NCBI GenBank assembly: GCA_027351005.1
Contig: DAIEJF010000226.1
Span: 1 to 53,108, forward strand
Length of the DNA: 53,108 nucleotides
DNA from: Paracoccaceae bacterium
GTDB taxonomy: Bacteria > Pseudomonadota > Alphaproteobacteria > Rhodobacterales > Rhodobacteraceae
Direction of reading: 5' to 3'
Below are positions 1 through 53,108 of the stretch, in pieces. The notes under the pieces are model-generated. The model was not told where the DNA came from, did no database searches, and was given only the letters and a program-made list of their open reading frames with translations. Every line of letters begins with the position of its first letter. Positions within the stretch are counted from its first letter, which is position 1. The translations under genes were made by a program, and so were the position numbers.

Positions 1-3
1 GGG

Positions 4-1110
4 ATGAAGCCGCAAGACGAGGCGGAACTGGCCGAGGCGATCCGCGGGGCCGCGGGGCCGCTGCAGGTGCAAGGCGGCGGCACGCGCGCCGTGGGGCGGC
101 CCGTGACGGGCGACCGGCTGGACACCACCGGGCTTGCGGGCATCACGCTCTACGAGCCTGGCGCGCTGACGCTTGTGGCGCGCGCGGGCACGCCCCTGGC
201 CGAGGTCGAGGCGGCGCTGGCGGCGGAAGGACAGCGGCTGGCCTTCGAGCCGCCCGATTGGCGCGGGCTTCTGGGCACGACAGGCGAAAGCACGATCGGC
301 GGCGTGGTGGCGGCCAATGCCTCGGGCCCGCGGCGGCTGGTGGCAGGGGCCTGCCGCGACGCCCTGATCGGGGTGCGGTTTGTCGATGGCACCGGTGCGG
401 TGGTGAAGAACGGCGGGCGGGTGATGAAGAACGTCACTGGCTATGACCTGGTGAAGCTGATGGCCGGGTCCTGGGGCACGCTGGGGGTCTTGAGCGAGCT
501 GAGCTTCAAGGTGCTTCCGGTGCCGGAGACCGCGGCCAGCGTGCTGTTGCCCGGGATCGGGGTGGCCGACGGCGTGGCAGCGATGGCCGCGGCGATGGGG
601 TCGCCCTTCGAGGTGTCGGGCGCGGCTTGGGGGCCGGACGGCGTGGCGCTGCGGCTGGAGGGCTTTGCCGCCTCGGTCGCCTATCGGGTGGGTCGGCTCT
701 GCGCGCTGCTGCAGGGCTTTGGCCCGGTGGCGGTGGAGGAGGGGGCAGGGGCCACCGCCCGCCGCTGGGCCGCGGTGCGCGATGTTGCCGACCTTGCCGG
801 GCGGGCGGGCGATCTGTGGCGGGTGGCGGTGAAGCCGTCCGATGCGCCCGGCGTGGTTGCGCGGATCGCGGGCGAGGTGCGGCTGGACTGGGCGGGCGGC
901 CTGATCTGGGCGCTGGTGCCCGAGGGCACCGACCTGCGCGCGGCGCTGGCGCCGCTGGCGGGGCATGCAACGCTGATGCGCGCGGCCCCCGCGACCCGCG
1001 GCCGGATCGCCCCGTTCCCCCCCGAACCCGCGCCGCTGGCTGCGATTGCGGCGGGCCTGCGGGCAAGGTTCGATCCGCGCGGCATCCTCAATCCGGGGCT
1101 GATGGGCTAG
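4..1110 (+). CDS. glcE: Glycolate oxidase FAD-binding subunit GlcE
   Basis: FAD_binding_4-type ORF (GTTGESTIGGVVAANASGPRR; GGRVMKNVTGYDLVKLMAGSWGTLG) directly upstream of glcF. Confidence 0.9.
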   Translation: MKPQDEAELAEAIRGAAGPLQVQGGGTRAVGRPVTGDRLDTTGLAGITLYEPGALTLVARAGTPLAEVEAALAAEGQRLAFEPPDWRGLLGTTGESTIGGVVAANASGPRRLVAGACRDALIGVRFVDGTGAVVKNGGRVMKNVTGYDLVKLMAGSWGTLGVLSELSFKVLPVPETAASVLLPGIGVADGVAAMAAAMGSPFEVSGAAWGPDGVALRLEGFAASVAYRVGRLCALLQGFGPVAVEEGAGATARRWAAVRDVADLAGRAGDLWRVAVKPSDAPGVVARIAGEVRLDWAGGLIWALVPEGTDLRAALAPLAGHATLMRAAPATRGRIAPFPPEPAPLAAIAAGLRARFDPRGILNPGLMG

Positions 1111-1113
1111 GCG

Positions 1114-2406
1114 ATGCAGACGACGTTCACCGAAGAGCAACTGACGGATGCCGCCACCGCGCGGTCCAACAAGATCCTGCGGACCTGCTTGCATTGCGGG
1201 TTCTGCACGGCCACATGCCCGACCTATCAGGTGCTGGGCGATGAGCTGGACAGCCCGCGCGGCCGCATCTACCTGATCAAGGACATGCTGGAGAACGACC
1301 GGGTGCCCGATGCCCGCACGGTCACGCATATTGACCGCTGCCTGTCGTGCCTGGCCTGCATGACGACCTGCCCGTCGGGCGTCGATTACATGCACCTGAT
1401 CGACCACGCCCGCGCCTATGTGGAACGCCGCTACCGCCGCCCCTTCATGGACCGGGCGCTGCGCTGGGTGCTGGCGCGGGTGCTGCCCCATCCGGGGCGG
1501 TTCCGGCTGGCGCTGCTGGGGGCCAAGATCGCGCGGCCCTTCGCCGGGCTGATGCCGGATCCGCGGCTGCGCGCCATGCTGGCGATGGCGCCGAAGACGA
1601 TCCCGCCGGTCAGCCGCAACGACGACCCGCAGAGCTTTCCGGCGCAGGGCGCGCGGCGGATGCGGGTCGCGCTGATGACGGGCTGCGCGCAGAAGGCGCT
1701 GAACACCGACATCAACGATGCCACCATCCGCCTGCTGACCCGGCTGGGCTGTGAGGTGGTGGTGGCGCGCGGCGCGGGGTGCTGCGGCGCGCTGACCCAT
1801 CACATGGGCCGCGAGGCTGAAAGCCACGCGAGCGCGGCCGCCAACATCCGCGCCTGGATGGCCGAGAAGCGGGGCGCAGGCCTTGATGCGATCGTCGTCA
1901 ACACCTCGGGCTGCGGGACGACGGTGAAGGATTACAAGGTGATGTTCGCGGGCGATCCGCTGGCCGCCGAGGCGGCCGAGGTTTCGGCGCTGGCGTTCGA
2001 CATCTCGGAACTGCTGGTGAAGATCGGGCTGCCCGAGGGCGCGCCCAAGGGCCTGCGCGTGGCCTATCACGCCGCCTGTTCGCTGCAGCATGGCCAGCAG
2101 GTCAAGACGGCGCCGAAGGATCTGCTGAAACGTGCGGGCTTCACCGTGGTGGAACCCGCCGACAGCCACCTGTGCTGTGGCTCGGCCGGCACCTACAACC
2201 TGATGCAGCCCGAGATCTCGGGCCAGTTGAAGGCGCGCAAGGTCGCCACCCTGGAAGCCACCGCCCCCGATCTGATCGCGGCGGGCAACATTGGCTGCAT
2301 GATGCAGATCGGCTCGGGCACCGGTGTGCCGGTGGTGCATACGGTGGAACTGATCGACTGGGCCACAGGCGGGCCGAAACCGCGCGCGCTGGCGGGGCTG
2401 CCATAA
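1114..2406 (+). CDS. glcF: Glycolate oxidase iron-sulfur subunit GlcF
   Basis: Two 4Fe-4S motifs (CLHCGFCTATCP, CLSCLACMTTCP) and CCG-type motifs (GCCGALTHH, CCGSAGTYN). Confidence 0.93.
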   Translation: MQTTFTEEQLTDAATARSNKILRTCLHCGFCTATCPTYQVLGDELDSPRGRIYLIKDMLENDRVPDARTVTHIDRCLSCLACMTTCPSGVDYMHLIDHARAYVERRYRRPFMDRALRWVLARVLPHPGRFRLALLGAKIARPFAGLMPDPRLRAMLAMAPKTIPPVSRNDDPQSFPAQGARRMRVALMTGCAQKALNTDINDATIRLLTRLGCEVVVARGAGCCGALTHHMGREAESHASAAANIRAWMAEKRGAGLDAIVVNTSGCGTTVKDYKVMFAGDPLAAEAAEVSALAFDISELLVKIGLPEGAPKGLRVAYHAACSLQHGQQVKTAPKDLLKRAGFTVVEPADSHLCCGSAGTYNLMQPEISGQLKARKVATLEATAPDLIAAGNIGCMMQIGSGTGVPVVHTVELIDWATGGPKPRALAGLP

Positions 2407-2459
2407 TCCTGCCGCAGACCCTGCGCATCGTGGCGCCGGTTTTCAGGCAGGAGAGCGGG

Positions 2460-3281
2460 ATGCGGCGATGGGGTGCGGCACTGGCGGCGGCGGCGCTTCT
2501 GCTGGCGCAGGGCGCGCTGGCGGACACCTCGTTGATGTCCATGGCCACCGGCGACGAAAGCCGCGGGTGGGAGGCCGTGGGGCGCCTGAATCTGGGAGAT
2601 CGCGGCTTCTGCACCGCGGTGCTGATCGCGCCCGATGTGGTGCTGACGGCGGCGCACTGCCTTTATGACAAGACCACCGGCCAGCGGTTTCCCATCGCGC
2701 AGATGCAGTTCCTGGCCGACTGGCGGCTGGGCCGCGCCGCGGCCTATCGCGGTATCCGCCGTGCGGTGCAGGCCGACGGCTACAGCTATGCCGAGGCCAA
2801 CCGGGTGACCCAGATGGGCCATGACCTGGCGCTGCTGCAACTGGACCAGCCGATCCGACTGCCCTCGATCCGGCCCTTTGCGGTCGCGGACGGCAATCTG
2901 CACGCGGGCGATACGGTTGCGGTGGTCTCTTACGCGCAGGACCGGGCCGAGGCGCCTTCGCTTCAGCAGACCTGCGGGGTCGAGGGGAACCGGCCCGGCG
3001 TGCTGATCATGAGTTGCAGCATCGACTTCGGTGCCTCGGGCGCGCCGGTCTTTGTGCGCCGCGACGGGGTGCCGGTGATCGTGTCGGTCATTTCAGCGAT
3101 GGCCGAGGCAGACGGCCAGCGCGTTTCGCTGGGGGTCGACCTGGCGGACGCGCTGCCCCCGCTGGAGGCGCGGCTGAGCGCCGCGATCAACGGAACGCTG
3201 GTGGAAACGGCGCCGGTGCAGGCGACGGGGGGCCTGTCTGGCGCGACCGCGCCGGGCGGGGCGAAGTTCCTGCGCCCCTGA
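2460..3281 (+). CDS. Secreted trypsin-like serine protease
   Basis: Signal peptide MRRWGAALAAAALLLAQGALA; catalytic contexts TAAHC, HDLALL, GASGAPVF; start at ATG 2460 inside ORF 2172-3281. Confidence 0.8.
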   Translation: MRRWGAALAAAALLLAQGALADTSLMSMATGDESRGWEAVGRLNLGDRGFCTAVLIAPDVVLTAAHCLYDKTTGQRFPIAQMQFLADWRLGRAAAYRGIRRAVQADGYSYAEANRVTQMGHDLALLQLDQPIRLPSIRPFAVADGNLHAGDTVAVVSYAQDRAEAPSLQQTCGVEGNRPGVLIMSCSIDFGASGAPVFVRRDGVPVIVSVISAMAEADGQRVSLGVDLADALPPLEARLSAAINGTLVETAPVQATGGLSGATAPGGAKFLRP

Positions 3282-3302
3282 TCTCCGCGGCGCCCGCGGG
3301 GT

Positions 3303-3331
3303 CTTGAACGCCTGCGCGCGGCTTCCTACCT
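3303..3331 (+). promoter_or_regulatory. Candidate heat-shock (RpoH-type) promoter upstream of hsp20
   Basis: CTTGAA...CCTACCT resembles the alphaproteobacterial RpoH pattern (TTG, about 17-18 nt, CYTATNT) with one mismatch in the -10. Confidence 0.3.
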
Positions 3332-3364
3332 CGAAAGGGCCGGATGCCAGGATGGGTCCGGCAC

Positions 3365-3403
3365 ATACCGCCCGGCCCCCGAGGGGGAGGGCGCCCTTGG
3401 TAT
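3365..3403 (+). promoter_or_regulatory. 5'UTR hairpin upstream of hsp20
   Basis: ATACC-GCCC..CCCCC-GA-GGGGG..GGGC..GGTAT nested inverted repeat just before the ribosome-binding site and ATG 3424. Confidence 0.35.
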
Positions 3404-3423
3404 CGCTCACTGGAGGATGACCC

Positions 3424-3897
3424 ATGCGCAGCTTCGATTTCGCCCCGCTTTACCGTGCCACCGTCGGCTTCGACCGGCTTGCCGACCTGATGGATCGCGC
3501 GCTGAGCGTTGATGCGTCACAACCGACCTATCCGCCCTACAACATCGAGAAGACCGCCGAGAACGCCTATCGCATCTCGGTCGCCGTGGCCGGCTTCACG
3601 GCTGACGAGCTTGCGGTCGAGGTGAAGGAGGGCACGCTGATCGTATCGGCCCGCAAGGCCGAGGATGACGCCACCCGCACCTTCCTGCATCGCGGCATCG
3701 CAACCCGCGCCTTCGAGCGGCGCTTTGCGCTGGCCGACCATGTGCGCGTGACCGGCGCGCAGAACCTCGACGGGATGCTGCACATCGACCTCGTGCGCGA
3801 GACGCCCGAGGCGCTGAAGCCCCGCCGGATCGAGATCGCCCGCGCCGCCGACATCGAGGCGAAGGCGGTCCCCGCGCCGGAGACCGCGGCGGCCTGA
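3424..3897 (+). CDS. Hsp20 family small heat shock protein (IbpA-like)
   Basis: Alpha-crystallin domain: YPPYNIEKTAENAYRISVAVAGF...GIATRAFERRFALADHV. Confidence 0.9.
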   Translation: MRSFDFAPLYRATVGFDRLADLMDRALSVDASQPTYPPYNIEKTAENAYRISVAVAGFTADELAVEVKEGTLIVSARKAEDDATRTFLHRGIATRAFERRFALADHVRVTGAQNLDGMLHIDLVRETPEALKPRRIEIARAADIEAKAVPAPETAAA

Positions 3898-3921
3898 CGC
3901 CCATGGCACAGGACTGACCGA

Positions 3922-3949
3922 AGGGCGCGCCAAGGGGCGCGCCCTTTTT
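3922..3949 (+). terminator. Rho-independent terminator of hsp20
   Basis: AGGGCGCGCC-AAGG-GGCGCGCCCT followed by T-tract. Confidence 0.8.
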
Positions 3950-4016
3950 CGTCGGTCGGGGCGCGGCACCCCAGTACCCCCTTGTCCGCCCCCGCGCCCG
4001 GCGGCAGGATCGGCGC

Positions 4017-4394
4017 ATGTCAGACCCCGTGCCCCCGCCCGACCCCCGCCTGCGTCTGCGCGTCGTCTTTGGCGATGGCGCGATGGTGGGTCCGGGCAAG
4101 GCCGACCTGCTGGACCTGATCCGCACGGCTGGCTCGATCTCGGCTGCGGGGCGGGCGATGGGCATGAGCTACAAGCGCGCCTGGGGGCTGGTCGAGGAGA
4201 TGAACGCGGCCTTCCGCGCGCCGCTTGTCGCCTCGGTCCGGGGCGGTGTGCAGGGCGGGGGGGCCCGGCTGACGCCCGAGGGCGAGGCCGTGCTGGCCCA
4301 TTACCGCGCGATCGAGGCGAAGGCTGCCGAGGCGGGCGCCGACGACATCGCGGCGATCCGCGCGATGCTGAGGGATATTCCCGGCGGGAAATAG
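4017..4394 (+). CDS. ModE-type winged-HTH regulator, HTH domain only
   Basis: [33 protein letters not shown] typical of ModE N-domain; 125 aa with no Mop domain; upstream of modABC. Confidence 0.85.
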   Translation: MSDPVPPPDPRLRLRVVFGDGAMVGPGKADLLDLIRTAGSISAAGRAMGMSYKRAWGLVEEMNAAFRAPLVASVRGGVQGGGARLTPEGEAVLAHYRAIEAKAAEAGADDIAAIRAMLRDIPGGK

Positions 4395-4422
4395 CGCTTG
4401 CCTTTGCCCTGTCCCGCTGCCC

Positions 4423-4442
4423 ATATGTTTTGCAGAACATAT
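4423..4442 (+). promoter_or_regulatory. Candidate ModE operator (Mo-box-like)
   Basis: Perfect inverted repeat ATATGTT-TTGCAG-AACATAT, 13 nt before modA ATG. Confidence 0.6.
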
Positions 4443-4455
4443 CGACGGAGCCGCC

Positions 4456-5244
4456 ATGTCCCTGACCGCCATCACCCGCCGCGCCGCGCTGGCCGCCTGT
4501 GTCGCGTTGATGTCTGGCCTGTCTGCCCTGTCGGCGCAGGCCGACCCTGGCCGCATCACCGTCTTTGCCGCCGCCAGCCTCAAGACCGCGCTGGACGAGA
4601 TCGCGGCCGACTGGAAGGCCGACACCGGCAATACCGCCGTGGTCAGCTACGCGGGCACCCCGCAACTGGCGCGGCAGATCCAGCAGGGCGCTCCGGCCGA
4701 CCTGTTCATCTCGGCCGACGAGGCGTGGATGGATACGCTGGGCAAGGCCGGGCTGATCCGGCCCGCCACCCGCGTCGACCTGCTGGGCAACGCGCTGGTG
4801 CTGGTGGCGCCGAAGGACGGGGCCGCACCGGTGGCCATTGGCAAGGGCTTTGATCTGGCCGGGATGCTGGGCGACAGCAGGCTGGCGATGGCCCTGGTCG
4901 ATTCCGTGCCCGCGGGCAAGTATGGCAAGGCCGCGCTGACCGCGCTGGGCGTCTGGCCGACGGTGGCCCCCAAGGTGGCGCAGGCGGAAAACGTGCGCGC
5001 CGCGCTGGCGCTGGTGGCCACCGGCGAGGCGCCTTACGGCATCGTCTACGCGACCGACGCCGCAGCCGAGCCGAAGGTGGCGGTGGTCGGCCGCTTCCCC
5101 GAAGACAGCCACCCGCCGATCGTCTATCCTGCGGCCCTCACCACGGCCGCGCAGGGCCCGGCGGGCGATTTCCTCGCCTATCTTTCGGGCGCGAAGGCTG
5201 TGGCCGTCTTCGAGAGGCAGGGGTTCACGGTGCTGACGAAATGA
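4456..5244 (+). CDS. modA: Molybdate ABC transporter substrate-binding protein ModA
   Basis: ITVFAAASLKTALDEIA...GAPADLFISADEAWMD. Confidence 0.93.
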   Translation: MSLTAITRRAALAACVALMSGLSALSAQADPGRITVFAAASLKTALDEIAADWKADTGNTAVVSYAGTPQLARQIQQGAPADLFISADEAWMDTLGKAGLIRPATRVDLLGNALVLVAPKDGAAPVAIGKGFDLAGMLGDSRLAMALVDSVPAGKYGKAALTALGVWPTVAPKVAQAENVRAALALVATGEAPYGIVYATDAAAEPKVAVVGRFPEDSHPPIVYPAALTTAAQGPAGDFLAYLSGAKAVAVFERQGFTVLTK

Positions 5245-5248
5245 GGCC

Positions 5249-5947
5249 ATGCCAAGCCTGCTGAGCCCCGAGGAATGGCAGGCGCTTGTCCTGTCGGTGA
5301 AGGTGGGGCTGGTCGCCACCCTGGTCAGCCTGCCCTTTGCGGTGGGCATGGCCGTGCTGCTTGCGCGGCACGCCTTCCCGGGCAAGCAGATTGTGAACGG
5401 CCTTGTCTATCTGCCGCTGGTGCTGCCGCCCGTGGTGACGGGGTACCTGTTGCTCTTGACCTTCGGCCGCCACGGCCCGGTCGGCGCGCTGCTGGAACGG
5501 ACGTTCGGCATCGTCTTCATCTTCCGCTGGACGGGTGCGGCGCTGGCCTCGGCGGTGATGGGCTTTCCGCTGATGGTGCGGGCGATCCGGCTGGCGGTCG
5601 AGGCGGTCGACCCGCGGCTTGAACAGGCGGCGAGCACCCTTGGCGCCTCGCGCGGCTGGGTCTTTCTGACGGTCACGCTGCCCCTGATCCTGCCGGGCAT
5701 CCTGGCCGGTGCGATCCTGGGCTTCGCCCGAGCGCTCAGCGAGTTCGGCGCCACGATCACCTTCGTGTCGAACATCCCCGGTCAGACCCAGACCCTGCCG
5801 CTGGCGATCTATTCCTTCCTTCAGGTGCCGGGGGGCGATGCGGCGGCGCTGCGGCTGGTGGTGATCTCGATCGTGCTGGCGATGGCGGCGCTGATCGCGT
5901 CAGAGGTGCTGGGCGCCCGCGTTGCGCGGCGGATCGCGGGCCGATGA
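5249..5947 (+). CDS. modB: Molybdate ABC transporter permease ModB
   Basis: LPLVLPPVVTGYLLLL...RALSEFGATITFVSNIPGQTQTLPLAIY. Confidence 0.93.
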   Translation: MPSLLSPEEWQALVLSVKVGLVATLVSLPFAVGMAVLLARHAFPGKQIVNGLVYLPLVLPPVVTGYLLLLTFGRHGPVGALLERTFGIVFIFRWTGAALASAVMGFPLMVRAIRLAVEAVDPRLEQAASTLGASRGWVFLTVTLPLILPGILAGAILGFARALSEFGATITFVSNIPGQTQTLPLAIYSFLQVPGGDAAALRLVVISIVLAMAALIASEVLGARVARRIAGR

Positions 5948-7032
5948 CGCTGACGGTCGCGCTGCGCCACGCCTTTCCAGGCTTCACGCTGGATGTGGCC
6001 TTCGAGGCCCCGCCCGGGCTTACGGTGCTGTTCGGCCGGTCGGGGTCGGGCAAGACAACGGTGGTCAATGCCGTGGCGGGATTGCTGCGGCCGCAGGCCG
6101 GGCGGGTTACCGTCGGGCCGCGGGTGCTTTGCGATACCGCCGCCCGGATCTGGCTGCCGCCGCATCGCCGCCGGATGGGCTATGTGTTTCAAGAGGCGCG
6201 GCTTTTCCCGCATCTGACGGTGCGGCAGAACCTGACCTATGGCCGCCGCTTCGCGCCCCGCGGCGCCGCGGGGGCGCCTTTTGATGCGGTGATCGACATG
6301 CTAGGCATCGCCGCCCTGCTCGACCGGCCCCCCGCAGCCCTGTCGGGGGGGGAAAAGAGCCGGGTCGCGATCGGCCGCGCGCTGCTGTCGGCGCCCGAGC
6401 TGTTGCTGATGGACGAGCCGCTGGCCGCGCTGGACGAGGCGCGCAAGGACGAGATCTTGCCCTATCTTGAACGGCTGCGGGATGAGACGCGGGTGCCGAT
6501 CCTTTATGTCAGCCATTCGGTGGCCGAGGTGGCACGCCTGGCCACGACGGTCGTTCTGTTGCAGGCAGGCCGGGTCGCGCGGATCGGCCCCGCGGCCGAG
6601 GTTCTGGCGGATCCGGCTGCCGCCCATGCCATCGGCCTGCGCGAGGCGGGCGCCGTCATCACCGCCCGGCTGATCGGGCAGGAGGACGACGGGCTTTCGG
6701 TCCTGGAAACCTCGGCCGGGCGGCTTTACCTGCCGCGGGTCGATGCGGCGCGGGGCACGCCGCTGCGCGTGCGCATCCACGCGCAGGACGTGATCCTGTC
6801 GCGCGCGGCGCCGGTGGGCCTGTCGGCGCTGAACGTGCTGCCGGGGGTGGTCGAGGCCGTTCGCCTGGGCGAGGGGCCGGGTGCGCTGGTGCAGATGCGC
6901 TCGGGCGGCGACCTGATCCTGGCGCGCCTCACCCGGCGATCGGTGCAGGCGCTGGGGCTGGCGCCGGGGGTGGAATGCCACGCCATCGTCAAGACCGTCT
7001 CGGTCGGACGGGGCGACATCGGCGGGGTCTGA
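5944..7032 (+). CDS. modC: Molybdate ABC transporter ATP-binding protein ModC
   Basis: Walker A GRSGSGKTTVV, signature LSGGEKSRVAIGRALL, C-terminal Mop/TOBE region. Confidence 0.93.
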   Translation: MTLTVALRHAFPGFTLDVAFEAPPGLTVLFGRSGSGKTTVVNAVAGLLRPQAGRVTVGPRVLCDTAARIWLPPHRRRMGYVFQEARLFPHLTVRQNLTYGRRFAPRGAAGAPFDAVIDMLGIAALLDRPPAALSGGEKSRVAIGRALLSAPELLLMDEPLAALDEARKDEILPYLERLRDETRVPILYVSHSVAEVARLATTVVLLQAGRVARIGPAAEVLADPAAAHAIGLREAGAVITARLIGQEDDGLSVLETSAGRLYLPRVDAARGTPLRVRIHAQDVILSRAAPVGLSALNVLPGVVEAVRLGEGPGALVQMRSGGDLILARLTRRSVQALGLAPGVECHAIVKTVSVGRGDIGGV

Positions 7033-7176
7033 GGGTCACGCCGGATCAAGCGCGCGTGGCGCCCCTTGCCGCCCGTGCGCTTTCGCAACACAACGTGAGC
7101 ATCGTGCAACAGAGGTGTCGCCCGGCCGGAAAACCCGGCTATCTCAAGGCGTCACACCCTCCGGAGGTCCGCGCCC

Positions 7177-8412
7177 GTGTTCCAGTCGTTCTTTCCCCGC
7201 CCGCGGCTGTTCTTCCTGTCTGCGCTGCTCTGGACCATCGTCGCCGTGGCGGTCTGGTACACGCTGGGCGAAGGCATCGGCGCGGCGCTGGGCTTTCCTC
7301 CGGGGCCGGGCGAGGCGCGGCCGATCATCGGGCTGCATTACTTCGTGACGCCCGACTTCATCTGGTTCTACCTGTACTGCTTCGCCTTCTTCGCGGTCTT
7401 CTTCGCCGCCTGGGCGATCTTCGCCCCCCACCCCTATCAATGGTGGTCGGTCGGGGGCTCGGCGCTGATCATCTTCGTCGATTACTATCAGGTGCAGGTG
7501 TCGGTCGCGATCAACAACTGGCGGGGGCCGTTCTTCAACGCGGTGCAGCAGGCGCTGTCGCCCAATTCCAAGGTGACGGCGGCCGAGCTTTACGGCTTCA
7601 TGGTCACCTTCGCCGAGATCGCCTTCGTGGCGGTCGCGGTCTATGTGCTGACCCGGTTCTTCACCAGCCATTTCGTGTTCCGCTGGCGCACCGCGATGAA
7701 CGACTACTACATGGCCCGCTGGTCCGAGGTGCGCGGGATCGAAGGCGCCTCGCAGCGGGTGCAGGAAGACACGATGCGCTTTGCCTCGATCGTCGAGGGG
7801 CTGGGGCTGTCGATGATCGACTCGATCATGACGCTGTTCGCCTTCCTGCCGGTGCTGGCCGCGCTGTCGCCCAATGTCACCGCGTTGCCGATCATCGGCG
7901 AAGTGCCGGAACCCCTGGTGGTGGCGGCGATCTTCTGGTCGATCTTCGGAACCTTCCTGCTGGCCTTCGCGGGCATCCGCCTGCCGGGGCTGGAATTCCT
8001 GAACCAGCGGGTCGAGGCGGCCTATCGCAAGGAACTGGTCTATGGCGAGGATCACGGCCACCGCGCCGATCCGATGACGGTGCGCGAGCTGTTCGGGCAG
8101 GTGCGGCGCAGCTACTTCCGCCTGTACGCCCACTTCGTCTACTTCAATTTCTTCCGCAGCATGTACGGGCAGGCCGACAACATCTTCGCCACCCTGATCC
8201 TCATTCCGACCATCGCGGCGGGCAGGATCACCTTCGGCATCTTCCAGCAGATCCTCGGCGCCTTCGGGCAGGTCTCCAGCTCGTTCCAGTACCTTGTCTA
8301 TTCGTGGTCGACGATCGTCGAGCTGTTGTCGATCTACAAGCGTCTGCGGGCGTTCGAGGCCCAGTTCGCGGGCCGCGCGCAGGACAGGATCGAAACCGCG
8401 CCCGAGGTCTGA
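7177..8412 (+). CDS. sbmA: SbmA/BacA-family peptide antibiotic transporter
   Basis: [19 protein letters not shown]; multi-TM, no ATPase domain; [15 protein letters not shown]. Confidence 0.85.
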
Positions 8413-10056
8413 TTACTCGGCCACCTTCAGGCGGCTTTCCACCAGAAGCCCTTCCTCGTCGAGGATGGGATAGGCGACAGAGGCGACATGCGCGTTGATC
8501 CGTTTCAGGTCGCGCAGCATGTCGAGGTGCAGCGACGAGGTTTGCAGGCTGTCGGTCTGCCCGCCGCGCAGCCGCTGGAAGTGGCGCTCGGCCGACTCGC
8601 GTTCCATCCGGCGGATGTCGACCTTGGCTTCCACCAGCTTGCGCGCCAGCGTCTTGTCGCGGCTCATGAAGATCGTCTGGGCGATGCGCATGTTTTCCTG
8701 CGTGGTCAGGAACAGCGCCGTCAGTTCGCGATAGCCTTCGTCGGAAAAGCGCAGGCCAAGGCCCACCTTCTTTTCCACCTGCCCCGACAGCCCCTTGTCC
8801 AGAATGTCGCCGATGTGTTCGAGGTTGATGACGTAGTCCAGCACCGCGATGGCGCGGCGCTTCTCGGTCTCGCCCCCGGCAGGGCCGAGGCGGGCAAGGT
8901 AGACCTTCACCGCCTGTTGCAGCGTGTCGACCCGGTCATCCAGTTGCGCCACCTCGCGCAGCGGCAGCGGGTCATTGGTGCGGAAGGCGGTCATCACCAG
9001 CACCATCATGCGTTCCACCAGGTCGCCGATGGCCAGCGCCTCGCGGCTGGCGCCGGTCAGCGCCAGCACGGGCTGTTCCAGCGCGGCATCATCCAGCCAG
9101 CGCGGGGTCACCGCGTCGGTCGCCGTCTCGTCCGGCACCGCCCGCGCCATGGCGCTGCCCAGAAGGCCCGCGAAGGGCGCCGTCACCGCGGCCAGCACGA
9201 TGTTGAACGCCAGATGCGCGGCCACCGGCAGGCCCGCCCCGGCGGCCCCCTCTGCGGCCAGCGCAGCCCCCAGAACCCCGGCCAGTGGCATCGCGATCAG
9301 GCAGCCCAGACCCCGCACGGCCAGATTGCCCAGCGTCACGCGCCGCGCCGCCGCCCCGGCCTTCAGGGTCGCCAGCACCGGCGGGATCGCCCCGCCGAAG
9401 TTCGCGCCCAGCACCATCGCCACCGCCAGCGCGGGCGTCAGGCTGCCATGCGCGGCCAGCGGCAGCAGCAGCACGATCACCGCCAGCGACGAGGCGCAAA
9501 GCACCGCAAGCCCCGCGGCCACCGCGAAGGCCACCGGCCAGGCCCCACCCAGCAACCCCAGGAAGGCCGCCAGCGCCGGGGAATCGCGCATCGGCGCCGA
9601 GGCCGTCTCCAGCAGCGTCACCGACAGCAAGAGCAGGCCCGCCCCGATCAGCGCCAGCCCCAGCCCGGTGGCCCGGGGCGACTTGCGTCGCCGCAGCAGG
9701 TAGCCCACCGCGATCAGCACGGGCGAGATTGCGGTGATCCCGGCGGAGACGAACCAGGCCGTCAGCGCGGTGCCAAGGTTGGCCCCCAGCAGCACGATCT
9801 GCGCCTTGCGGCCGGCGATCATTCCCTGTGCCGCAAAATCCGCCGTCATCAGCGCCGTGGCGGTCGAGGATTGCATCCCGATGGTGGCCACCAGCCCCGA
9901 CAGGAAGGCGCGCACGCCGTTACGGGTTCCCAGCCCCAGCACCATGCGAAGGCGCAGGCCAAAGCCTTCGGTCGCGCCGTCACGGACAAGGCGAAGACCG
10001 AACAGAAGCAGGCACACGGCACCCGCCAGGTTGAGCAGGACGGTGAAGGATTCCAA
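8413..10056 (-). CDS. Na/Pi cotransporter family protein with C-terminal PhoU-like region
   Basis: LLLFGLRLVRDG...GMQSSTATALMT...GANLGTALTAW...GANFGGAIPPVLATL; C-terminal helical region. Confidence 0.9.
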   Translation of the reverse strand: MESFTVLLNLAGAVCLLLFGLRLVRDGATEGFGLRLRMVLGLGTRNGVRAFLSGLVATIGMQSSTATALMTADFAAQGMIAGRKAQIVLLGANLGTALTAWFVSAGITAISPVLIAVGYLLRRRKSPRATGLGLALIGAGLLLLSVTLLETASAPMRDSPALAAFLGLLGGAWPVAFAVAAGLAVLCASSLAVIVLLLPLAAHGSLTPALAVAMVLGANFGGAIPPVLATLKAGAAARRVTLGNLAVRGLGCLIAMPLAGVLGAALAAEGAAGAGLPVAAHLAFNIVLAAVTAPFAGLLGSAMARAVPDETATDAVTPRWLDDAALEQPVLALTGASREALAIGDLVERMMVLVMTAFRTNDPLPLREVAQLDDRVDTLQQAVKVYLARLGPAGGETEKRRAIAVLDYVINLEHIGDILDKGLSGQVEKKVGLGLRFSDEGYRELTALFLTTQENMRIAQTIFMSRDKTLARKLVEAKVDIRRMERESAERHFQRLRGGQTDSLQTSSLHLDMLRDLKRINAHVASVAYPILDEEGLLVESRLKVAE

Positions 10057-10095
10057 GGGGTGCCTTTGCAGAAGGGCCGGAGGGAACCGGCCGTG

Positions 10096-10117
10096 TTGTC
10101 ATAATTCTGTTACAAAT
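10096..10117 (+). promoter_or_regulatory. Pho-box-like PhoB site
   Basis: TTGTCAT-AATT-CTGTTAC-AAAT; two 7-mers in 11-bp phase, close to CTGTCAT-N4-CTGTCAC; 40 bp upstream of the Na/Pi symporter start. Confidence 0.55.
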
Positions 10118-10214
10118 CGGCCGGTGTCGCGCCCGTGTCAATGCCCGCTTGCGTGATCGGCCGGAAAGGGCGCGCCGCGGTCGGCCGGTCCTCGCGGTGG
10201 GGCACACCGATGGA

Positions 10215-10241
10215 AAAGGGCGCGGCAAGGATGCCGCGCCC
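10215..10241 (-). terminator. Rho-independent terminator downstream of gabD
   Basis: Minus strand GGGCGCGGCA-TCCT-TGCCGCGCCC-TTTT. Confidence 0.75.
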
Positions 10242-10265
10242 GCACCCGTCGTGCCTGCGCCGACC

Positions 10266-11744
10266 CTACACCGACAGGCAGATGTATTTCATTTCCAGAT
10301 AGTCCTCGATCCCGTGGTGGCTGCCTTCGCGGCCAAGCCCGGACTGCTTGACCCCGCCGAAGGGCGCGACCTCGGTCGAGATCAGGCCGGTGTTCACCCC
10401 CACCATGCCGTATTCCAGCGCCTCTTGCACCCGCGTGATGCGACCGATGTCGCGGGCATAGAAGTAGCTTGCCAGACCAAAGATCGTATCATTGGCCAGC
10501 CGGATCGCCTCTTCCTCGGTCTCGAACTTGTAGAGCGGCGCAAGGGGGCCGAAGGTTTCCTCGTTCGACACCTTCATGCCCGGCGTCACGCCGGTGACGA
10601 CAGTGGGCTGGAAGAAGGTGCCGCCCAGCGCATGCCGTCCGCCGCCGACCACGATCTTGCCGCCGCCCGCCAGCACGTCGGCGATGTGCTCTTCCACCTT
10701 CGCCACCGCGGCTTCGTTGATCAGCGGCCCCAGGTCGGTGCCCGCCACCAGCCCGTCGCCCACGTTCAGCTTTTCCACCGCCGCCGACAGCTTCGCGGCG
10801 AAGGCGTCATAGACCCCGGCCTGAACGTAGATGCGGTTGGCGCAGACGCAGGTCTGCCCGTTGTTGCGGTACTTGGAGATCATCGCCCCCTCGACCGCCT
10901 TGTCCAGGTCGGCATCGTCGAAGACGATGAAGGGCGCGTTGCCGCCAAGCTCCATGCTGCACTTCATCACCTGATCCGCCGCCTGCCGCAGCAGGATGCG
11001 CCCCACCTCGGTCGAGCCAGTGAAGGTCAGCTTGCGCACCACGGGGTTTTCGCAGAACTCCTTGCCGATCTCGGGCGAACGGTTCGACGGAATGACCGAG
11101 AAGATGCCCGCGGGCACCCCGGCGCGTTCGGCCAGCACCGCGATCGCCAGCGCCGACAGGGGCGTGTCCTCGGCGGGTTTCGCGATGAAGGCGCAGCCCA
11201 CCGCCAGCGCGGGGCCGCATTTGCGGGTAATCATCGCATTGGGGAAGTTCCACGGCGTAATCGAGCCCACCACCCCGATCGGCTGCTTGATGACGGTGAT
11301 GCGCTTGTCACGCTGGTGGCCGGGGATGGTTTCGCCATAGACGCGCTTGGCCTCTTCGGCGAACCACTCGATGAAGCTTGCGCCATAGGCGATCTCGCCC
11401 TTGGCCTCGTTGAAGGGCTTGCCCATCTCGGCGGTCAGGATGCGGGCCAGATCGTCCTGATTGGCCATCATCAGGTCAAACCACTTGCGCAGGATGGCGG
11501 CGCGCTCCTTGCCGGTGCGGGCGGCCCATTCCTTCTGCGCGCCTTCCGCCGCCGCGATGGCGCGGGCGGTTTCGGCGCGGCCGAGGTTTGCAACATGGCA
11601 GATCACGTCGCCGCGTGCCGGGTTCAGCACCGTAAAGGTGCTGCCATCATCGGCATCGACCCAAGCGCCGCCCAGATAGGCCTTGGTGACCAGAAGCGAG
11701 GGGTCTTTCAGCAACGCGCGCAGATCGGTAACGGAATCGAGCAT
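10266..11744 (-). CDS. gabD: NAD(P)-dependent succinate-semialdehyde dehydrogenase
   Basis: GVVGSITPWNFPNAMITRKCGPALAVGC, FTGSTEVGRIL, MELGGNAPFIVFDDAD, NNGQTCVCANR; start at MLDSV inside ORF to 11795. Confidence 0.87.
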   Translation of the reverse strand: MLDSVTDLRALLKDPSLLVTKAYLGGAWVDADDGSTFTVLNPARGDVICHVANLGRAETARAIAAAEGAQKEWAARTGKERAAILRKWFDLMMANQDDLARILTAEMGKPFNEAKGEIAYGASFIEWFAEEAKRVYGETIPGHQRDKRITVIKQPIGVVGSITPWNFPNAMITRKCGPALAVGCAFIAKPAEDTPLSALAIAVLAERAGVPAGIFSVIPSNRSPEIGKEFCENPVVRKLTFTGSTEVGRILLRQAADQVMKCSMELGGNAPFIVFDDADLDKAVEGAMISKYRNNGQTCVCANRIYVQAGVYDAFAAKLSAAVEKLNVGDGLVAGTDLGPLINEAAVAKVEEHIADVLAGGGKIVVGGGRHALGGTFFQPTVVTGVTPGMKVSNEETFGPLAPLYKFETEEEAIRLANDTIFGLASYFYARDIGRITRVQEALEYGMVGVNTGLISTEVAPFGGVKQSGLGREGSHHGIEDYLEMKYICLSV

Positions 11745-11869
11745 GGGGGCCTCCATGAAACGGGATGCGTCATGGAAACCACCCGGCGGCGGCATTGTCC
11801 AGCCGGGCGGGGGCTGGCCCTTGCCTGCCCGCCCGGTCTAGGATCGCCCCGCAAGAGGAGAACCGAGCG

Positions 11870-12664
11870 ATGGACGACCCCGATACCGCCTATTCCAATG
11901 GCCGCTTCATTCCGGGGGCCGAGACCTATGCCCCCCGCTGGGCGGCCGAGGCCGAGGCCTTCCGCGCGGCCCTTGGCCCCTGCGCGCGGCTGGGGCTTGC
12001 CTATGGTCCCGGCGCGCGGCAGTGGCTGGACCTGTTCCTGCCAGAGGGCGCGCCGAAGGGGCTCATGGTCTTCATCCACGGCGGCTACTGGATGAGCTTC
12101 GGCCCGCGCGACTGGTCGGGCTTTGCCCAGGGGGCGCTGGACCGTGGCTGGGCCTGCGCCATGCCGGGCTATACCATCGCACCCGAAGGCCGCATCGCCG
12201 CGATGACGGTCGAGGTCGGCCGCGCCATCGCCCGTGCCGCGGCCGAGGTTGCGGGCCCCATCGCCGTCACCGGTCATTCCGCGGGCGGCCACCTGACCGC
12301 ACGGATGTTCTGCGAAAACGCCCCCCTGCCGCCCGAGGTGGCGGCGCGGCTTGTCTCCGGCGTGCCGATCTCGCCCCTGTCGGATCTGCGCCCGCTCTGC
12401 GCGACCGCAATGAACGCGACGCTGAAGATCGACGCGGCCGAGGCGCTGGCCGAAAGCCCCGCGCTCTTGCCGCGCCGGGCGGGGGGGCGGGTCACCGTCT
12501 GGGTCGGCGGGGCCGAGCGGCCCGCTTTCCTCGATCAGGCCCGCTGGCTGTCAGACGCCTGGGCCTGCCCGGCCCACATCGCGCCGCGGCTTCACCACTT
12601 CAACGTCATCGACGATCTGGCCCGGCCGGATTCGCGGCTGATCGAGACGCTGCTCGACCTATAG
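11870..12664 (+). CDS. Alpha/beta hydrolase of the HGGYW (kynurenine formamidase-like) type
   Basis: VFIHGGYWMSFG and GHSAGG nucleophile elbow. Confidence 0.75.
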   Translation: MDDPDTAYSNGRFIPGAETYAPRWAAEAEAFRAALGPCARLGLAYGPGARQWLDLFLPEGAPKGLMVFIHGGYWMSFGPRDWSGFAQGALDRGWACAMPGYTIAPEGRIAAMTVEVGRAIARAAAEVAGPIAVTGHSAGGHLTARMFCENAPLPPEVAARLVSGVPISPLSDLRPLCATAMNATLKIDAAEALAESPALLPRRAGGRVTVWVGGAERPAFLDQARWLSDAWACPAHIAPRLHHFNVIDDLARPDSRLIETLLDL

Positions 12665-13219
12665 GCCGAACTTCTCCAGCCCGGAAAAGTCGATCTTCTG
12701 CAGCAGGGGCAGCATCTTTTCCGGATCGGCCCCCTGGGCCTGCACAAGCACCTGCGTGCCCACCAGCGCCGAGAGCGTGCCATCCTGGTTAAGGAACTTC
12801 CGGTCGCCCACCTTCACGATCTTGCCCATCTGCGCCATCATGACCGTGTTGCCCAGGATGGTCGCCATCGATGCCACCATGCTGTTGTTGGCCATCAGGG
12901 TGATCTTGAATTCGGTGTCGCCCTCGGCATAGCTCGCCTCGGCGCCCACGCCGCCCCTCATCACGTTCAGGCCCTGGTTGATGTCTGCAGTGTCGGTGCG
13001 GGTCCAGCCATCGGGTGCGGCGGGCAGAAAGGCCGCAAGCGCGCCGCCGCGCTTGGTCTGCATCAGTTGCTGGGCATAGGCGGCCTCGTCCATCGCGTCC
13101 TTCACCTTGCCCGCCTGATAGGCGGCAAGCGCCCCCTTCAGGCTGTCCTCGATCTCGTCGGCCAGGGCGACACCGGCGATCAGGGTCAGAACGGTCGTCA
13201 TCAGGAAAATGCGCTGCAT
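12659..13219 (-). CDS. Secreted protein of unknown function
   Basis: Signal peptide MQRIFLMTTVLTLIAGVALA; 186 aa; no recognised domain. Confidence 0.65.
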   Translation of the reverse strand: MQRIFLMTTVLTLIAGVALADEIEDSLKGALAAYQAGKVKDAMDEAAYAQQLMQTKRGGALAAFLPAAPDGWTRTDTADINQGLNVMRGGVGAEASYAEGDTEFKITLMANNSMVASMATILGNTVMMAQMGKIVKVGDRKFLNQDGTLSALVGTQVLVQAQGADPEKMLPLLQKIDFSGLEKFGL

Positions 13220-13279
13220 CGGAAGCTCCCGCGGAAATGCCGCGATGCTACGCCCGCCGCGCCCGCCGGGGCAAGCCGC

Positions 13280-14245
13280 TCAGCCGAAGCGCGTGACCCA
13301 GGCCGGTTGCAGATCGCCCGGCGTCGGCGTGGCCAGCCACACGGCCCGGGCGATGGCGCGCGCCAGACAGCAGGCCGCGGCATGGCCCAGAAGGTAGGCG
13401 TCGGTCGCCGGATCGGGCAGCGGTTTTACCCCCGTGGCGGCCGCAAAGACCAGATCGCCGTCGAACGGCGTATGCGAGGGAACCAGCGCCCGGGCCATCC
13501 CGTCCTGCGCGGCGGTGGCCATGCGCAAGGCCTGCGCCTGGGTCAGCACGGCATCGGTGGCCACGATGGCGATGGTCGTGGCCTCGCCCATGCGTTTGCC
13601 CGGTGCGGGCTCGGCCGCCGGGGCGAAGGCCCGCGCCACGCCCCGCCCGCCGAATTCCGACCCGAGTTCCCAGGGCGCGGCCCAGAACTCCGGCCCGTCG
13701 CCGACCGTGGCCTGCCCCAGCGCGTTCACCGCCACCAGCGCCCCCACGGTGATTCCGTTGTCCAGCACCGCCGAGGCCGAACCCAGGCCCCCCTTCAGGT
13801 TGCCCGTCGTGGCCCCGGTCCCCGCGCCGACACTGCCCAGCGCGAAATCGGCTGCCGCCGCCCGCAACGCGGTCAGCCCCAGCGCCTTGTAGGGGTTTAC
13901 CGTCCAGTCCTTCCGCCCGCCGTTCAAAAGGTCGAACAGGATCGCGCCCGGCACGATGGGCACCCGCTGGTCGCCCACCGCATACCCGCGCCCCATCGCG
14001 CGCAGCCCGTCGGCCACCCCCGACGCGGCATCAAGCCCAAAGGCCGAGCCGCCCGACAGCACCAGCGCATCCACCTCCTGCACCAGCCGGTCGGGGGCCA
14101 GCAGGTCGGTTTCCCGCGTTCCCGGCGCGCCCCCCATCACGTTGACCGCGGCGACGAAGGGCCGATCGCCCACCAGCACGGTGGCCCCCGATCGCAGCCG
14201 GTCGTCCTGCGCGTTGCCCACCCGCAGCCCCGCCACATCGGTCAT
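13280..14245 (-). CDS. P1 family (S58, DmpA/NylC-like) peptidase
   Basis: VNVMGGAPGTRETDLL, LSGGSAFGLDAASGV, GSVGAGTGATTGNLKGGLGSAS; start at MTDVAGLRVG. Confidence 0.85.
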   Translation of the reverse strand: MTDVAGLRVGNAQDDRLRSGATVLVGDRPFVAAVNVMGGAPGTRETDLLAPDRLVQEVDALVLSGGSAFGLDAASGVADGLRAMGRGYAVGDQRVPIVPGAILFDLLNGGRKDWTVNPYKALGLTALRAAAADFALGSVGAGTGATTGNLKGGLGSASAVLDNGITVGALVAVNALGQATVGDGPEFWAAPWELGSEFGGRGVARAFAPAAEPAPGKRMGEATTIAIVATDAVLTQAQALRMATAAQDGMARALVPSHTPFDGDLVFAAATGVKPLPDPATDAYLLGHAAACCLARAIARAVWLATPTPGDLQPAWVTRFG

Positions 14246-14292
14246 CAGGTTCCTCGGCCCCGGTCTCACGCGCCTCTCCCCATTTTCGGTCC

Positions 14293-14332
14293 GCAAATAT
14301 CCCGCGGGGGTCCGGGGGCGCGAAGCCCCCGG
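14293..14332. repeat. Intergenic palindromic element
   Basis: GCAAATATCCCGCGGGGGTCCGGGGGCGCGAAGCCCCCGG; stem CCGGGGGC-GCGAA-GCCCCCGG; resembles an intergenic element I recall from Rhodobacteraceae genomes. Confidence 0.5.
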
Positions 14333-14340
14333 CCGCCGGT

Positions 14341-15081
14341 TCAGATGCAGCGCCCGCCGTCCACTTCCAGCGCCACGCCGGTGATCATGCTCGCCTCGGG
14401 CGAGCACAGGAAGACCGCCGCCGCGCCCATGTCGGCGGGGGTGGAAAACCGCCCCAGCGGGATCGTCGTCAGGAACTTCGCCCGCATCTCTGGCGTGTCT
14501 TCACCCATGAAGCTTTTCAGCAGGGGCGTTTCCCCGGCCACCGGGCAGATCGCGTTGACGCGCACGCCCGCGGGGGCGAGTTCCACCGCCATCGACTTCG
14601 TGGCGGTAATCATCCACCCCTTCGACGCGTTGTACCAGCTCAGCCGCGGCCGCGGGCTGAGCCCGGCGGTCGAGGCGACGTTGAGGATCGCGCCCGCCCG
14701 CGCCGCCTTCATCCGCGGCACGATGTGGCGCGCGGTCAGGAAGACCGACTTCGCGTTGACGGCCAGCACCCGGTCGAACTCTGCCTCGGTCACGTCCTCC
14801 ATCGGCTGCGGCAGGTGGGTGATGCCCGCGTTGTTGACCAGGATGTCGAGCGTGCCGAAGGCGCCGAAGGCGGCCGCTGCCATGGCTGCGACGCTTGCGT
14901 CATTGCTCACGTCCACCGCCTGCGCCAGCCCGCCCACCTCGGCCGCGACCGCCTCGGCCGCGGCGCGGTTCAGGTCGGCCACCATCACCCGCGCGCCTTC
15001 TGCCGCGAAAGCGCGCACGATGCCCGCCCCAAAGCCCGAGCCGCCGCCCGTCACGATCGCCGTCCTGCCCGCCAGCCGCAT
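14341..15081 (-). CDS. SDR family oxidoreductase
   Basis: AIVTGGGSGFGAGIVRAF; NNAGIT; YNASKGW; start at MRLAGRTAIV. Confidence 0.88.
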   Translation of the reverse strand: MRLAGRTAIVTGGGSGFGAGIVRAFAAEGARVMVADLNRAAAEAVAAEVGGLAQAVDVSNDASVAAMAAAAFGAFGTLDILVNNAGITHLPQPMEDVTEAEFDRVLAVNAKSVFLTARHIVPRMKAARAGAILNVASTAGLSPRPRLSWYNASKGWMITATKSMAVELAPAGVRVNAICPVAGETPLLKSFMGEDTPEMRAKFLTTIPLGRFSTPADMGAAAVFLCSPEASMITGVALEVDGGRCI

Positions 15082-15123
15082 CCCGTCCTCCTGCTCGCTG
15101 CGATCTTTCACGGAAAAATCGCC

Positions 15124-16578
15124 CTATCCGTGGTGCGCCGCAACCGTCTTCAGCACCGAAAAGCCGTAGAGCGCCTCGAACCCCTTCTCGCGCCCATGTC
15201 CAGACAGCCCGACGCCACCGAAGGGCAGTTCGACCCCGCCCCCCGCGCCATAGTTGTTCAGGAACACCTGCCCGGCGCGCAGCCGCTTCGCCATGCGCAA
15301 TGCCCGGCTGCCGTTTTCGGTCCAGCAGCCGGCAACAAGGCCGTAGCCCGTGCCATTGGCGATGGCTGCCGCGTGATCCTCGTCGTCGAAGGGGATCACC
15401 ACCTGCGCGGGGCCGAAGATCTCCTCTTGCGCCAGCCGGTGATCGGGGCGCACGTCGGCCAGAAGCGCGGGGGCCACATAATGCCCGCCCGCAGGCGCCC
15501 CCTCCACGACCTGCCCGCGCGCGGCCATGGTCAGATCACCGGCCAGCGCCAGGAACCCTTCCACCACAGCCTTTTGTCGGGCCGAGATCAGCGGCCCCAC
15601 GTCCAGGTCTGAAAGCGCCGGGCCCACCTTCAGCGCGCCGTAGCGGGCGGCCATGCGGTCCACCACCTCGGCATAGCGGCTGCGTTCCACCAGGATGCGG
15701 GATGCGGCGGAACAGGTCTGCCCCGCGTTCTGGATGCCCGCGTTCACCAGGAACGGCAGTGCGCGGTCCAGATCCGCATCGGCAAAGACCACCTGCGGGC
15801 TCTTGCCGCCCAGCTCCAGCGTGACCGGCACCACATTGCGCGCCGCTGCCGCCTGCACCAGTTGCCCGACCCCGACCGAGCCGGTGAAGCTCAGGTGCCG
15901 CACGCCGGGATGCGCGGTCAGCGCGGCGCCCGCCTCCTCGCCCAGACCCGGCACCACGTTCAGCGCGCCCGCGGGCAGCCCCGCCTCCTCGGCAAGCCGC
16001 GCGAAGGCCAGCGCGGTCAGACAGGCTTCCTCGGCCGGTTTCAGCACGCAGGCGTTGCCCATCGCCAGCGCCGCCCCGACCGATCGGCCGATGATCTGCA
16101 TGGGATAGTTCCAGGGCACGATGTGGCCCGTCACCCCATGCGGCTCGCGCAGGGTGTAGACGGTGTAGCCGTCGAGGTAGGGGATCGTCTCGCCCATCAG
16201 CTTGTCGGCGGCGCCTGCGTAGAATTCCATGTAGCGGGCCAGCGCCAGCGCATCTGCCCGCGCCTACTTCAGCGGCTTGCCCACGTCGGTCGCCTCGATC
16301 GCCGCCAGATCATCGGCCCGCGCCAGAACCAGCGCGCCGATCCGGGCCAGCACCCGGCCCCGTTCCGCCGCGGTCATCCGCCCCCAGGGCCCCGCAAGCG
16401 CCGCCTCGGCCGCGGCGACCGCCGCGTCGATCTCTGCCGCGCCGCCGCGGGCGATGACGCCGATCTCGGCGCCCGTCGAGGGGTCTTCGAGCGGCAGGGT
16501 CTGGGGCAGGGTCCGCCAGCGCCCCCCGATGAAAACCTGCGCCGGGTCGAACCACAGACGGTCAAGCGGCATCGTCAT
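15124..16578 (-). pseudogene. NAD-dependent aldehyde dehydrogenase interrupted by one in-frame TAG (16264-16266)
   Basis: Same frame on both sides: ...AAIEATDVGKPLK* ARADALALARYMEFYAGAADKLMGETIPYL...; downstream ELGGKSPQVVFADAD and GQTCSAASR intact. Confidence 0.85.
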
Positions 16579-18157
16579 CCTCCATCCAGCCGGGCGGGAT
16601 CTTCGGCGTCGCCGCCACCAGTTCCCGCGTGTAGGGGTGTTCGGGCGCATCCAGCACCCGGTCTGTCGGGCCTTCCTCGACGATCTGGCCCGCCTGCATC
16701 ACCAGCACCCGGTCGGTGATCGCGCGCACCACCGACAGGTCGTGGCTGATGAACAGGTAGCTGAGCCCGTGGCGGTCCTGAAGGTCGCAGAGCAGGTCGA
16801 GGATCTGCGCCCGCACCCGCACGTCCAGCGCCGAGACAGCCTCGTCCAGCACGATTACCTCGGGGCGGGTGATGAGCGCGCGGGCAATGGCGATGCGCTG
16901 GCGCTGGCCGCCGGAAAACTCGTGGATGAAGCGTTGCCCGTCCTCGGGGCGCAGGCCCACGTCGGTCAGCGCGGCGGCCACGCGTTCGGCCGCGTCGGCG
17001 GGGGGCGCGGGCATCAGGTGGAAGGGTTCCGCCACCAGCCGCGCCACCCGCCAGCGCGGGTTGAAGCTGCCGTAGGGGTCCTGGAACACCGCCTGCAGCC
17101 CGGCGCGCAGGGCGTCGGGCATCCGCGGGCCCACCGGGTGTTCGCCAAAAAGCCGGATCGCGCCGCCCTGCAACGGATCAAGCCCCAGGACCGCGCGCGC
17201 CAGCGTCGACTTGCCCGAGCCGCTTTCGCCCACCAGCCCCAGGCTCTCGCCCGCGTTCAGGCGCAGGCTGACCGCCTTCACCGCGTCGAAGAAACGGGGC
17301 GGGGCGAAGGGGCGGCGCGCCAGCGGATAGCGGCGCAAGGCCCGGTCGACCGTCAGCATGGGCCTGCTGCCGATCCGGGGGGTGCGGCGGGGCACATGAT
17401 GGGCCGCGGCGAACAGCGCACGCGTGTAGGCGTCGGCGCGGGTGCGAAAGACCGTTTCAGTCGGCCCGGCCTCGACGATGCGGCCTGCCTGCATCACCGC
17501 GACATGGGTGGCAAGCCCCGCGACCACCGCAAGATCGTGGGTGATCAGCATCAGCCCCATCCCCTCTTCCGCCACCAGCCCCCGCAAGAGGTCGAGGATC
17601 TGCGCCTGCGTGGTGACATCGAGCGCGGTCGTGGGTTCGTCGGCGATCAGCAGCTTCGGGCGCAGCGCGATGGCCATGGCGATGCAGACCCGCTGCCGCT
17701 GGCCGCCCGACAGTTCGTGCGGGAAGCGCTCCAGCGGGAACCGCTCGCCCGCCAGCCCCACCCGGTCCAGCCGCTGCCGCGCGACCCGCAGCGCCTCGCC
17801 CCGGCTGGCGGCGCCATGGATCAGCAGGGTTTCGGCCACCTGGTCGCCGATGGTCTGCATCGGGTTCAGCGCGGTCATGGGCTCCTGGAAGATCAGCCCG
17901 ATCTCGCGACCGCGCAGCGCGCACATCCGCCGTTCGGGCAGGCCGATCAGCCCGGTTCCCGCCAGCGTGGCCTGTCCGCCCACTTCGGCCCCGTGCGGCA
18001 AGAGGCCCATCACCGCAAGCGCCGTCATCGACTTGCCCGAGCCGCTTTCGCCCACCAGCCCGAAGACCTCGCCCGGTGCCAGATCGAAGCTGACGCGGTT
18101 CAGCACCGGACGGCCGTGGATCGCCACCGACAGGTCGCGGACCGATAAAAGCGTCAT
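16562..18157 (-). CDS. Dipeptide/oligopeptide ABC transporter with two fused ATP-binding domains
   Basis: Two Walker A (GESGSGKSM, GESGSGKST) and two LSGGQRQR/FSGGQRQR signatures; 531 aa. Confidence 0.92.
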   Translation of the reverse strand: MTLLSVRDLSVAIHGRPVLNRVSFDLAPGEVFGLVGESGSGKSMTALAVMGLLPHGAEVGGQATLAGTGLIGLPERRMCALRGREIGLIFQEPMTALNPMQTIGDQVAETLLIHGAASRGEALRVARQRLDRVGLAGERFPLERFPHELSGGQRQRVCIAMAIALRPKLLIADEPTTALDVTTQAQILDLLRGLVAEEGMGLMLITHDLAVVAGLATHVAVMQAGRIVEAGPTETVFRTRADAYTRALFAAAHHVPRRTPRIGSRPMLTVDRALRRYPLARRPFAPPRFFDAVKAVSLRLNAGESLGLVGESGSGKSTLARAVLGLDPLQGGAIRLFGEHPVGPRMPDALRAGLQAVFQDPYGSFNPRWRVARLVAEPFHLMPAPPADAAERVAAALTDVGLRPEDGQRFIHEFSGGQRQRIAIARALITRPEVIVLDEAVSALDVRVRAQILDLLCDLQDRHGLSYLFISHDLSVVRAITDRVLVMQAGQIVEEGPTDRVLDAPEHPYTRELVAATPKIPPGWMEDDDAA

Positions 18158-18984
18158 GCCTGCCGCCTCAGCCGCGGGTCCATCAGATCGCGCAGACCGT
18201 CGCCCAGAAGGTTCAGCCCCAGCACCGTCAGTACGATGGCCAGCCCCGGAAACAGCGCAAGCTGCGGCGCAAGACCCATCAGCGTATGGCTGTCGGCCAG
18301 CATCCGTCCCCAGCTTGGCGTGGGCGGCTGCGCGCCCAGGCCCACATAGCTCAGGCCCGCCTCGGCCAGGATGCCAAGGCTGAACTGGATCGTGCCCTGC
18401 ACGATCAGAAGGTTCGCCACGTTCGGCAGGATGTGTTCCACCGAGATGCGCGCCCCGCGCTTGCCCGCCAGCCGCGCCGCGCGGATGTAATCAAGCGTCC
18501 ACAGGCTGATCGCGCCGCCACGCGTGACGCGGGCGAAGACCGGGATGTTGAAGATCCCGATCGCCAGGATCGCGTTCACCGCCGAGGGCCCGAAGACCGA
18601 GGTGATCAGGATCGCGATGACCAGCGAGGGGAAGGCAAAGACCAGATCGCCGCCGCGCTGGATCACCTCGTCGATCCACGACCCGCGGGTGGCTGCCGCC
18701 CAGAGGCCCAGCGGCACGCCCGCCCCCATCCCGATGCCCACCGCCACGATCGCCACCGCGATCGAGGTGCGCGCCCCCACCATCAGTTGCGCCGCCACGT
18801 CGCGGCCGAACTGGTCGGTGCCCAGCCAATGCGCGGCCGAGGGTGGGCGCAGTTTCTGCGCGATGTCCATCGCCGCATAGGGAAAGGGTGTCCAGACGAA
18901 GGACAGCAGCGCCATCGCCACGAAGATGCCCGCCAGCACCGCCCCAAGCCACAGGCCCATGCGCCGTCTCGTGTCCCGCCTCAC
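18154..18984 (-). CDS. ABC transporter permease (DppC-like)
   Basis: AHWLGTDQFGRDVAAQLMVGARTSI; ILPNVANLLIVQ. Confidence 0.92.
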   Translation of the reverse strand: MRRDTRRRMGLWLGAVLAGIFVAMALLSFVWTPFPYAAMDIAQKLRPPSAAHWLGTDQFGRDVAAQLMVGARTSIAVAIVAVGIGMGAGVPLGLWAAATRGSWIDEVIQRGGDLVFAFPSLVIAILITSVFGPSAVNAILAIGIFNIPVFARVTRGGAISLWTLDYIRAARLAGKRGARISVEHILPNVANLLIVQGTIQFSLGILAEAGLSYVGLGAQPPTPSWGRMLADSHTLMGLAPQLALFPGLAIVLTVLGLNLLGDGLRDLMDPRLRRQA

Positions 18985-19922
18985 CGCCGCAACCTCGGGT
19001 CGACAAGGGCATAGGCCAGTTCCACCGCGAAATTCACCACGATGACCGCGGCGACCAGCAGCATGACCACAGATTGCACCACGATCAGGTCGCGCTGTGT
19101 GATGCCCTGGAAGATCAGCCGCCCCAGACCGGGCAGGTAGAACACGTTTTCGATGATGATCGCCCCGGCCAGCAGGAACGAGAATTGCAGCCCCAGGATC
19201 GTCAGCACCGGAATGAGCGCATTGCGCAGGCCGTGCCGCCGCACCGCCTGGCCCTGTGACAGACCCTTGGCCCGCGCGGTGCGGATGAAATCCTGCGACA
19301 AGGTCTCGATCAGGGCCGAACGCATGACACGGGTCAGGATGGCCGCCTGCGGCAGCGCCAGCGCGACCGCGGGCAGCGTCAGCCCGCGCAGCCCCGGCCA
19401 GAGCCCGCCGCCCCAGCCGGGAAAGCCGCCCGCGGGCAGCCAGCGAAGCCGCAGGGCAAAGACGATGACGAGCAGCATGGCGAACCAGAAGTTCGGCACC
19501 GCGACGCCAAGCTGGGTTGCCCCCATCACCGCCAGATCGGCGCCCCGCCCCCGGCGCGCGGCGGCCAGCATCCCGGCGGGGAAGGCCAGCAGGCTCGACA
19601 GCACCATCGCATAGACCGTCAGCGGCAACGAGACCTGAAGCCGTTGCAGCACCAGCCCCGCAACCGGCACCCGGTAGGTATAGCTTGTGCCCAGATCCCC
19701 GGTCAGCATGCCCCCCACCCAGTGCAGGTAGCGCAGCGGCAGCGGCCCGGTCAGGCCCAGGCTGTGACGCAGCGCCTCGACCGTGTCGGGGGTGGCGTTC
19801 AGGCCCATCATGAAGGTGGCAGGATCGCCGGGGATCACCTGCACCACGACGAAGATCACCACGCTCGCCACCACCAGGCTGAGCACGAGCGACCCCAGGC
19901 GCGAGAGCAGGTAACGCGGCAT
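18981..19922 (-). CDS. ABC transporter permease (DppB-like)
   Basis: MPRYLLSRLGSLVLSLVVASVVIFVVVQVIPGDPA; RTARAKGLSQGQAVRRHGLRNALIPVLT. Confidence 0.92.
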   Translation of the reverse strand: MPRYLLSRLGSLVLSLVVASVVIFVVVQVIPGDPATFMMGLNATPDTVEALRHSLGLTGPLPLRYLHWVGGMLTGDLGTSYTYRVPVAGLVLQRLQVSLPLTVYAMVLSSLLAFPAGMLAAARRGRGADLAVMGATQLGVAVPNFWFAMLLVIVFALRLRWLPAGGFPGWGGGLWPGLRGLTLPAVALALPQAAILTRVMRSALIETLSQDFIRTARAKGLSQGQAVRRHGLRNALIPVLTILGLQFSFLLAGAIIIENVFYLPGLGRLIFQGITQRDLIVVQSVVMLLVAAVIVVNFAVELAYALVDPRLRR

Positions 19923-20077
19923 CGGTTCTCCTTCCGTCGCGCGAAGCCTAAGCGGGGCGCGGGGGAATGGTCCAGCCCCGCGATGCAACACGGGTTTGTG
20001 CAATCGGACAGGGCGCGCCCACTGGACCTTGCCCCCGGTCGGCGTATGTTCCCGCCAAACGGGACAGGACGCACGGA

Positions 20078-21463
20078 ATGGATCAGGCAGGCTGGCAGGA
20101 ACGGCCCATGGCAGCACGGGTCGCGGCAGACGGGCTGGCCATGCCGCGCCGGGGATTTGCCTGGGCCACGATCATCCTGGGGCTGACGCTGGCGGTGCTG
20201 GACGGCTCGATCGCCAATGTGGCGCTGCCCACCATTGCCGAAGAGTTCAAGGCCGATCCCGCGGTGTCGATCTGGATCGTCAACGGCTACCAGCTAGCCA
20301 TCGTGATGGCGCTGCTGCCGCTGTCAACGCTGGGGGAACGCTACGGCTACCGCTGGGTCTATCTCTACGGAATCCTTCTGTTCACCGTCGCCTCGCTGGG
20401 CTGCGTGCTGGCGCCGTCGCTGCAGGCGCTGACGGTGGCGCGGGTGGTGCAGGGGCTGGGGGCCGCGGGCCTGATGAGCGTGAATGCCGCGGTGCTGCGC
20501 TATACGGTGCCGCAGGCGAAGTTCGGTGCGGCAATCGGGATGAACGCGCTGGTGGTGGCTGCGGCCTCGACCGCGGGGCCCGCGATTTCGGGGGTACTGC
20601 TGGCGCTGGCAAGCTGGCGCTGGCTTTTTGCCATCAACCTGCCGCTGGGCGTTCTGGTGCTGCTGCTGGGCTGGCGGAGCCTGCCGGAAAGCGACCGCAC
20701 GCACGACCGCTTCGATGTGCCGAGCGCGGTGCTGAGCGCGCTGGCCTTCGGTCTGGTGGTGACCATCATCGACAGTTTCGGCCATGCCATCGCCTGGGGC
20801 ATCGTGCTGCCGCAGGTGGTGGCCTGCGTTCTGGCCTTCGTCTGGCTCTTCGCCCGGGCCCGCGGGACGGCCCGGCCGATGCTGCCGCTGGACCTGCTGC
20901 GGCTGCCCATCTTCTCGCTGTCGATCAGCACGTCGGTCGCGTCCTTCGCGGCGCAGATGCTGGCCTTCGTCTCGCTGCCCTTCACCTTCCAGATGCTCTA
21001 TCAGATGAGCCCGACGGGCGTGGGGATCCTGATGATGCCCTGGCCGTTGGCGGTGGCCGTCGTGGCCCCGCTGGCCGGGCGTCTGGCCGACCGGTATTCC
21101 TCGGCGGTGCTGGGCGGGACGGGGCTGATCCTGCTGGCGGTCGGGCTTGTGCTGCTGGGCCTCTTGCCTGCGCATCCCGCGAATTGGGACATCGCTTGGC
21201 GCATGGCGCTGTGCGGCGCGGGGTTCGGGCTGTTCCAGTCGCCCAACAACCGCACGATGATCGCCGCGGCCCCCCGCGAACGCAGCGGCGCCGCCAGCGG
21301 GATGCTGAGCGTCGCGCGGCTGATGGGGCAGTCCATCGGCACCGCGCTGGTGGCGCTTCTGCTGGCGCAGTTCGGCATCGCCGGGGCGGTGACGGCGCTG
21401 TTCACCGGTGCGGCCTTCGCAGCGGTGGCGGCCGTTTTCAGCCTGACGCGATTGGCGGTCTAG
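20078..21463 (+). CDS. MFS transporter, DHA2 (EmrB/QacA) type
   Basis: LDGSIANVALPTIAEEF; GERYGYRWVYLYG; 14-TM-like pattern. Confidence 0.88.
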   Translation: MDQAGWQERPMAARVAADGLAMPRRGFAWATIILGLTLAVLDGSIANVALPTIAEEFKADPAVSIWIVNGYQLAIVMALLPLSTLGERYGYRWVYLYGILLFTVASLGCVLAPSLQALTVARVVQGLGAAGLMSVNAAVLRYTVPQAKFGAAIGMNALVVAAASTAGPAISGVLLALASWRWLFAINLPLGVLVLLLGWRSLPESDRTHDRFDVPSAVLSALAFGLVVTIIDSFGHAIAWGIVLPQVVACVLAFVWLFARARGTARPMLPLDLLRLPIFSLSISTSVASFAAQMLAFVSLPFTFQMLYQMSPTGVGILMMPWPLAVAVVAPLAGRLADRYSSAVLGGTGLILLAVGLVLLGLLPAHPANWDIAWRMALCGAGFGLFQSPNNRTMIAAAPRERSGAASGMLSVARLMGQSIGTALVALLLAQFGIAGAVTALFTGAAFAAVAAVFSLTRLAV

Positions 21464-21551
21464 GTGTCCGGGTGCGCGCCAGCCGCATCTCTTTGCCGCC
21501 GCAATGCGGCGTGCTACATCTTGTGCCGGTGAACCAGAGGATTGCACGGTG

Positions 21552-21893
21552 ATGAGCCTTATCGACTACGCCCAGAATTCCGCCCCCGAGCCTCGCGCCC
21601 CCAGCGCGCTCGACATGCTGGACAATGCCGAGAAGACGACCGAGTTTCTCAAGGCGCTGTCGCATCCCGCGCGGCTGGTCATCCTGTGCCGACTGGCCGA
21701 AGGGCCGCTGACGGTGGGGGAACTGGAAGCCTTTCTGGATCTGCCGCAATCCGCCGTGTCAAAGCAGCTCGCCCGCCTGCGCGAGGATGAGCTGGTCGAC
21801 TGCCGCCGCGACGGGCGGACCATCACCTATTCCCTGAGAGACGAGAGGACACGGCGCATCATCCGCGCCCTCTACGACGAGTTCTGCGCCTGA
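21552..21893 (+). CDS. ArsR-family regulator, SqrR/sHdrR-like persulfide sensor candidate
   Basis: FLKALSHPARLVILCRLAEGPLTVGELEAFLDLPQSAVSKQLARLRED; Cys46 and Cys112; convergent to the sHdr locus. Confidence 0.83.
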   Translation: MSLIDYAQNSAPEPRAPSALDMLDNAEKTTEFLKALSHPARLVILCRLAEGPLTVGELEAFLDLPQSAVSKQLARLREDELVDCRRDGRTITYSLRDERTRRIIRALYDEFCA

Positions 21894-21896
21894 CGG

Positions 21897-22124
21897 TCAG
21901 GCGACGTGGCGGATGACGAAGGAATAGACCCCGCCTGCCTGGTTCGACGAGACAAGCTCGTTGCCCGTGGTGCGGCAGAAGGCCTCGAAATCCTTCACGG
22001 CGCCCGGGTCGGTTGCCAGCACTTCCAGCGTGGCGCCCGTGGGCATGTCCTTCAGCGCCTTCTTCGTGCGCAGGATCGGAAGCGGGCAGTTCAGCCCCTT
22101 GGCGTCCAGTGTCTGGTCGGCCAT
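21897..22124 (-). CDS. tusA: TusA-family sulfurtransferase
   Basis: LDAKGLNCPLPILRTKKAL with CPxP motif. Confidence 0.92.
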   Translation of the reverse strand: MADQTLDAKGLNCPLPILRTKKALKDMPTGATLEVLATDPGAVKDFEAFCRTTGNELVSSNQAGGVYSFVIRHVA

Positions 22125-22136
22125 GTCGTTGTCTCC

Positions 22137-22628
22137 TCAGATGTACAGATTGATGTCGCTGCGGGTCGCCACGTCGACCCAGGAGGCCGCGCCGCCGAGC
22201 ACCGGCCCGTCGATCATGTCCTCTTTCTTGTATTCGAAGAGATCCATGGTCATCTGGCAGGCGATCATCTTCACGTCCGCTTCCAGCGCCAGATCGCGCA
22301 GTTCCTCGATCGAGGCCACGCCCTTCTTCTTGATCATGTTCTTCATCATGTTGGTGGTCAGAGCGGTGGCGCCGGGCATGGCGGCAAGGATGTTCGGCAT
22401 CCCCATGTGCATGCCCATCATCGGCATTTCCATCGCCGCGTTGCCCAGCGGGTTGATCTTCAGGTTCAGGTCCTTCTTCAGCAGGGCAAGCCCGTAGAAG
22501 GTAAAGAACATGGTGGTGTCGATGCCCATCGCGGCCGCCGTGGTGGCCAGGATGAACGGCGGGTAGGCCCAGTCGAGCGTCCCCTTGGTGACGATGATCG
22601 TCATTGACTTGGCGTTGTCTTCGCTCAT
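22137..22628 (-). CDS. DsrE/F-like family protein (DsrE3-type)
   Basis: TIIVTKGTLDWAYPPFILATTAAAMGIDTTMFFTFYG; conserved Cys in MIACQMTMDLF; no TM segments. Confidence 0.83.
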   Translation of the reverse strand: MSEDNAKSMTIIVTKGTLDWAYPPFILATTAAAMGIDTTMFFTFYGLALLKKDLNLKINPLGNAAMEMPMMGMHMGMPNILAAMPGATALTTNMMKNMIKKKGVASIEELRDLALEADVKMIACQMTMDLFEYKKEDMIDGPVLGGAASWVDVATRSDINLYI

Positions 22629-22732
22629 GGCGGTCTCCCTGCCGGTCGCGCCGGCGCGTTTCGTTTCTGTGCTGCAACCGACCGCCCGCGGGGCGCCCGT
22701 CTGCGACGAGGGCCCCCGGCCTGGCGCCGGTA

Positions 22733-23173
22733 TCAGGCGGCGCAGCCGGCGAAATTGTCGGCCGCCATCTTCGCTTCATAGGGGCCTGCCACCTCGGCGC
22801 CGCTGGTCAGCGCGGCGGCGGCCGCGGCATCTGCGGGCTTCACCTTCACCATCCAGCCCGCGCCATAGGGTTCCGAGTTTGCGAGCTTGGGGTTCGAGGT
22901 CAGGTCGTCGTTCACCGCCACGATCTCGGCATCGAACAGGATCTTGGCGGGGCCGACCCATTTGCCGCTTTCGACCGTGGCCACCGACTTGCCCGCGCCG
23001 ATCGTCTTGCCCGCCTTCTTGGCCGTGAAGGCGACCAGTTGGCCGGCCATGCCGGTCGCGATCATCGTCATGCCGACGGTATAGGTGCCATCGCCCTCGG
23101 GCCGGTACCACAGGTTGTTGTCGACATCGTAGAGCAGGTCGTCGGGAAGGTTGCAGCCACGGACCACGGGCAT
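22733..23173 (-). CDS. lbpA: Lipoate-binding protein LbpA (GcvH-like)
   Basis: GMTMIATGMAGQLVAFTAKKAGKTIGAGKSVATVESGKWVGP (lipoyl-Lys context). Confidence 0.9.
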   Translation of the reverse strand: MPVVRGCNLPDDLLYDVDNNLWYRPEGDGTYTVGMTMIATGMAGQLVAFTAKKAGKTIGAGKSVATVESGKWVGPAKILFDAEIVAVNDDLTSNPKLANSEPYGAGWMVKVKPADAAAAAALTSGAEVAGPYEAKMAADNFAGCAA

Positions 23174-23188
23174 TTGATGGCTTCCTCT

Positions 23189-23659
23189 TCAGGCTTGGGG
23201 GGTGGATGGGGTCTGTTCAGCGATGCGGATCGGGCGAGAGGAGCAGCAGAACTCTCCCAGCCCGTCGGATTCGAGCTTGCCGCCGACAAACAGCGCCAGA
23301 TGCCGCACGACCATTGCGCCAAGGCGGATGTTGCGTGCGGTGTCCGGCCCTGTCGGGTCAAGGCGGATCAGATTGTGGTGCCACACCGCCTCGCGGCAGG
23401 TCTCGCGGCAGGCGTTGAAGCTGGGGTTGCCGCGCGCGGCCTGCCGATGCAGCGCCAGCAGGCGGAACCCTTCCACCGTCCCGGTGGTCGGGGTCTGCCC
23501 CTTGGCGGCAAGCCAGGCCAGCAGCACATCCTCGCCCATCGCCAGCAACTCGTCGGCCAGCGCGGGGGCGCGGGGGGCAAGGTCGGCCTCCGCGGCGGTC
23601 AGGATCTGGTCTGTCCGGTCCTCGATCTCATCGATCGACCGGCGGTGCCGTTCGGTCAT
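23189..23659 (-). CDS. Protein of unknown function in sHdr operon (156 aa)
   Basis: ATGA overlap with hdrB2; CRETCREAVWHHN and EFCCSS motifs. Confidence 0.75.
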   Translation of the reverse strand: MTERHRRSIDEIEDRTDQILTAAEADLAPRAPALADELLAMGEDVLLAWLAAKGQTPTTGTVEGFRLLALHRQAARGNPSFNACRETCREAVWHHNLIRLDPTGPDTARNIRLGAMVVRHLALFVGGKLESDGLGEFCCSSRPIRIAEQTPSTPQA

Positions 23660-24582
23660 GCGAGCCCCTTTTCTTTCAACAGCGGGCGGGCATCCGAAAA
23701 GTTTTCCTGCACCGCCACGCGGTTCGGCGACAGGCCGAGCGCCATGCCCAGAAGCTGCGTGAAGTAGAGAATCTTCACGTTCGTCTTTCTACCAAGAACC
23801 TTCTCGGCACGGATTTGATGCATCTCAAGTCCGGTGTGGCAGGTCGGGCATTCGGTGGCGATCACATCGGCCCCGCAGGCCTCGGCCGTGGTCAGGATGT
23901 TCAGCACGAGCTTGGTGGACGTGTCGCTGTCCGACAGCGAATGCGCCCCGCCGCAGCAGGCGGTTTTCAGCGGGAAGTCCACGTTCTGCGCCCCCGCCGC
24001 GGCCAGGATGTCATCCATGAAATGCGGTTTCGCGGTCGACTCGCTGCCCGGCCCCTTGTCCTTTTCGGGGAAGATGTGGCGCGGGCGCGTGTACATGCAG
24101 CCGTAGTAGTTGGCGACCTTGATCCCGTTCAGCGAGTTCTTCACCCGGCGGCGGATTTCGTCTTCGCCCACCGCCTTCTTGATCCAGTCGAGCGCGTGGA
24201 TGGTTTCCACCTTGCCCGGCTCGTAGGTCTTGTGGCCCGCCTTCTTCGACAGCCGGTCGTTCACCTCGACCGACGCGTCGTCGTGGCTCAGGTCGTATTC
24301 GGCTTTCTTGAGGTTGTGATAGCAACCGTTGCAGGGTGCCATCACGGTGTCGAAGCCCATCTCCTCGGTGATCGAGAGATTGCGGGCCGACAGATAGGTC
24401 TGGATCTTCGGGTCGATGTTCTTCACTTCCATCGCGCCGCAGCAGTTCCAGTTCTCGATCTCGACCAGATCGAGGCCCAGTTCCTTGCCGACCGCCTTGG
24501 TCGAGGCGTTGTAGGCGTGGCCCGACCCTTCCAGGGCGCAGCCCGGATAGTAGGCGACCTTCTTGTAATCCCCGTCTGCCAT
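23656..24582 (-). CDS. hdrB2: sHdrB2, heterodisulfide reductase subunit B-like
   Basis: YYPGCALEGSGHAYNASTKAVGKELGLDLVEIENWNCCGA and ANYYGCMYTRP...TACCGGAHSLSD CCG domains. Confidence 0.92.
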   Translation of the reverse strand: MADGDYKKVAYYPGCALEGSGHAYNASTKAVGKELGLDLVEIENWNCCGAMEVKNIDPKIQTYLSARNLSITEEMGFDTVMAPCNGCYHNLKKAEYDLSHDDASVEVNDRLSKKAGHKTYEPGKVETIHALDWIKKAVGEDEIRRRVKNSLNGIKVANYYGCMYTRPRHIFPEKDKGPGSESTAKPHFMDDILAAAGAQNVDFPLKTACCGGAHSLSDSDTSTKLVLNILTTAEACGADVIATECPTCHTGLEMHQIRAEKVLGRKTNVKILYFTQLLGMALGLSPNRVAVQENFSDARPLLKEKGLA

Positions 24583-25328
24583 CACTCTGCCCCCTTCGCG
24601 TCGAGCCCCAGCGCCTTGCGGTTGGTGGCTTCCACCTCGTGCACGTATTCGTTGATCGCGGCGCGGGCCCGGCCCCAGCCCCGCGTCTTCGGGCGGAACA
24701 CCGTGCTCAGCCCCAGCCGGATCAGGTAAAAGACCGGGAAGCGCCGGATCAGCCCCAGAACCATGGTCTCTAGCCAGGGCTGGCGCAGCGGCTGGCCGGT
24801 GTCCTGCAGGAAGTTGCGCAGCACCAGCCCGTCTTCGATCTTGCCGCGCTGGAACACCTGCGCCGAAAACCCTTCGTCGAAGATCGTCGAGGGCGACTTC
24901 GGCGTATGCCCCTTCAGTTCCAGCCAATGCGCGGTGGCCTTCATCACGCCTTCGGGGGCAACGTCGCGCGGGCAGGCGTAGGTGCATTTGTTGCAGGACA
25001 CGCATTGCCAGATGATGTCCTTGTCGCGCAGCAGCTCGTCCTCCATCCCCAGCCGGATCAGGTAGATCCAGTAGCGGGGATTGAATTCGGGATTGATCGC
25101 GTTGACCGTGCAGGCGTTCGTGCAACTGCCGCATTGCCAGCAGCGGTGGATGTTCTCGCCCCCCGGCAGGGCCGCGATCTCTTCCTGAAGGTTCTCGTTG
25201 TAATCGGTGATCGACCGGCCCTCGATGAAGGTGGACCAGTGGCCCGACACATCCATCCCGTCGATCACAAGGTGATCGTGCGTCACCAGATTTTCCGGAC
25301 GGATCAGGGATTTTTCGTGGATGGGCAT
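24582..25328 (-). CDS. hdrC2: sHdrC2, heterodisulfide reductase subunit C-like
   Basis: Two ferredoxin clusters CWQCGSCTNACTV and CVSCNKCTYACP. Confidence 0.92.
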   Translation of the reverse strand: MPIHEKSLIRPENLVTHDHLVIDGMDVSGHWSTFIEGRSITDYNENLQEEIAALPGGENIHRCWQCGSCTNACTVNAINPEFNPRYWIYLIRLGMEDELLRDKDIIWQCVSCNKCTYACPRDVAPEGVMKATAHWLELKGHTPKSPSTIFDEGFSAQVFQRGKIEDGLVLRNFLQDTGQPLRQPWLETMVLGLIRRFPVFYLIRLGLSTVFRPKTRGWGRARAAINEYVHEVEATNRKALGLDAKGAE

Positions 25329-26212
25329 GGCGATGCCTCCTGCTGCGTGATCGCCGGGAGCGTTCCCAGCACATGCGCCGATCCATCGATCAGCTTCAGC
25401 CGCGTGCGGCCGGTTTCGGTATCCACCGCATCCAGCCCCAGCATCCGCCGGGTATGGGCCATCGGATCGCCCGCGCTGGAGAATTCCGAGCGCAGGTATT
25501 GCCCGCCCCGGTCGTTGATGTAGCCCGCGTAGATGTGCGCCAGCAGCAGGTCGGAGTAGAACGGCAGGTCGCGGAACACGCCTTCGCCCTTCAGGAACCC
25601 GTCCAGCTCGTCGCGCAGCGTTGCGAAGGCGGTGAAATCATCGGCCACGGTGATCTTCACCGCGTCCACGTCATCGGCGAACCAGATCTCGCGCAGCACG
25701 CCCGTGCCGACGCGGGCATCCCAGATCCAGCGGGTCATCAGCGGGTAGCGGGCGGGGGCGGTGAAATGCAGCGCCTCGGCGGCAAGGTCGCGGACCCAGC
25801 GATGCGCCTTGTCGCGCGGGAAGGACGCGCAGAAGGCGGCCATCCGGGCATCGGCCGTGGCCGGATCGTCGGCCCCGTCCAGCAGACCGGACAGCCGCCC
25901 CTGCATTTCCCAGAATGCGTTATCGGCCAGCCAGCCCCCGATGCGGCGGCGCACCGGCGTGATGAAGGCCGCCAGGTCAAGAAACTCGGGCTCGGTCAGC
26001 TGTTCCAGCCTGCCCTTGCTCAGCAATTCGTCGAACAACGAGGCCTTCAGTGCCAGCGCGGTGACATAGCGTTCCACCCCGCCGGTGGGTTCGGCCGCTT
26101 CGACCAGATGCGCGAAGGCGCGCCGCAGCCGCGGCCCCGACAGATCCAGCACCGGCCGTTGCGGGGCCGGGGCAGGCGCGGGGACAGGCTTTGGCGCGCG
26201 GCCGAACAGCAT
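25304..26212 (-). CDS. Conserved protein between hdrA and hdrC2 (Hyp of hdrC1B1A-hyp-hdrC2B2)
   Basis: ATG overlaps hdrA stop; about 302 aa; position as in known sHdr clusters. Confidence 0.8.
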   Translation of the reverse strand: MLFGRAPKPVPAPAPAPQRPVLDLSGPRLRRAFAHLVEAAEPTGGVERYVTALALKASLFDELLSKGRLEQLTEPEFLDLAAFITPVRRRIGGWLADNAFWEMQGRLSGLLDGADDPATADARMAAFCASFPRDKAHRWVRDLAAEALHFTAPARYPLMTRWIWDARVGTGVLREIWFADDVDAVKITVADDFTAFATLRDELDGFLKGEGVFRDLPFYSDLLLAHIYAGYINDRGGQYLRSEFSSAGDPMAHTRRMLGLDAVDTETGRTRLKLIDGSAHVLGTLPAITQQEASPCPSTKNP

Positions 26213-27264
26213 CACTCGGCCGCCGCCCGCACGGCCATGCCGGCAAAGTTCATCGCGGCCATGGCGGCGGCGTGACCCTGCGCGATGGAATCGTCGATCG
26301 TCTCGGGGCCAGAGGCGGCGCCGCAGGTGAACACGCCGGGCCGCGAGGTTTCGGCCAGATGCGCGTAGGTCGTCTGCTTGCCGATATAGCCCCAGCGGTT
26401 CAGATCGACCCCGAAGACGGCGCTGATCGTCATGTTGTCGACGTTCGGGTCCATGCCGACCGCATGCACCACCATGTCGAACGGGATCGAGATCGGGCGC
26501 TTGACCAGAGTGTCTTCGCCCTTCACCAGCAGGCGGTTGCCGTTCGAGGTGACCTCGGCGATCCGCGCCTTGACGTACTTGACCTTGAAGTTTTCCTGGC
26601 TGCCCCAGTAGTACTCGCCCTCGTAAAGGCCGAAGGTGCGGATATCCATGTAGTAGATGTAGACGTTGGTCTTCGGCGACATCTCGCGGATTTCCATCGC
26701 CAGATTGGCGGATACCGTGCAGCAGATCTTGGAGCACCACTCGCGGCCGATCTGGCGGTCGCGCGAGCCCGCGCAGAGCAGGATCGCCACACGGTCGGGC
26801 ACCCGGCCATCGGACGGGCAGCGCACGCCCTTGCCCGACGAGATCATCTGTTCGACCATCGTCGTCGTCACCACGTCGGGATAGGTGCCAAAGCCCCATC
26901 CCGGCTTGTTGATCGGGTCGAAGTGGGTAAAGCCCGTGGCAAGGATCGCGGTTTCCGCCTCGACCGTGCTGCCGTCCTTCAGCGTCGCGACAAAGTTGCC
27001 CGGCGTACCCGTGAAGGCCTGCACGGTGCTGTTCACCTTCACCTCGACCGACGGGTTCGACACCACACGGTTCACCATGCCGCCGATGGCATCCTTTGCC
27101 CATTCGTGGCTTGGCACCAGCTTCGCATAGCCCGACAGGATCGGCGCGCCGCCAAGGATCGCCTCCTTTTCGACCAGCACGGCCTTGCGACCGGCCGAGG
27201 CGAGGGCATGGGCTGCGGACAGGCCGGCCGGCCCCCCGCCGATGATGAGGACAGGCTTCGTCAC
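26212..27264 (-). CDS. hdrA: sHdrA, FAD-containing heterodisulfide reductase subunit A-like
   Basis: KPVLIIGGGPAGLSAAHALASAG; WCSKICC; GTG start overlapping hdrB1 stop. Confidence 0.92.
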   Translation of the reverse strand: MTKPVLIIGGGPAGLSAAHALASAGRKAVLVEKEAILGGAPILSGYAKLVPSHEWAKDAIGGMVNRVVSNPSVEVKVNSTVQAFTGTPGNFVATLKDGSTVEAETAILATGFTHFDPINKPGWGFGTYPDVVTTTMVEQMISSGKGVRCPSDGRVPDRVAILLCAGSRDRQIGREWCSKICCTVSANLAMEIREMSPKTNVYIYYMDIRTFGLYEGEYYWGSQENFKVKYVKARIAEVTSNGNRLLVKGEDTLVKRPISIPFDMVVHAVGMDPNVDNMTISAVFGVDLNRWGYIGKQTTYAHLAETSRPGVFTCGAASGPETIDDSIAQGHAAAMAAMNFAGMAVRAAAE

Positions 27265-28634
27265 TTCTCCGCTCCTGCAAGGGCTTTGGGTTTCACATAG
27301 CCGGGGCCCGAGGTGATGGCGCGCTTGGGATCGTAGAGCGTCTCGATCCGCCCGGCCTTCACCTCGTCGAGGTAGGCTTCGAACTCGGCTTTCTTCTGCT
27401 CCCAGTCGATGCCCATCTTCTCGAGAAGCTTCTCGAATGGAGAGGCATGCCAGTGCAGTTGCGCCAGCTTGTAGGGATGCGCGCCGCAGACCAGGGCTGC
27501 GAACTGGCAATCGGCCATCACGGGAAGCTCGTAGACCTTGTCCACCGCGCGCCCGATCCACTGGTTCTTGTCCAGCGTGGTGATGCAGCCGGTATCGTGG
27601 CCCACCATCACGTCCGACCGTGCTTCTTCCACCGCCACCTTGATCTTGCGGTCGATCGCGAAGGAGCGGGTGAATTCCCGCTCGCCGATGATGTGGCGGA
27701 AGCCGAAGCCGCAGCAGTCATACCAGGTGGAATAGTCGATCACCTGCGTGCCCAGCGTCTGCAGAAGGCCGGTGGTGACAGCGACGCGGTTGCCGTCCAT
27801 CACCGTGTCGTCATAGATCACGTCGTCCGGCACCATCTTGTAGACGTGGCAGGCCGGATGGACCGTGGTGCGGATGTGGGAGACGTCGATCTCCTGATAA
27901 TTCCGGATCCGGTGGCGCATCACATGCAGCCATTCGGAATAATGCACGATCTCTTCCGGGATCAGCAGCTTGCCGTCGATCAGCCGCCCCAGCTTGCCGA
28001 GGATCTTCTTCACCTCGTCGCGCAGCTCGGCCGAATGCATCAGGAAATGCCGCATTTCCTTGTAGTTGCCGAAGGACGTGCCGCAGTGGATCAGCGGGTA
28101 ATAGGTGCCTTCCGGCAGGCCCTGCGCCTTGGCGCTGACATAGGCCTGATGGAAGTTGCGCAGGAACACGGCGGCAAGGCTGACCACGTTGCCGATGCCC
28201 GAGCCGTGGTAGTTCCATGCGGTGCAGGATGTCTGGTCCGTCTCGTCCAGATACGTCAGCTCCATCTTGTTCATGAGCCACAGGATCGAGGACGGATAGC
28301 CCGGAATGTTGCCGCACTGGCCGCAGGACTTGTGGTGCCAGAGGTTCGTCGTGGGGATCTTCTTGTCCCAGCCGTAAAGCGTCTTGGCCATGATCGGCTC
28401 GTTATGATCGCCGACCCGGTGGACGAGGATCTCGCCATCCTTTTCCAGTTGCCACATCGCGTCGCGGATATCCTCGCGCCGCTCCTTGCCCATCAGGAGT
28501 GCCCGCTTGTCGATCTTGGCTTCTACCCAGTCGGTCGCCCGCCGGGCGTCCGCCGCGCTTAGGTTCGAGGGCTGCCAGTCAGCCCCGAAGCCGGAAAAAG
28601 CCCCGGCCTTGCCTTCGTTCGTTCCGTTCGCCAT
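27261..28634 (-). CDS. hdrB1: sHdrB1, heterodisulfide reductase subunit B-like
   Basis: HKSCGQCGNIPGYP, YDCCGFGFRHIIGEREFTRSF, HDTGCITTLDKNQ. Confidence 0.9.
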   Translation of the reverse strand: MANGTNEGKAGAFSGFGADWQPSNLSAADARRATDWVEAKIDKRALLMGKERREDIRDAMWQLEKDGEILVHRVGDHNEPIMAKTLYGWDKKIPTTNLWHHKSCGQCGNIPGYPSSILWLMNKMELTYLDETDQTSCTAWNYHGSGIGNVVSLAAVFLRNFHQAYVSAKAQGLPEGTYYPLIHCGTSFGNYKEMRHFLMHSAELRDEVKKILGKLGRLIDGKLLIPEEIVHYSEWLHVMRHRIRNYQEIDVSHIRTTVHPACHVYKMVPDDVIYDDTVMDGNRVAVTTGLLQTLGTQVIDYSTWYDCCGFGFRHIIGEREFTRSFAIDRKIKVAVEEARSDVMVGHDTGCITTLDKNQWIGRAVDKVYELPVMADCQFAALVCGAHPYKLAQLHWHASPFEKLLEKMGIDWEQKKAEFEAYLDEVKAGRIETLYDPKRAITSGPGYVKPKALAGAEK

Positions 28635-28674
28635 CGCGTTTCCTCCTGATGCGGTGCCGACGACAGGCTGTGCC

Positions 28675-29433
28675 CTATTCGTCGTCGTCCTCGTCGTCGT
28701 CCTGCTCTTCGAGGAACTCGTCCCACTCCTCGCGCTTCTCATCCATCACGTCGGACACCACGTCGAAGAGGTTCTCATCGACCGTTTCCAACTGGTCGAG
28801 CACGCCTGTCGCCTCCCAGATCGTGTAAAGCTCGACCGAGGTCTTGAGGTTCACGATCCAGGCCGTGTCCAGCGTGTGCATGGTGGGCATGGGGATTGCC
28901 TTGCGCAGGATCATCAGCGGCGCATCCACCTTGGCGACGTTCGGGCCCCAGTCGGGGAAGGCCTCCTTGGTGATCATGTTCGGCGCAAGCTGGTTGCCGG
29001 TGGACACCAGCTTCAGCAGGACGCGGCTGAACGGGCGCAGAACGTCCTTGGCGGATTCCAGCCCGTGCTTGATCGCGACTTCGCGCATGATCATCACAAG
29101 GCCACCGGGCGAGTTCTCGAACGGGCAGCGCGCGGCGCAGGTGTAGCACTGGGCGCAGGCCCAGATCTTTTCCTGCATGGCGTCGTAGATGCCTTCCAGG
29201 TTCTCGGTCCACAGCAACTGCACGATCTCGCGCGGGCTGTAATCGTAGTAGTGGGCCGAGGGGCAGGTGGCGGTGCAGATCCCGCAGTTCAGGCAGCCGT
29301 GGATCTCGCTCGTGTAGACCGCATGGCTGCGGATGTCCTCGAAGATTTCCTCAAGCTTCTCGTAGGCCACCACCGGCTTTTCCGACACCGGGTCGGAAAT
29401 CGGCGGGTTCGGCATCTGGATGTGAGCGTTCAT
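28675..29433 (-). CDS. hdrC1: sHdrC1, heterodisulfide reductase subunit C-like, with polyacidic tail
   Basis: CLNCGICTATCP and CAQCYTCAARCP; C-terminus EEQDDDEDDDE. Confidence 0.92.
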   Translation of the reverse strand: MNAHIQMPNPPISDPVSEKPVVAYEKLEEIFEDIRSHAVYTSEIHGCLNCGICTATCPSAHYYDYSPREIVQLLWTENLEGIYDAMQEKIWACAQCYTCAARCPFENSPGGLVMIMREVAIKHGLESAKDVLRPFSRVLLKLVSTGNQLAPNMITKEAFPDWGPNVAKVDAPLMILRKAIPMPTMHTLDTAWIVNLKTSVELYTIWEATGVLDQLETVDENLFDVVSDVMDEKREEWDEFLEEQDDDEDDDE

Positions 29434-29467
29434 CTTCGCCTCCCCTGCGAAAACAACGGGCCACCGG

Positions 29468-29848
29468 TCAGTAGGTCAGCACCTTCGCGTCGTCGTTTTC
29501 CATGATCTCCTCGATCACCTTGGCGCCGCCCACGATGCCCTCGCATTCGGGGATCAGGTCGTCGGCGGTCATGTCGAAGAGGTCGAGGTTGGGCGAGCAG
29601 CAGTAGAACTTGGCCCCCGCCTCATGCGCGTCCTTGATGAAGTCATAGACCGTCTTGGGGCTGCCGGGCTTGACCACCAGCTTTTCGGCGACGCCCTTCT
29701 TCATCAACTGTCCCGCGGTGGCGGTGCAGATCACGTCCACCTCGTAGTCCATCGCGGCCGCGACCGTGGCCTGAAAGAACGGGGCGCCCAGTTCCTCGCC
29801 GTTACGGGGGTCGGTGTTGACCATCACGATGATGAGTTTGCTCGCCAC
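29468..29848 (-). CDS. DsrE family sulfur-relay protein
   Basis: KLIIVMVNTDPRNGEELGAPFFQATVAAAM...KFYCCSPNLDLFDM; GTG start preceded by GGAGGAG (annotated ORF extends to 29911). Confidence 0.83.
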   Translation of the reverse strand: MASKLIIVMVNTDPRNGEELGAPFFQATVAAAMDYEVDVICTATAGQLMKKGVAEKLVVKPGSPKTVYDFIKDAHEAGAKFYCCSPNLDLFDMTADDLIPECEGIVGGAKVIEEIMENDDAKVLTY

Positions 29849-29890
29849 GTCGTTCTCCTCCGGCGCGACGACCTGTGCGGCTGTCGCATG

Positions 29891-29908
29891 ACTGTTTTCG
29901 AATATTTG
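29891..29908 (-). promoter_or_regulatory. Shared motif copy 1 (candidate operator upstream of dsrE)
   Basis: Minus strand CAAATATTCGAAAACAGT; matches 31781-31799 apart from one substitution and one 1-nt indel. Confidence 0.4.
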
Positions 29909-29961
29909 CATAGACTAGAACATATGTCGAGAATGGAATATGCAATCCCGACGCTGTTCGC

Positions 29962-30651
29962 TCACATCCAGCCGGTGCGCCGCGACAGCCCGACCATCAG
30001 CCCTGTCAGGGCTTCTGCGATCTCGACCTGGGCCTGACCGAGCAGGTGCAGCGACGCCGCGCAATCGTCCGGCGTTTCGGCAAATTCCATCACAAGGTCT
30101 TCCATCATGCCCCGTTTTGCCCCGGGATGACCCACGAAACCCAGGCTTTGCGCGCCGATCCCGAAGATCGCCGGGGTGCCGTTTGCTGCGGTTGCAAAGA
30201 CCCCGGCCCCGGGCGGAAGCACCGGCGCATCGCGCAGGTAGGCCGCCATCGGCAGGCTTTCGGGCAAGAGACCGCTGGCCACTCCGGCCGCGGTGTCGCT
30301 GGCGCGTGTCACTTCGAATCGCAACGGCGCCGCATCCGCGCCCCCCCCCGCCGCGGTGGCGAGAATCACCGCGCCAAGCTCCAGCCCCACTACGGGCAGG
30401 CCTGCCGCCAGAAAGGCACGGGTCAGCCGCAACTCGTGCCCGAGAGAGGGCAGGATATGCCCGCTGACCAACCCATAGGGCCCGCCCCCCAGCAGCATCA
30501 GCCCGGCATAGCCATCGGGGCTGTCGGGCAGGGTGCCGCCATGGGTGAAGGGGCGCTTGTAGGCATAGCGGATGCCGCGCCCGTCAAGGTGATCCTCGAT
30601 CAGGCCCAGATACTCGGCCTCGGTGTGCTGGATCACGCAGATGGTCTTCAT
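29962..30651 (-). CDS. Class I glutamine amidotransferase-like protein, catalytically degenerate
   Basis: MKTICVIQHTEAEYLGLIEDHL...LGGGPYGL...LPVVGLELGAVILA (nucleophile Cys replaced by Glu)...FVGHPGAK. Confidence 0.8.
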   Translation of the reverse strand: MKTICVIQHTEAEYLGLIEDHLDGRGIRYAYKRPFTHGGTLPDSPDGYAGLMLLGGGPYGLVSGHILPSLGHELRLTRAFLAAGLPVVGLELGAVILATAAGGGADAAPLRFEVTRASDTAAGVASGLLPESLPMAAYLRDAPVLPPGAGVFATAANGTPAIFGIGAQSLGFVGHPGAKRGMMEDLVMEFAETPDDCAASLHLLGQAQVEIAEALTGLMVGLSRRTGWM

Positions 30652-30661
30652 CGGTCCTCCG

Positions 30662-31732
30662 TCAGTCGGCCACGGCGGCCAGGATGGCGGCGGCAAGCTC
30701 TACGGGCGGAACCCCCGGCATCTCGATCGTGCCCTGGGCCATCGCCGCGGATACGGCTGCGGCCAGCGCGCCGGGTTCCAGTGCCACGCCGCGCAGGGCG
30801 GCGGAGATGCGGTCGATCCCGTCGGGCGGCAGGCAGGTGAAGTCGCCACCCAGCACCAGATCGCGCACCCGCCCGTCCTGCGCCAGCAGCGTCACCCGAA
30901 CCAACCCGCCCGGGGCCTTGCGGGCGGCTTCGGTCAGGGTCGTGTCGGCGGACACCTTGACCCCCAGCGCCACCAGCTTGCGGGCCTGCACCTCGGTCCA
31001 GTCCGGGTCGGCCAGCCGGGTTTCGGCATGGGCGATCGCGGCCTCTTCGGCGGCGGTCGGGCGGTCGTGTTCCGGCGTCACGCCCAGAACCTCGGCGCAA
31101 TGGTGCAGGAAGCGCGCCAGCAGCGCGGCCCGTGCGGGCGGCGCGGGCAGTTCCTTGGCCAGCGTGGTCATGTAATCGTCCAGCGTCTGGCGCAGTTTGT
31201 CGCGGAACTTCTCGCTGGGCACCTTCAGGCATTTCGCCATGGTCGCGGTGTCGAAGTCGAACATGAAGCTGCCGACCATCACCGTCGCCTCGCCGATGCT
31301 GGCGGCGCCCGTGCCGCCGATCTTGCGCCCGTTCACCTGGATGTCGTTCACCGGCCGATAGACGGCGTTCACCCCGAAATCGCGATAGGTGCGCACCACC
31401 GGCTCGATGAAGCGGGGGTAGAGGTTCACCGCGAATTCGGGCGCCTTGCGGCGCGGATAGATGAAATGGGTGAAAAGCTGCCCGCCATCGAGGTAGACCG
31501 CCCCGCCACCGACCTGGCGGCGGATGATTGGCAGCCCGTGTTCGGCGCAATAGGCGCGGTCGACCTCTTGCGCGATGTCCTGGTGCAGCCCGACGCAGAC
31601 ATAGGGCTTGGCGGGCGACACGAGCAAGAGAACCGGATCGCTGTCGGGGCCGATGCAGGCGGCAAGGCCGTGATAGACGGCCTGACTGCGCAGCGCCGGA
31701 ACCGTGCCGAAATCGATCACCCTCAGCCGCAT
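30662..31732 (-). CDS. Lipoate-protein ligase (LplA-like) of the sHdr-LbpA system
   Basis: IIRRQVGGGAVYLDGGQLFTHFIYP, NDIQVNGRKIGGTGAASIGEATVMVGSFMFDFD. Confidence 0.88.
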   Translation of the reverse strand: MRLRVIDFGTVPALRSQAVYHGLAACIGPDSDPVLLLVSPAKPYVCVGLHQDIAQEVDRAYCAEHGLPIIRRQVGGGAVYLDGGQLFTHFIYPRRKAPEFAVNLYPRFIEPVVRTYRDFGVNAVYRPVNDIQVNGRKIGGTGAASIGEATVMVGSFMFDFDTATMAKCLKVPSEKFRDKLRQTLDDYMTTLAKELPAPPARAALLARFLHHCAEVLGVTPEHDRPTAAEEAAIAHAETRLADPDWTEVQARKLVALGVKVSADTTLTEAARKAPGGLVRVTLLAQDGRVRDLVLGGDFTCLPPDGIDRISAALRGVALEPGALAAAVSAAMAQGTIEMPGVPPVELAAAILAAVAD

Positions 31733-31740
31733 CGCATCCT

Positions 31741-31766
31741 CCTGCCGCAAGGATGGCTGCGGCAGG
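31741..31766 (-). promoter_or_regulatory. 5'UTR hairpin overlapping the Shine-Dalgarno of the lipoate ligase
   Basis: Minus strand CCTGCCGCA-GCCATCCT-TGCGGCAGG followed by AGGATGCG-ATG. Confidence 0.45.
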
Positions 31767-31780
31767 CGGCGAAAGTCAAA

Positions 31781-31799
31781 CAAACATTCCGAAAACAGT
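31781..31799 (+). promoter_or_regulatory. Shared motif copy 2 (candidate operator upstream of lipoate ligase)
   Basis: CAAACATTCCGAAAACAGT; overlaps inverted repeat CCGAAA-N10-TTTCGG (31789-31810). Confidence 0.4.
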
Positions 31800-31810
31800 A
31801 TTTATTTCGG

Positions 31811-34054
31811 TCAGGCGGCGAAGGTGACCGCCTTGTTCAGCGGCAGGGTCCGGATGCGCTGGCCGGTCAGCGCAAAGATCGCGTTGGCCAGCGCAGGCGC
31901 CGCGGGTGGCGTGCCGGGTTCGCCGACCCCGGTCGGATGCCCGCCCGAGGCAAGGATGCGGGTGTCGAACACCGGCATCTGCGACATTCGCAGCGCGTCG
32001 TAATCGTAGAAGTTCTGCTGCTGCACCGCGCCATCGGCAAAGGTGATCTCGCCCATCATCGCCGCCGACAGGCCGTAGATGGCGCCAGACACCATCTGCG
32101 CCTCGATGTTGCGCGGATCGAGCGCCAGCCCCACGTCCTGCGCGATCCACATCCGTTCCAGCCGGATGCCCTGCGGGCCCTGGCTGATCTCGATCACCTC
32201 GGCGGTGGGGGTGCCGAAGGACCAGCAGAAGGCCATGCCACGGGCGCGCCCGGCGGGCGGCGGGCTGGACCAGCCCGACATCTCGGCCACCGCCTGTACC
32301 ACGGCCGCCGCGCGCGGGCTTTCGCCCCGCATCAGCGTCAACCGCATCGCGACGGGGTCGAGGCCCGCGGCATGCGCAAGTTCATCAAGGAAGCATTCCA
32401 GAAAGAAGGCGTTGTGCGAATTGCCGACCGACCGCCACGACCCTACCGGCACCGCGACATCCGACACATGGCCCGTCACCCGCTGGTTCGGGATGCCATA
32501 GGGCTGGTCGAACAGCCCTTCGACCAGGATCTTGTCGGGCCCGGGCGGCGCGAAACCCAGGATGCGCCGGGCCTGATTGGCCAGGACCGAAGGCGCGGCC
32601 ACCGCGGCCGTCAGCGCCACCGGCCCGTCGGCGGTCGCCAGCCCTTGCATCCGGGCGATGGCGGCGGGGCGGTAGAAGTCATGCGTCATGTCTTCTTCCC
32701 GCCGCCAGGTCAGCAGCACGGGCGTGCCCGCCAGTGCCTTGGCCAGCTTCGCGGCCTGTACGGCATAGTCGAATTCGGCCCGCCGCCCGAATCCGCCCCC
32801 CAGGAAGGTGGTGTGCACCGTCACCTTGTCGGCAGGAAGGCCCACGGCTGCGGCGCATTTGTCACGGATCACCGTGGGCGCCTGGTTCGGCGCCCAGACC
32901 GTCAGGACGCCATCCGCCAGATGCGCGGCAGCATTCATCGGCTCCATCGTCGCATGGGCCAGGTAGGGCACGCGGTATTCGGCGCTGAGCGGCGTGGCGC
33001 CCGCCAGCGCCCGCTCCACGTCGCCATCGTCGCGCAGGGTCGAATTGGGGGCCCGGTCAAAGGCTGACGCGATCGCGGCCATGATCGCGTCGGTCGTCGC
33101 GGGGTAGGGGGCGGGGCCCCAGGTCACCTGCACGGTTTCCAGCGCCTTGAAGGCAGCCCAGGTGTTGGTGGCAACGACCGCCACCGCATCACCCAGATCC
33201 ACCACCGCCTTCACCCCGGGCATCGTGCGCGCGGCGGCGGCGTCGAAGCCCCGCATCGCCCCGCCAGGCGCCGGATTGGCCCGGACCGAGGCGAAAAGCA
33301 TCCCCGGCAGCCGGACATCGATGCCGAAGGTGGCGGTGCCGGTGACCTTGGCCACCATGTCAAGCCGGGGCAGCGGCTTGCCCAGCAGCCGCCAGGCCTT
33401 CGGATCCTTCAGTACCGGATCGGCCGGGGGCGCGATCTGCACGGCCTCGGCCGCCAGCGCGCCATAGGGGATGCGGGTGCCGTCGGGCGCGACCACGGCG
33501 CCCTTTTCGGTCGCCAGCGCCATGGGGTTCTGCTTCAGCCGCCGGGCGGCCGCCTGCACCAGCACCGCCCGCGCCGCCGCCCCCGCCTGCCGCATCCGCA
33601 TCCAGGCATCGACCGTCGATGTCGATCCGCCGGTCGCCTCGGTTCCCATGAGGTGGCCCATCACGTCCATCGCCCCCTCGGCCAGCCGCTTCATCCGGCT
33701 GTCGCGATAGTCGATGAAGGGCAGCCCAGCCGCCGCCACGGCAAGGTTGGCATAGGTGGCCGAGGCGGGCCCGTGTTCGGCACGCACCTGCGACCAGTCC
33801 AGATCCATTTCTTCCGCCACCAGCGCGGCAAGCGTGGTCTGGATGCCCTGGCCCATCTCGGCCCGCGGGGTGATCACGGTCACCCCGTCGGCGCGCAGGA
33901 TGACCCAGGGGTTGAAGACCGTCTCGCCCGCGCCGGGCACCAGCGGGTTGGCGGGGTCCTGCACATATCGGTAAAAGCCGAACGCCACCCCGCCTGCGAC
34001 GGCGGCAGAGGCAACCAGCAAGCCGCGGCGGGTGATCGTGCCAAGGCGGCTCAT
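31811..34054 (-). CDS. Molybdopterin-binding hydroxylase large subunit (IorB-like, xanthine oxidase family)
   Basis: Twin-arginine-like ITRRGLLVASAAVAGG; PRAEMGQGIQTTLAALVAEEM; LGGGFGRRAEFDY; SVGNSHNAFFLECFLDELA. Confidence 0.88.
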   Translation of the reverse strand: MSRLGTITRRGLLVASAAVAGGVAFGFYRYVQDPANPLVPGAGETVFNPWVILRADGVTVITPRAEMGQGIQTTLAALVAEEMDLDWSQVRAEHGPASATYANLAVAAAGLPFIDYRDSRMKRLAEGAMDVMGHLMGTEATGGSTSTVDAWMRMRQAGAAARAVLVQAAARRLKQNPMALATEKGAVVAPDGTRIPYGALAAEAVQIAPPADPVLKDPKAWRLLGKPLPRLDMVAKVTGTATFGIDVRLPGMLFASVRANPAPGGAMRGFDAAAARTMPGVKAVVDLGDAVAVVATNTWAAFKALETVQVTWGPAPYPATTDAIMAAIASAFDRAPNSTLRDDGDVERALAGATPLSAEYRVPYLAHATMEPMNAAAHLADGVLTVWAPNQAPTVIRDKCAAAVGLPADKVTVHTTFLGGGFGRRAEFDYAVQAAKLAKALAGTPVLLTWRREEDMTHDFYRPAAIARMQGLATADGPVALTAAVAAPSVLANQARRILGFAPPGPDKILVEGLFDQPYGIPNQRVTGHVSDVAVPVGSWRSVGNSHNAFFLECFLDELAHAAGLDPVAMRLTLMRGESPRAAAVVQAVAEMSGWSSPPPAGRARGMAFCWSFGTPTAEVIEISQGPQGIRLERMWIAQDVGLALDPRNIEAQMVSGAIYGLSAAMMGEITFADGAVQQQNFYDYDALRMSQMPVFDTRILASGGHPTGVGEPGTPPAAPALANAIFALTGQRIRTLPLNKAVTFAA

Positions 34055-34055
34055 G

Positions 34056-34517
34056 TCACGCTCCCTGCAGGCGGCGGGCGGCGTCGTGGATCGCGGCGCG
34101 GATCCGGGGATAGGTGCCGCAGCGGCAAAGGTTCCCGCTCATCGCCGCATCGATGTCCGCGTCGGTGGGGCGCGAGGTCGCCTGCAGCAGGCTGACCGCC
34201 GACATGATCTGCCCCGACTGGCAATAGCCGCACTGCGCCACCTGATTGTCGATCCAGGCCTGCTGGATGACCGACAGGGTGGCGGGGCTGCCGATGCCCT
34301 CGATCGTTGTCACCTCTGCCCCGTCCAGATCGCCGATCGGTAGGGAACAGGAACGCATCGTCTGCCCGTTCACATGAACGGTACAGGCGCCGCACTGGCC
34401 AACGCCGCAGCCGTATTTCGTGCCGGTCAGCCCGATCACGTCGCGCAGCACCCAAAGCAGCGGGGTGTCGGGGTCTGCGGTGATCTGGTGCGGGGTGCCG
34501 TTCACGATCAGCTGCAT
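34056..34517 (-). CDS. [2Fe-2S]-binding small subunit (IorA-like)
   Basis: [29 protein letters not shown]...[12 protein letters not shown]. Confidence 0.92.
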
Positions 34518-34553
34518 TGTGGCTCCTCGCTCCTTTCCGATTGCGGCAGATAT

Positions 34554-34578
34554 GGTTGCATTGCCGCGGGGTGCAACC
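34554..34578. promoter_or_regulatory. Inverted repeat in iorA/kynA divergent promoter region
   Basis: GGTTGCA-N11-TGCAACC. Confidence 0.45.
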
Positions 34579-34662
34579 GTCTTGCACGGGATTGCGCGGC
34601 TGACGTTGCGGCGCTACCCCGTTAGCCGCAGGCGCCTGCGACAGGCGCAACGGGAGAGACCG

Positions 34663-35502
34663 ATGACCACCAGCCCCTACGATCCGGCGCGCGAGGGTGC
34701 GCAGATGGCGTTCGATGGCCGCATGTCCTACGGCGATTACCTGAAGCTGGACGCGATCCTGACCGCGCAGGCCCCGCTGTCGGATGCGCATGACGAGTTG
34801 CTGTTCATCGTGCAGCACCAGACATCAGAGCTGTGGATGCGGCTGGCGATCCATGAGCTGAACTCGGCCCGCACCGCGATGGCGGGGGGCGATTTCGCGC
34901 ATGCGTTCAAGACGCTGGCGCGGGTGGCGCGGATCTTCGAGCAACTGAACGGCGCCTGGGACGTGCTCAGGACGATGACACCCGCGGATTACACCCGCTT
35001 CCGGGACGCGCTGGGGCAATCCTCGGGGTTCCAGTCCTGGCAATACCGGCTGATCGAATTCATGGTGGGCAACCGCAACCATGCGATGATCCGCCCCCAT
35101 GCGCACCGCCCCGACATTCTGGCGCTGCTCGAGGCCGAACTGAAGCGTCCCTCGCTCTACGACGTGGCGCTGCGGGCGCTGCATGACGCGGGGCTGACCC
35201 TGCCCGCCGAAGTGCTGAACCGCGACACCGCGCAGGCCTGGCAGCCGAACGATGCGGTGAAGGCTGCCTGGGCGGCCGTCTACCGCGCGCCGGAAACCTA
35301 CTGGTCGCTCTACGATCTGGCCGAGAAGCTGGTGGATTTCGAAGATTATTTCCGCCGCTGGCGGTTCAACCACGTCACCACGGTGGAACGTGTCATCGGC
35401 TTCAAGCGCGGCACCGGCGGCACCGGCGGCGTCAGCTATCTGCGCCGGATGCTGGAGGTCGAGCTGTTCCCCGAACTCTGGCATGTGCGGACCGATCTCT
35501 GA
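34663..35502 (+). CDS. kynA: Tryptophan 2,3-dioxygenase
   Basis: [64 protein letters not shown]. Confidence 0.95.
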
Positions 35503-35930
35503 TGCCGTTCGTCTACCGCCAGAAGGTGCTGTTCCAGCACTGCGACCCGGCCGGGATCGTGTTCTACCCGCGCTACATGGAGATGATGAACGCCACGGTG
35601 GAGGAATGGTTCGCCACCCGACTGAAGCACTCGTTCTCGATGATGCACGGGGCGATGCAGGCCGGGGTGCCCACCGCGGAACTGCGCGTGGTGTTCAGCG
35701 CGCCAAGCCGGCTGGGCGAGATGCTGTCGGTGTCGCTTTATCTTCGCAGGCTTGGGCGCAGCAGCGCCGCACTGGAATTCGTGGCGGACTGCGAGGGGCA
35801 GGTGCGGCTGACCATGACATCGACCCTCGTCTTCATCAGCTTTGCCGACGGGCGGCCACAGCCCTGGCCCGAACGGCTGCGGCGCCGGATGGAGGCAGAG
35901 CTTGAACCGGCCCCGGCGCCCGATGCCTGA
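35502..35930 (+). CDS. Acyl-CoA thioesterase (4HBT/YbgC-like)
   Basis: FQHCDPAGIVFYPRYMEMMNATVEEWF hotdog motif; overlaps kynA stop by 1 nt. Confidence 0.88.
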   Translation: MPFVYRQKVLFQHCDPAGIVFYPRYMEMMNATVEEWFATRLKHSFSMMHGAMQAGVPTAELRVVFSAPSRLGEMLSVSLYLRRLGRSSAALEFVADCEGQVRLTMTSTLVFISFADGRPQPWPERLRRRMEAELEPAPAPDA

Positions 35931-35939
35931 GCCCGACGC

Positions 35940-36959
35940 TCAGCCCTGACGCATGTTTGACCGCCGCGAGACCCAGGCCCAGCTTGTCGCGCACATGTCA
36001 TCCAGATCGCGTTCGGCCTTGAAGCCCAAGAGCCGCTCGGCCTTGCGCGGGTCGCCGAAATAGCAGGCCAGATCGCCCGCCCGGCGCGGCGCAACGGTAT
36101 GGGGCAGCGCCCGCCCGCAGGCGCGGGCATAGGCGGCCAGCATCTCCATCACCGAATAGCCCTGCCCGGTGCCCAGGTTCACGATGTGGCTGCCATCGCC
36201 CCGCATCAGCGCATCAAGCGAGAGCACGTGCCCGCGCGCCAGATCGACGACATGGATGTAATCGCGCACGCCCGTGCCATCCGGGGTGGGGTAGTCGTTG
36301 CCGAACACGTTCAGCGACGGCAGTTCGCCCGTGGCCACCTTGGCGATATAGGGCATCAGGTTGTTCGGGATGTCGGACGGATCCTCGCCGATCAGCGCGG
36401 ACGGGTGCGCGCCGGCCGGGTTGAAGTAGCGCAGGATCCCGAAGCGCCAGCGGTCGTCCGCCGCCGCGACCTGCTGGATGATCTGTTCGCCCATCAGCTT
36501 TGTATAGGCATAGGTGCTGGCATAGCCCAGCGGCGCGTCTTCGGGGATCGGCCAGTCCAGCGTGGGCGCATAAACCGTGGCCGAGGACGAGAAGACCAGC
36601 CGGAACACCCCCGCCGCGCGCATCGCCTTCAGCAGGTTCACCAGCCCGGTGCAGTTCGTCTCGATGTAGTCCAGCGGCTTCTGCTGGCTTTCGCCGACCG
36701 CCTTCTTGGCCGCGAAATGCACCACGGCGTCGAACCGGTCCGACGCGAAGACGCGCGCCAGCCCCGCGGCATCCAGCACATCGCAGCGGTGCACCGTCAC
36801 GGGCTTGCCGGTGATCACCTCCAGCCGGTCGGGCACGTCGGGGCGTGCATTGGCGAAGTTGTCGAGGATCGCGACCTCGTAGCCAGCGTCCGACAGGGCC
36901 GCATAGGTATGCGACCCGATGTAGCCCGCGCCGCCGGTCAGAAGGATCTTGCCAGGCAT
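35940..36959 (-). CDS. galE: UDP-glucose 4-epimerase
   Basis: LLTGGAGYIGSHT; FSSSATVYAP; YAYTKLMGEQ; NLGTGQGYSVMEM. Confidence 0.93.
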   Translation of the reverse strand: MPGKILLTGGAGYIGSHTYAALSDAGYEVAILDNFANARPDVPDRLEVITGKPVTVHRCDVLDAAGLARVFASDRFDAVVHFAAKKAVGESQQKPLDYIETNCTGLVNLLKAMRAAGVFRLVFSSSATVYAPTLDWPIPEDAPLGYASTYAYTKLMGEQIIQQVAAADDRWRFGILRYFNPAGAHPSALIGEDPSDIPNNLMPYIAKVATGELPSLNVFGNDYPTPDGTGVRDYIHVVDLARGHVLSLDALMRGDGSHIVNLGTGQGYSVMEMLAAYARACGRALPHTVAPRRAGDLACYFGDPRKAERLLGFKAERDLDDMCATSWAWVSRRSNMRQG

Positions 36960-37016
36960 CTCACTCTCTCGTTCTGCCGTCGTCCACCTCGCGCAGCACG
37001 CGGCGGCAGGCCACTC

Positions 37017-38072
37017 TTACTCGGCCAGCACCAGCAGATCGCGTTCGGACACGCTGATCTCCGCGGCGCTGCCCACCGCGGGCGGCGGCAGGTCAGGCCG
37101 GTTGAACGTATCAAGCGAGATCATGTTGCCCGCCACGTCCACCTTCACCCGGATCACCGAGCCAAGGAAGTGCACCTCTGCGATGCGGCCCGACAGGATC
37201 AGGTTCCGCCCTTCGTGCCGGCCCAGCGAGACGACCTCGGGGCGCAGCGCAAGGCTGAGGCTGGTGCCGCCCCCGGGCAGCGCGCGGTTCAGCGCGACCG
37301 GGGTGCCGCCCACCGAAACCTGCCCGGTGGCGGCGTTCAGAACGGTCGCATCCAGGAGGTTCAGCGTGCCCACGAACTGCGCGACAAACCGGGTGGTGGG
37401 GCGATTGTAGATCTCGAACGGGGTGCCCACCTGATCTGCCACGCCCTGATGCATGACCACGATGCGGTCGGAAATCGACAGCGCCTCTTCCTGGTCATGG
37501 GTCACGAAGATGGTGGTGATCCCCAGCTCACGCTGGATGCTGCGGATCTCGTCACGCAGCGACACCCGGATCTTGGCGTCCAGCGCCGACAGCGGCTCGT
37601 CCAGCAGAAGGACGCGCGGCCGCGGCGCCAGCGCGCGGGCCAGCGCCACGCGCTGCTGCTGGCCGCCCGATAGCTGGAACGGATAGCGGTCGCCCAGCTC
37701 CGGCAGGCCGATCAGCGTCAGCATCTCGGTCACGCGCCGGTCGATGTCGTTGCGCGACTGGCCCTTGATGCGCAGACCGAAGCCCACGTTCTGCGCCACG
37801 GTCAGGTTGGGGAACAGCGCATAGGCCTGGAACACCATGCCGATGTTGCGCTGGTTCGGGCGCAGCCCCGTCACCTCTTGCCCGTCGATGCGGATCGCGC
37901 CCGAGGTCGGCGTTTCGAACCCCGCCACCATCCGCAGCACGGTCGTCTTGCCACAGCCCGACGGCCCGAGGAACGAGACGAACTCGCCCTTTTCGACGGA
38001 AAGCTGGAAATCCTTCACGACGCGCGTTGCCCCGAAGGATTTTTCCAGATGTTCAAGCTCGAGAAAGGCCAT
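37017..38072 (-). CDS. ABC transporter ATP-binding protein (PotA-like)
   Basis: GPSGCGKTTVLRMVAGFE; LSGGQQQRVALARAL; C-terminal TOBE. Confidence 0.93.
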   Translation of the reverse strand: MAFLELEHLEKSFGATRVVKDFQLSVEKGEFVSFLGPSGCGKTTVLRMVAGFETPTSGAIRIDGQEVTGLRPNQRNIGMVFQAYALFPNLTVAQNVGFGLRIKGQSRNDIDRRVTEMLTLIGLPELGDRYPFQLSGGQQQRVALARALAPRPRVLLLDEPLSALDAKIRVSLRDEIRSIQRELGITTIFVTHDQEEALSISDRIVVMHQGVADQVGTPFEIYNRPTTRFVAQFVGTLNLLDATVLNAATGQVSVGGTPVALNRALPGGGTSLSLALRPEVVSLGRHEGRNLILSGRIAEVHFLGSVIRVKVDVAGNMISLDTFNRPDLPPPAVGSAAEISVSERDLLVLAE

Positions 38073-38073
38073 T

Positions 38074-38862
38074 TTATCGCTTTACCTGAGAGAATTTCGA
38101 GAACCGGCTGACCAACTGGATCAGCCCCATGCAGGCCCAGGTGATCGCAAAGGCGATCACGGCCAGCGCCGAGGGTTCGTAGGCGCGGTTGCCGCCCATC
38201 CAGAACATGTAGGGGCCGAAGGTGTTGAGGTTCAGCAGCGCCGCAAACACGTATTCGCCGATCACGATGGCGAAGGTCAGGAAGGCGCCCGACAGGACCG
38301 AGACCAGCACATTGGGCAGGATCACCCGCGCGAGGATCGTCACCCAGCCCGCGCCCAGGCTTTGCGCCGCCTCTGTCAGCGTCCCCACATCGATCGCCCG
38401 CAGCCCGGTATCGACGGCGCGATACATGTAGGGCAGCGACAGGATCGTGTAGCCGAAGAGCACCAGCAGGTTGGTTCCCAGCCAGCTTCCGGTCAGGGGC
38501 AGCACCGAAGAGGTGTTGTAAAGGCGGATGTAGCCGAACACGATCACGATGGGCGGGATCACCAGCGGCAGCAGCGTGATGAATTCGATCACCGGCCTGA
38601 GCTTCGGCAGCTTCAGCCGCACCCAGTAGGCCGTGGGCACCGAAATCAGCGTGCCAAAGACGATGGTGATCAGCGCCAGCACCATCGAATAGAGGAAGGT
38701 CGTCTGGAACTGCGGGTCAGTCAGCACCACGCGGTAGGCTTCGAAGCTGAGCTCCCCCCGCTTCATGCGCAGCGAGAACATGAACATGCCCAGCAGCGGC
38801 AGGAAGAAGTACAGGAAGCTGCCGAAGACGGCGAGCCAGGACCAGAAACGGCGGCCCATCAT
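38074..38862 (-). CDS. ABC transporter permease (PotC-like)
   Basis: MMGRRFWSWLAVFGSFLYFFLPLLGMFMFSL; EAAQSLGAGWVTILARVILPN. Confidence 0.9.
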   Translation of the reverse strand: MMGRRFWSWLAVFGSFLYFFLPLLGMFMFSLRMKRGELSFEAYRVVLTDPQFQTTFLYSMVLALITIVFGTLISVPTAYWVRLKLPKLRPVIEFITLLPLVIPPIVIVFGYIRLYNTSSVLPLTGSWLGTNLLVLFGYTILSLPYMYRAVDTGLRAIDVGTLTEAAQSLGAGWVTILARVILPNVLVSVLSGAFLTFAIVIGEYVFAALLNLNTFGPYMFWMGGNRAYEPSALAVIAFAITWACMGLIQLVSRFSKFSQVKR

Positions 38863-39746
38863 TTCAGCCACCTTTCCGCCCGCATCCGCAGGACGATGTA
38901 GATGAGGTTGGCGGCCCCGGTCAGCACTATCATCCCGAAGGCCAGCGCATAGCCCAGGTGCGGGTCGTTCAGCACGTCGCCCCGGATCTGCGCGAACAGC
39001 TTGATCGGCACCAGCGTCAGGTTCGAGCCCGTCAGCGCCATCGCGGTTGCCACCGCGCCGAAGCTGTTGGCAAAGAGAAGCGCCGCCGTCCCCAGCAGCG
39101 AGGGCCACAGCACCGGCAGCGCCACCATGCGCCAGTATTGCGGGCCAGTCGCCCCCAGGATCGAGGCCGCCTCGCGCCATTCCTTCTTCAGCCCGTCAAG
39201 CGCGGGCGTGATGATCAGCACCATCAGCGGGATCTGGAAATACAGGTAGGTCAGCGCGAGCCCCGCGAAGGTCAGCAGGTTGAACCCGATGGCGTAGATG
39301 TTCACCCCCAGCCAGTCGCGCGCCAGCAGCGTGACAAGGCCCACGCGCCCCAGGGTCGAGATGAAGGCGAAGGCCAGCGGCACGCCCGCAAAGTTCGAGG
39401 CCACGCCCGAAAAGGTCAGTACAGTGCCCCGCAGCCAACCGGGCAACCCACCCAGGACCACCGCCGCCGCCAGCAGAAAGCCCACCAGGCAACCAAGCAG
39501 CGCCGTGATCAGCGACAGTTTGATCGAGACCCAGAAGGCCGCAAGGATCGAGGGCGAGAACAGCGCGATGATGTTGTCGAACGTCGCGTGGCCGTCCGGG
39601 CTTCGGAAGGCCCCGATCACGATGTTCAGCGTCGGCAGGATCAGGAAGAGCACGGCAAAGACAAGGAAGGGAAGTACCCCTGCCCATGTCAGAAACGCGC
39701 TGGCCCGGCGTCTTGCGCCGGAAGGGGTCGTGGATACGGCGGGCAT
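38859..39746 (-). CDS. ABC transporter permease (PotB-like)
   Basis: Multi-TM; EAASILGATGPQYWRMVALPVLWPSLLG. Confidence 0.9.
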   Translation of the reverse strand: MPAVSTTPSGARRRASAFLTWAGVLPFLVFAVLFLILPTLNIVIGAFRSPDGHATFDNIIALFSPSILAAFWVSIKLSLITALLGCLVGFLLAAAVVLGGLPGWLRGTVLTFSGVASNFAGVPLAFAFISTLGRVGLVTLLARDWLGVNIYAIGFNLLTFAGLALTYLYFQIPLMVLIITPALDGLKKEWREAASILGATGPQYWRMVALPVLWPSLLGTAALLFANSFGAVATAMALTGSNLTLVPIKLFAQIRGDVLNDPHLGYALAFGMIVLTGAANLIYIVLRMRAERWLK

Positions 39747-39775
39747 GCGGCCTCGGCTGCGCGAAATGCAGATAA

Positions 39776-39803
39776 GCGCGCCCCGCCCATGGACGGGGCG
39801 CGC
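39776..39803 (-). terminator. Intercistronic hairpin between SBP and permease
   Basis: GCGCGCCCCG-N8-CGGGGCGCGC. Confidence 0.5.
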
Positions 39804-39820
39804 CAGATCTCAGAGGGCGA

Positions 39821-40927
39821 TCACTTCACCGTGGCGCCCACGGTGGCATCCCAGCCGCCCGAGACGGCCGTCTTGTTGGCGGCCTGCTCGTCCAGCGTCG
39901 GGAAGGCGGCGGCGGCGTAGTTCGCGGCCGGCGGCAGCTTCGCCATCAGGTCGGCCGGCAGCTTGCCCGCCTTCGACATCGCGTTGAAGCGGATCGGGTG
40001 GCAGTAGCCCTTCAGCCAGCCGATCTGGCCTTCGTCCGAATACAGGTACTCCATCCACAGCTTCGCGGCGTTCGGGTGCGGTGCGAAGGCCGAGATGGCC
40101 TGAACGTAGACGCCCGCAACGCCGCCCTTGCTGGGCACCACGACCTCCATGGGCGGGTTGCCCTTCAGGCTGTCACGCCAGGCCAGCAGGTTGTAGTCCC
40201 ATGCCACGACGATCGGGGTCGCGCCCTGGGCGATGGTGCCCGACTTGCCGGTGACGGGCACGAAGTTGCCCTTCTTGTTCAGCTCGGCAAAGAACTTCAG
40301 GCCCGCTTCGCCCGAATCCTTGCCCAGCGCCGCGCCGGTCGAGGCGCCCGCCGACATGACGGCCAGGATCGCCTGGTTGGACGACCGCGGGTCGCCCGTC
40401 AGCGCGACCGAGTTGGCGTATTCCGACTTCATCAGGTCGGCCCATTCGGCGGGCATGTCCTTGATGATGTCCTTGTTCACGCCAAAGGCCATCACGCCGT
40501 AGTAGTCGCCGTACCAGTAGCCGTCGGCGTCCTTCACGTTGTCGGGGATCTCGCTCCAGGTCGAGACCTTGTAGGGCTGGATCAGGCCGTCCTTCTTGGC
40601 GGCCGGGCCGAAGGACAGACCGACGTCGATGACGTCGGGCGCCTGCGGGCCCTTGTTGTCCTTGTTGGCCTTGATTGCCTCGATCTCGTCACCCGAGCCC
40701 GCGTCGGGGTTCAGTTCGTTGACGGTGATGCCGGGGTACTTCGCCTTGAAGCCGGCGATGACGTCGCCGTAGGCGCACCAGTCATGCGGCAGGGCGATGA
40801 CCGTCAGTTGGCCCTCTCCCTTGGCGGCCGCATACAGCTCGTCGATGGTGCCAGCCGAGGCCATGCCGGCCACGGCCGACAGCGCGACGACGCTGGCGGT
40901 GATCGCAAGACGTTTGTTGAAGTTCAT
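39821..40927 (-). CDS. ABC transporter substrate-binding protein (PotD/extracellular type 1-like)
   Basis: Signal peptide MNFNKRLAITASVVALSAVAGMASA; start inside ORF to 41188. Confidence 0.88.
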   Translation of the reverse strand: MNFNKRLAITASVVALSAVAGMASAGTIDELYAAAKGEGQLTVIALPHDWCAYGDVIAGFKAKYPGITVNELNPDAGSGDEIEAIKANKDNKGPQAPDVIDVGLSFGPAAKKDGLIQPYKVSTWSEIPDNVKDADGYWYGDYYGVMAFGVNKDIIKDMPAEWADLMKSEYANSVALTGDPRSSNQAILAVMSAGASTGAALGKDSGEAGLKFFAELNKKGNFVPVTGKSGTIAQGATPIVVAWDYNLLAWRDSLKGNPPMEVVVPSKGGVAGVYVQAISAFAPHPNAAKLWMEYLYSDEGQIGWLKGYCHPIRFNAMSKAGKLPADLMAKLPPAANYAAAAFPTLDEQAANKTAVSGGWDATVGATVK

Positions 40928-41002
40928 GTCGGGTCGCTCCCCATTGATGATCGCTCCGCTGAAGCCGCTGTCACACCGGTGTCCGGTGCGCCGGTCAGTC
41001 CA

Positions 41003-41022
41003 GGCCGTTACAGGTAACGGCC
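41003..41022. promoter_or_regulatory. 20-bp palindrome upstream of ABC operon
   Basis: GGCCGTTAC-AG-GTAACGGCC. Confidence 0.5.
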
Positions 41023-41441
41023 CTTTGCAGGACATGGCAAGCAGGAGAACGGCAGCTTCAGTCGATCGGTCGGTAGCATTCGTGTTTGAACGTTGCGTGA
41101 CGGTTTGTGAAGGTAATGTAACAGTCTCTTTCGCGGGCAGCGGCCCTGTCGCGCGCCTTCGAGAGGGCGTCACAGGCGGGCGATCCATCGATTTGTTGCG
41201 AATCAGTCAACCGATTGTTTCCGCCTCGCCGCGACACCAACCCGCTGCAGACACAGTTCGGCCCCCTTTGACCGCGAGTCTTCACGGAAAGACAACACGG
41301 TGATGGAGAACCGTATCATGACCTTCGGCCGACTCATTCTGGCACGCCTGCGCGGCGCGCGTCAGCAGACAGAATCGGTTTTCGAACTGCGCCTGCGCGC
41401 GCTTGGCCCCGTCGCGGCGCGGCCGACGACGTACGGGCCGT

Positions 41442-42278
41442 TCAGAGGTCGCCACTCACGCCGGGCAGGTTGAGCGCCTTCATCAGATCGCGCACTTCCT
41501 GACGGGCGGCCACGTTCGAGATGTTCAGCTGGTCCACGCCCAGATCGCGCAGGTCCAGCAGCGTCAGCCCGCGCGGGAACAGTTCGCGGAAGATGACGCG
41601 TTCGGAGAAGCCGGGCGCCACGCGGAAACCGATCCGGCGCGACAGGTCCGACAGCGCCTCGCCCACCTTCTTCTTGTTGTGCATCTGCTGCGCCCCCAGC
41701 CGGTTGCGCAGCACGATCCAGTCGATCGGCTTCAGCCCGGCCTGAGCCCGCAACTGCCGGGCATTCCACACCATTTCGGCATAGATCGACGGCCCGCGCA
41801 CCTTGCCGGTTTCCGGGTCGATATGGGCCAGCAGGTCGAAATCGACAAAGCTGTCATTCATCGGGGTCACCAGCGTGTCTGCCAGCGAATGCGCCACCTG
41901 GCTCAGCCGCGTATGGCTGCCGGGGCAGTCGATCACGATGAAGTCGTAGCGCGGCTCCATCTCCGAGATGGCGGCTGACAGGCGCTGGTCGAACGGGTTC
42001 TCGTTCGGCGCCAGCGTGCCGCGGTCGGCCTCGGGCAACTGGCGCAGCTCGGGCGAGGGCAGGGCCAGCCCCGCGCGGGTCGTCTGGGCACGGCGGTTTT
42101 CGAGATAGCGTCCGAAGCTCTGCTGCCGCAGGTCCAGATCAAGCCCGCCCACCCGATGACCCATGCGGGCCAACGCGGTCGCAACGTGCATGCATGTCGT
42201 CGATTTGCCGCTGCCGCCCTTCTCGTTCCCGAAAACGATGATATGCGCCAAGATCCCGTCCCTTGCCTTCGGCCGCAC
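41442..42278 (-). CDS. mipZ: Division-plane positioning ATPase MipZ (ParA family)
   Basis: AHIIVFGNEKGGSGKSTTCMHVATALARMGHRVGGLDLDLRQQSFGRYLENR; true start may be TTG before AHII. Confidence 0.9.
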   Translation of the reverse strand: MRPKARDGILAHIIVFGNEKGGSGKSTTCMHVATALARMGHRVGGLDLDLRQQSFGRYLENRRAQTTRAGLALPSPELRQLPEADRGTLAPNENPFDQRLSAAISEMEPRYDFIVIDCPGSHTRLSQVAHSLADTLVTPMNDSFVDFDLLAHIDPETGKVRGPSIYAEMVWNARQLRAQAGLKPIDWIVLRNRLGAQQMHNKKKVGEALSDLSRRIGFRVAPGFSERVIFRELFPRGLTLLDLRDLGVDQLNISNVAARQEVRDLMKALNLPGVSGDL

Positions 42279-42338
42279 TCCGGCGGCGTTCCGCCGACCG
42301 TCATATGCCGGGGGCGGCCCGATGGGAAGCCTTGCGGA

Positions 42339-42770
42339 TCAGGACGTGGGGGCGCTGTCGTCGCAGCGCACCGCCGGGTCGATGCAGCGCACCACCGGCC
42401 AGTCCGCACGGCCCCAGCAGTAGCCCGCAGGGGCCTGCGTCAGCCGCAGCACCCAGATCGGCTGGCGGCCGTCGGGGGTGCGGGCGGGATCGCCCTCGCG
42501 CCGCAGGGTGATGGAGCCAGCATCAGCCCCCAGGATGTCGTAGCGCGCATGGTCTGCAAGATCGCCCGAGGGGCTTGCGGCGGGGTGCGTCCAGGTGAAG
42601 ATCGCGTGCGGCGGGCTGGCCAGAAAACCCAGCCGATGCGGATTGCTCTGGCAGGATTGCGCCGGATCGACCGCGCTTCCATAGAGGCCCGCGGCCCGCG
42701 CGAACACGTCGGTTTCGGCCACGGCCGGGGTGGCGAGGGCGAGGGCAAGGACGGGCAGCAGGCGCATCAT
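42339..42770 (-). CDS. Secreted protein of unknown function
   Basis: Signal peptide MMRLLPVLALALATPAVA; 4 Cys in mature part. Confidence 0.65.
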   Translation of the reverse strand: MMRLLPVLALALATPAVAETDVFARAAGLYGSAVDPAQSCQSNPHRLGFLASPPHAIFTWTHPAASPSGDLADHARYDILGADAGSITLRREGDPARTPDGRQPIWVLRLTQAPAGYCWGRADWPVVRCIDPAVRCDDSAPTS

Positions 42771-42805
42771 TGCCACAGGATGCCCGAACGGCGCGCAAAC
42801 GAAAA

Positions 42806-42827
42806 GGGCGCCCGCAAGGGGGCGCCC
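42806..42827 (-). terminator. Terminator of rpmE
   Basis: Minus strand GGGCGCCC-CCTTGC-GGGCGCCC-TTTT. Confidence 0.75.
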
Positions 42828-42850
42828 GATCCGCTGTCCGGCAGGACGGC

Positions 42851-43072
42851 TCAGAAGCCGAGGCCCGCGTACTTGTTCTTGAACTTCGACACGCGCCCGC
42901 CGGTATCCATCAGCCGCGCGTTGCCGCCCGTCCAGGCGGGGTGCGCCAGCGGATCGATGTCCAGCGCCATCTGCTCGCCTTCCTTGCCCCAGGTCGAACG
43001 GGTGCGGAAGGTGGTGCCGTCGGTCATCTTCACTTCGATGAAGTGGTAATCGGGGTGGGTATTCGCCTTCAT
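42851..43072 (-). CDS. rpmE: 50S ribosomal protein L31
   Basis: [22 protein letters not shown]...[27 protein letters not shown]. Confidence 0.95.
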
Positions 43073-43083
43073 GGTCCCGCTCC

Positions 43084-43467
43084 TTACGCGTCGGCGCCGT
43101 CTTTGGCTTTGTAGTTGGTGACCTCGGCGATCCGGGCCGACTTGCCGCGGCGGTCGCGCAGGTAATACAGCTTGGCGCGGCGGACGCGGCCACGGCGCAC
43201 CACTTCGATCGAGTCGATGTTGGTCGAGTAGAGCGGGAAGACCCGTTCCACGCCTTCGCCGAACGAGATCTTGCGCACGGTGAACGAGGCGGCGAGCGTG
43301 TTGCCGCCCTTGCGGCTGATGCAGACGCCTTCGTAGGCCTGCACGCGCGAGCGCGAGCCTTCGGTCACCTTGTAGCCGACACGAACGGTGTCGCCGGCCT
43401 TGAAATCCGGAATCGTCTTGCCGAGCGCAGCAATCTGCTCGGCTTCGAGTTGCGCGATAATGTCCAT
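43084..43467 (-). CDS. rplS: 50S ribosomal protein L19
   Basis: [34 protein letters not shown]...[23 protein letters not shown]. Confidence 0.97.
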
Positions 43468-43515
43468 CGCTTGTCCTCTGCCTGGCGGGGGTGTGCCCCC
43501 TGGTGTGATGCGGCC

Positions 43516-44349
43516 TCAGAGCTCTTGGTCTTCGTCCGGGTCCCCACCATGCTTGGCACGGTAAGCCCGCCAGAGATCAGGTCGGCGTTCCTTGGTCAGC
43601 CTTTCGGCCATGTCCCGGCGCCAGACGGCGATGTTCGCGTGATGGCCCGAAAGAAGAATCTCGGGGATCGCGCGGCCTTCCCAGACCGGGGGTCGTGTGT
43701 ACTGCGGAAATTCAAGAAGTCCGTCCGAAAAGGATTCCTCTTCGGCCGACGCCTGATTCCCGAGCACGCGGGGTATAAGGCGAACGGTGGCGTCGATCAA
43801 GGCCTGCGCCGCGATCTCGCCGCCGGTCAGGACGAAATCGCCCAGACTGATTTCCTCGACACCGTAATGCTCCAGCACCCGCTCGTCGACCCCCTCGAAC
43901 CGGCCGCAAAGCAGCGTGATGCCCTGCGCCGCCGAAAGCCTGCGTGCGGTTGCCTGGTCGAACGGCTTGCCGCGGGGCGAGAGGTAGACCACCGGCCAGG
44001 CTGCGCGGTCGGGTGGCGTGCCGATCGAGGCCGCATCCAGCGCGCGCGCCACGACGTCGGCGCGCAGCACCATGCCCGCGCCGCCGCCCGCGGGGGTGTC
44101 GTCGACGTTCCGGTGGCGCCCTTCGCCAAAGCTGCGAAGATCGATGGTTTCCAGCGCCCACAGGCCCATGTCCAGCGCCTTGCCGGTCAGGCTGAGGCCC
44201 AGGGTGCCGGGGAAAGCCTCGGGGAACAGGGTGATGATGCGGGCCGTCCAGGCGCCTGCAAGGCGGCGCGGCCCCTCCATCAGGTCCGCAGGCTTCAGCG
44301 AAGCCGAGATCGACACACGGCCGTGCGATTTCGGCTTGGGATCGGTCAC
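43516..44349 (-). CDS. trmD: tRNA (guanine-N1)-methyltransferase
   Basis: [48 protein letters not shown]. Confidence 0.95.
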
Positions 44350-44765
44350 GCTTCCTGCGCTCCGGTTGTGCCGCGGGCGCGGGACGGGGCCGATTGCAGC
44401 AGCCGCATCAGCGGCAGCGACAAGAACGACAGCCCCAGCGCCAGCCCCAGCGGCAGATGCGGCAGATGTCCCGTGACGCCGCCGACCCCGCGGCCCAGGA
44501 CGAAGCAGAAGATCACCAGCATGACCTGAGTCGCCGTGCGCAACATCACGCGGACCAGCCGACGCGGGGTCGGTCGCCGCAGCCCCACCGCCGCGCGTCT
44601 GCCGTCGTGCAGGTCAGGGCGCAGGATCACCAGCCACATCAGAAACAGCCCGACATAGACCGGAACCAAGGACCAGCCATAGCCCCCCAGCCCCGCCAGC
44701 ATCGCGCCGAAGTAAAGCATCCCCGCGCAAAACATGAACATCTGGCGGCGCAGACTTGGGGTCAT
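44346..44765 (-). CDS. Small membrane protein of unknown function
   Basis: Hydrophobic segments; translationally coupled between rimM and trmD. Confidence 0.7.
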
Positions 44766-45277
44766 TCCAGCAATCCTTCCGGTATGTCAGCGACGATCCG
44801 GCCGGCGGCCAGATCGACTGTCGGAACGATTTCACGCGTGAAGGGCAGAAGTGCGGCAGATTTCGGGCCCGCCCGGCGAACTTCGAGCAGGTCTCCCGCG
44901 CCGTGGTTGTGCACCGCGCTGACCGTGCCCACGACCCCGCCGCCAGTGTCGTAGACGGTCAGGCCGATCAGGTCGGCGTGGTAGAATTCATCGTCACCCA
45001 GCGCCGGAAGCCGGTCGCGGCCGACATAAAGCGACACGCCGCGCAGCGCGTCGGCCTCTTCCTTGCTCGTCACCCCCGAGAGGCGCGCGGCAAACCCGTT
45101 CGGGATCGCCCGCGTCAGGGTCACGCGGAAGCTGCGGCCCCCGTCCTCTGTCGTCAGCGGGCCGTAGGAGGCGATCGACTCGGGGTCGGAGCAGAAGCTT
45201 TTCAGCCGCACCTCGCCGCGGACCCCGAAGGCCCCGGCGATGGCGCCGATGCAGACACGATCATTCTCTTCGGTCAT
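44762..45277 (-). CDS. rimM: Ribosome maturation factor RimM
   Basis: [38 protein letters not shown]. Confidence 0.95.
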
Positions 45278-45307
45278 CTTCCGCTCCGCTTGGCGCTTTG
45301 GCAGCGT

Positions 45308-45334
45308 CGGGCAGGCACGATGTGCGCCTGCCCG
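45308..45334 (-). terminator. Intercistronic hairpin rpsP-rimM
   Basis: CGGGCAGGC-N9-GCCTGCCCG without clear T-tract. Confidence 0.4.
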
Positions 45335-45344
45335 GCCGTGCGGA

Positions 45345-45695
45345 TCATTCCGCGGCGGCTTCGGCCTTCTTGGCCTTGGCGGCGGCGCGTTCCTGGGCCT
45401 TCTTGCCCGGCACGGCCGACTTCGGGTTGCTGCGCTCGGTCTTCGGGCGGGCGCCCGCGGCTTCCAGCATGCGGGCCACGCGGTCGGTCGGCTGGGCGCC
45501 CTGGCTCAGCCAGTAGGTGACGCGCTCCATGTTCATCTTGACGCGGTTCTCGTCGTCCTTGGCCAGCATCGGGTCATAGACGCCCAGCTTCTCGATGAAG
45601 CGGCCGTCGCGCGGCATGCGGCTGTCGGACGCGACGATGGCGTAGTGCGGGCGCTTCTTCGAGCCACCGCGGGCCAGACGGATTTTCATGGACAT
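45345..45695 (-). CDS. rpsP: 30S ribosomal protein S16
   Basis: [36 protein letters not shown]. Confidence 0.97.
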
Positions 45696-45738
45696 GGTCG
45701 TTCTCTCCTTGGGGGTTGGGCAAGACGGCGGGTGCCGC

Positions 45739-46035
45739 CTATTTTTGCAGTTTCTCGTGATGCCTGATGACTTCGGAAATGATGAAGTTCAGGAATTTCT
45801 TGGCAAATTCCGGGTCCAGATCGGCCTCGGCGGACAGCCGTTCCAGCCGCGCGATCTGGCGCGCCTCGCGCGCGGGGTCCGACGGCGGCAGGTCGTGGGC
45901 GGCCTTCAGGCGGCCGACGGACTGGGTATGCTTGAACCGTTCGGCCAGGGTGTAGACAAGGATCGCATCCAGCCGGTCGATGGATTCGCGATGCTCTTTC
46001 AGCAGGTCCTGGGCGCGGGTGGCGGCGTCGGTCAT
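45739..46035 (-). CDS. Chorismate mutase (AroQ type)
   Basis: [34 protein letters not shown]. Confidence 0.88.
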
Positions 46036-47111
46036 TGCAGATCCTCCGGGCGGGGGTGGCGGAAGACGAGGCAGGGCTCGGTTCCGGGATGGGCGGCGGC
46101 GGAATCCTCGACCGCGCCAAGCCGGCGGGCCAGCGCGATGGAACGCGCGTTGTCGGGGCGGATGTAGCTGACGGCGGTGCGCCAGCCCAGCGTGTCATAG
46201 GCGAAGCGGCGGGCGGCCTGCGCGGCCTCGGCGGCATAGCCCCGGCCTTCCATGTCGTCGGCCCAGATCGTCCAGCCGATTTCGGGTTCCGGCCAACCCT
46301 CGGGGAACCACGGGCCGACGGTGCCGATCCCGCGGCCGCTCGAACGGTCTTCAATCACGAACAGGCTGAAGCCGCGCAAGAGCCAATGGCCGACAATGTG
46401 CCCGAACCCCCGCCACGCGGTTTCGCGGTCGTAATCGGCGGGGCGGACGAAGCGGCCGCGGTCGGACAGGCCGAAGGCCAGGAAGGGTTCGAAATCCGCC
46501 AGCCGCGCGGCGCGCAGGATCAGCCGCTCGGTCTCGATGACGGGCGTGTTCGCCAGCGCGGGGCGCGCGGTGGCGGGCAGCGGCGCGGCGGGCCCGGCGG
46601 GATGGCGCCAGATGCGGAAGGTAAAGCCCATCTCGGTCACCGGGGCTGCATCGGGCACGGCGCCCAGCCGCTGGGCCAGCGCCGCAGAGCGGGTGTTCGC
46701 ATCGTCGATCCGGCTGATGAGCGGGCTGATGCCGAGGCCGCGCGCATAGGCCCGTGCGGCCTCGGCCGCCTCGCGCACATAGCCCTTGCCCTCGGCCGCG
46801 CCATCCCAAAGCCACCAGGCCATGTCGGGCGGATCGTAGCCTTCCGGCCCCCACGGCCCGGTCGCCCCCAGCGCGCGGTCGCTGCCCTTCACGCAGAACA
46901 CCAGCGGGCCATAGCCGCGCAGCGCCCAGTGGCCCAGATGGTGGCCAAAGCTGCGCCAGGCCATCGCCCGGGTCGGCTGCGGCGGGGTCACGAAGGCGGC
47001 CCGGTCCGACAGGAAGAAATCGGCAAACACCGGCCAGTCGGCCGCCCGCGCGGCGCGCAGGCTCAGCCGGTCGGTCTCGAAGACCGGGGTGTTCACCAGC
47101 GCAGGCGTCAT
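46032..47111 (-). CDS. GNAT N-acetyltransferase with two tandem GNAT domains
   Basis: Repeated NTPVxETxRLxLRAAR...AWRxFGHxxGHWxLRG...WFPEGW...GYAAEAA...NARSIALARRLGA. Confidence 0.85.
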   Translation of the reverse strand: MTPALVNTPVFETDRLSLRAARAADWPVFADFFLSDRAAFVTPPQPTRAMAWRSFGHHLGHWALRGYGPLVFCVKGSDRALGATGPWGPEGYDPPDMAWWLWDGAAEGKGYVREAAEAARAYARGLGISPLISRIDDANTRSAALAQRLGAVPDAAPVTEMGFTFRIWRHPAGPAAPLPATARPALANTPVIETERLILRAARLADFEPFLAFGLSDRGRFVRPADYDRETAWRGFGHIVGHWLLRGFSLFVIEDRSSGRGIGTVGPWFPEGWPEPEIGWTIWADDMEGRGYAAEAAQAARRFAYDTLGWRTAVSYIRPDNARSIALARRLGAVEDSAAAHPGTEPCLVFRHPRPEDLQ

Positions 47112-47181
47112 GCGGCGGCCTCCGGCCCGGCATCGGCCGACCGGCGCATGCGCAGCACGGTGGTGTGGGTTGGCGCCCGGC

Positions 47182-47715
47182 TCATCGTTCGGCCTTGCGC
47201 GGCCCGGGGTGGCGGTAGATGCGTGCGGGCTTGCCCGCGGGCGAGGTCCAGTCGCGCTCGAACGTGGCCCCCAGCCGTTCCGCCAGCGCGATCGACCGCG
47301 CGTTGTCGGGGGCGATCACGCTGGTCAGCGTGGTCCAGGCCAACGTGTCATAGGCGAAGGCGCGCAGGCGCAGCGCGGCCTCGCGGGCAAAGCCGCGCCC
47401 CTCGTACCCGTCGAACAGCACCCAGCCCAGTTCCGGTTCCGGCCAGCCCTCGGGGTTCCAGAAACCGGCCTGCCCGACATGGGCACCGGTGTCGCGTTCG
47501 ATCAGCCGAAACAGGCCGTAGCCCCGCAGCAGCCAGTGGCCCATCTCGGCGGCAAAGGCCCGCCAGGCCGCAGCCCGGTTCTGCGGGCCGCCCATGTAGC
47601 GGCTGCGGTCGCTGGCCCAGTAATCGGCGTAGGGCGTGAAATCCAGCGCCTCGGGCGCCCGCAGGATCAGGCGCTCGGTGGTCAGGACGGGGGCATCGAT
47701 CAGGGCAAGGCTCAT
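47182..47715 (-). CDS. GNAT N-acetyltransferase, single domain
   Basis: APVLTTERLILRAPEALDF...GRGFAREAALRLRAFAYDTL...NARSIALAERLGA. Confidence 0.88.
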   Translation of the reverse strand: MSLALIDAPVLTTERLILRAPEALDFTPYADYWASDRSRYMGGPQNRAAAWRAFAAEMGHWLLRGYGLFRLIERDTGAHVGQAGFWNPEGWPEPELGWVLFDGYEGRGFAREAALRLRAFAYDTLAWTTLTSVIAPDNARSIALAERLGATFERDWTSPAGKPARIYRHPGPRKAER

Positions 47716-47719
47716 CGTG

Positions 47720-49231
47720 TCACTTCTTCTTGCCGAACCCGCCAAAGCCCGACAGGCCTTGCGGCAGCTTCAGCCCGCCACCGCCAAGGCCCGGCATGCC
47801 CGAGGGCATCTTGCCCTTGGCCAGATCGGCGGCGGCCTTCATCTGTTCGGGGTCGAGGTTGGAGAAATCGGGCAGGCGGCCTTCCTTGCGGCCAGCGAAC
47901 ATGTCTTTCATCGCGGCCTTCAACATCCCGCCCTTGCCCAGCTTCTTCATCGTGTCGGCCATCTGGCGGTGCATCTTCAGAAGCTTGTTCAGCTCGGCCA
48001 CATCCAGCCCCGCGCCGGCCGCGATGCGGCGCTTGCGCGATGCCTGCAGAAGGTCGGGGTTCGCGCGCTCCTTCTTGGTCATCGAGTTGATCAGCGCGAT
48101 CTGGCGTTTCAGCATCCGGTCATCCAGACCCGCCGCCTCGGCCGCCTTCGACATCTTGCCCATGCCGGGCAGCATGCCCATGATCGACTGCATCCCGCCC
48201 ATCTTCAGCATCTGGTCAAGCTGGGCCTTCAGGTCGTTCATGTTGAACAGACCCTTCTGGAACCGCTTCATCGCGCGTTCCATCTGTTCGGCTTCCAGCG
48301 TCTCCTGTGCCTTCTCGACCAGGGCCACGATGTCGCCCATGCCCAGGATGCGGCCTGCGACACGCTCGGGCTCGAACGTCTCGATGGCGTCCATCTTCTC
48401 GCCAAGGCCGACAAAGCGGATCGGCTTGCCGGTGACCGCGCGCATCGACAGCGCCGCCCCCCCGCGGCCGTCGCCGTCCATCCGGGTCAGCACCACGCCG
48501 GTGATGCCGACCTTGCCGTCGAATTCGGTGGCCACATTCACCGCGTCCTGGCCGGTCAGGCCGTCGACAACCAGCAGCGTCTCGCGCGGGGCCACCACGT
48601 CGCGGACGGCCTGCACCTCGTCCATCAGCACTTCGTCGATGTGCAGACGGCCCGCGGTGTCGAGCATGTAGACATCATAGCCGCCAAGGCTTGCCTGCGT
48701 CTTGGCGCGCCGCGCGATCTGCACCGCGGTCTCGCCCTTCACGATCGGCAGCGTATCCACGCCGACCTGCGCACCCAGGATCGCCAGCTGTTCCATCGCC
48801 GCCGGGCGGTTGGTGTCGAGCGAGGCCATCAGCACCCGCTTGCCGTTCTTTTCCTTCAGCCGCTTGGCAAGCTTGGCCGTTGTCGTCGTCTTGCCCGAGC
48901 CCTGAAGGCCCACCATCAGGATGGGAGAGGGCGGGTTGTCGATCTTCAGGGCATCGGCCGGGCCCTCGCCGCGCAGCACGTCGATCAGCGCGTCGTGGAC
49001 GATCTTGACGACCTGCTGGCCGGGCGTCACGGATTTCGTCACCGCTTGGCCCGCGGCCTCTTTCTGCACCTTCGCCACGAAATCGCGGGCCACCGGCAGG
49101 GACACGTCGGCCTCGAGCAGCGCGGTGCGCACCTCGCGCAGCGCGGTGGCCACATCGGCGTCCGACAGGGCGCCCTGCTTGGTCAGCCGGTCGAACACGC
49201 CGCCGAGCCGGGCGGAAAGGTTCTCGAACAT
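47720..49231 (-). CDS. ffh: Signal recognition particle protein Ffh
   Basis: GLQGSGKTTTTAKLAKRLKEK; DTAGRLHIDE; Met-rich M domain; start MFENLSARLGGVF inside ORF to 50401. Confidence 0.95.
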   Translation of the reverse strand: MFENLSARLGGVFDRLTKQGALSDADVATALREVRTALLEADVSLPVARDFVAKVQKEAAGQAVTKSVTPGQQVVKIVHDALIDVLRGEGPADALKIDNPPSPILMVGLQGSGKTTTTAKLAKRLKEKNGKRVLMASLDTNRPAAMEQLAILGAQVGVDTLPIVKGETAVQIARRAKTQASLGGYDVYMLDTAGRLHIDEVLMDEVQAVRDVVAPRETLLVVDGLTGQDAVNVATEFDGKVGITGVVLTRMDGDGRGGAALSMRAVTGKPIRFVGLGEKMDAIETFEPERVAGRILGMGDIVALVEKAQETLEAEQMERAMKRFQKGLFNMNDLKAQLDQMLKMGGMQSIMGMLPGMGKMSKAAEAAGLDDRMLKRQIALINSMTKKERANPDLLQASRKRRIAAGAGLDVAELNKLLKMHRQMADTMKKLGKGGMLKAAMKDMFAGRKEGRLPDFSNLDPEQMKAAADLAKGKMPSGMPGLGGGGLKLPQGLSGFGGFGKKK

Positions 49232-49510
49232 CTGCGGCCTCCTGCCGGTTGCACCTCTGCCGGGCCATATGGGCACCGACGCCTCAAACGCCAACGTCAC
49301 CCGCGGGCGCAACGCGCTGGCGGATGGCGATCCCGGGACATGCCCAAGGGACCGGGGGTCATGGCGAACCTCCGGGATTGGGGGCGTATACGCCGTTGCG
49401 GCCTGCGGGTCAACGGGGGTGGGCGGGCGCGCTCCGGGCCCCACCCGGGCAGCCGCCCCGGGGCCGTCGCGGAACGGAAAATTCCTTGACCCCCTCGCCG
49501 CGGCGCCGGG

Positions 49511-50365
49511 ATGCGCTATCGTCTGGGCAGAAATGCGGAGGTGCGGATGCGCGACGGGGTGATCTATGTGGCGAAGGGTGCGGGGTATCTGGATCTTGCC
49601 GAACGCTCTGCGGCCTCGCTCAGGGCGCTGAACCCGGGGCTCGCGGTCGATCTTTACACCGATCAGCCCGCGGTGGCCGAGGGTCTCTTCGACCGCGTGC
49701 TGCCCATCCCCGCCAGCGGCCCCACGCCGAAGCTGGCCTGCCTGCCCGAAAGCCGGTTCGAGCGCACGCTCTATCTGGATTGCGACACGCTGGTGCTGGC
49801 ACCCTTCGGCGACCTGTTCGACATCCTCGACCGGTTCGAACTGGCGCTGACGCATGACGTGCGGCGCACCTCGGCCCTGGTCCGCGAGGGGCACCTGCAC
49901 GACACGCCCTATGCCTTTCCGCAGATGAATTGCGGGGTGATGCTTTACCGCCGCTCGCCCGCCGTAGCCGCCTTCTTGGCCCAATGGCAGGCACGCTACC
50001 GCGCGGCCGGGCGGTCGCGCGATCAGGTGACCTTCCGCGATCTGGTCTGGGAAAGCGACATCCGGTTCTATGTGCTGCCCGAGGAATTCAACCTGCGCCG
50101 GGTCACCGTGCTGGATGCCTGGGAGCCGCTGGACGCGCGGCCGACCATCCTGCATTCGCACCGCCTGCTGCAACACCTGCGGGGGGCCGACGCGCGGCTG
50201 GATGATCTGGCCGCGATCATGACTGCCGAGCGGGTGGCGCGGGGCGAGGAATGGGCCGGGCTGGGGCTTTCGGTGCCGGTGGAACCGGGTGCGGACCCGG
50301 CGGCGCCCTTCCACGCGGCGGAAACACGGGCGGGTCGCGGTGCCGCCACGGGAACGCGCGACTGA
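49511..50365 (+). CDS. Glycosyltransferase-like protein (nucleotide-diphospho-sugar transferase fold)
   Basis: FERTLYLDCDTLVLAPFGDLFDILDRFELALTHD; NCGVMLYRRSPAV. Confidence 0.7.
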   Translation: MRYRLGRNAEVRMRDGVIYVAKGAGYLDLAERSAASLRALNPGLAVDLYTDQPAVAEGLFDRVLPIPASGPTPKLACLPESRFERTLYLDCDTLVLAPFGDLFDILDRFELALTHDVRRTSALVREGHLHDTPYAFPQMNCGVMLYRRSPAVAAFLAQWQARYRAAGRSRDQVTFRDLVWESDIRFYVLPEEFNLRRVTVLDAWEPLDARPTILHSHRLLQHLRGADARLDDLAAIMTAERVARGEEWAGLGLSVPVEPGADPAAPFHAAETRAGRGAATGTRD

Positions 50366-50442
50366 CGGCGCAACGGGTGGCCGACCCTTGCCCCGGCGCA
50401 CGAGTTCCCTAAGGTGGCGCTGCCTGACGAACAGGGGGCGTG

Positions 50443-51330
50443 ATGCCGGTAGAGACTTGGGATGAGATCCGCACCGCGTTTCATGTGGCGCGCCTTGGCA
50501 CGGTGTCGGGTGCGGCCGAGGTGCTTGGGGTGCACCACGCCACGGTGATCCGGCATATCGACGCGCTGGAAAAGCGGCTGGGCGTGCGGCTGTTCCAGCG
50601 CCACGCCCGCGGCTATACGCCCACCGAGGCGGGCAGCGATCTGCTGCAGGTGGCGCAGGCGACCGAGGACCAGTTCGCCCAGTTCGCCGCCCGCATCAAG
50701 GGCCGCGGCGAGGCGGTGACGGGCGAGCTTGTCGTCACCTCGCTGCCCGACCTGATGCCGCATCTGGCGCCCGTTCTGGTGGGCTTTCAGCAGCAGCATC
50801 CGGGGCTTCGGGTGCGCTACCTGACCGATACGCGGCTTCTCAAGCTCGAATACGGCGAGGCGCATGTGGCCATCCGCGCCGGGCGCGCACCGGGAGAGCC
50901 CGACAATGTGGTGCAGCCGTTCCTGCAGATCGGCTTCGGGCTTTATGCCGCGCAAAGCTACATCGACCGCACGGGCCGCCCCGAGACCGAGGCGGACCTT
51001 GCCCGCCACAGCTTCATCGGCCCCGACAGCGACAGCAGCCGCGCGCCCTTCTTCCGCTGGCTGGTGCAGGCGGTGCCGACCGATGCGGTCACCTTCCGCT
51101 GCACCGACATCAGCGCGATGCAACTGGCGGTGGAACGGGGCGCGGGGCTTGGCTTCCTGCCCGCCTGGTGGGCCCGGAACCAGCCGGGACTGGTCGAGGT
51201 GATGCCGCCGCGGCCCGACTGGCAGGTGGAACTGTGGCTGGTGACGCATGTCGACCTGCACCGCACCACCAAGGTTCAGGCCTTCCTTGCCCATCTCAAG
51301 CAGGAGGCGAAATCCTGGCCGCTGTTCTGA
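50443..51330 (+). CDS. LysR family transcriptional regulator
   Basis: FHVARLGTVSGAAEVLGVHHATVIRHIDALEKRLGVRLFQRHARGYTPTEAG. Confidence 0.93.
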   Translation: MPVETWDEIRTAFHVARLGTVSGAAEVLGVHHATVIRHIDALEKRLGVRLFQRHARGYTPTEAGSDLLQVAQATEDQFAQFAARIKGRGEAVTGELVVTSLPDLMPHLAPVLVGFQQQHPGLRVRYLTDTRLLKLEYGEAHVAIRAGRAPGEPDNVVQPFLQIGFGLYAAQSYIDRTGRPETEADLARHSFIGPDSDSSRAPFFRWLVQAVPTDAVTFRCTDISAMQLAVERGAGLGFLPAWWARNQPGLVEVMPPRPDWQVELWLVTHVDLHRTTKVQAFLAHLKQEAKSWPLF

Positions 51331-51356
51331 GCCCGCAGGCCCGCGGGCATCTGGCG

Positions 51357-52202
51357 ATGCTGGCGTTTTCGGCGCTGGTCGCGGGGTCCTTCGCGCTGGG
51401 CTCGATGGCGGCCAACCTGATCGCGCCCGCCGCGCTGAACGCGCTGCGCTTTGCCATTGCCGCCGCGGTGATCGGGGCGCTTGCTGGCGTCACGACCGGC
51501 TTGCCGCGGCGGGCCGCCGAGGCACCGTGGCGCTACCTGGTGCTGGGGGGCCTTTTCTCGGGCTATTTCGTGCTGATGTTCTACGGGTTGCAGACCGCGG
51601 CGCCGGTCTCGGCCGCGGCGGTCTTCACCCTGACGCCGGTGATGGCCGGGGGCTTCGGCTGGCTCTTGCTGCGCCAGGTGACCACGCCGCGGATGGCGCT
51701 GGCACTGGCGATCGGCGGGGCGGGGGCGCTGTGGGTCATCTTCCGCGGCGATCCGGCGGCCTTGCTGGCCTTTCACGTCGGACGCGGCGAAGAACTCTAT
51801 TTCCTCGGCTGCATCGCGCACGCGGTCTATACGCCAATGGTGCGCAAGCTGAACCGGGGCGAGCCGCCGGTGGTCTTCACCTTCGGCACGCTGCTGGCCG
51901 GGACGCTGGTGATGACCGTCTTCGGCTGGCACGACCTGCGCGCGACCGACTGGGCGCATCTGCCCGCGATCGTCTGGATCACGCTGATCTACCTTGCACT
52001 CTTCGCCTCGGCGGCCAGTTTCACGCTGTTGCAGACCGCGACCATGGTGCTGCCCTCGGCCAAGGTGATGGCCTATACCTATCTGGTGCCAAGCTGGGTA
52101 ATCCTGTGGCAGATCGCGCTGGGCCACGGCTCTCCGCCCGCCACGGTGGGGGTGGGCGTGGGGATGACGGCGCTGGCGCTGGTGCTGCTGTTGCGCGACT
52201 GA
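51357..52202 (+). CDS. EamA/DMT family transporter
   Basis: Ten-TM pattern; AAPVSAAAVFTLTPVMAGGFGWLLLRQ; start uncertain. Confidence 0.88.
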   Translation: MLAFSALVAGSFALGSMAANLIAPAALNALRFAIAAAVIGALAGVTTGLPRRAAEAPWRYLVLGGLFSGYFVLMFYGLQTAAPVSAAAVFTLTPVMAGGFGWLLLRQVTTPRMALALAIGGAGALWVIFRGDPAALLAFHVGRGEELYFLGCIAHAVYTPMVRKLNRGEPPVVFTFGTLLAGTLVMTVFGWHDLRATDWAHLPAIVWITLIYLALFASAASFTLLQTATMVLPSAKVMAYTYLVPSWVILWQIALGHGSPPATVGVGVGMTALALVLLLRD

Positions 52203-52256
52203 GCAGGGGCTTGAACGGCGGGCGGTCCGGCGCCATGTATTCCGCAACCTGAATAT

Positions 52257-52715
52257 ATGGAGGACGCCGTGGCCGAGGCCGTGAAGCTGACATGTACGCA
52301 GTGCGGGCAGGCGAACCGCATCCCCGCCGAACGCCTGACTGCGGGCCCGAAATGCGGGGTCTGCGGGGCGAAACTGGCCGATGGGGCGGTGGGCGAGCTG
52401 GACATGCCGACGCTGACCAAGGCGGTGCGCGGCGATGACCTGCCGATCCTGATCGATTTCTGGGCGCCCTGGTGCGGCCCCTGCCGGATGATGGCGCCGG
52501 AATTCGCCAAGGCGGCCAAGGGGCTGGCCCCGCGGGTGCGCTTTGCCAAGATCAACACCGAGGATCACCCCGAAGCCTCGCAACGCTTCGGCATCCGCGG
52601 CATCCCGCTGTTGATCCTGTTCCACAAGGGGCGCGAAGTGGCGCGCCTGACCGGCGCGCGGCCGGCTGCCGAGATCGACCGCTTCGTGCGCGATCACGTT
52701 GCGCTGGCGGCCTGA
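52257..52715 (+). CDS. trxC: Thioredoxin TrxC-like with N-terminal zinc motif
   Basis: [11 protein letters not shown]...CGVCG zinc motif; [16 protein letters not shown]. Confidence 0.93.
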
Positions 52716-52773
52716 GGATTCTGCCGGGGGGCGCTTGACATCCCCCCGGCCTTGCGCCAAACAGCGCGCCCAT

Positions 52774-52849
52774 GGGGCTGTAGCTCAGTTGGGAGAGCGC
52801 ATCGTTCGCAATGATGAGGTCAGGGGTTCGATCCCCCTCAGCTCCACCA
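52774..52849 (+). tRNA. tRNA-Ala(CGC)
   Basis: Cloverleaf folds by eye; loop TTCGCAA gives anticodon CGC; G3:U70 Ala identity pair; CCA encoded. Confidence 0.93.
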
Positions 52850-53078
52850 CTCATCATAAAGCGTTTGATTGGAATGAGTTAGGTCGGGTCGTTGACTGCG
52901 GCTGACCAATCTCCTTACCAATTTTCGCGGGCCTGTGAAGGGCGATTCAGGGTGCCGTGAGGTGGGTCTGAGAGGTGGGCAGTTTGCTGGAACCCTGAGC
53001 CTCGCGGAACCGCTGAAATCGTTGACGGGAACCAAGTCCGTCCCCATCGTCTTCTAGGGACAACCTTGAGGGCGAGTC

Positions 53079-53108
53079 ATGGAACTCAAAGACTTCATCG
53101 TTCAGACG
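53079..53108 (+). CDS. Partial ORF start MELKDFIVQT..., possibly trypco2-like small protein
   Basis: ATG preceded by GAGGGCGAG; truncated by window end. Confidence 0.35.
   Translation, partial: MELKDFIVQT

Follow-up and report, generated by a model that had tools for sequence, protein, structure and literature searches.

Loss of the glutaminase catalytic residues throughout LipX, an amidotransferase-like protein encoded beside the sHdr genes

The gene lipX lies in a sulfur-oxidation island on a 53,108-nucleotide stretch of DNA from a Paracoccaceae bacterium (contig DAIEJF010000226.1, GenBank assembly GCA_027351005.1; this whole stretch is hereafter the window). Its product is predicted to fold as a class I glutamine amidotransferase (GATase) and has lost the nucleophile cysteine and the triad glutamate, as have all of its orthologues that were recovered. 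We consider it probable that LipX is a pseudo-GATase that serves cytoplasmic sulfur oxidation as a ligand- or partner-binding accessory. Related genes have been noted before. Cao et al. (2018) have shown a 'GATase1' in hdr-lbpA clusters (PMC6067878). Tanabe et al. (2023) have described lipX of Hyphomicrobium denitrificans as a putative glutamine amidotransferase gene overlapping slpl(AB) (PMC10332631), and lipX has been listed among the genes for LbpA cofactor assembly (PMC11582611). LipX has thus carried the annotation of a glutamine amidotransferase and has been treated as one of the lipoate-assembling enzymes of the sHdr pathway. Should it be a pseudoenzyme, there would be no amide-nitrogen step to seek at LipX, and the sHdr pathway would have an unrecognised non-catalytic component that is present in all sampled sHdr genomes. 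No experiment on lipX itself in lipoate assembly was found in the literature, and the open-access literature yielded neither a report of the missing catalytic residues nor a paper on LipX beside sox genes without LbpA and LipS1. The gene is therefore already known; what appears to be new is its catalytic death across the family, together with its occurrence beside sox in genomes where no lipoate genes were detected.

The sHdr island of the window

The genes of the island and the catalytic positions of LipX are as follows.

22137..22628, minus strand: DsrE family (DrsE_2) sulfurtransferase (Pfam PF13686, 1.3e-50)
22733..23173, minus strand: LbpA, GcvH-like lipoate-binding protein (Pfam PF01597)
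23189..23659, minus strand: conserved protein in the sHdrI position, no Pfam match; conserved in alphaproteobacterial loci
23656..24585, minus strand: sHdrB2-like protein, conserved in sHdr loci
24582..25328, minus strand: sHdrC2-like 4Fe-4S protein
25304..26221, minus strand: conserved protein between HdrA and HdrC2 (sHdrH position), no Pfam match; conserved in alphaproteobacterial sHdr loci
26212..27453, minus strand: sHdrA-like flavoprotein, true start inside the given open frame
27261..28631, minus strand: sHdrB1-like CCG-domain protein, marker of the sHdr system
28675..29433, minus strand: sHdrC1-like 4Fe-4S protein (Pfam)
29468..29911, minus strand: DsrE-like sulfurtransferase in the dsrE3C position, directly downstream of lipX (Pfam PF13686/PF02635)
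29962..30651, minus strand: lipX, whose 229-aa product resembles class I glutamine amidotransferases but is catalytically dead; the name follows from orthology with H. denitrificans lipX and from gene position (PMC10332631)
30121..30129, minus strand: lipX codons 175-177, His-Pro-Gly, triad His kept and triad Glu replaced by Gly (alignment)
30379..30381, minus strand: lipX codon 91, which reads GAG (Glu) where active relatives have the nucleophile Cys (codon reading and predicted structure)
30472..30492, minus strand: lipX codons 54-60, LGGGPYG, oxyanion-hole loop with one residue more than the canonical GGP (alignment)
30662..31732, minus strand: lipoate-protein ligase of a second type, 28-33% identical to the lip-operon ligase; the adjacent upstream gene, separated from lipX by 10 bp, with a GGAGG ribosome-binding site

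The order ligase, lipX, dsrE3C, shdrC1B1A-hyp-C2B2-hyp-lbpA is present in the window and is the same in relatives, and the genes and their Pfam matches bear out the placement of lipX in an sHdr/lipoate island by a preliminary description of this DNA. As in the sHdr-lbpA cluster of H. denitrificans, lipX stands between a lipoate ligase gene and dsrE3C-shdr, and the window protein is orthologous to the sHdr-linked GATase-like proteins, with which it forms one clade (support 100/99). The window genome also has a complete lipS1-lipT-lipS2-slpl set on another contig (C71; L117:1938-6498) and hence two lipoate-ligase systems, this set and the second ligase type beside lipX. The latter arrangement is conserved in six Paracoccaceae loci, and the orientation is divergent in one genome (G575). 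Upstream of the island are a molybdopterin-binding oxidoreductase large subunit with a small-subunit-like open reading frame (31811-34517) and a reading frame that by eye resembles tryptophan 2,3-dioxygenase (34420-35499).

Fold and catalytic site of LipX

Translation of 29962-30651 (minus strand) gives a protein with the N-terminus MKTICVIQHTEAEYLG, the nucleophile elbow PVVGLELGAVILA (PVVGLELGAV) and the distal motif GFVGHPGAKR. The preliminary description had read Glu (GAG) in place of the elbow Cys and a GHPGAK motif in which His is kept and Glu lost. Both readings hold in the translation, and the first is confirmed by codon 91, by the structural model and by the nearest PDB sequence, 9xfs, in which the Cys of GICLGAQ is aligned with Glu91 of LipX. 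The AlphaFold model, computed from 44 aligned sequences, has a mean pLDDT of 93.3 and a pTM of 0.92, and places Glu91 at the strand-turn-helix nucleophile elbow between a strand (E87-90) and a helix (H92-100). The best Foldseek match to the model is DnfC of Alcaligenes (8khs; TM 0.85, probability 1.00), which has been reported as glutamine-hydrolysing (PMC11440038). Other matches include 3m3p, TM1158 and gamma-glutamyl peptidase 1, and by sequence the closest proteins of known structure are class I GATases. By model and Foldseek comparison LipX thus has the class I GATase fold, and DnfC and the PRK07053/TM1158-type GATases are its nearest structures and family models. A Pfam search of the window protein returned no GATase match, and the NCBIfam GATase models match only weakly, the best being PRK07053 with 57 bits against a cut-off of 250. 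LipX therefore lacks what marks a functional glutaminase, namely the elbow Cys, the His-x-Glu motif and a score above the curated family cut-off, and shows what marks a pseudoenzyme, in that the catalytic residues are gone while the GATase fold and selection are retained.

Missing catalytic residues in the LipX family

Genome searches recovered 24 LipX sequences, comprising 23 core sequences and one distant member from genome G678. All score at least 121 bits (core at least 325) and the next proteins at most 95. The nucleophile Cys is absent from every one of the 24; Gly takes its place in 15 and Glu in nine, among them the window protein and that of G678. None of the 24 has the triad Glu either, its position being occupied by Gly in the core and by Gln in G678. 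The oxyanion loop is altered in 23/23 core sequences, which read LGGGP instead of GGP and so have one residue extra, and a W-H-x-D segment has become [YF]-x-R-D in the core (R-G in one). The triad His is kept in 23 of the 24 and is Asn in L028. In contrast, Cys-bearing GATase relatives keep both the Cys and the HxE motif; the Cys is present in all 20 canonical relatives in the same alignment. No Cys is conserved elsewhere in the 24 aligned LipX sequences, and a different Cys acting as the nucleophile has been ruled out on this ground. None of the homologues linked to sHdr has an intact triad. Judged from these alignments, the residues of a working glutaminase appear to be missing from the whole family, in agreement with what had been proposed for the window protein.

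The preliminary description had also raised the replacement of Cys by Glu as a possible conserved trait of homologues from sHdr loci. The loss of Cys is common to all of them, but the residue that takes its place is not, and since Gly is commoner than Glu, Cys-to-Glu has been rejected as a rule. From the sequences, the rule of the family is that Cys is lost. Gly at position 91 also occurs in two orthologues from the window's own taxonomic family, and the position switches between Gly and Glu even between the near relatives L010 and L011. LipX forms a single clade (100/99) in a tree built without column 91, and four state changes at this position are enough on the LipX tree. A codon path from Cys (TGY) to Gly (GGN) to Glu (GAR) is feasible by single-base steps. 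Glu91 is probably derived from Gly within the Paracoccaceae; we infer this direction, as the deepest sequence (G678) carries Glu on a long branch. If so, no special Glu chemistry is implied. Sequencing error as the source of Glu91 was ruled out by the same Glu in independent assemblies of relatives (L002-L006). A Cys-bearing partner GATase in the LipX loci was also considered; in the family f1 genomes with LipX the canonical relatives sit on other contigs, with no sign of pairing.

The distant LipX-like protein (30% identity; contig C73, L081:9373-10077, minus strand) has Glu at the nucleophile position and HPQ at the distal motif, and its gene adjoins a HemL-like gene. G678 is a non-alphaproteobacterial sHdr genome in which the LipX-like gene is unlinked to the shdr cluster.

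Co-occurrence and gene order with sHdr and sox

In a class sample of 385 Alphaproteobacteria, LipX was found in 12 genomes, among them each of the 10 that have sHdrB1. In a phylum sample of 399 genomes the two were found in an identical set of seven, in G678 on different contigs. LipX is thus present in 16/16 sHdr genomes of two unbiased samples, the window genome (G000) being counted in both. The hypergeometric probability is 4e-18 for the class and 3e-15 for the phylum, values that ignore kinship and shared draws. Of 21 alphaproteobacterial sHdr loci, 20 have lipX immediately upstream of dsrE-shdr, and in the remaining one (G298) a single gene stands between. A ligase gene lies directly upstream of lipX on the same strand in only 13 of the 21. 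Seven of these ligase genes close a lipS1-(lipT)-lipS2-slpl operon, and the other six encode the second ligase type found in the window. Three sHdr loci have a divergent lip operon, which in the remainder is distant or not found. The intervening gene of G298 encodes a 725-aa protein (L074:9831-12005) that weakly matches TsoB, a rhodanese/DsbD-fusion-like family. No plasmid relatives of LipX or LipS1 were found. On Acidithiobacillus ferrooxidans plasmids there is an isolated sHdrB1 homologue (67% identity) whose surroundings include GcvH-like and hemerythrin genes but no shdr cluster (NZ_CP082239.1, 16764-18104; L121:11992-13332).

Two genomes of one genus in the f148 lineage (G581 and G489) have lipX in a different setting, where it adjoins soxB, soxY, soxX and a TsuA-like transporter gene (L076:3442-16000; L077), with an ArsR-like regulator gene and, about 5 kb away, a DsrE gene also nearby. 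Searches of these genomes, which are 94 and 98% complete, did not find sHdrB1 or LipS1, and the search for LbpA gave a sole match at GcvH level (31-32% identity). Gene identities rest on tblastn or profile matches, as the frames of the simple gene caller are wrong in places. The two proteins are nested inside LipX next to that of G298 (97/76), in which lipX lies between sox and shdr genes. They stand on a long branch (1.04), and given this branch their function may have changed. The survival of lipX beside sox without detected LbpA or LipS1 suggests a role in sulfur handling itself.

Role of LipX

The reading that we favour is a history in which an active class I GATase of the PRK07053/DnfC type would have lost its nucleophile, its triad acid and the geometry of its oxyanion loop while the fold and the pocket stayed. 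The resulting non-catalytic protein would dock on, or hold a ligand for, the sulfur-transfer and oxidation machinery (DsrE3C, LbpA, sHdr), and in this way may assemble or regulate that machinery, as inactive GATase domains do elsewhere. The N-terminal glutaminase-like domain of CPS1 has been described as inactive (PMC9445089) and the vGATs of gammaherpesviruses as pseudoenzymes (PMC8092204), both kept for structural or partner roles. These are like LipX in kind but not in family, and act in unrelated pathways; moreover, in CPS1 the inactive domain is part of one chain with the synthetase, and LipX is a free-standing bacterial protein. We infer a binding or scaffolding role, with sHdr/DsrE rather than the lipoate ligase alone as the client. 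A more specific form, which we regard as a long shot, is that LipX binds a gamma-glutamyl thiol (e.g., glutathione persulfide) or another sulfane-sulfur carrier, uncut, in the ancestral gamma-glutamyl pocket, and presents or senses it for DsrE3C, LbpA or Sox-linked sulfur transfer. The presence of gamma-glutamyl peptidase 1 among the closest folds, and of LipX in all sampled sHdr genomes and also beside sox and TsuA-like genes, can be cited for it.

The placement of lipX in the literature, less the enzyme activity, would make LipX a subunit or chaperone that takes part in lipoate assembly without catalysis, binding sLpl(AB), LipS1/S2 or LbpA and aiding lipoate loading. The ligase directly upstream on the same strand in 13/21 sHdr loci (the end of a lip operon in seven), the 10-bp spacing in the window, the slpl(AB)/lipX overlap in H. 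denitrificans (PMC10332631) and the listing of lipX with the cofactor-assembly genes (PMC11582611) all fit such a role. However, the linkage of LipX to dsrE-shdr is more faithful than that to the ligase, the lip operon of the window genome is on another contig and the adjacent ligase is of the second type, and the Thioalkalivibrio genes lipS1-slpl-lipT-lipS2 have been shown to modify LbpA in Escherichia coli without lipX (PMC10332631). LipX is also kept in G581 and G489, where neither LbpA nor LipS1 was found, and its position beside sox without detected sHdrB1, LbpA and LipS1 makes a purely lipoate-assembly role doubtful. We therefore regard this role as rather unlikely, though a serious competitor. 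We rate an accessory of sulfur transfer or oxidation above a lipoate-only role on two grounds, namely the tighter association of LipX with dsrE-shdr than with the ligase and its persistence beside sox; likewise, the two sox-linked genomes without detected sHdr favour wider sulfur oxidation over lipoate assembly.

It is improbable that LipX has remained an enzyme, whether by use of another nucleophile or through some other acyl or sulfur chemistry at the changed site. The pocket is the most conserved part of LipX and the His is kept in 23/24, which would fit such activity. The pocket columns (54-60, 89-95, 138-141, 173-177) have a mean entropy of 0.60 bits against 1.44 elsewhere, and 1/213 circular shifts of the column set was equally conserved. 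On the alignment, the former catalytic pocket is thus the best-conserved part of the protein, although its old use appears impossible; this conservation could be purely structural. Against retained activity, position 91 is Gly or Glu even between close relatives, no Cys is conserved, the triad acid is gone in all members and the His is Asn in one, so that no single chemistry suits every member. Given the free variation at position 91 and the lack of a common nucleophile, residual activity is rated low, and the suggestion in the preliminary description of repurposed acyl or sulfur chemistry finds no support.

A functionless LipX, either decaying or a lone degenerate copy, would fit the loss of catalytic residues by itself, but this reading is refuted for the family by the orthologues, which form one old clade with open frames in 24 genomes and a fixed gene order, and by pairwise dN/dS values of 0.14-0.26 in the Paracoccaceae (window compared with three relatives) and 0.07 between the two sox-linked copies.
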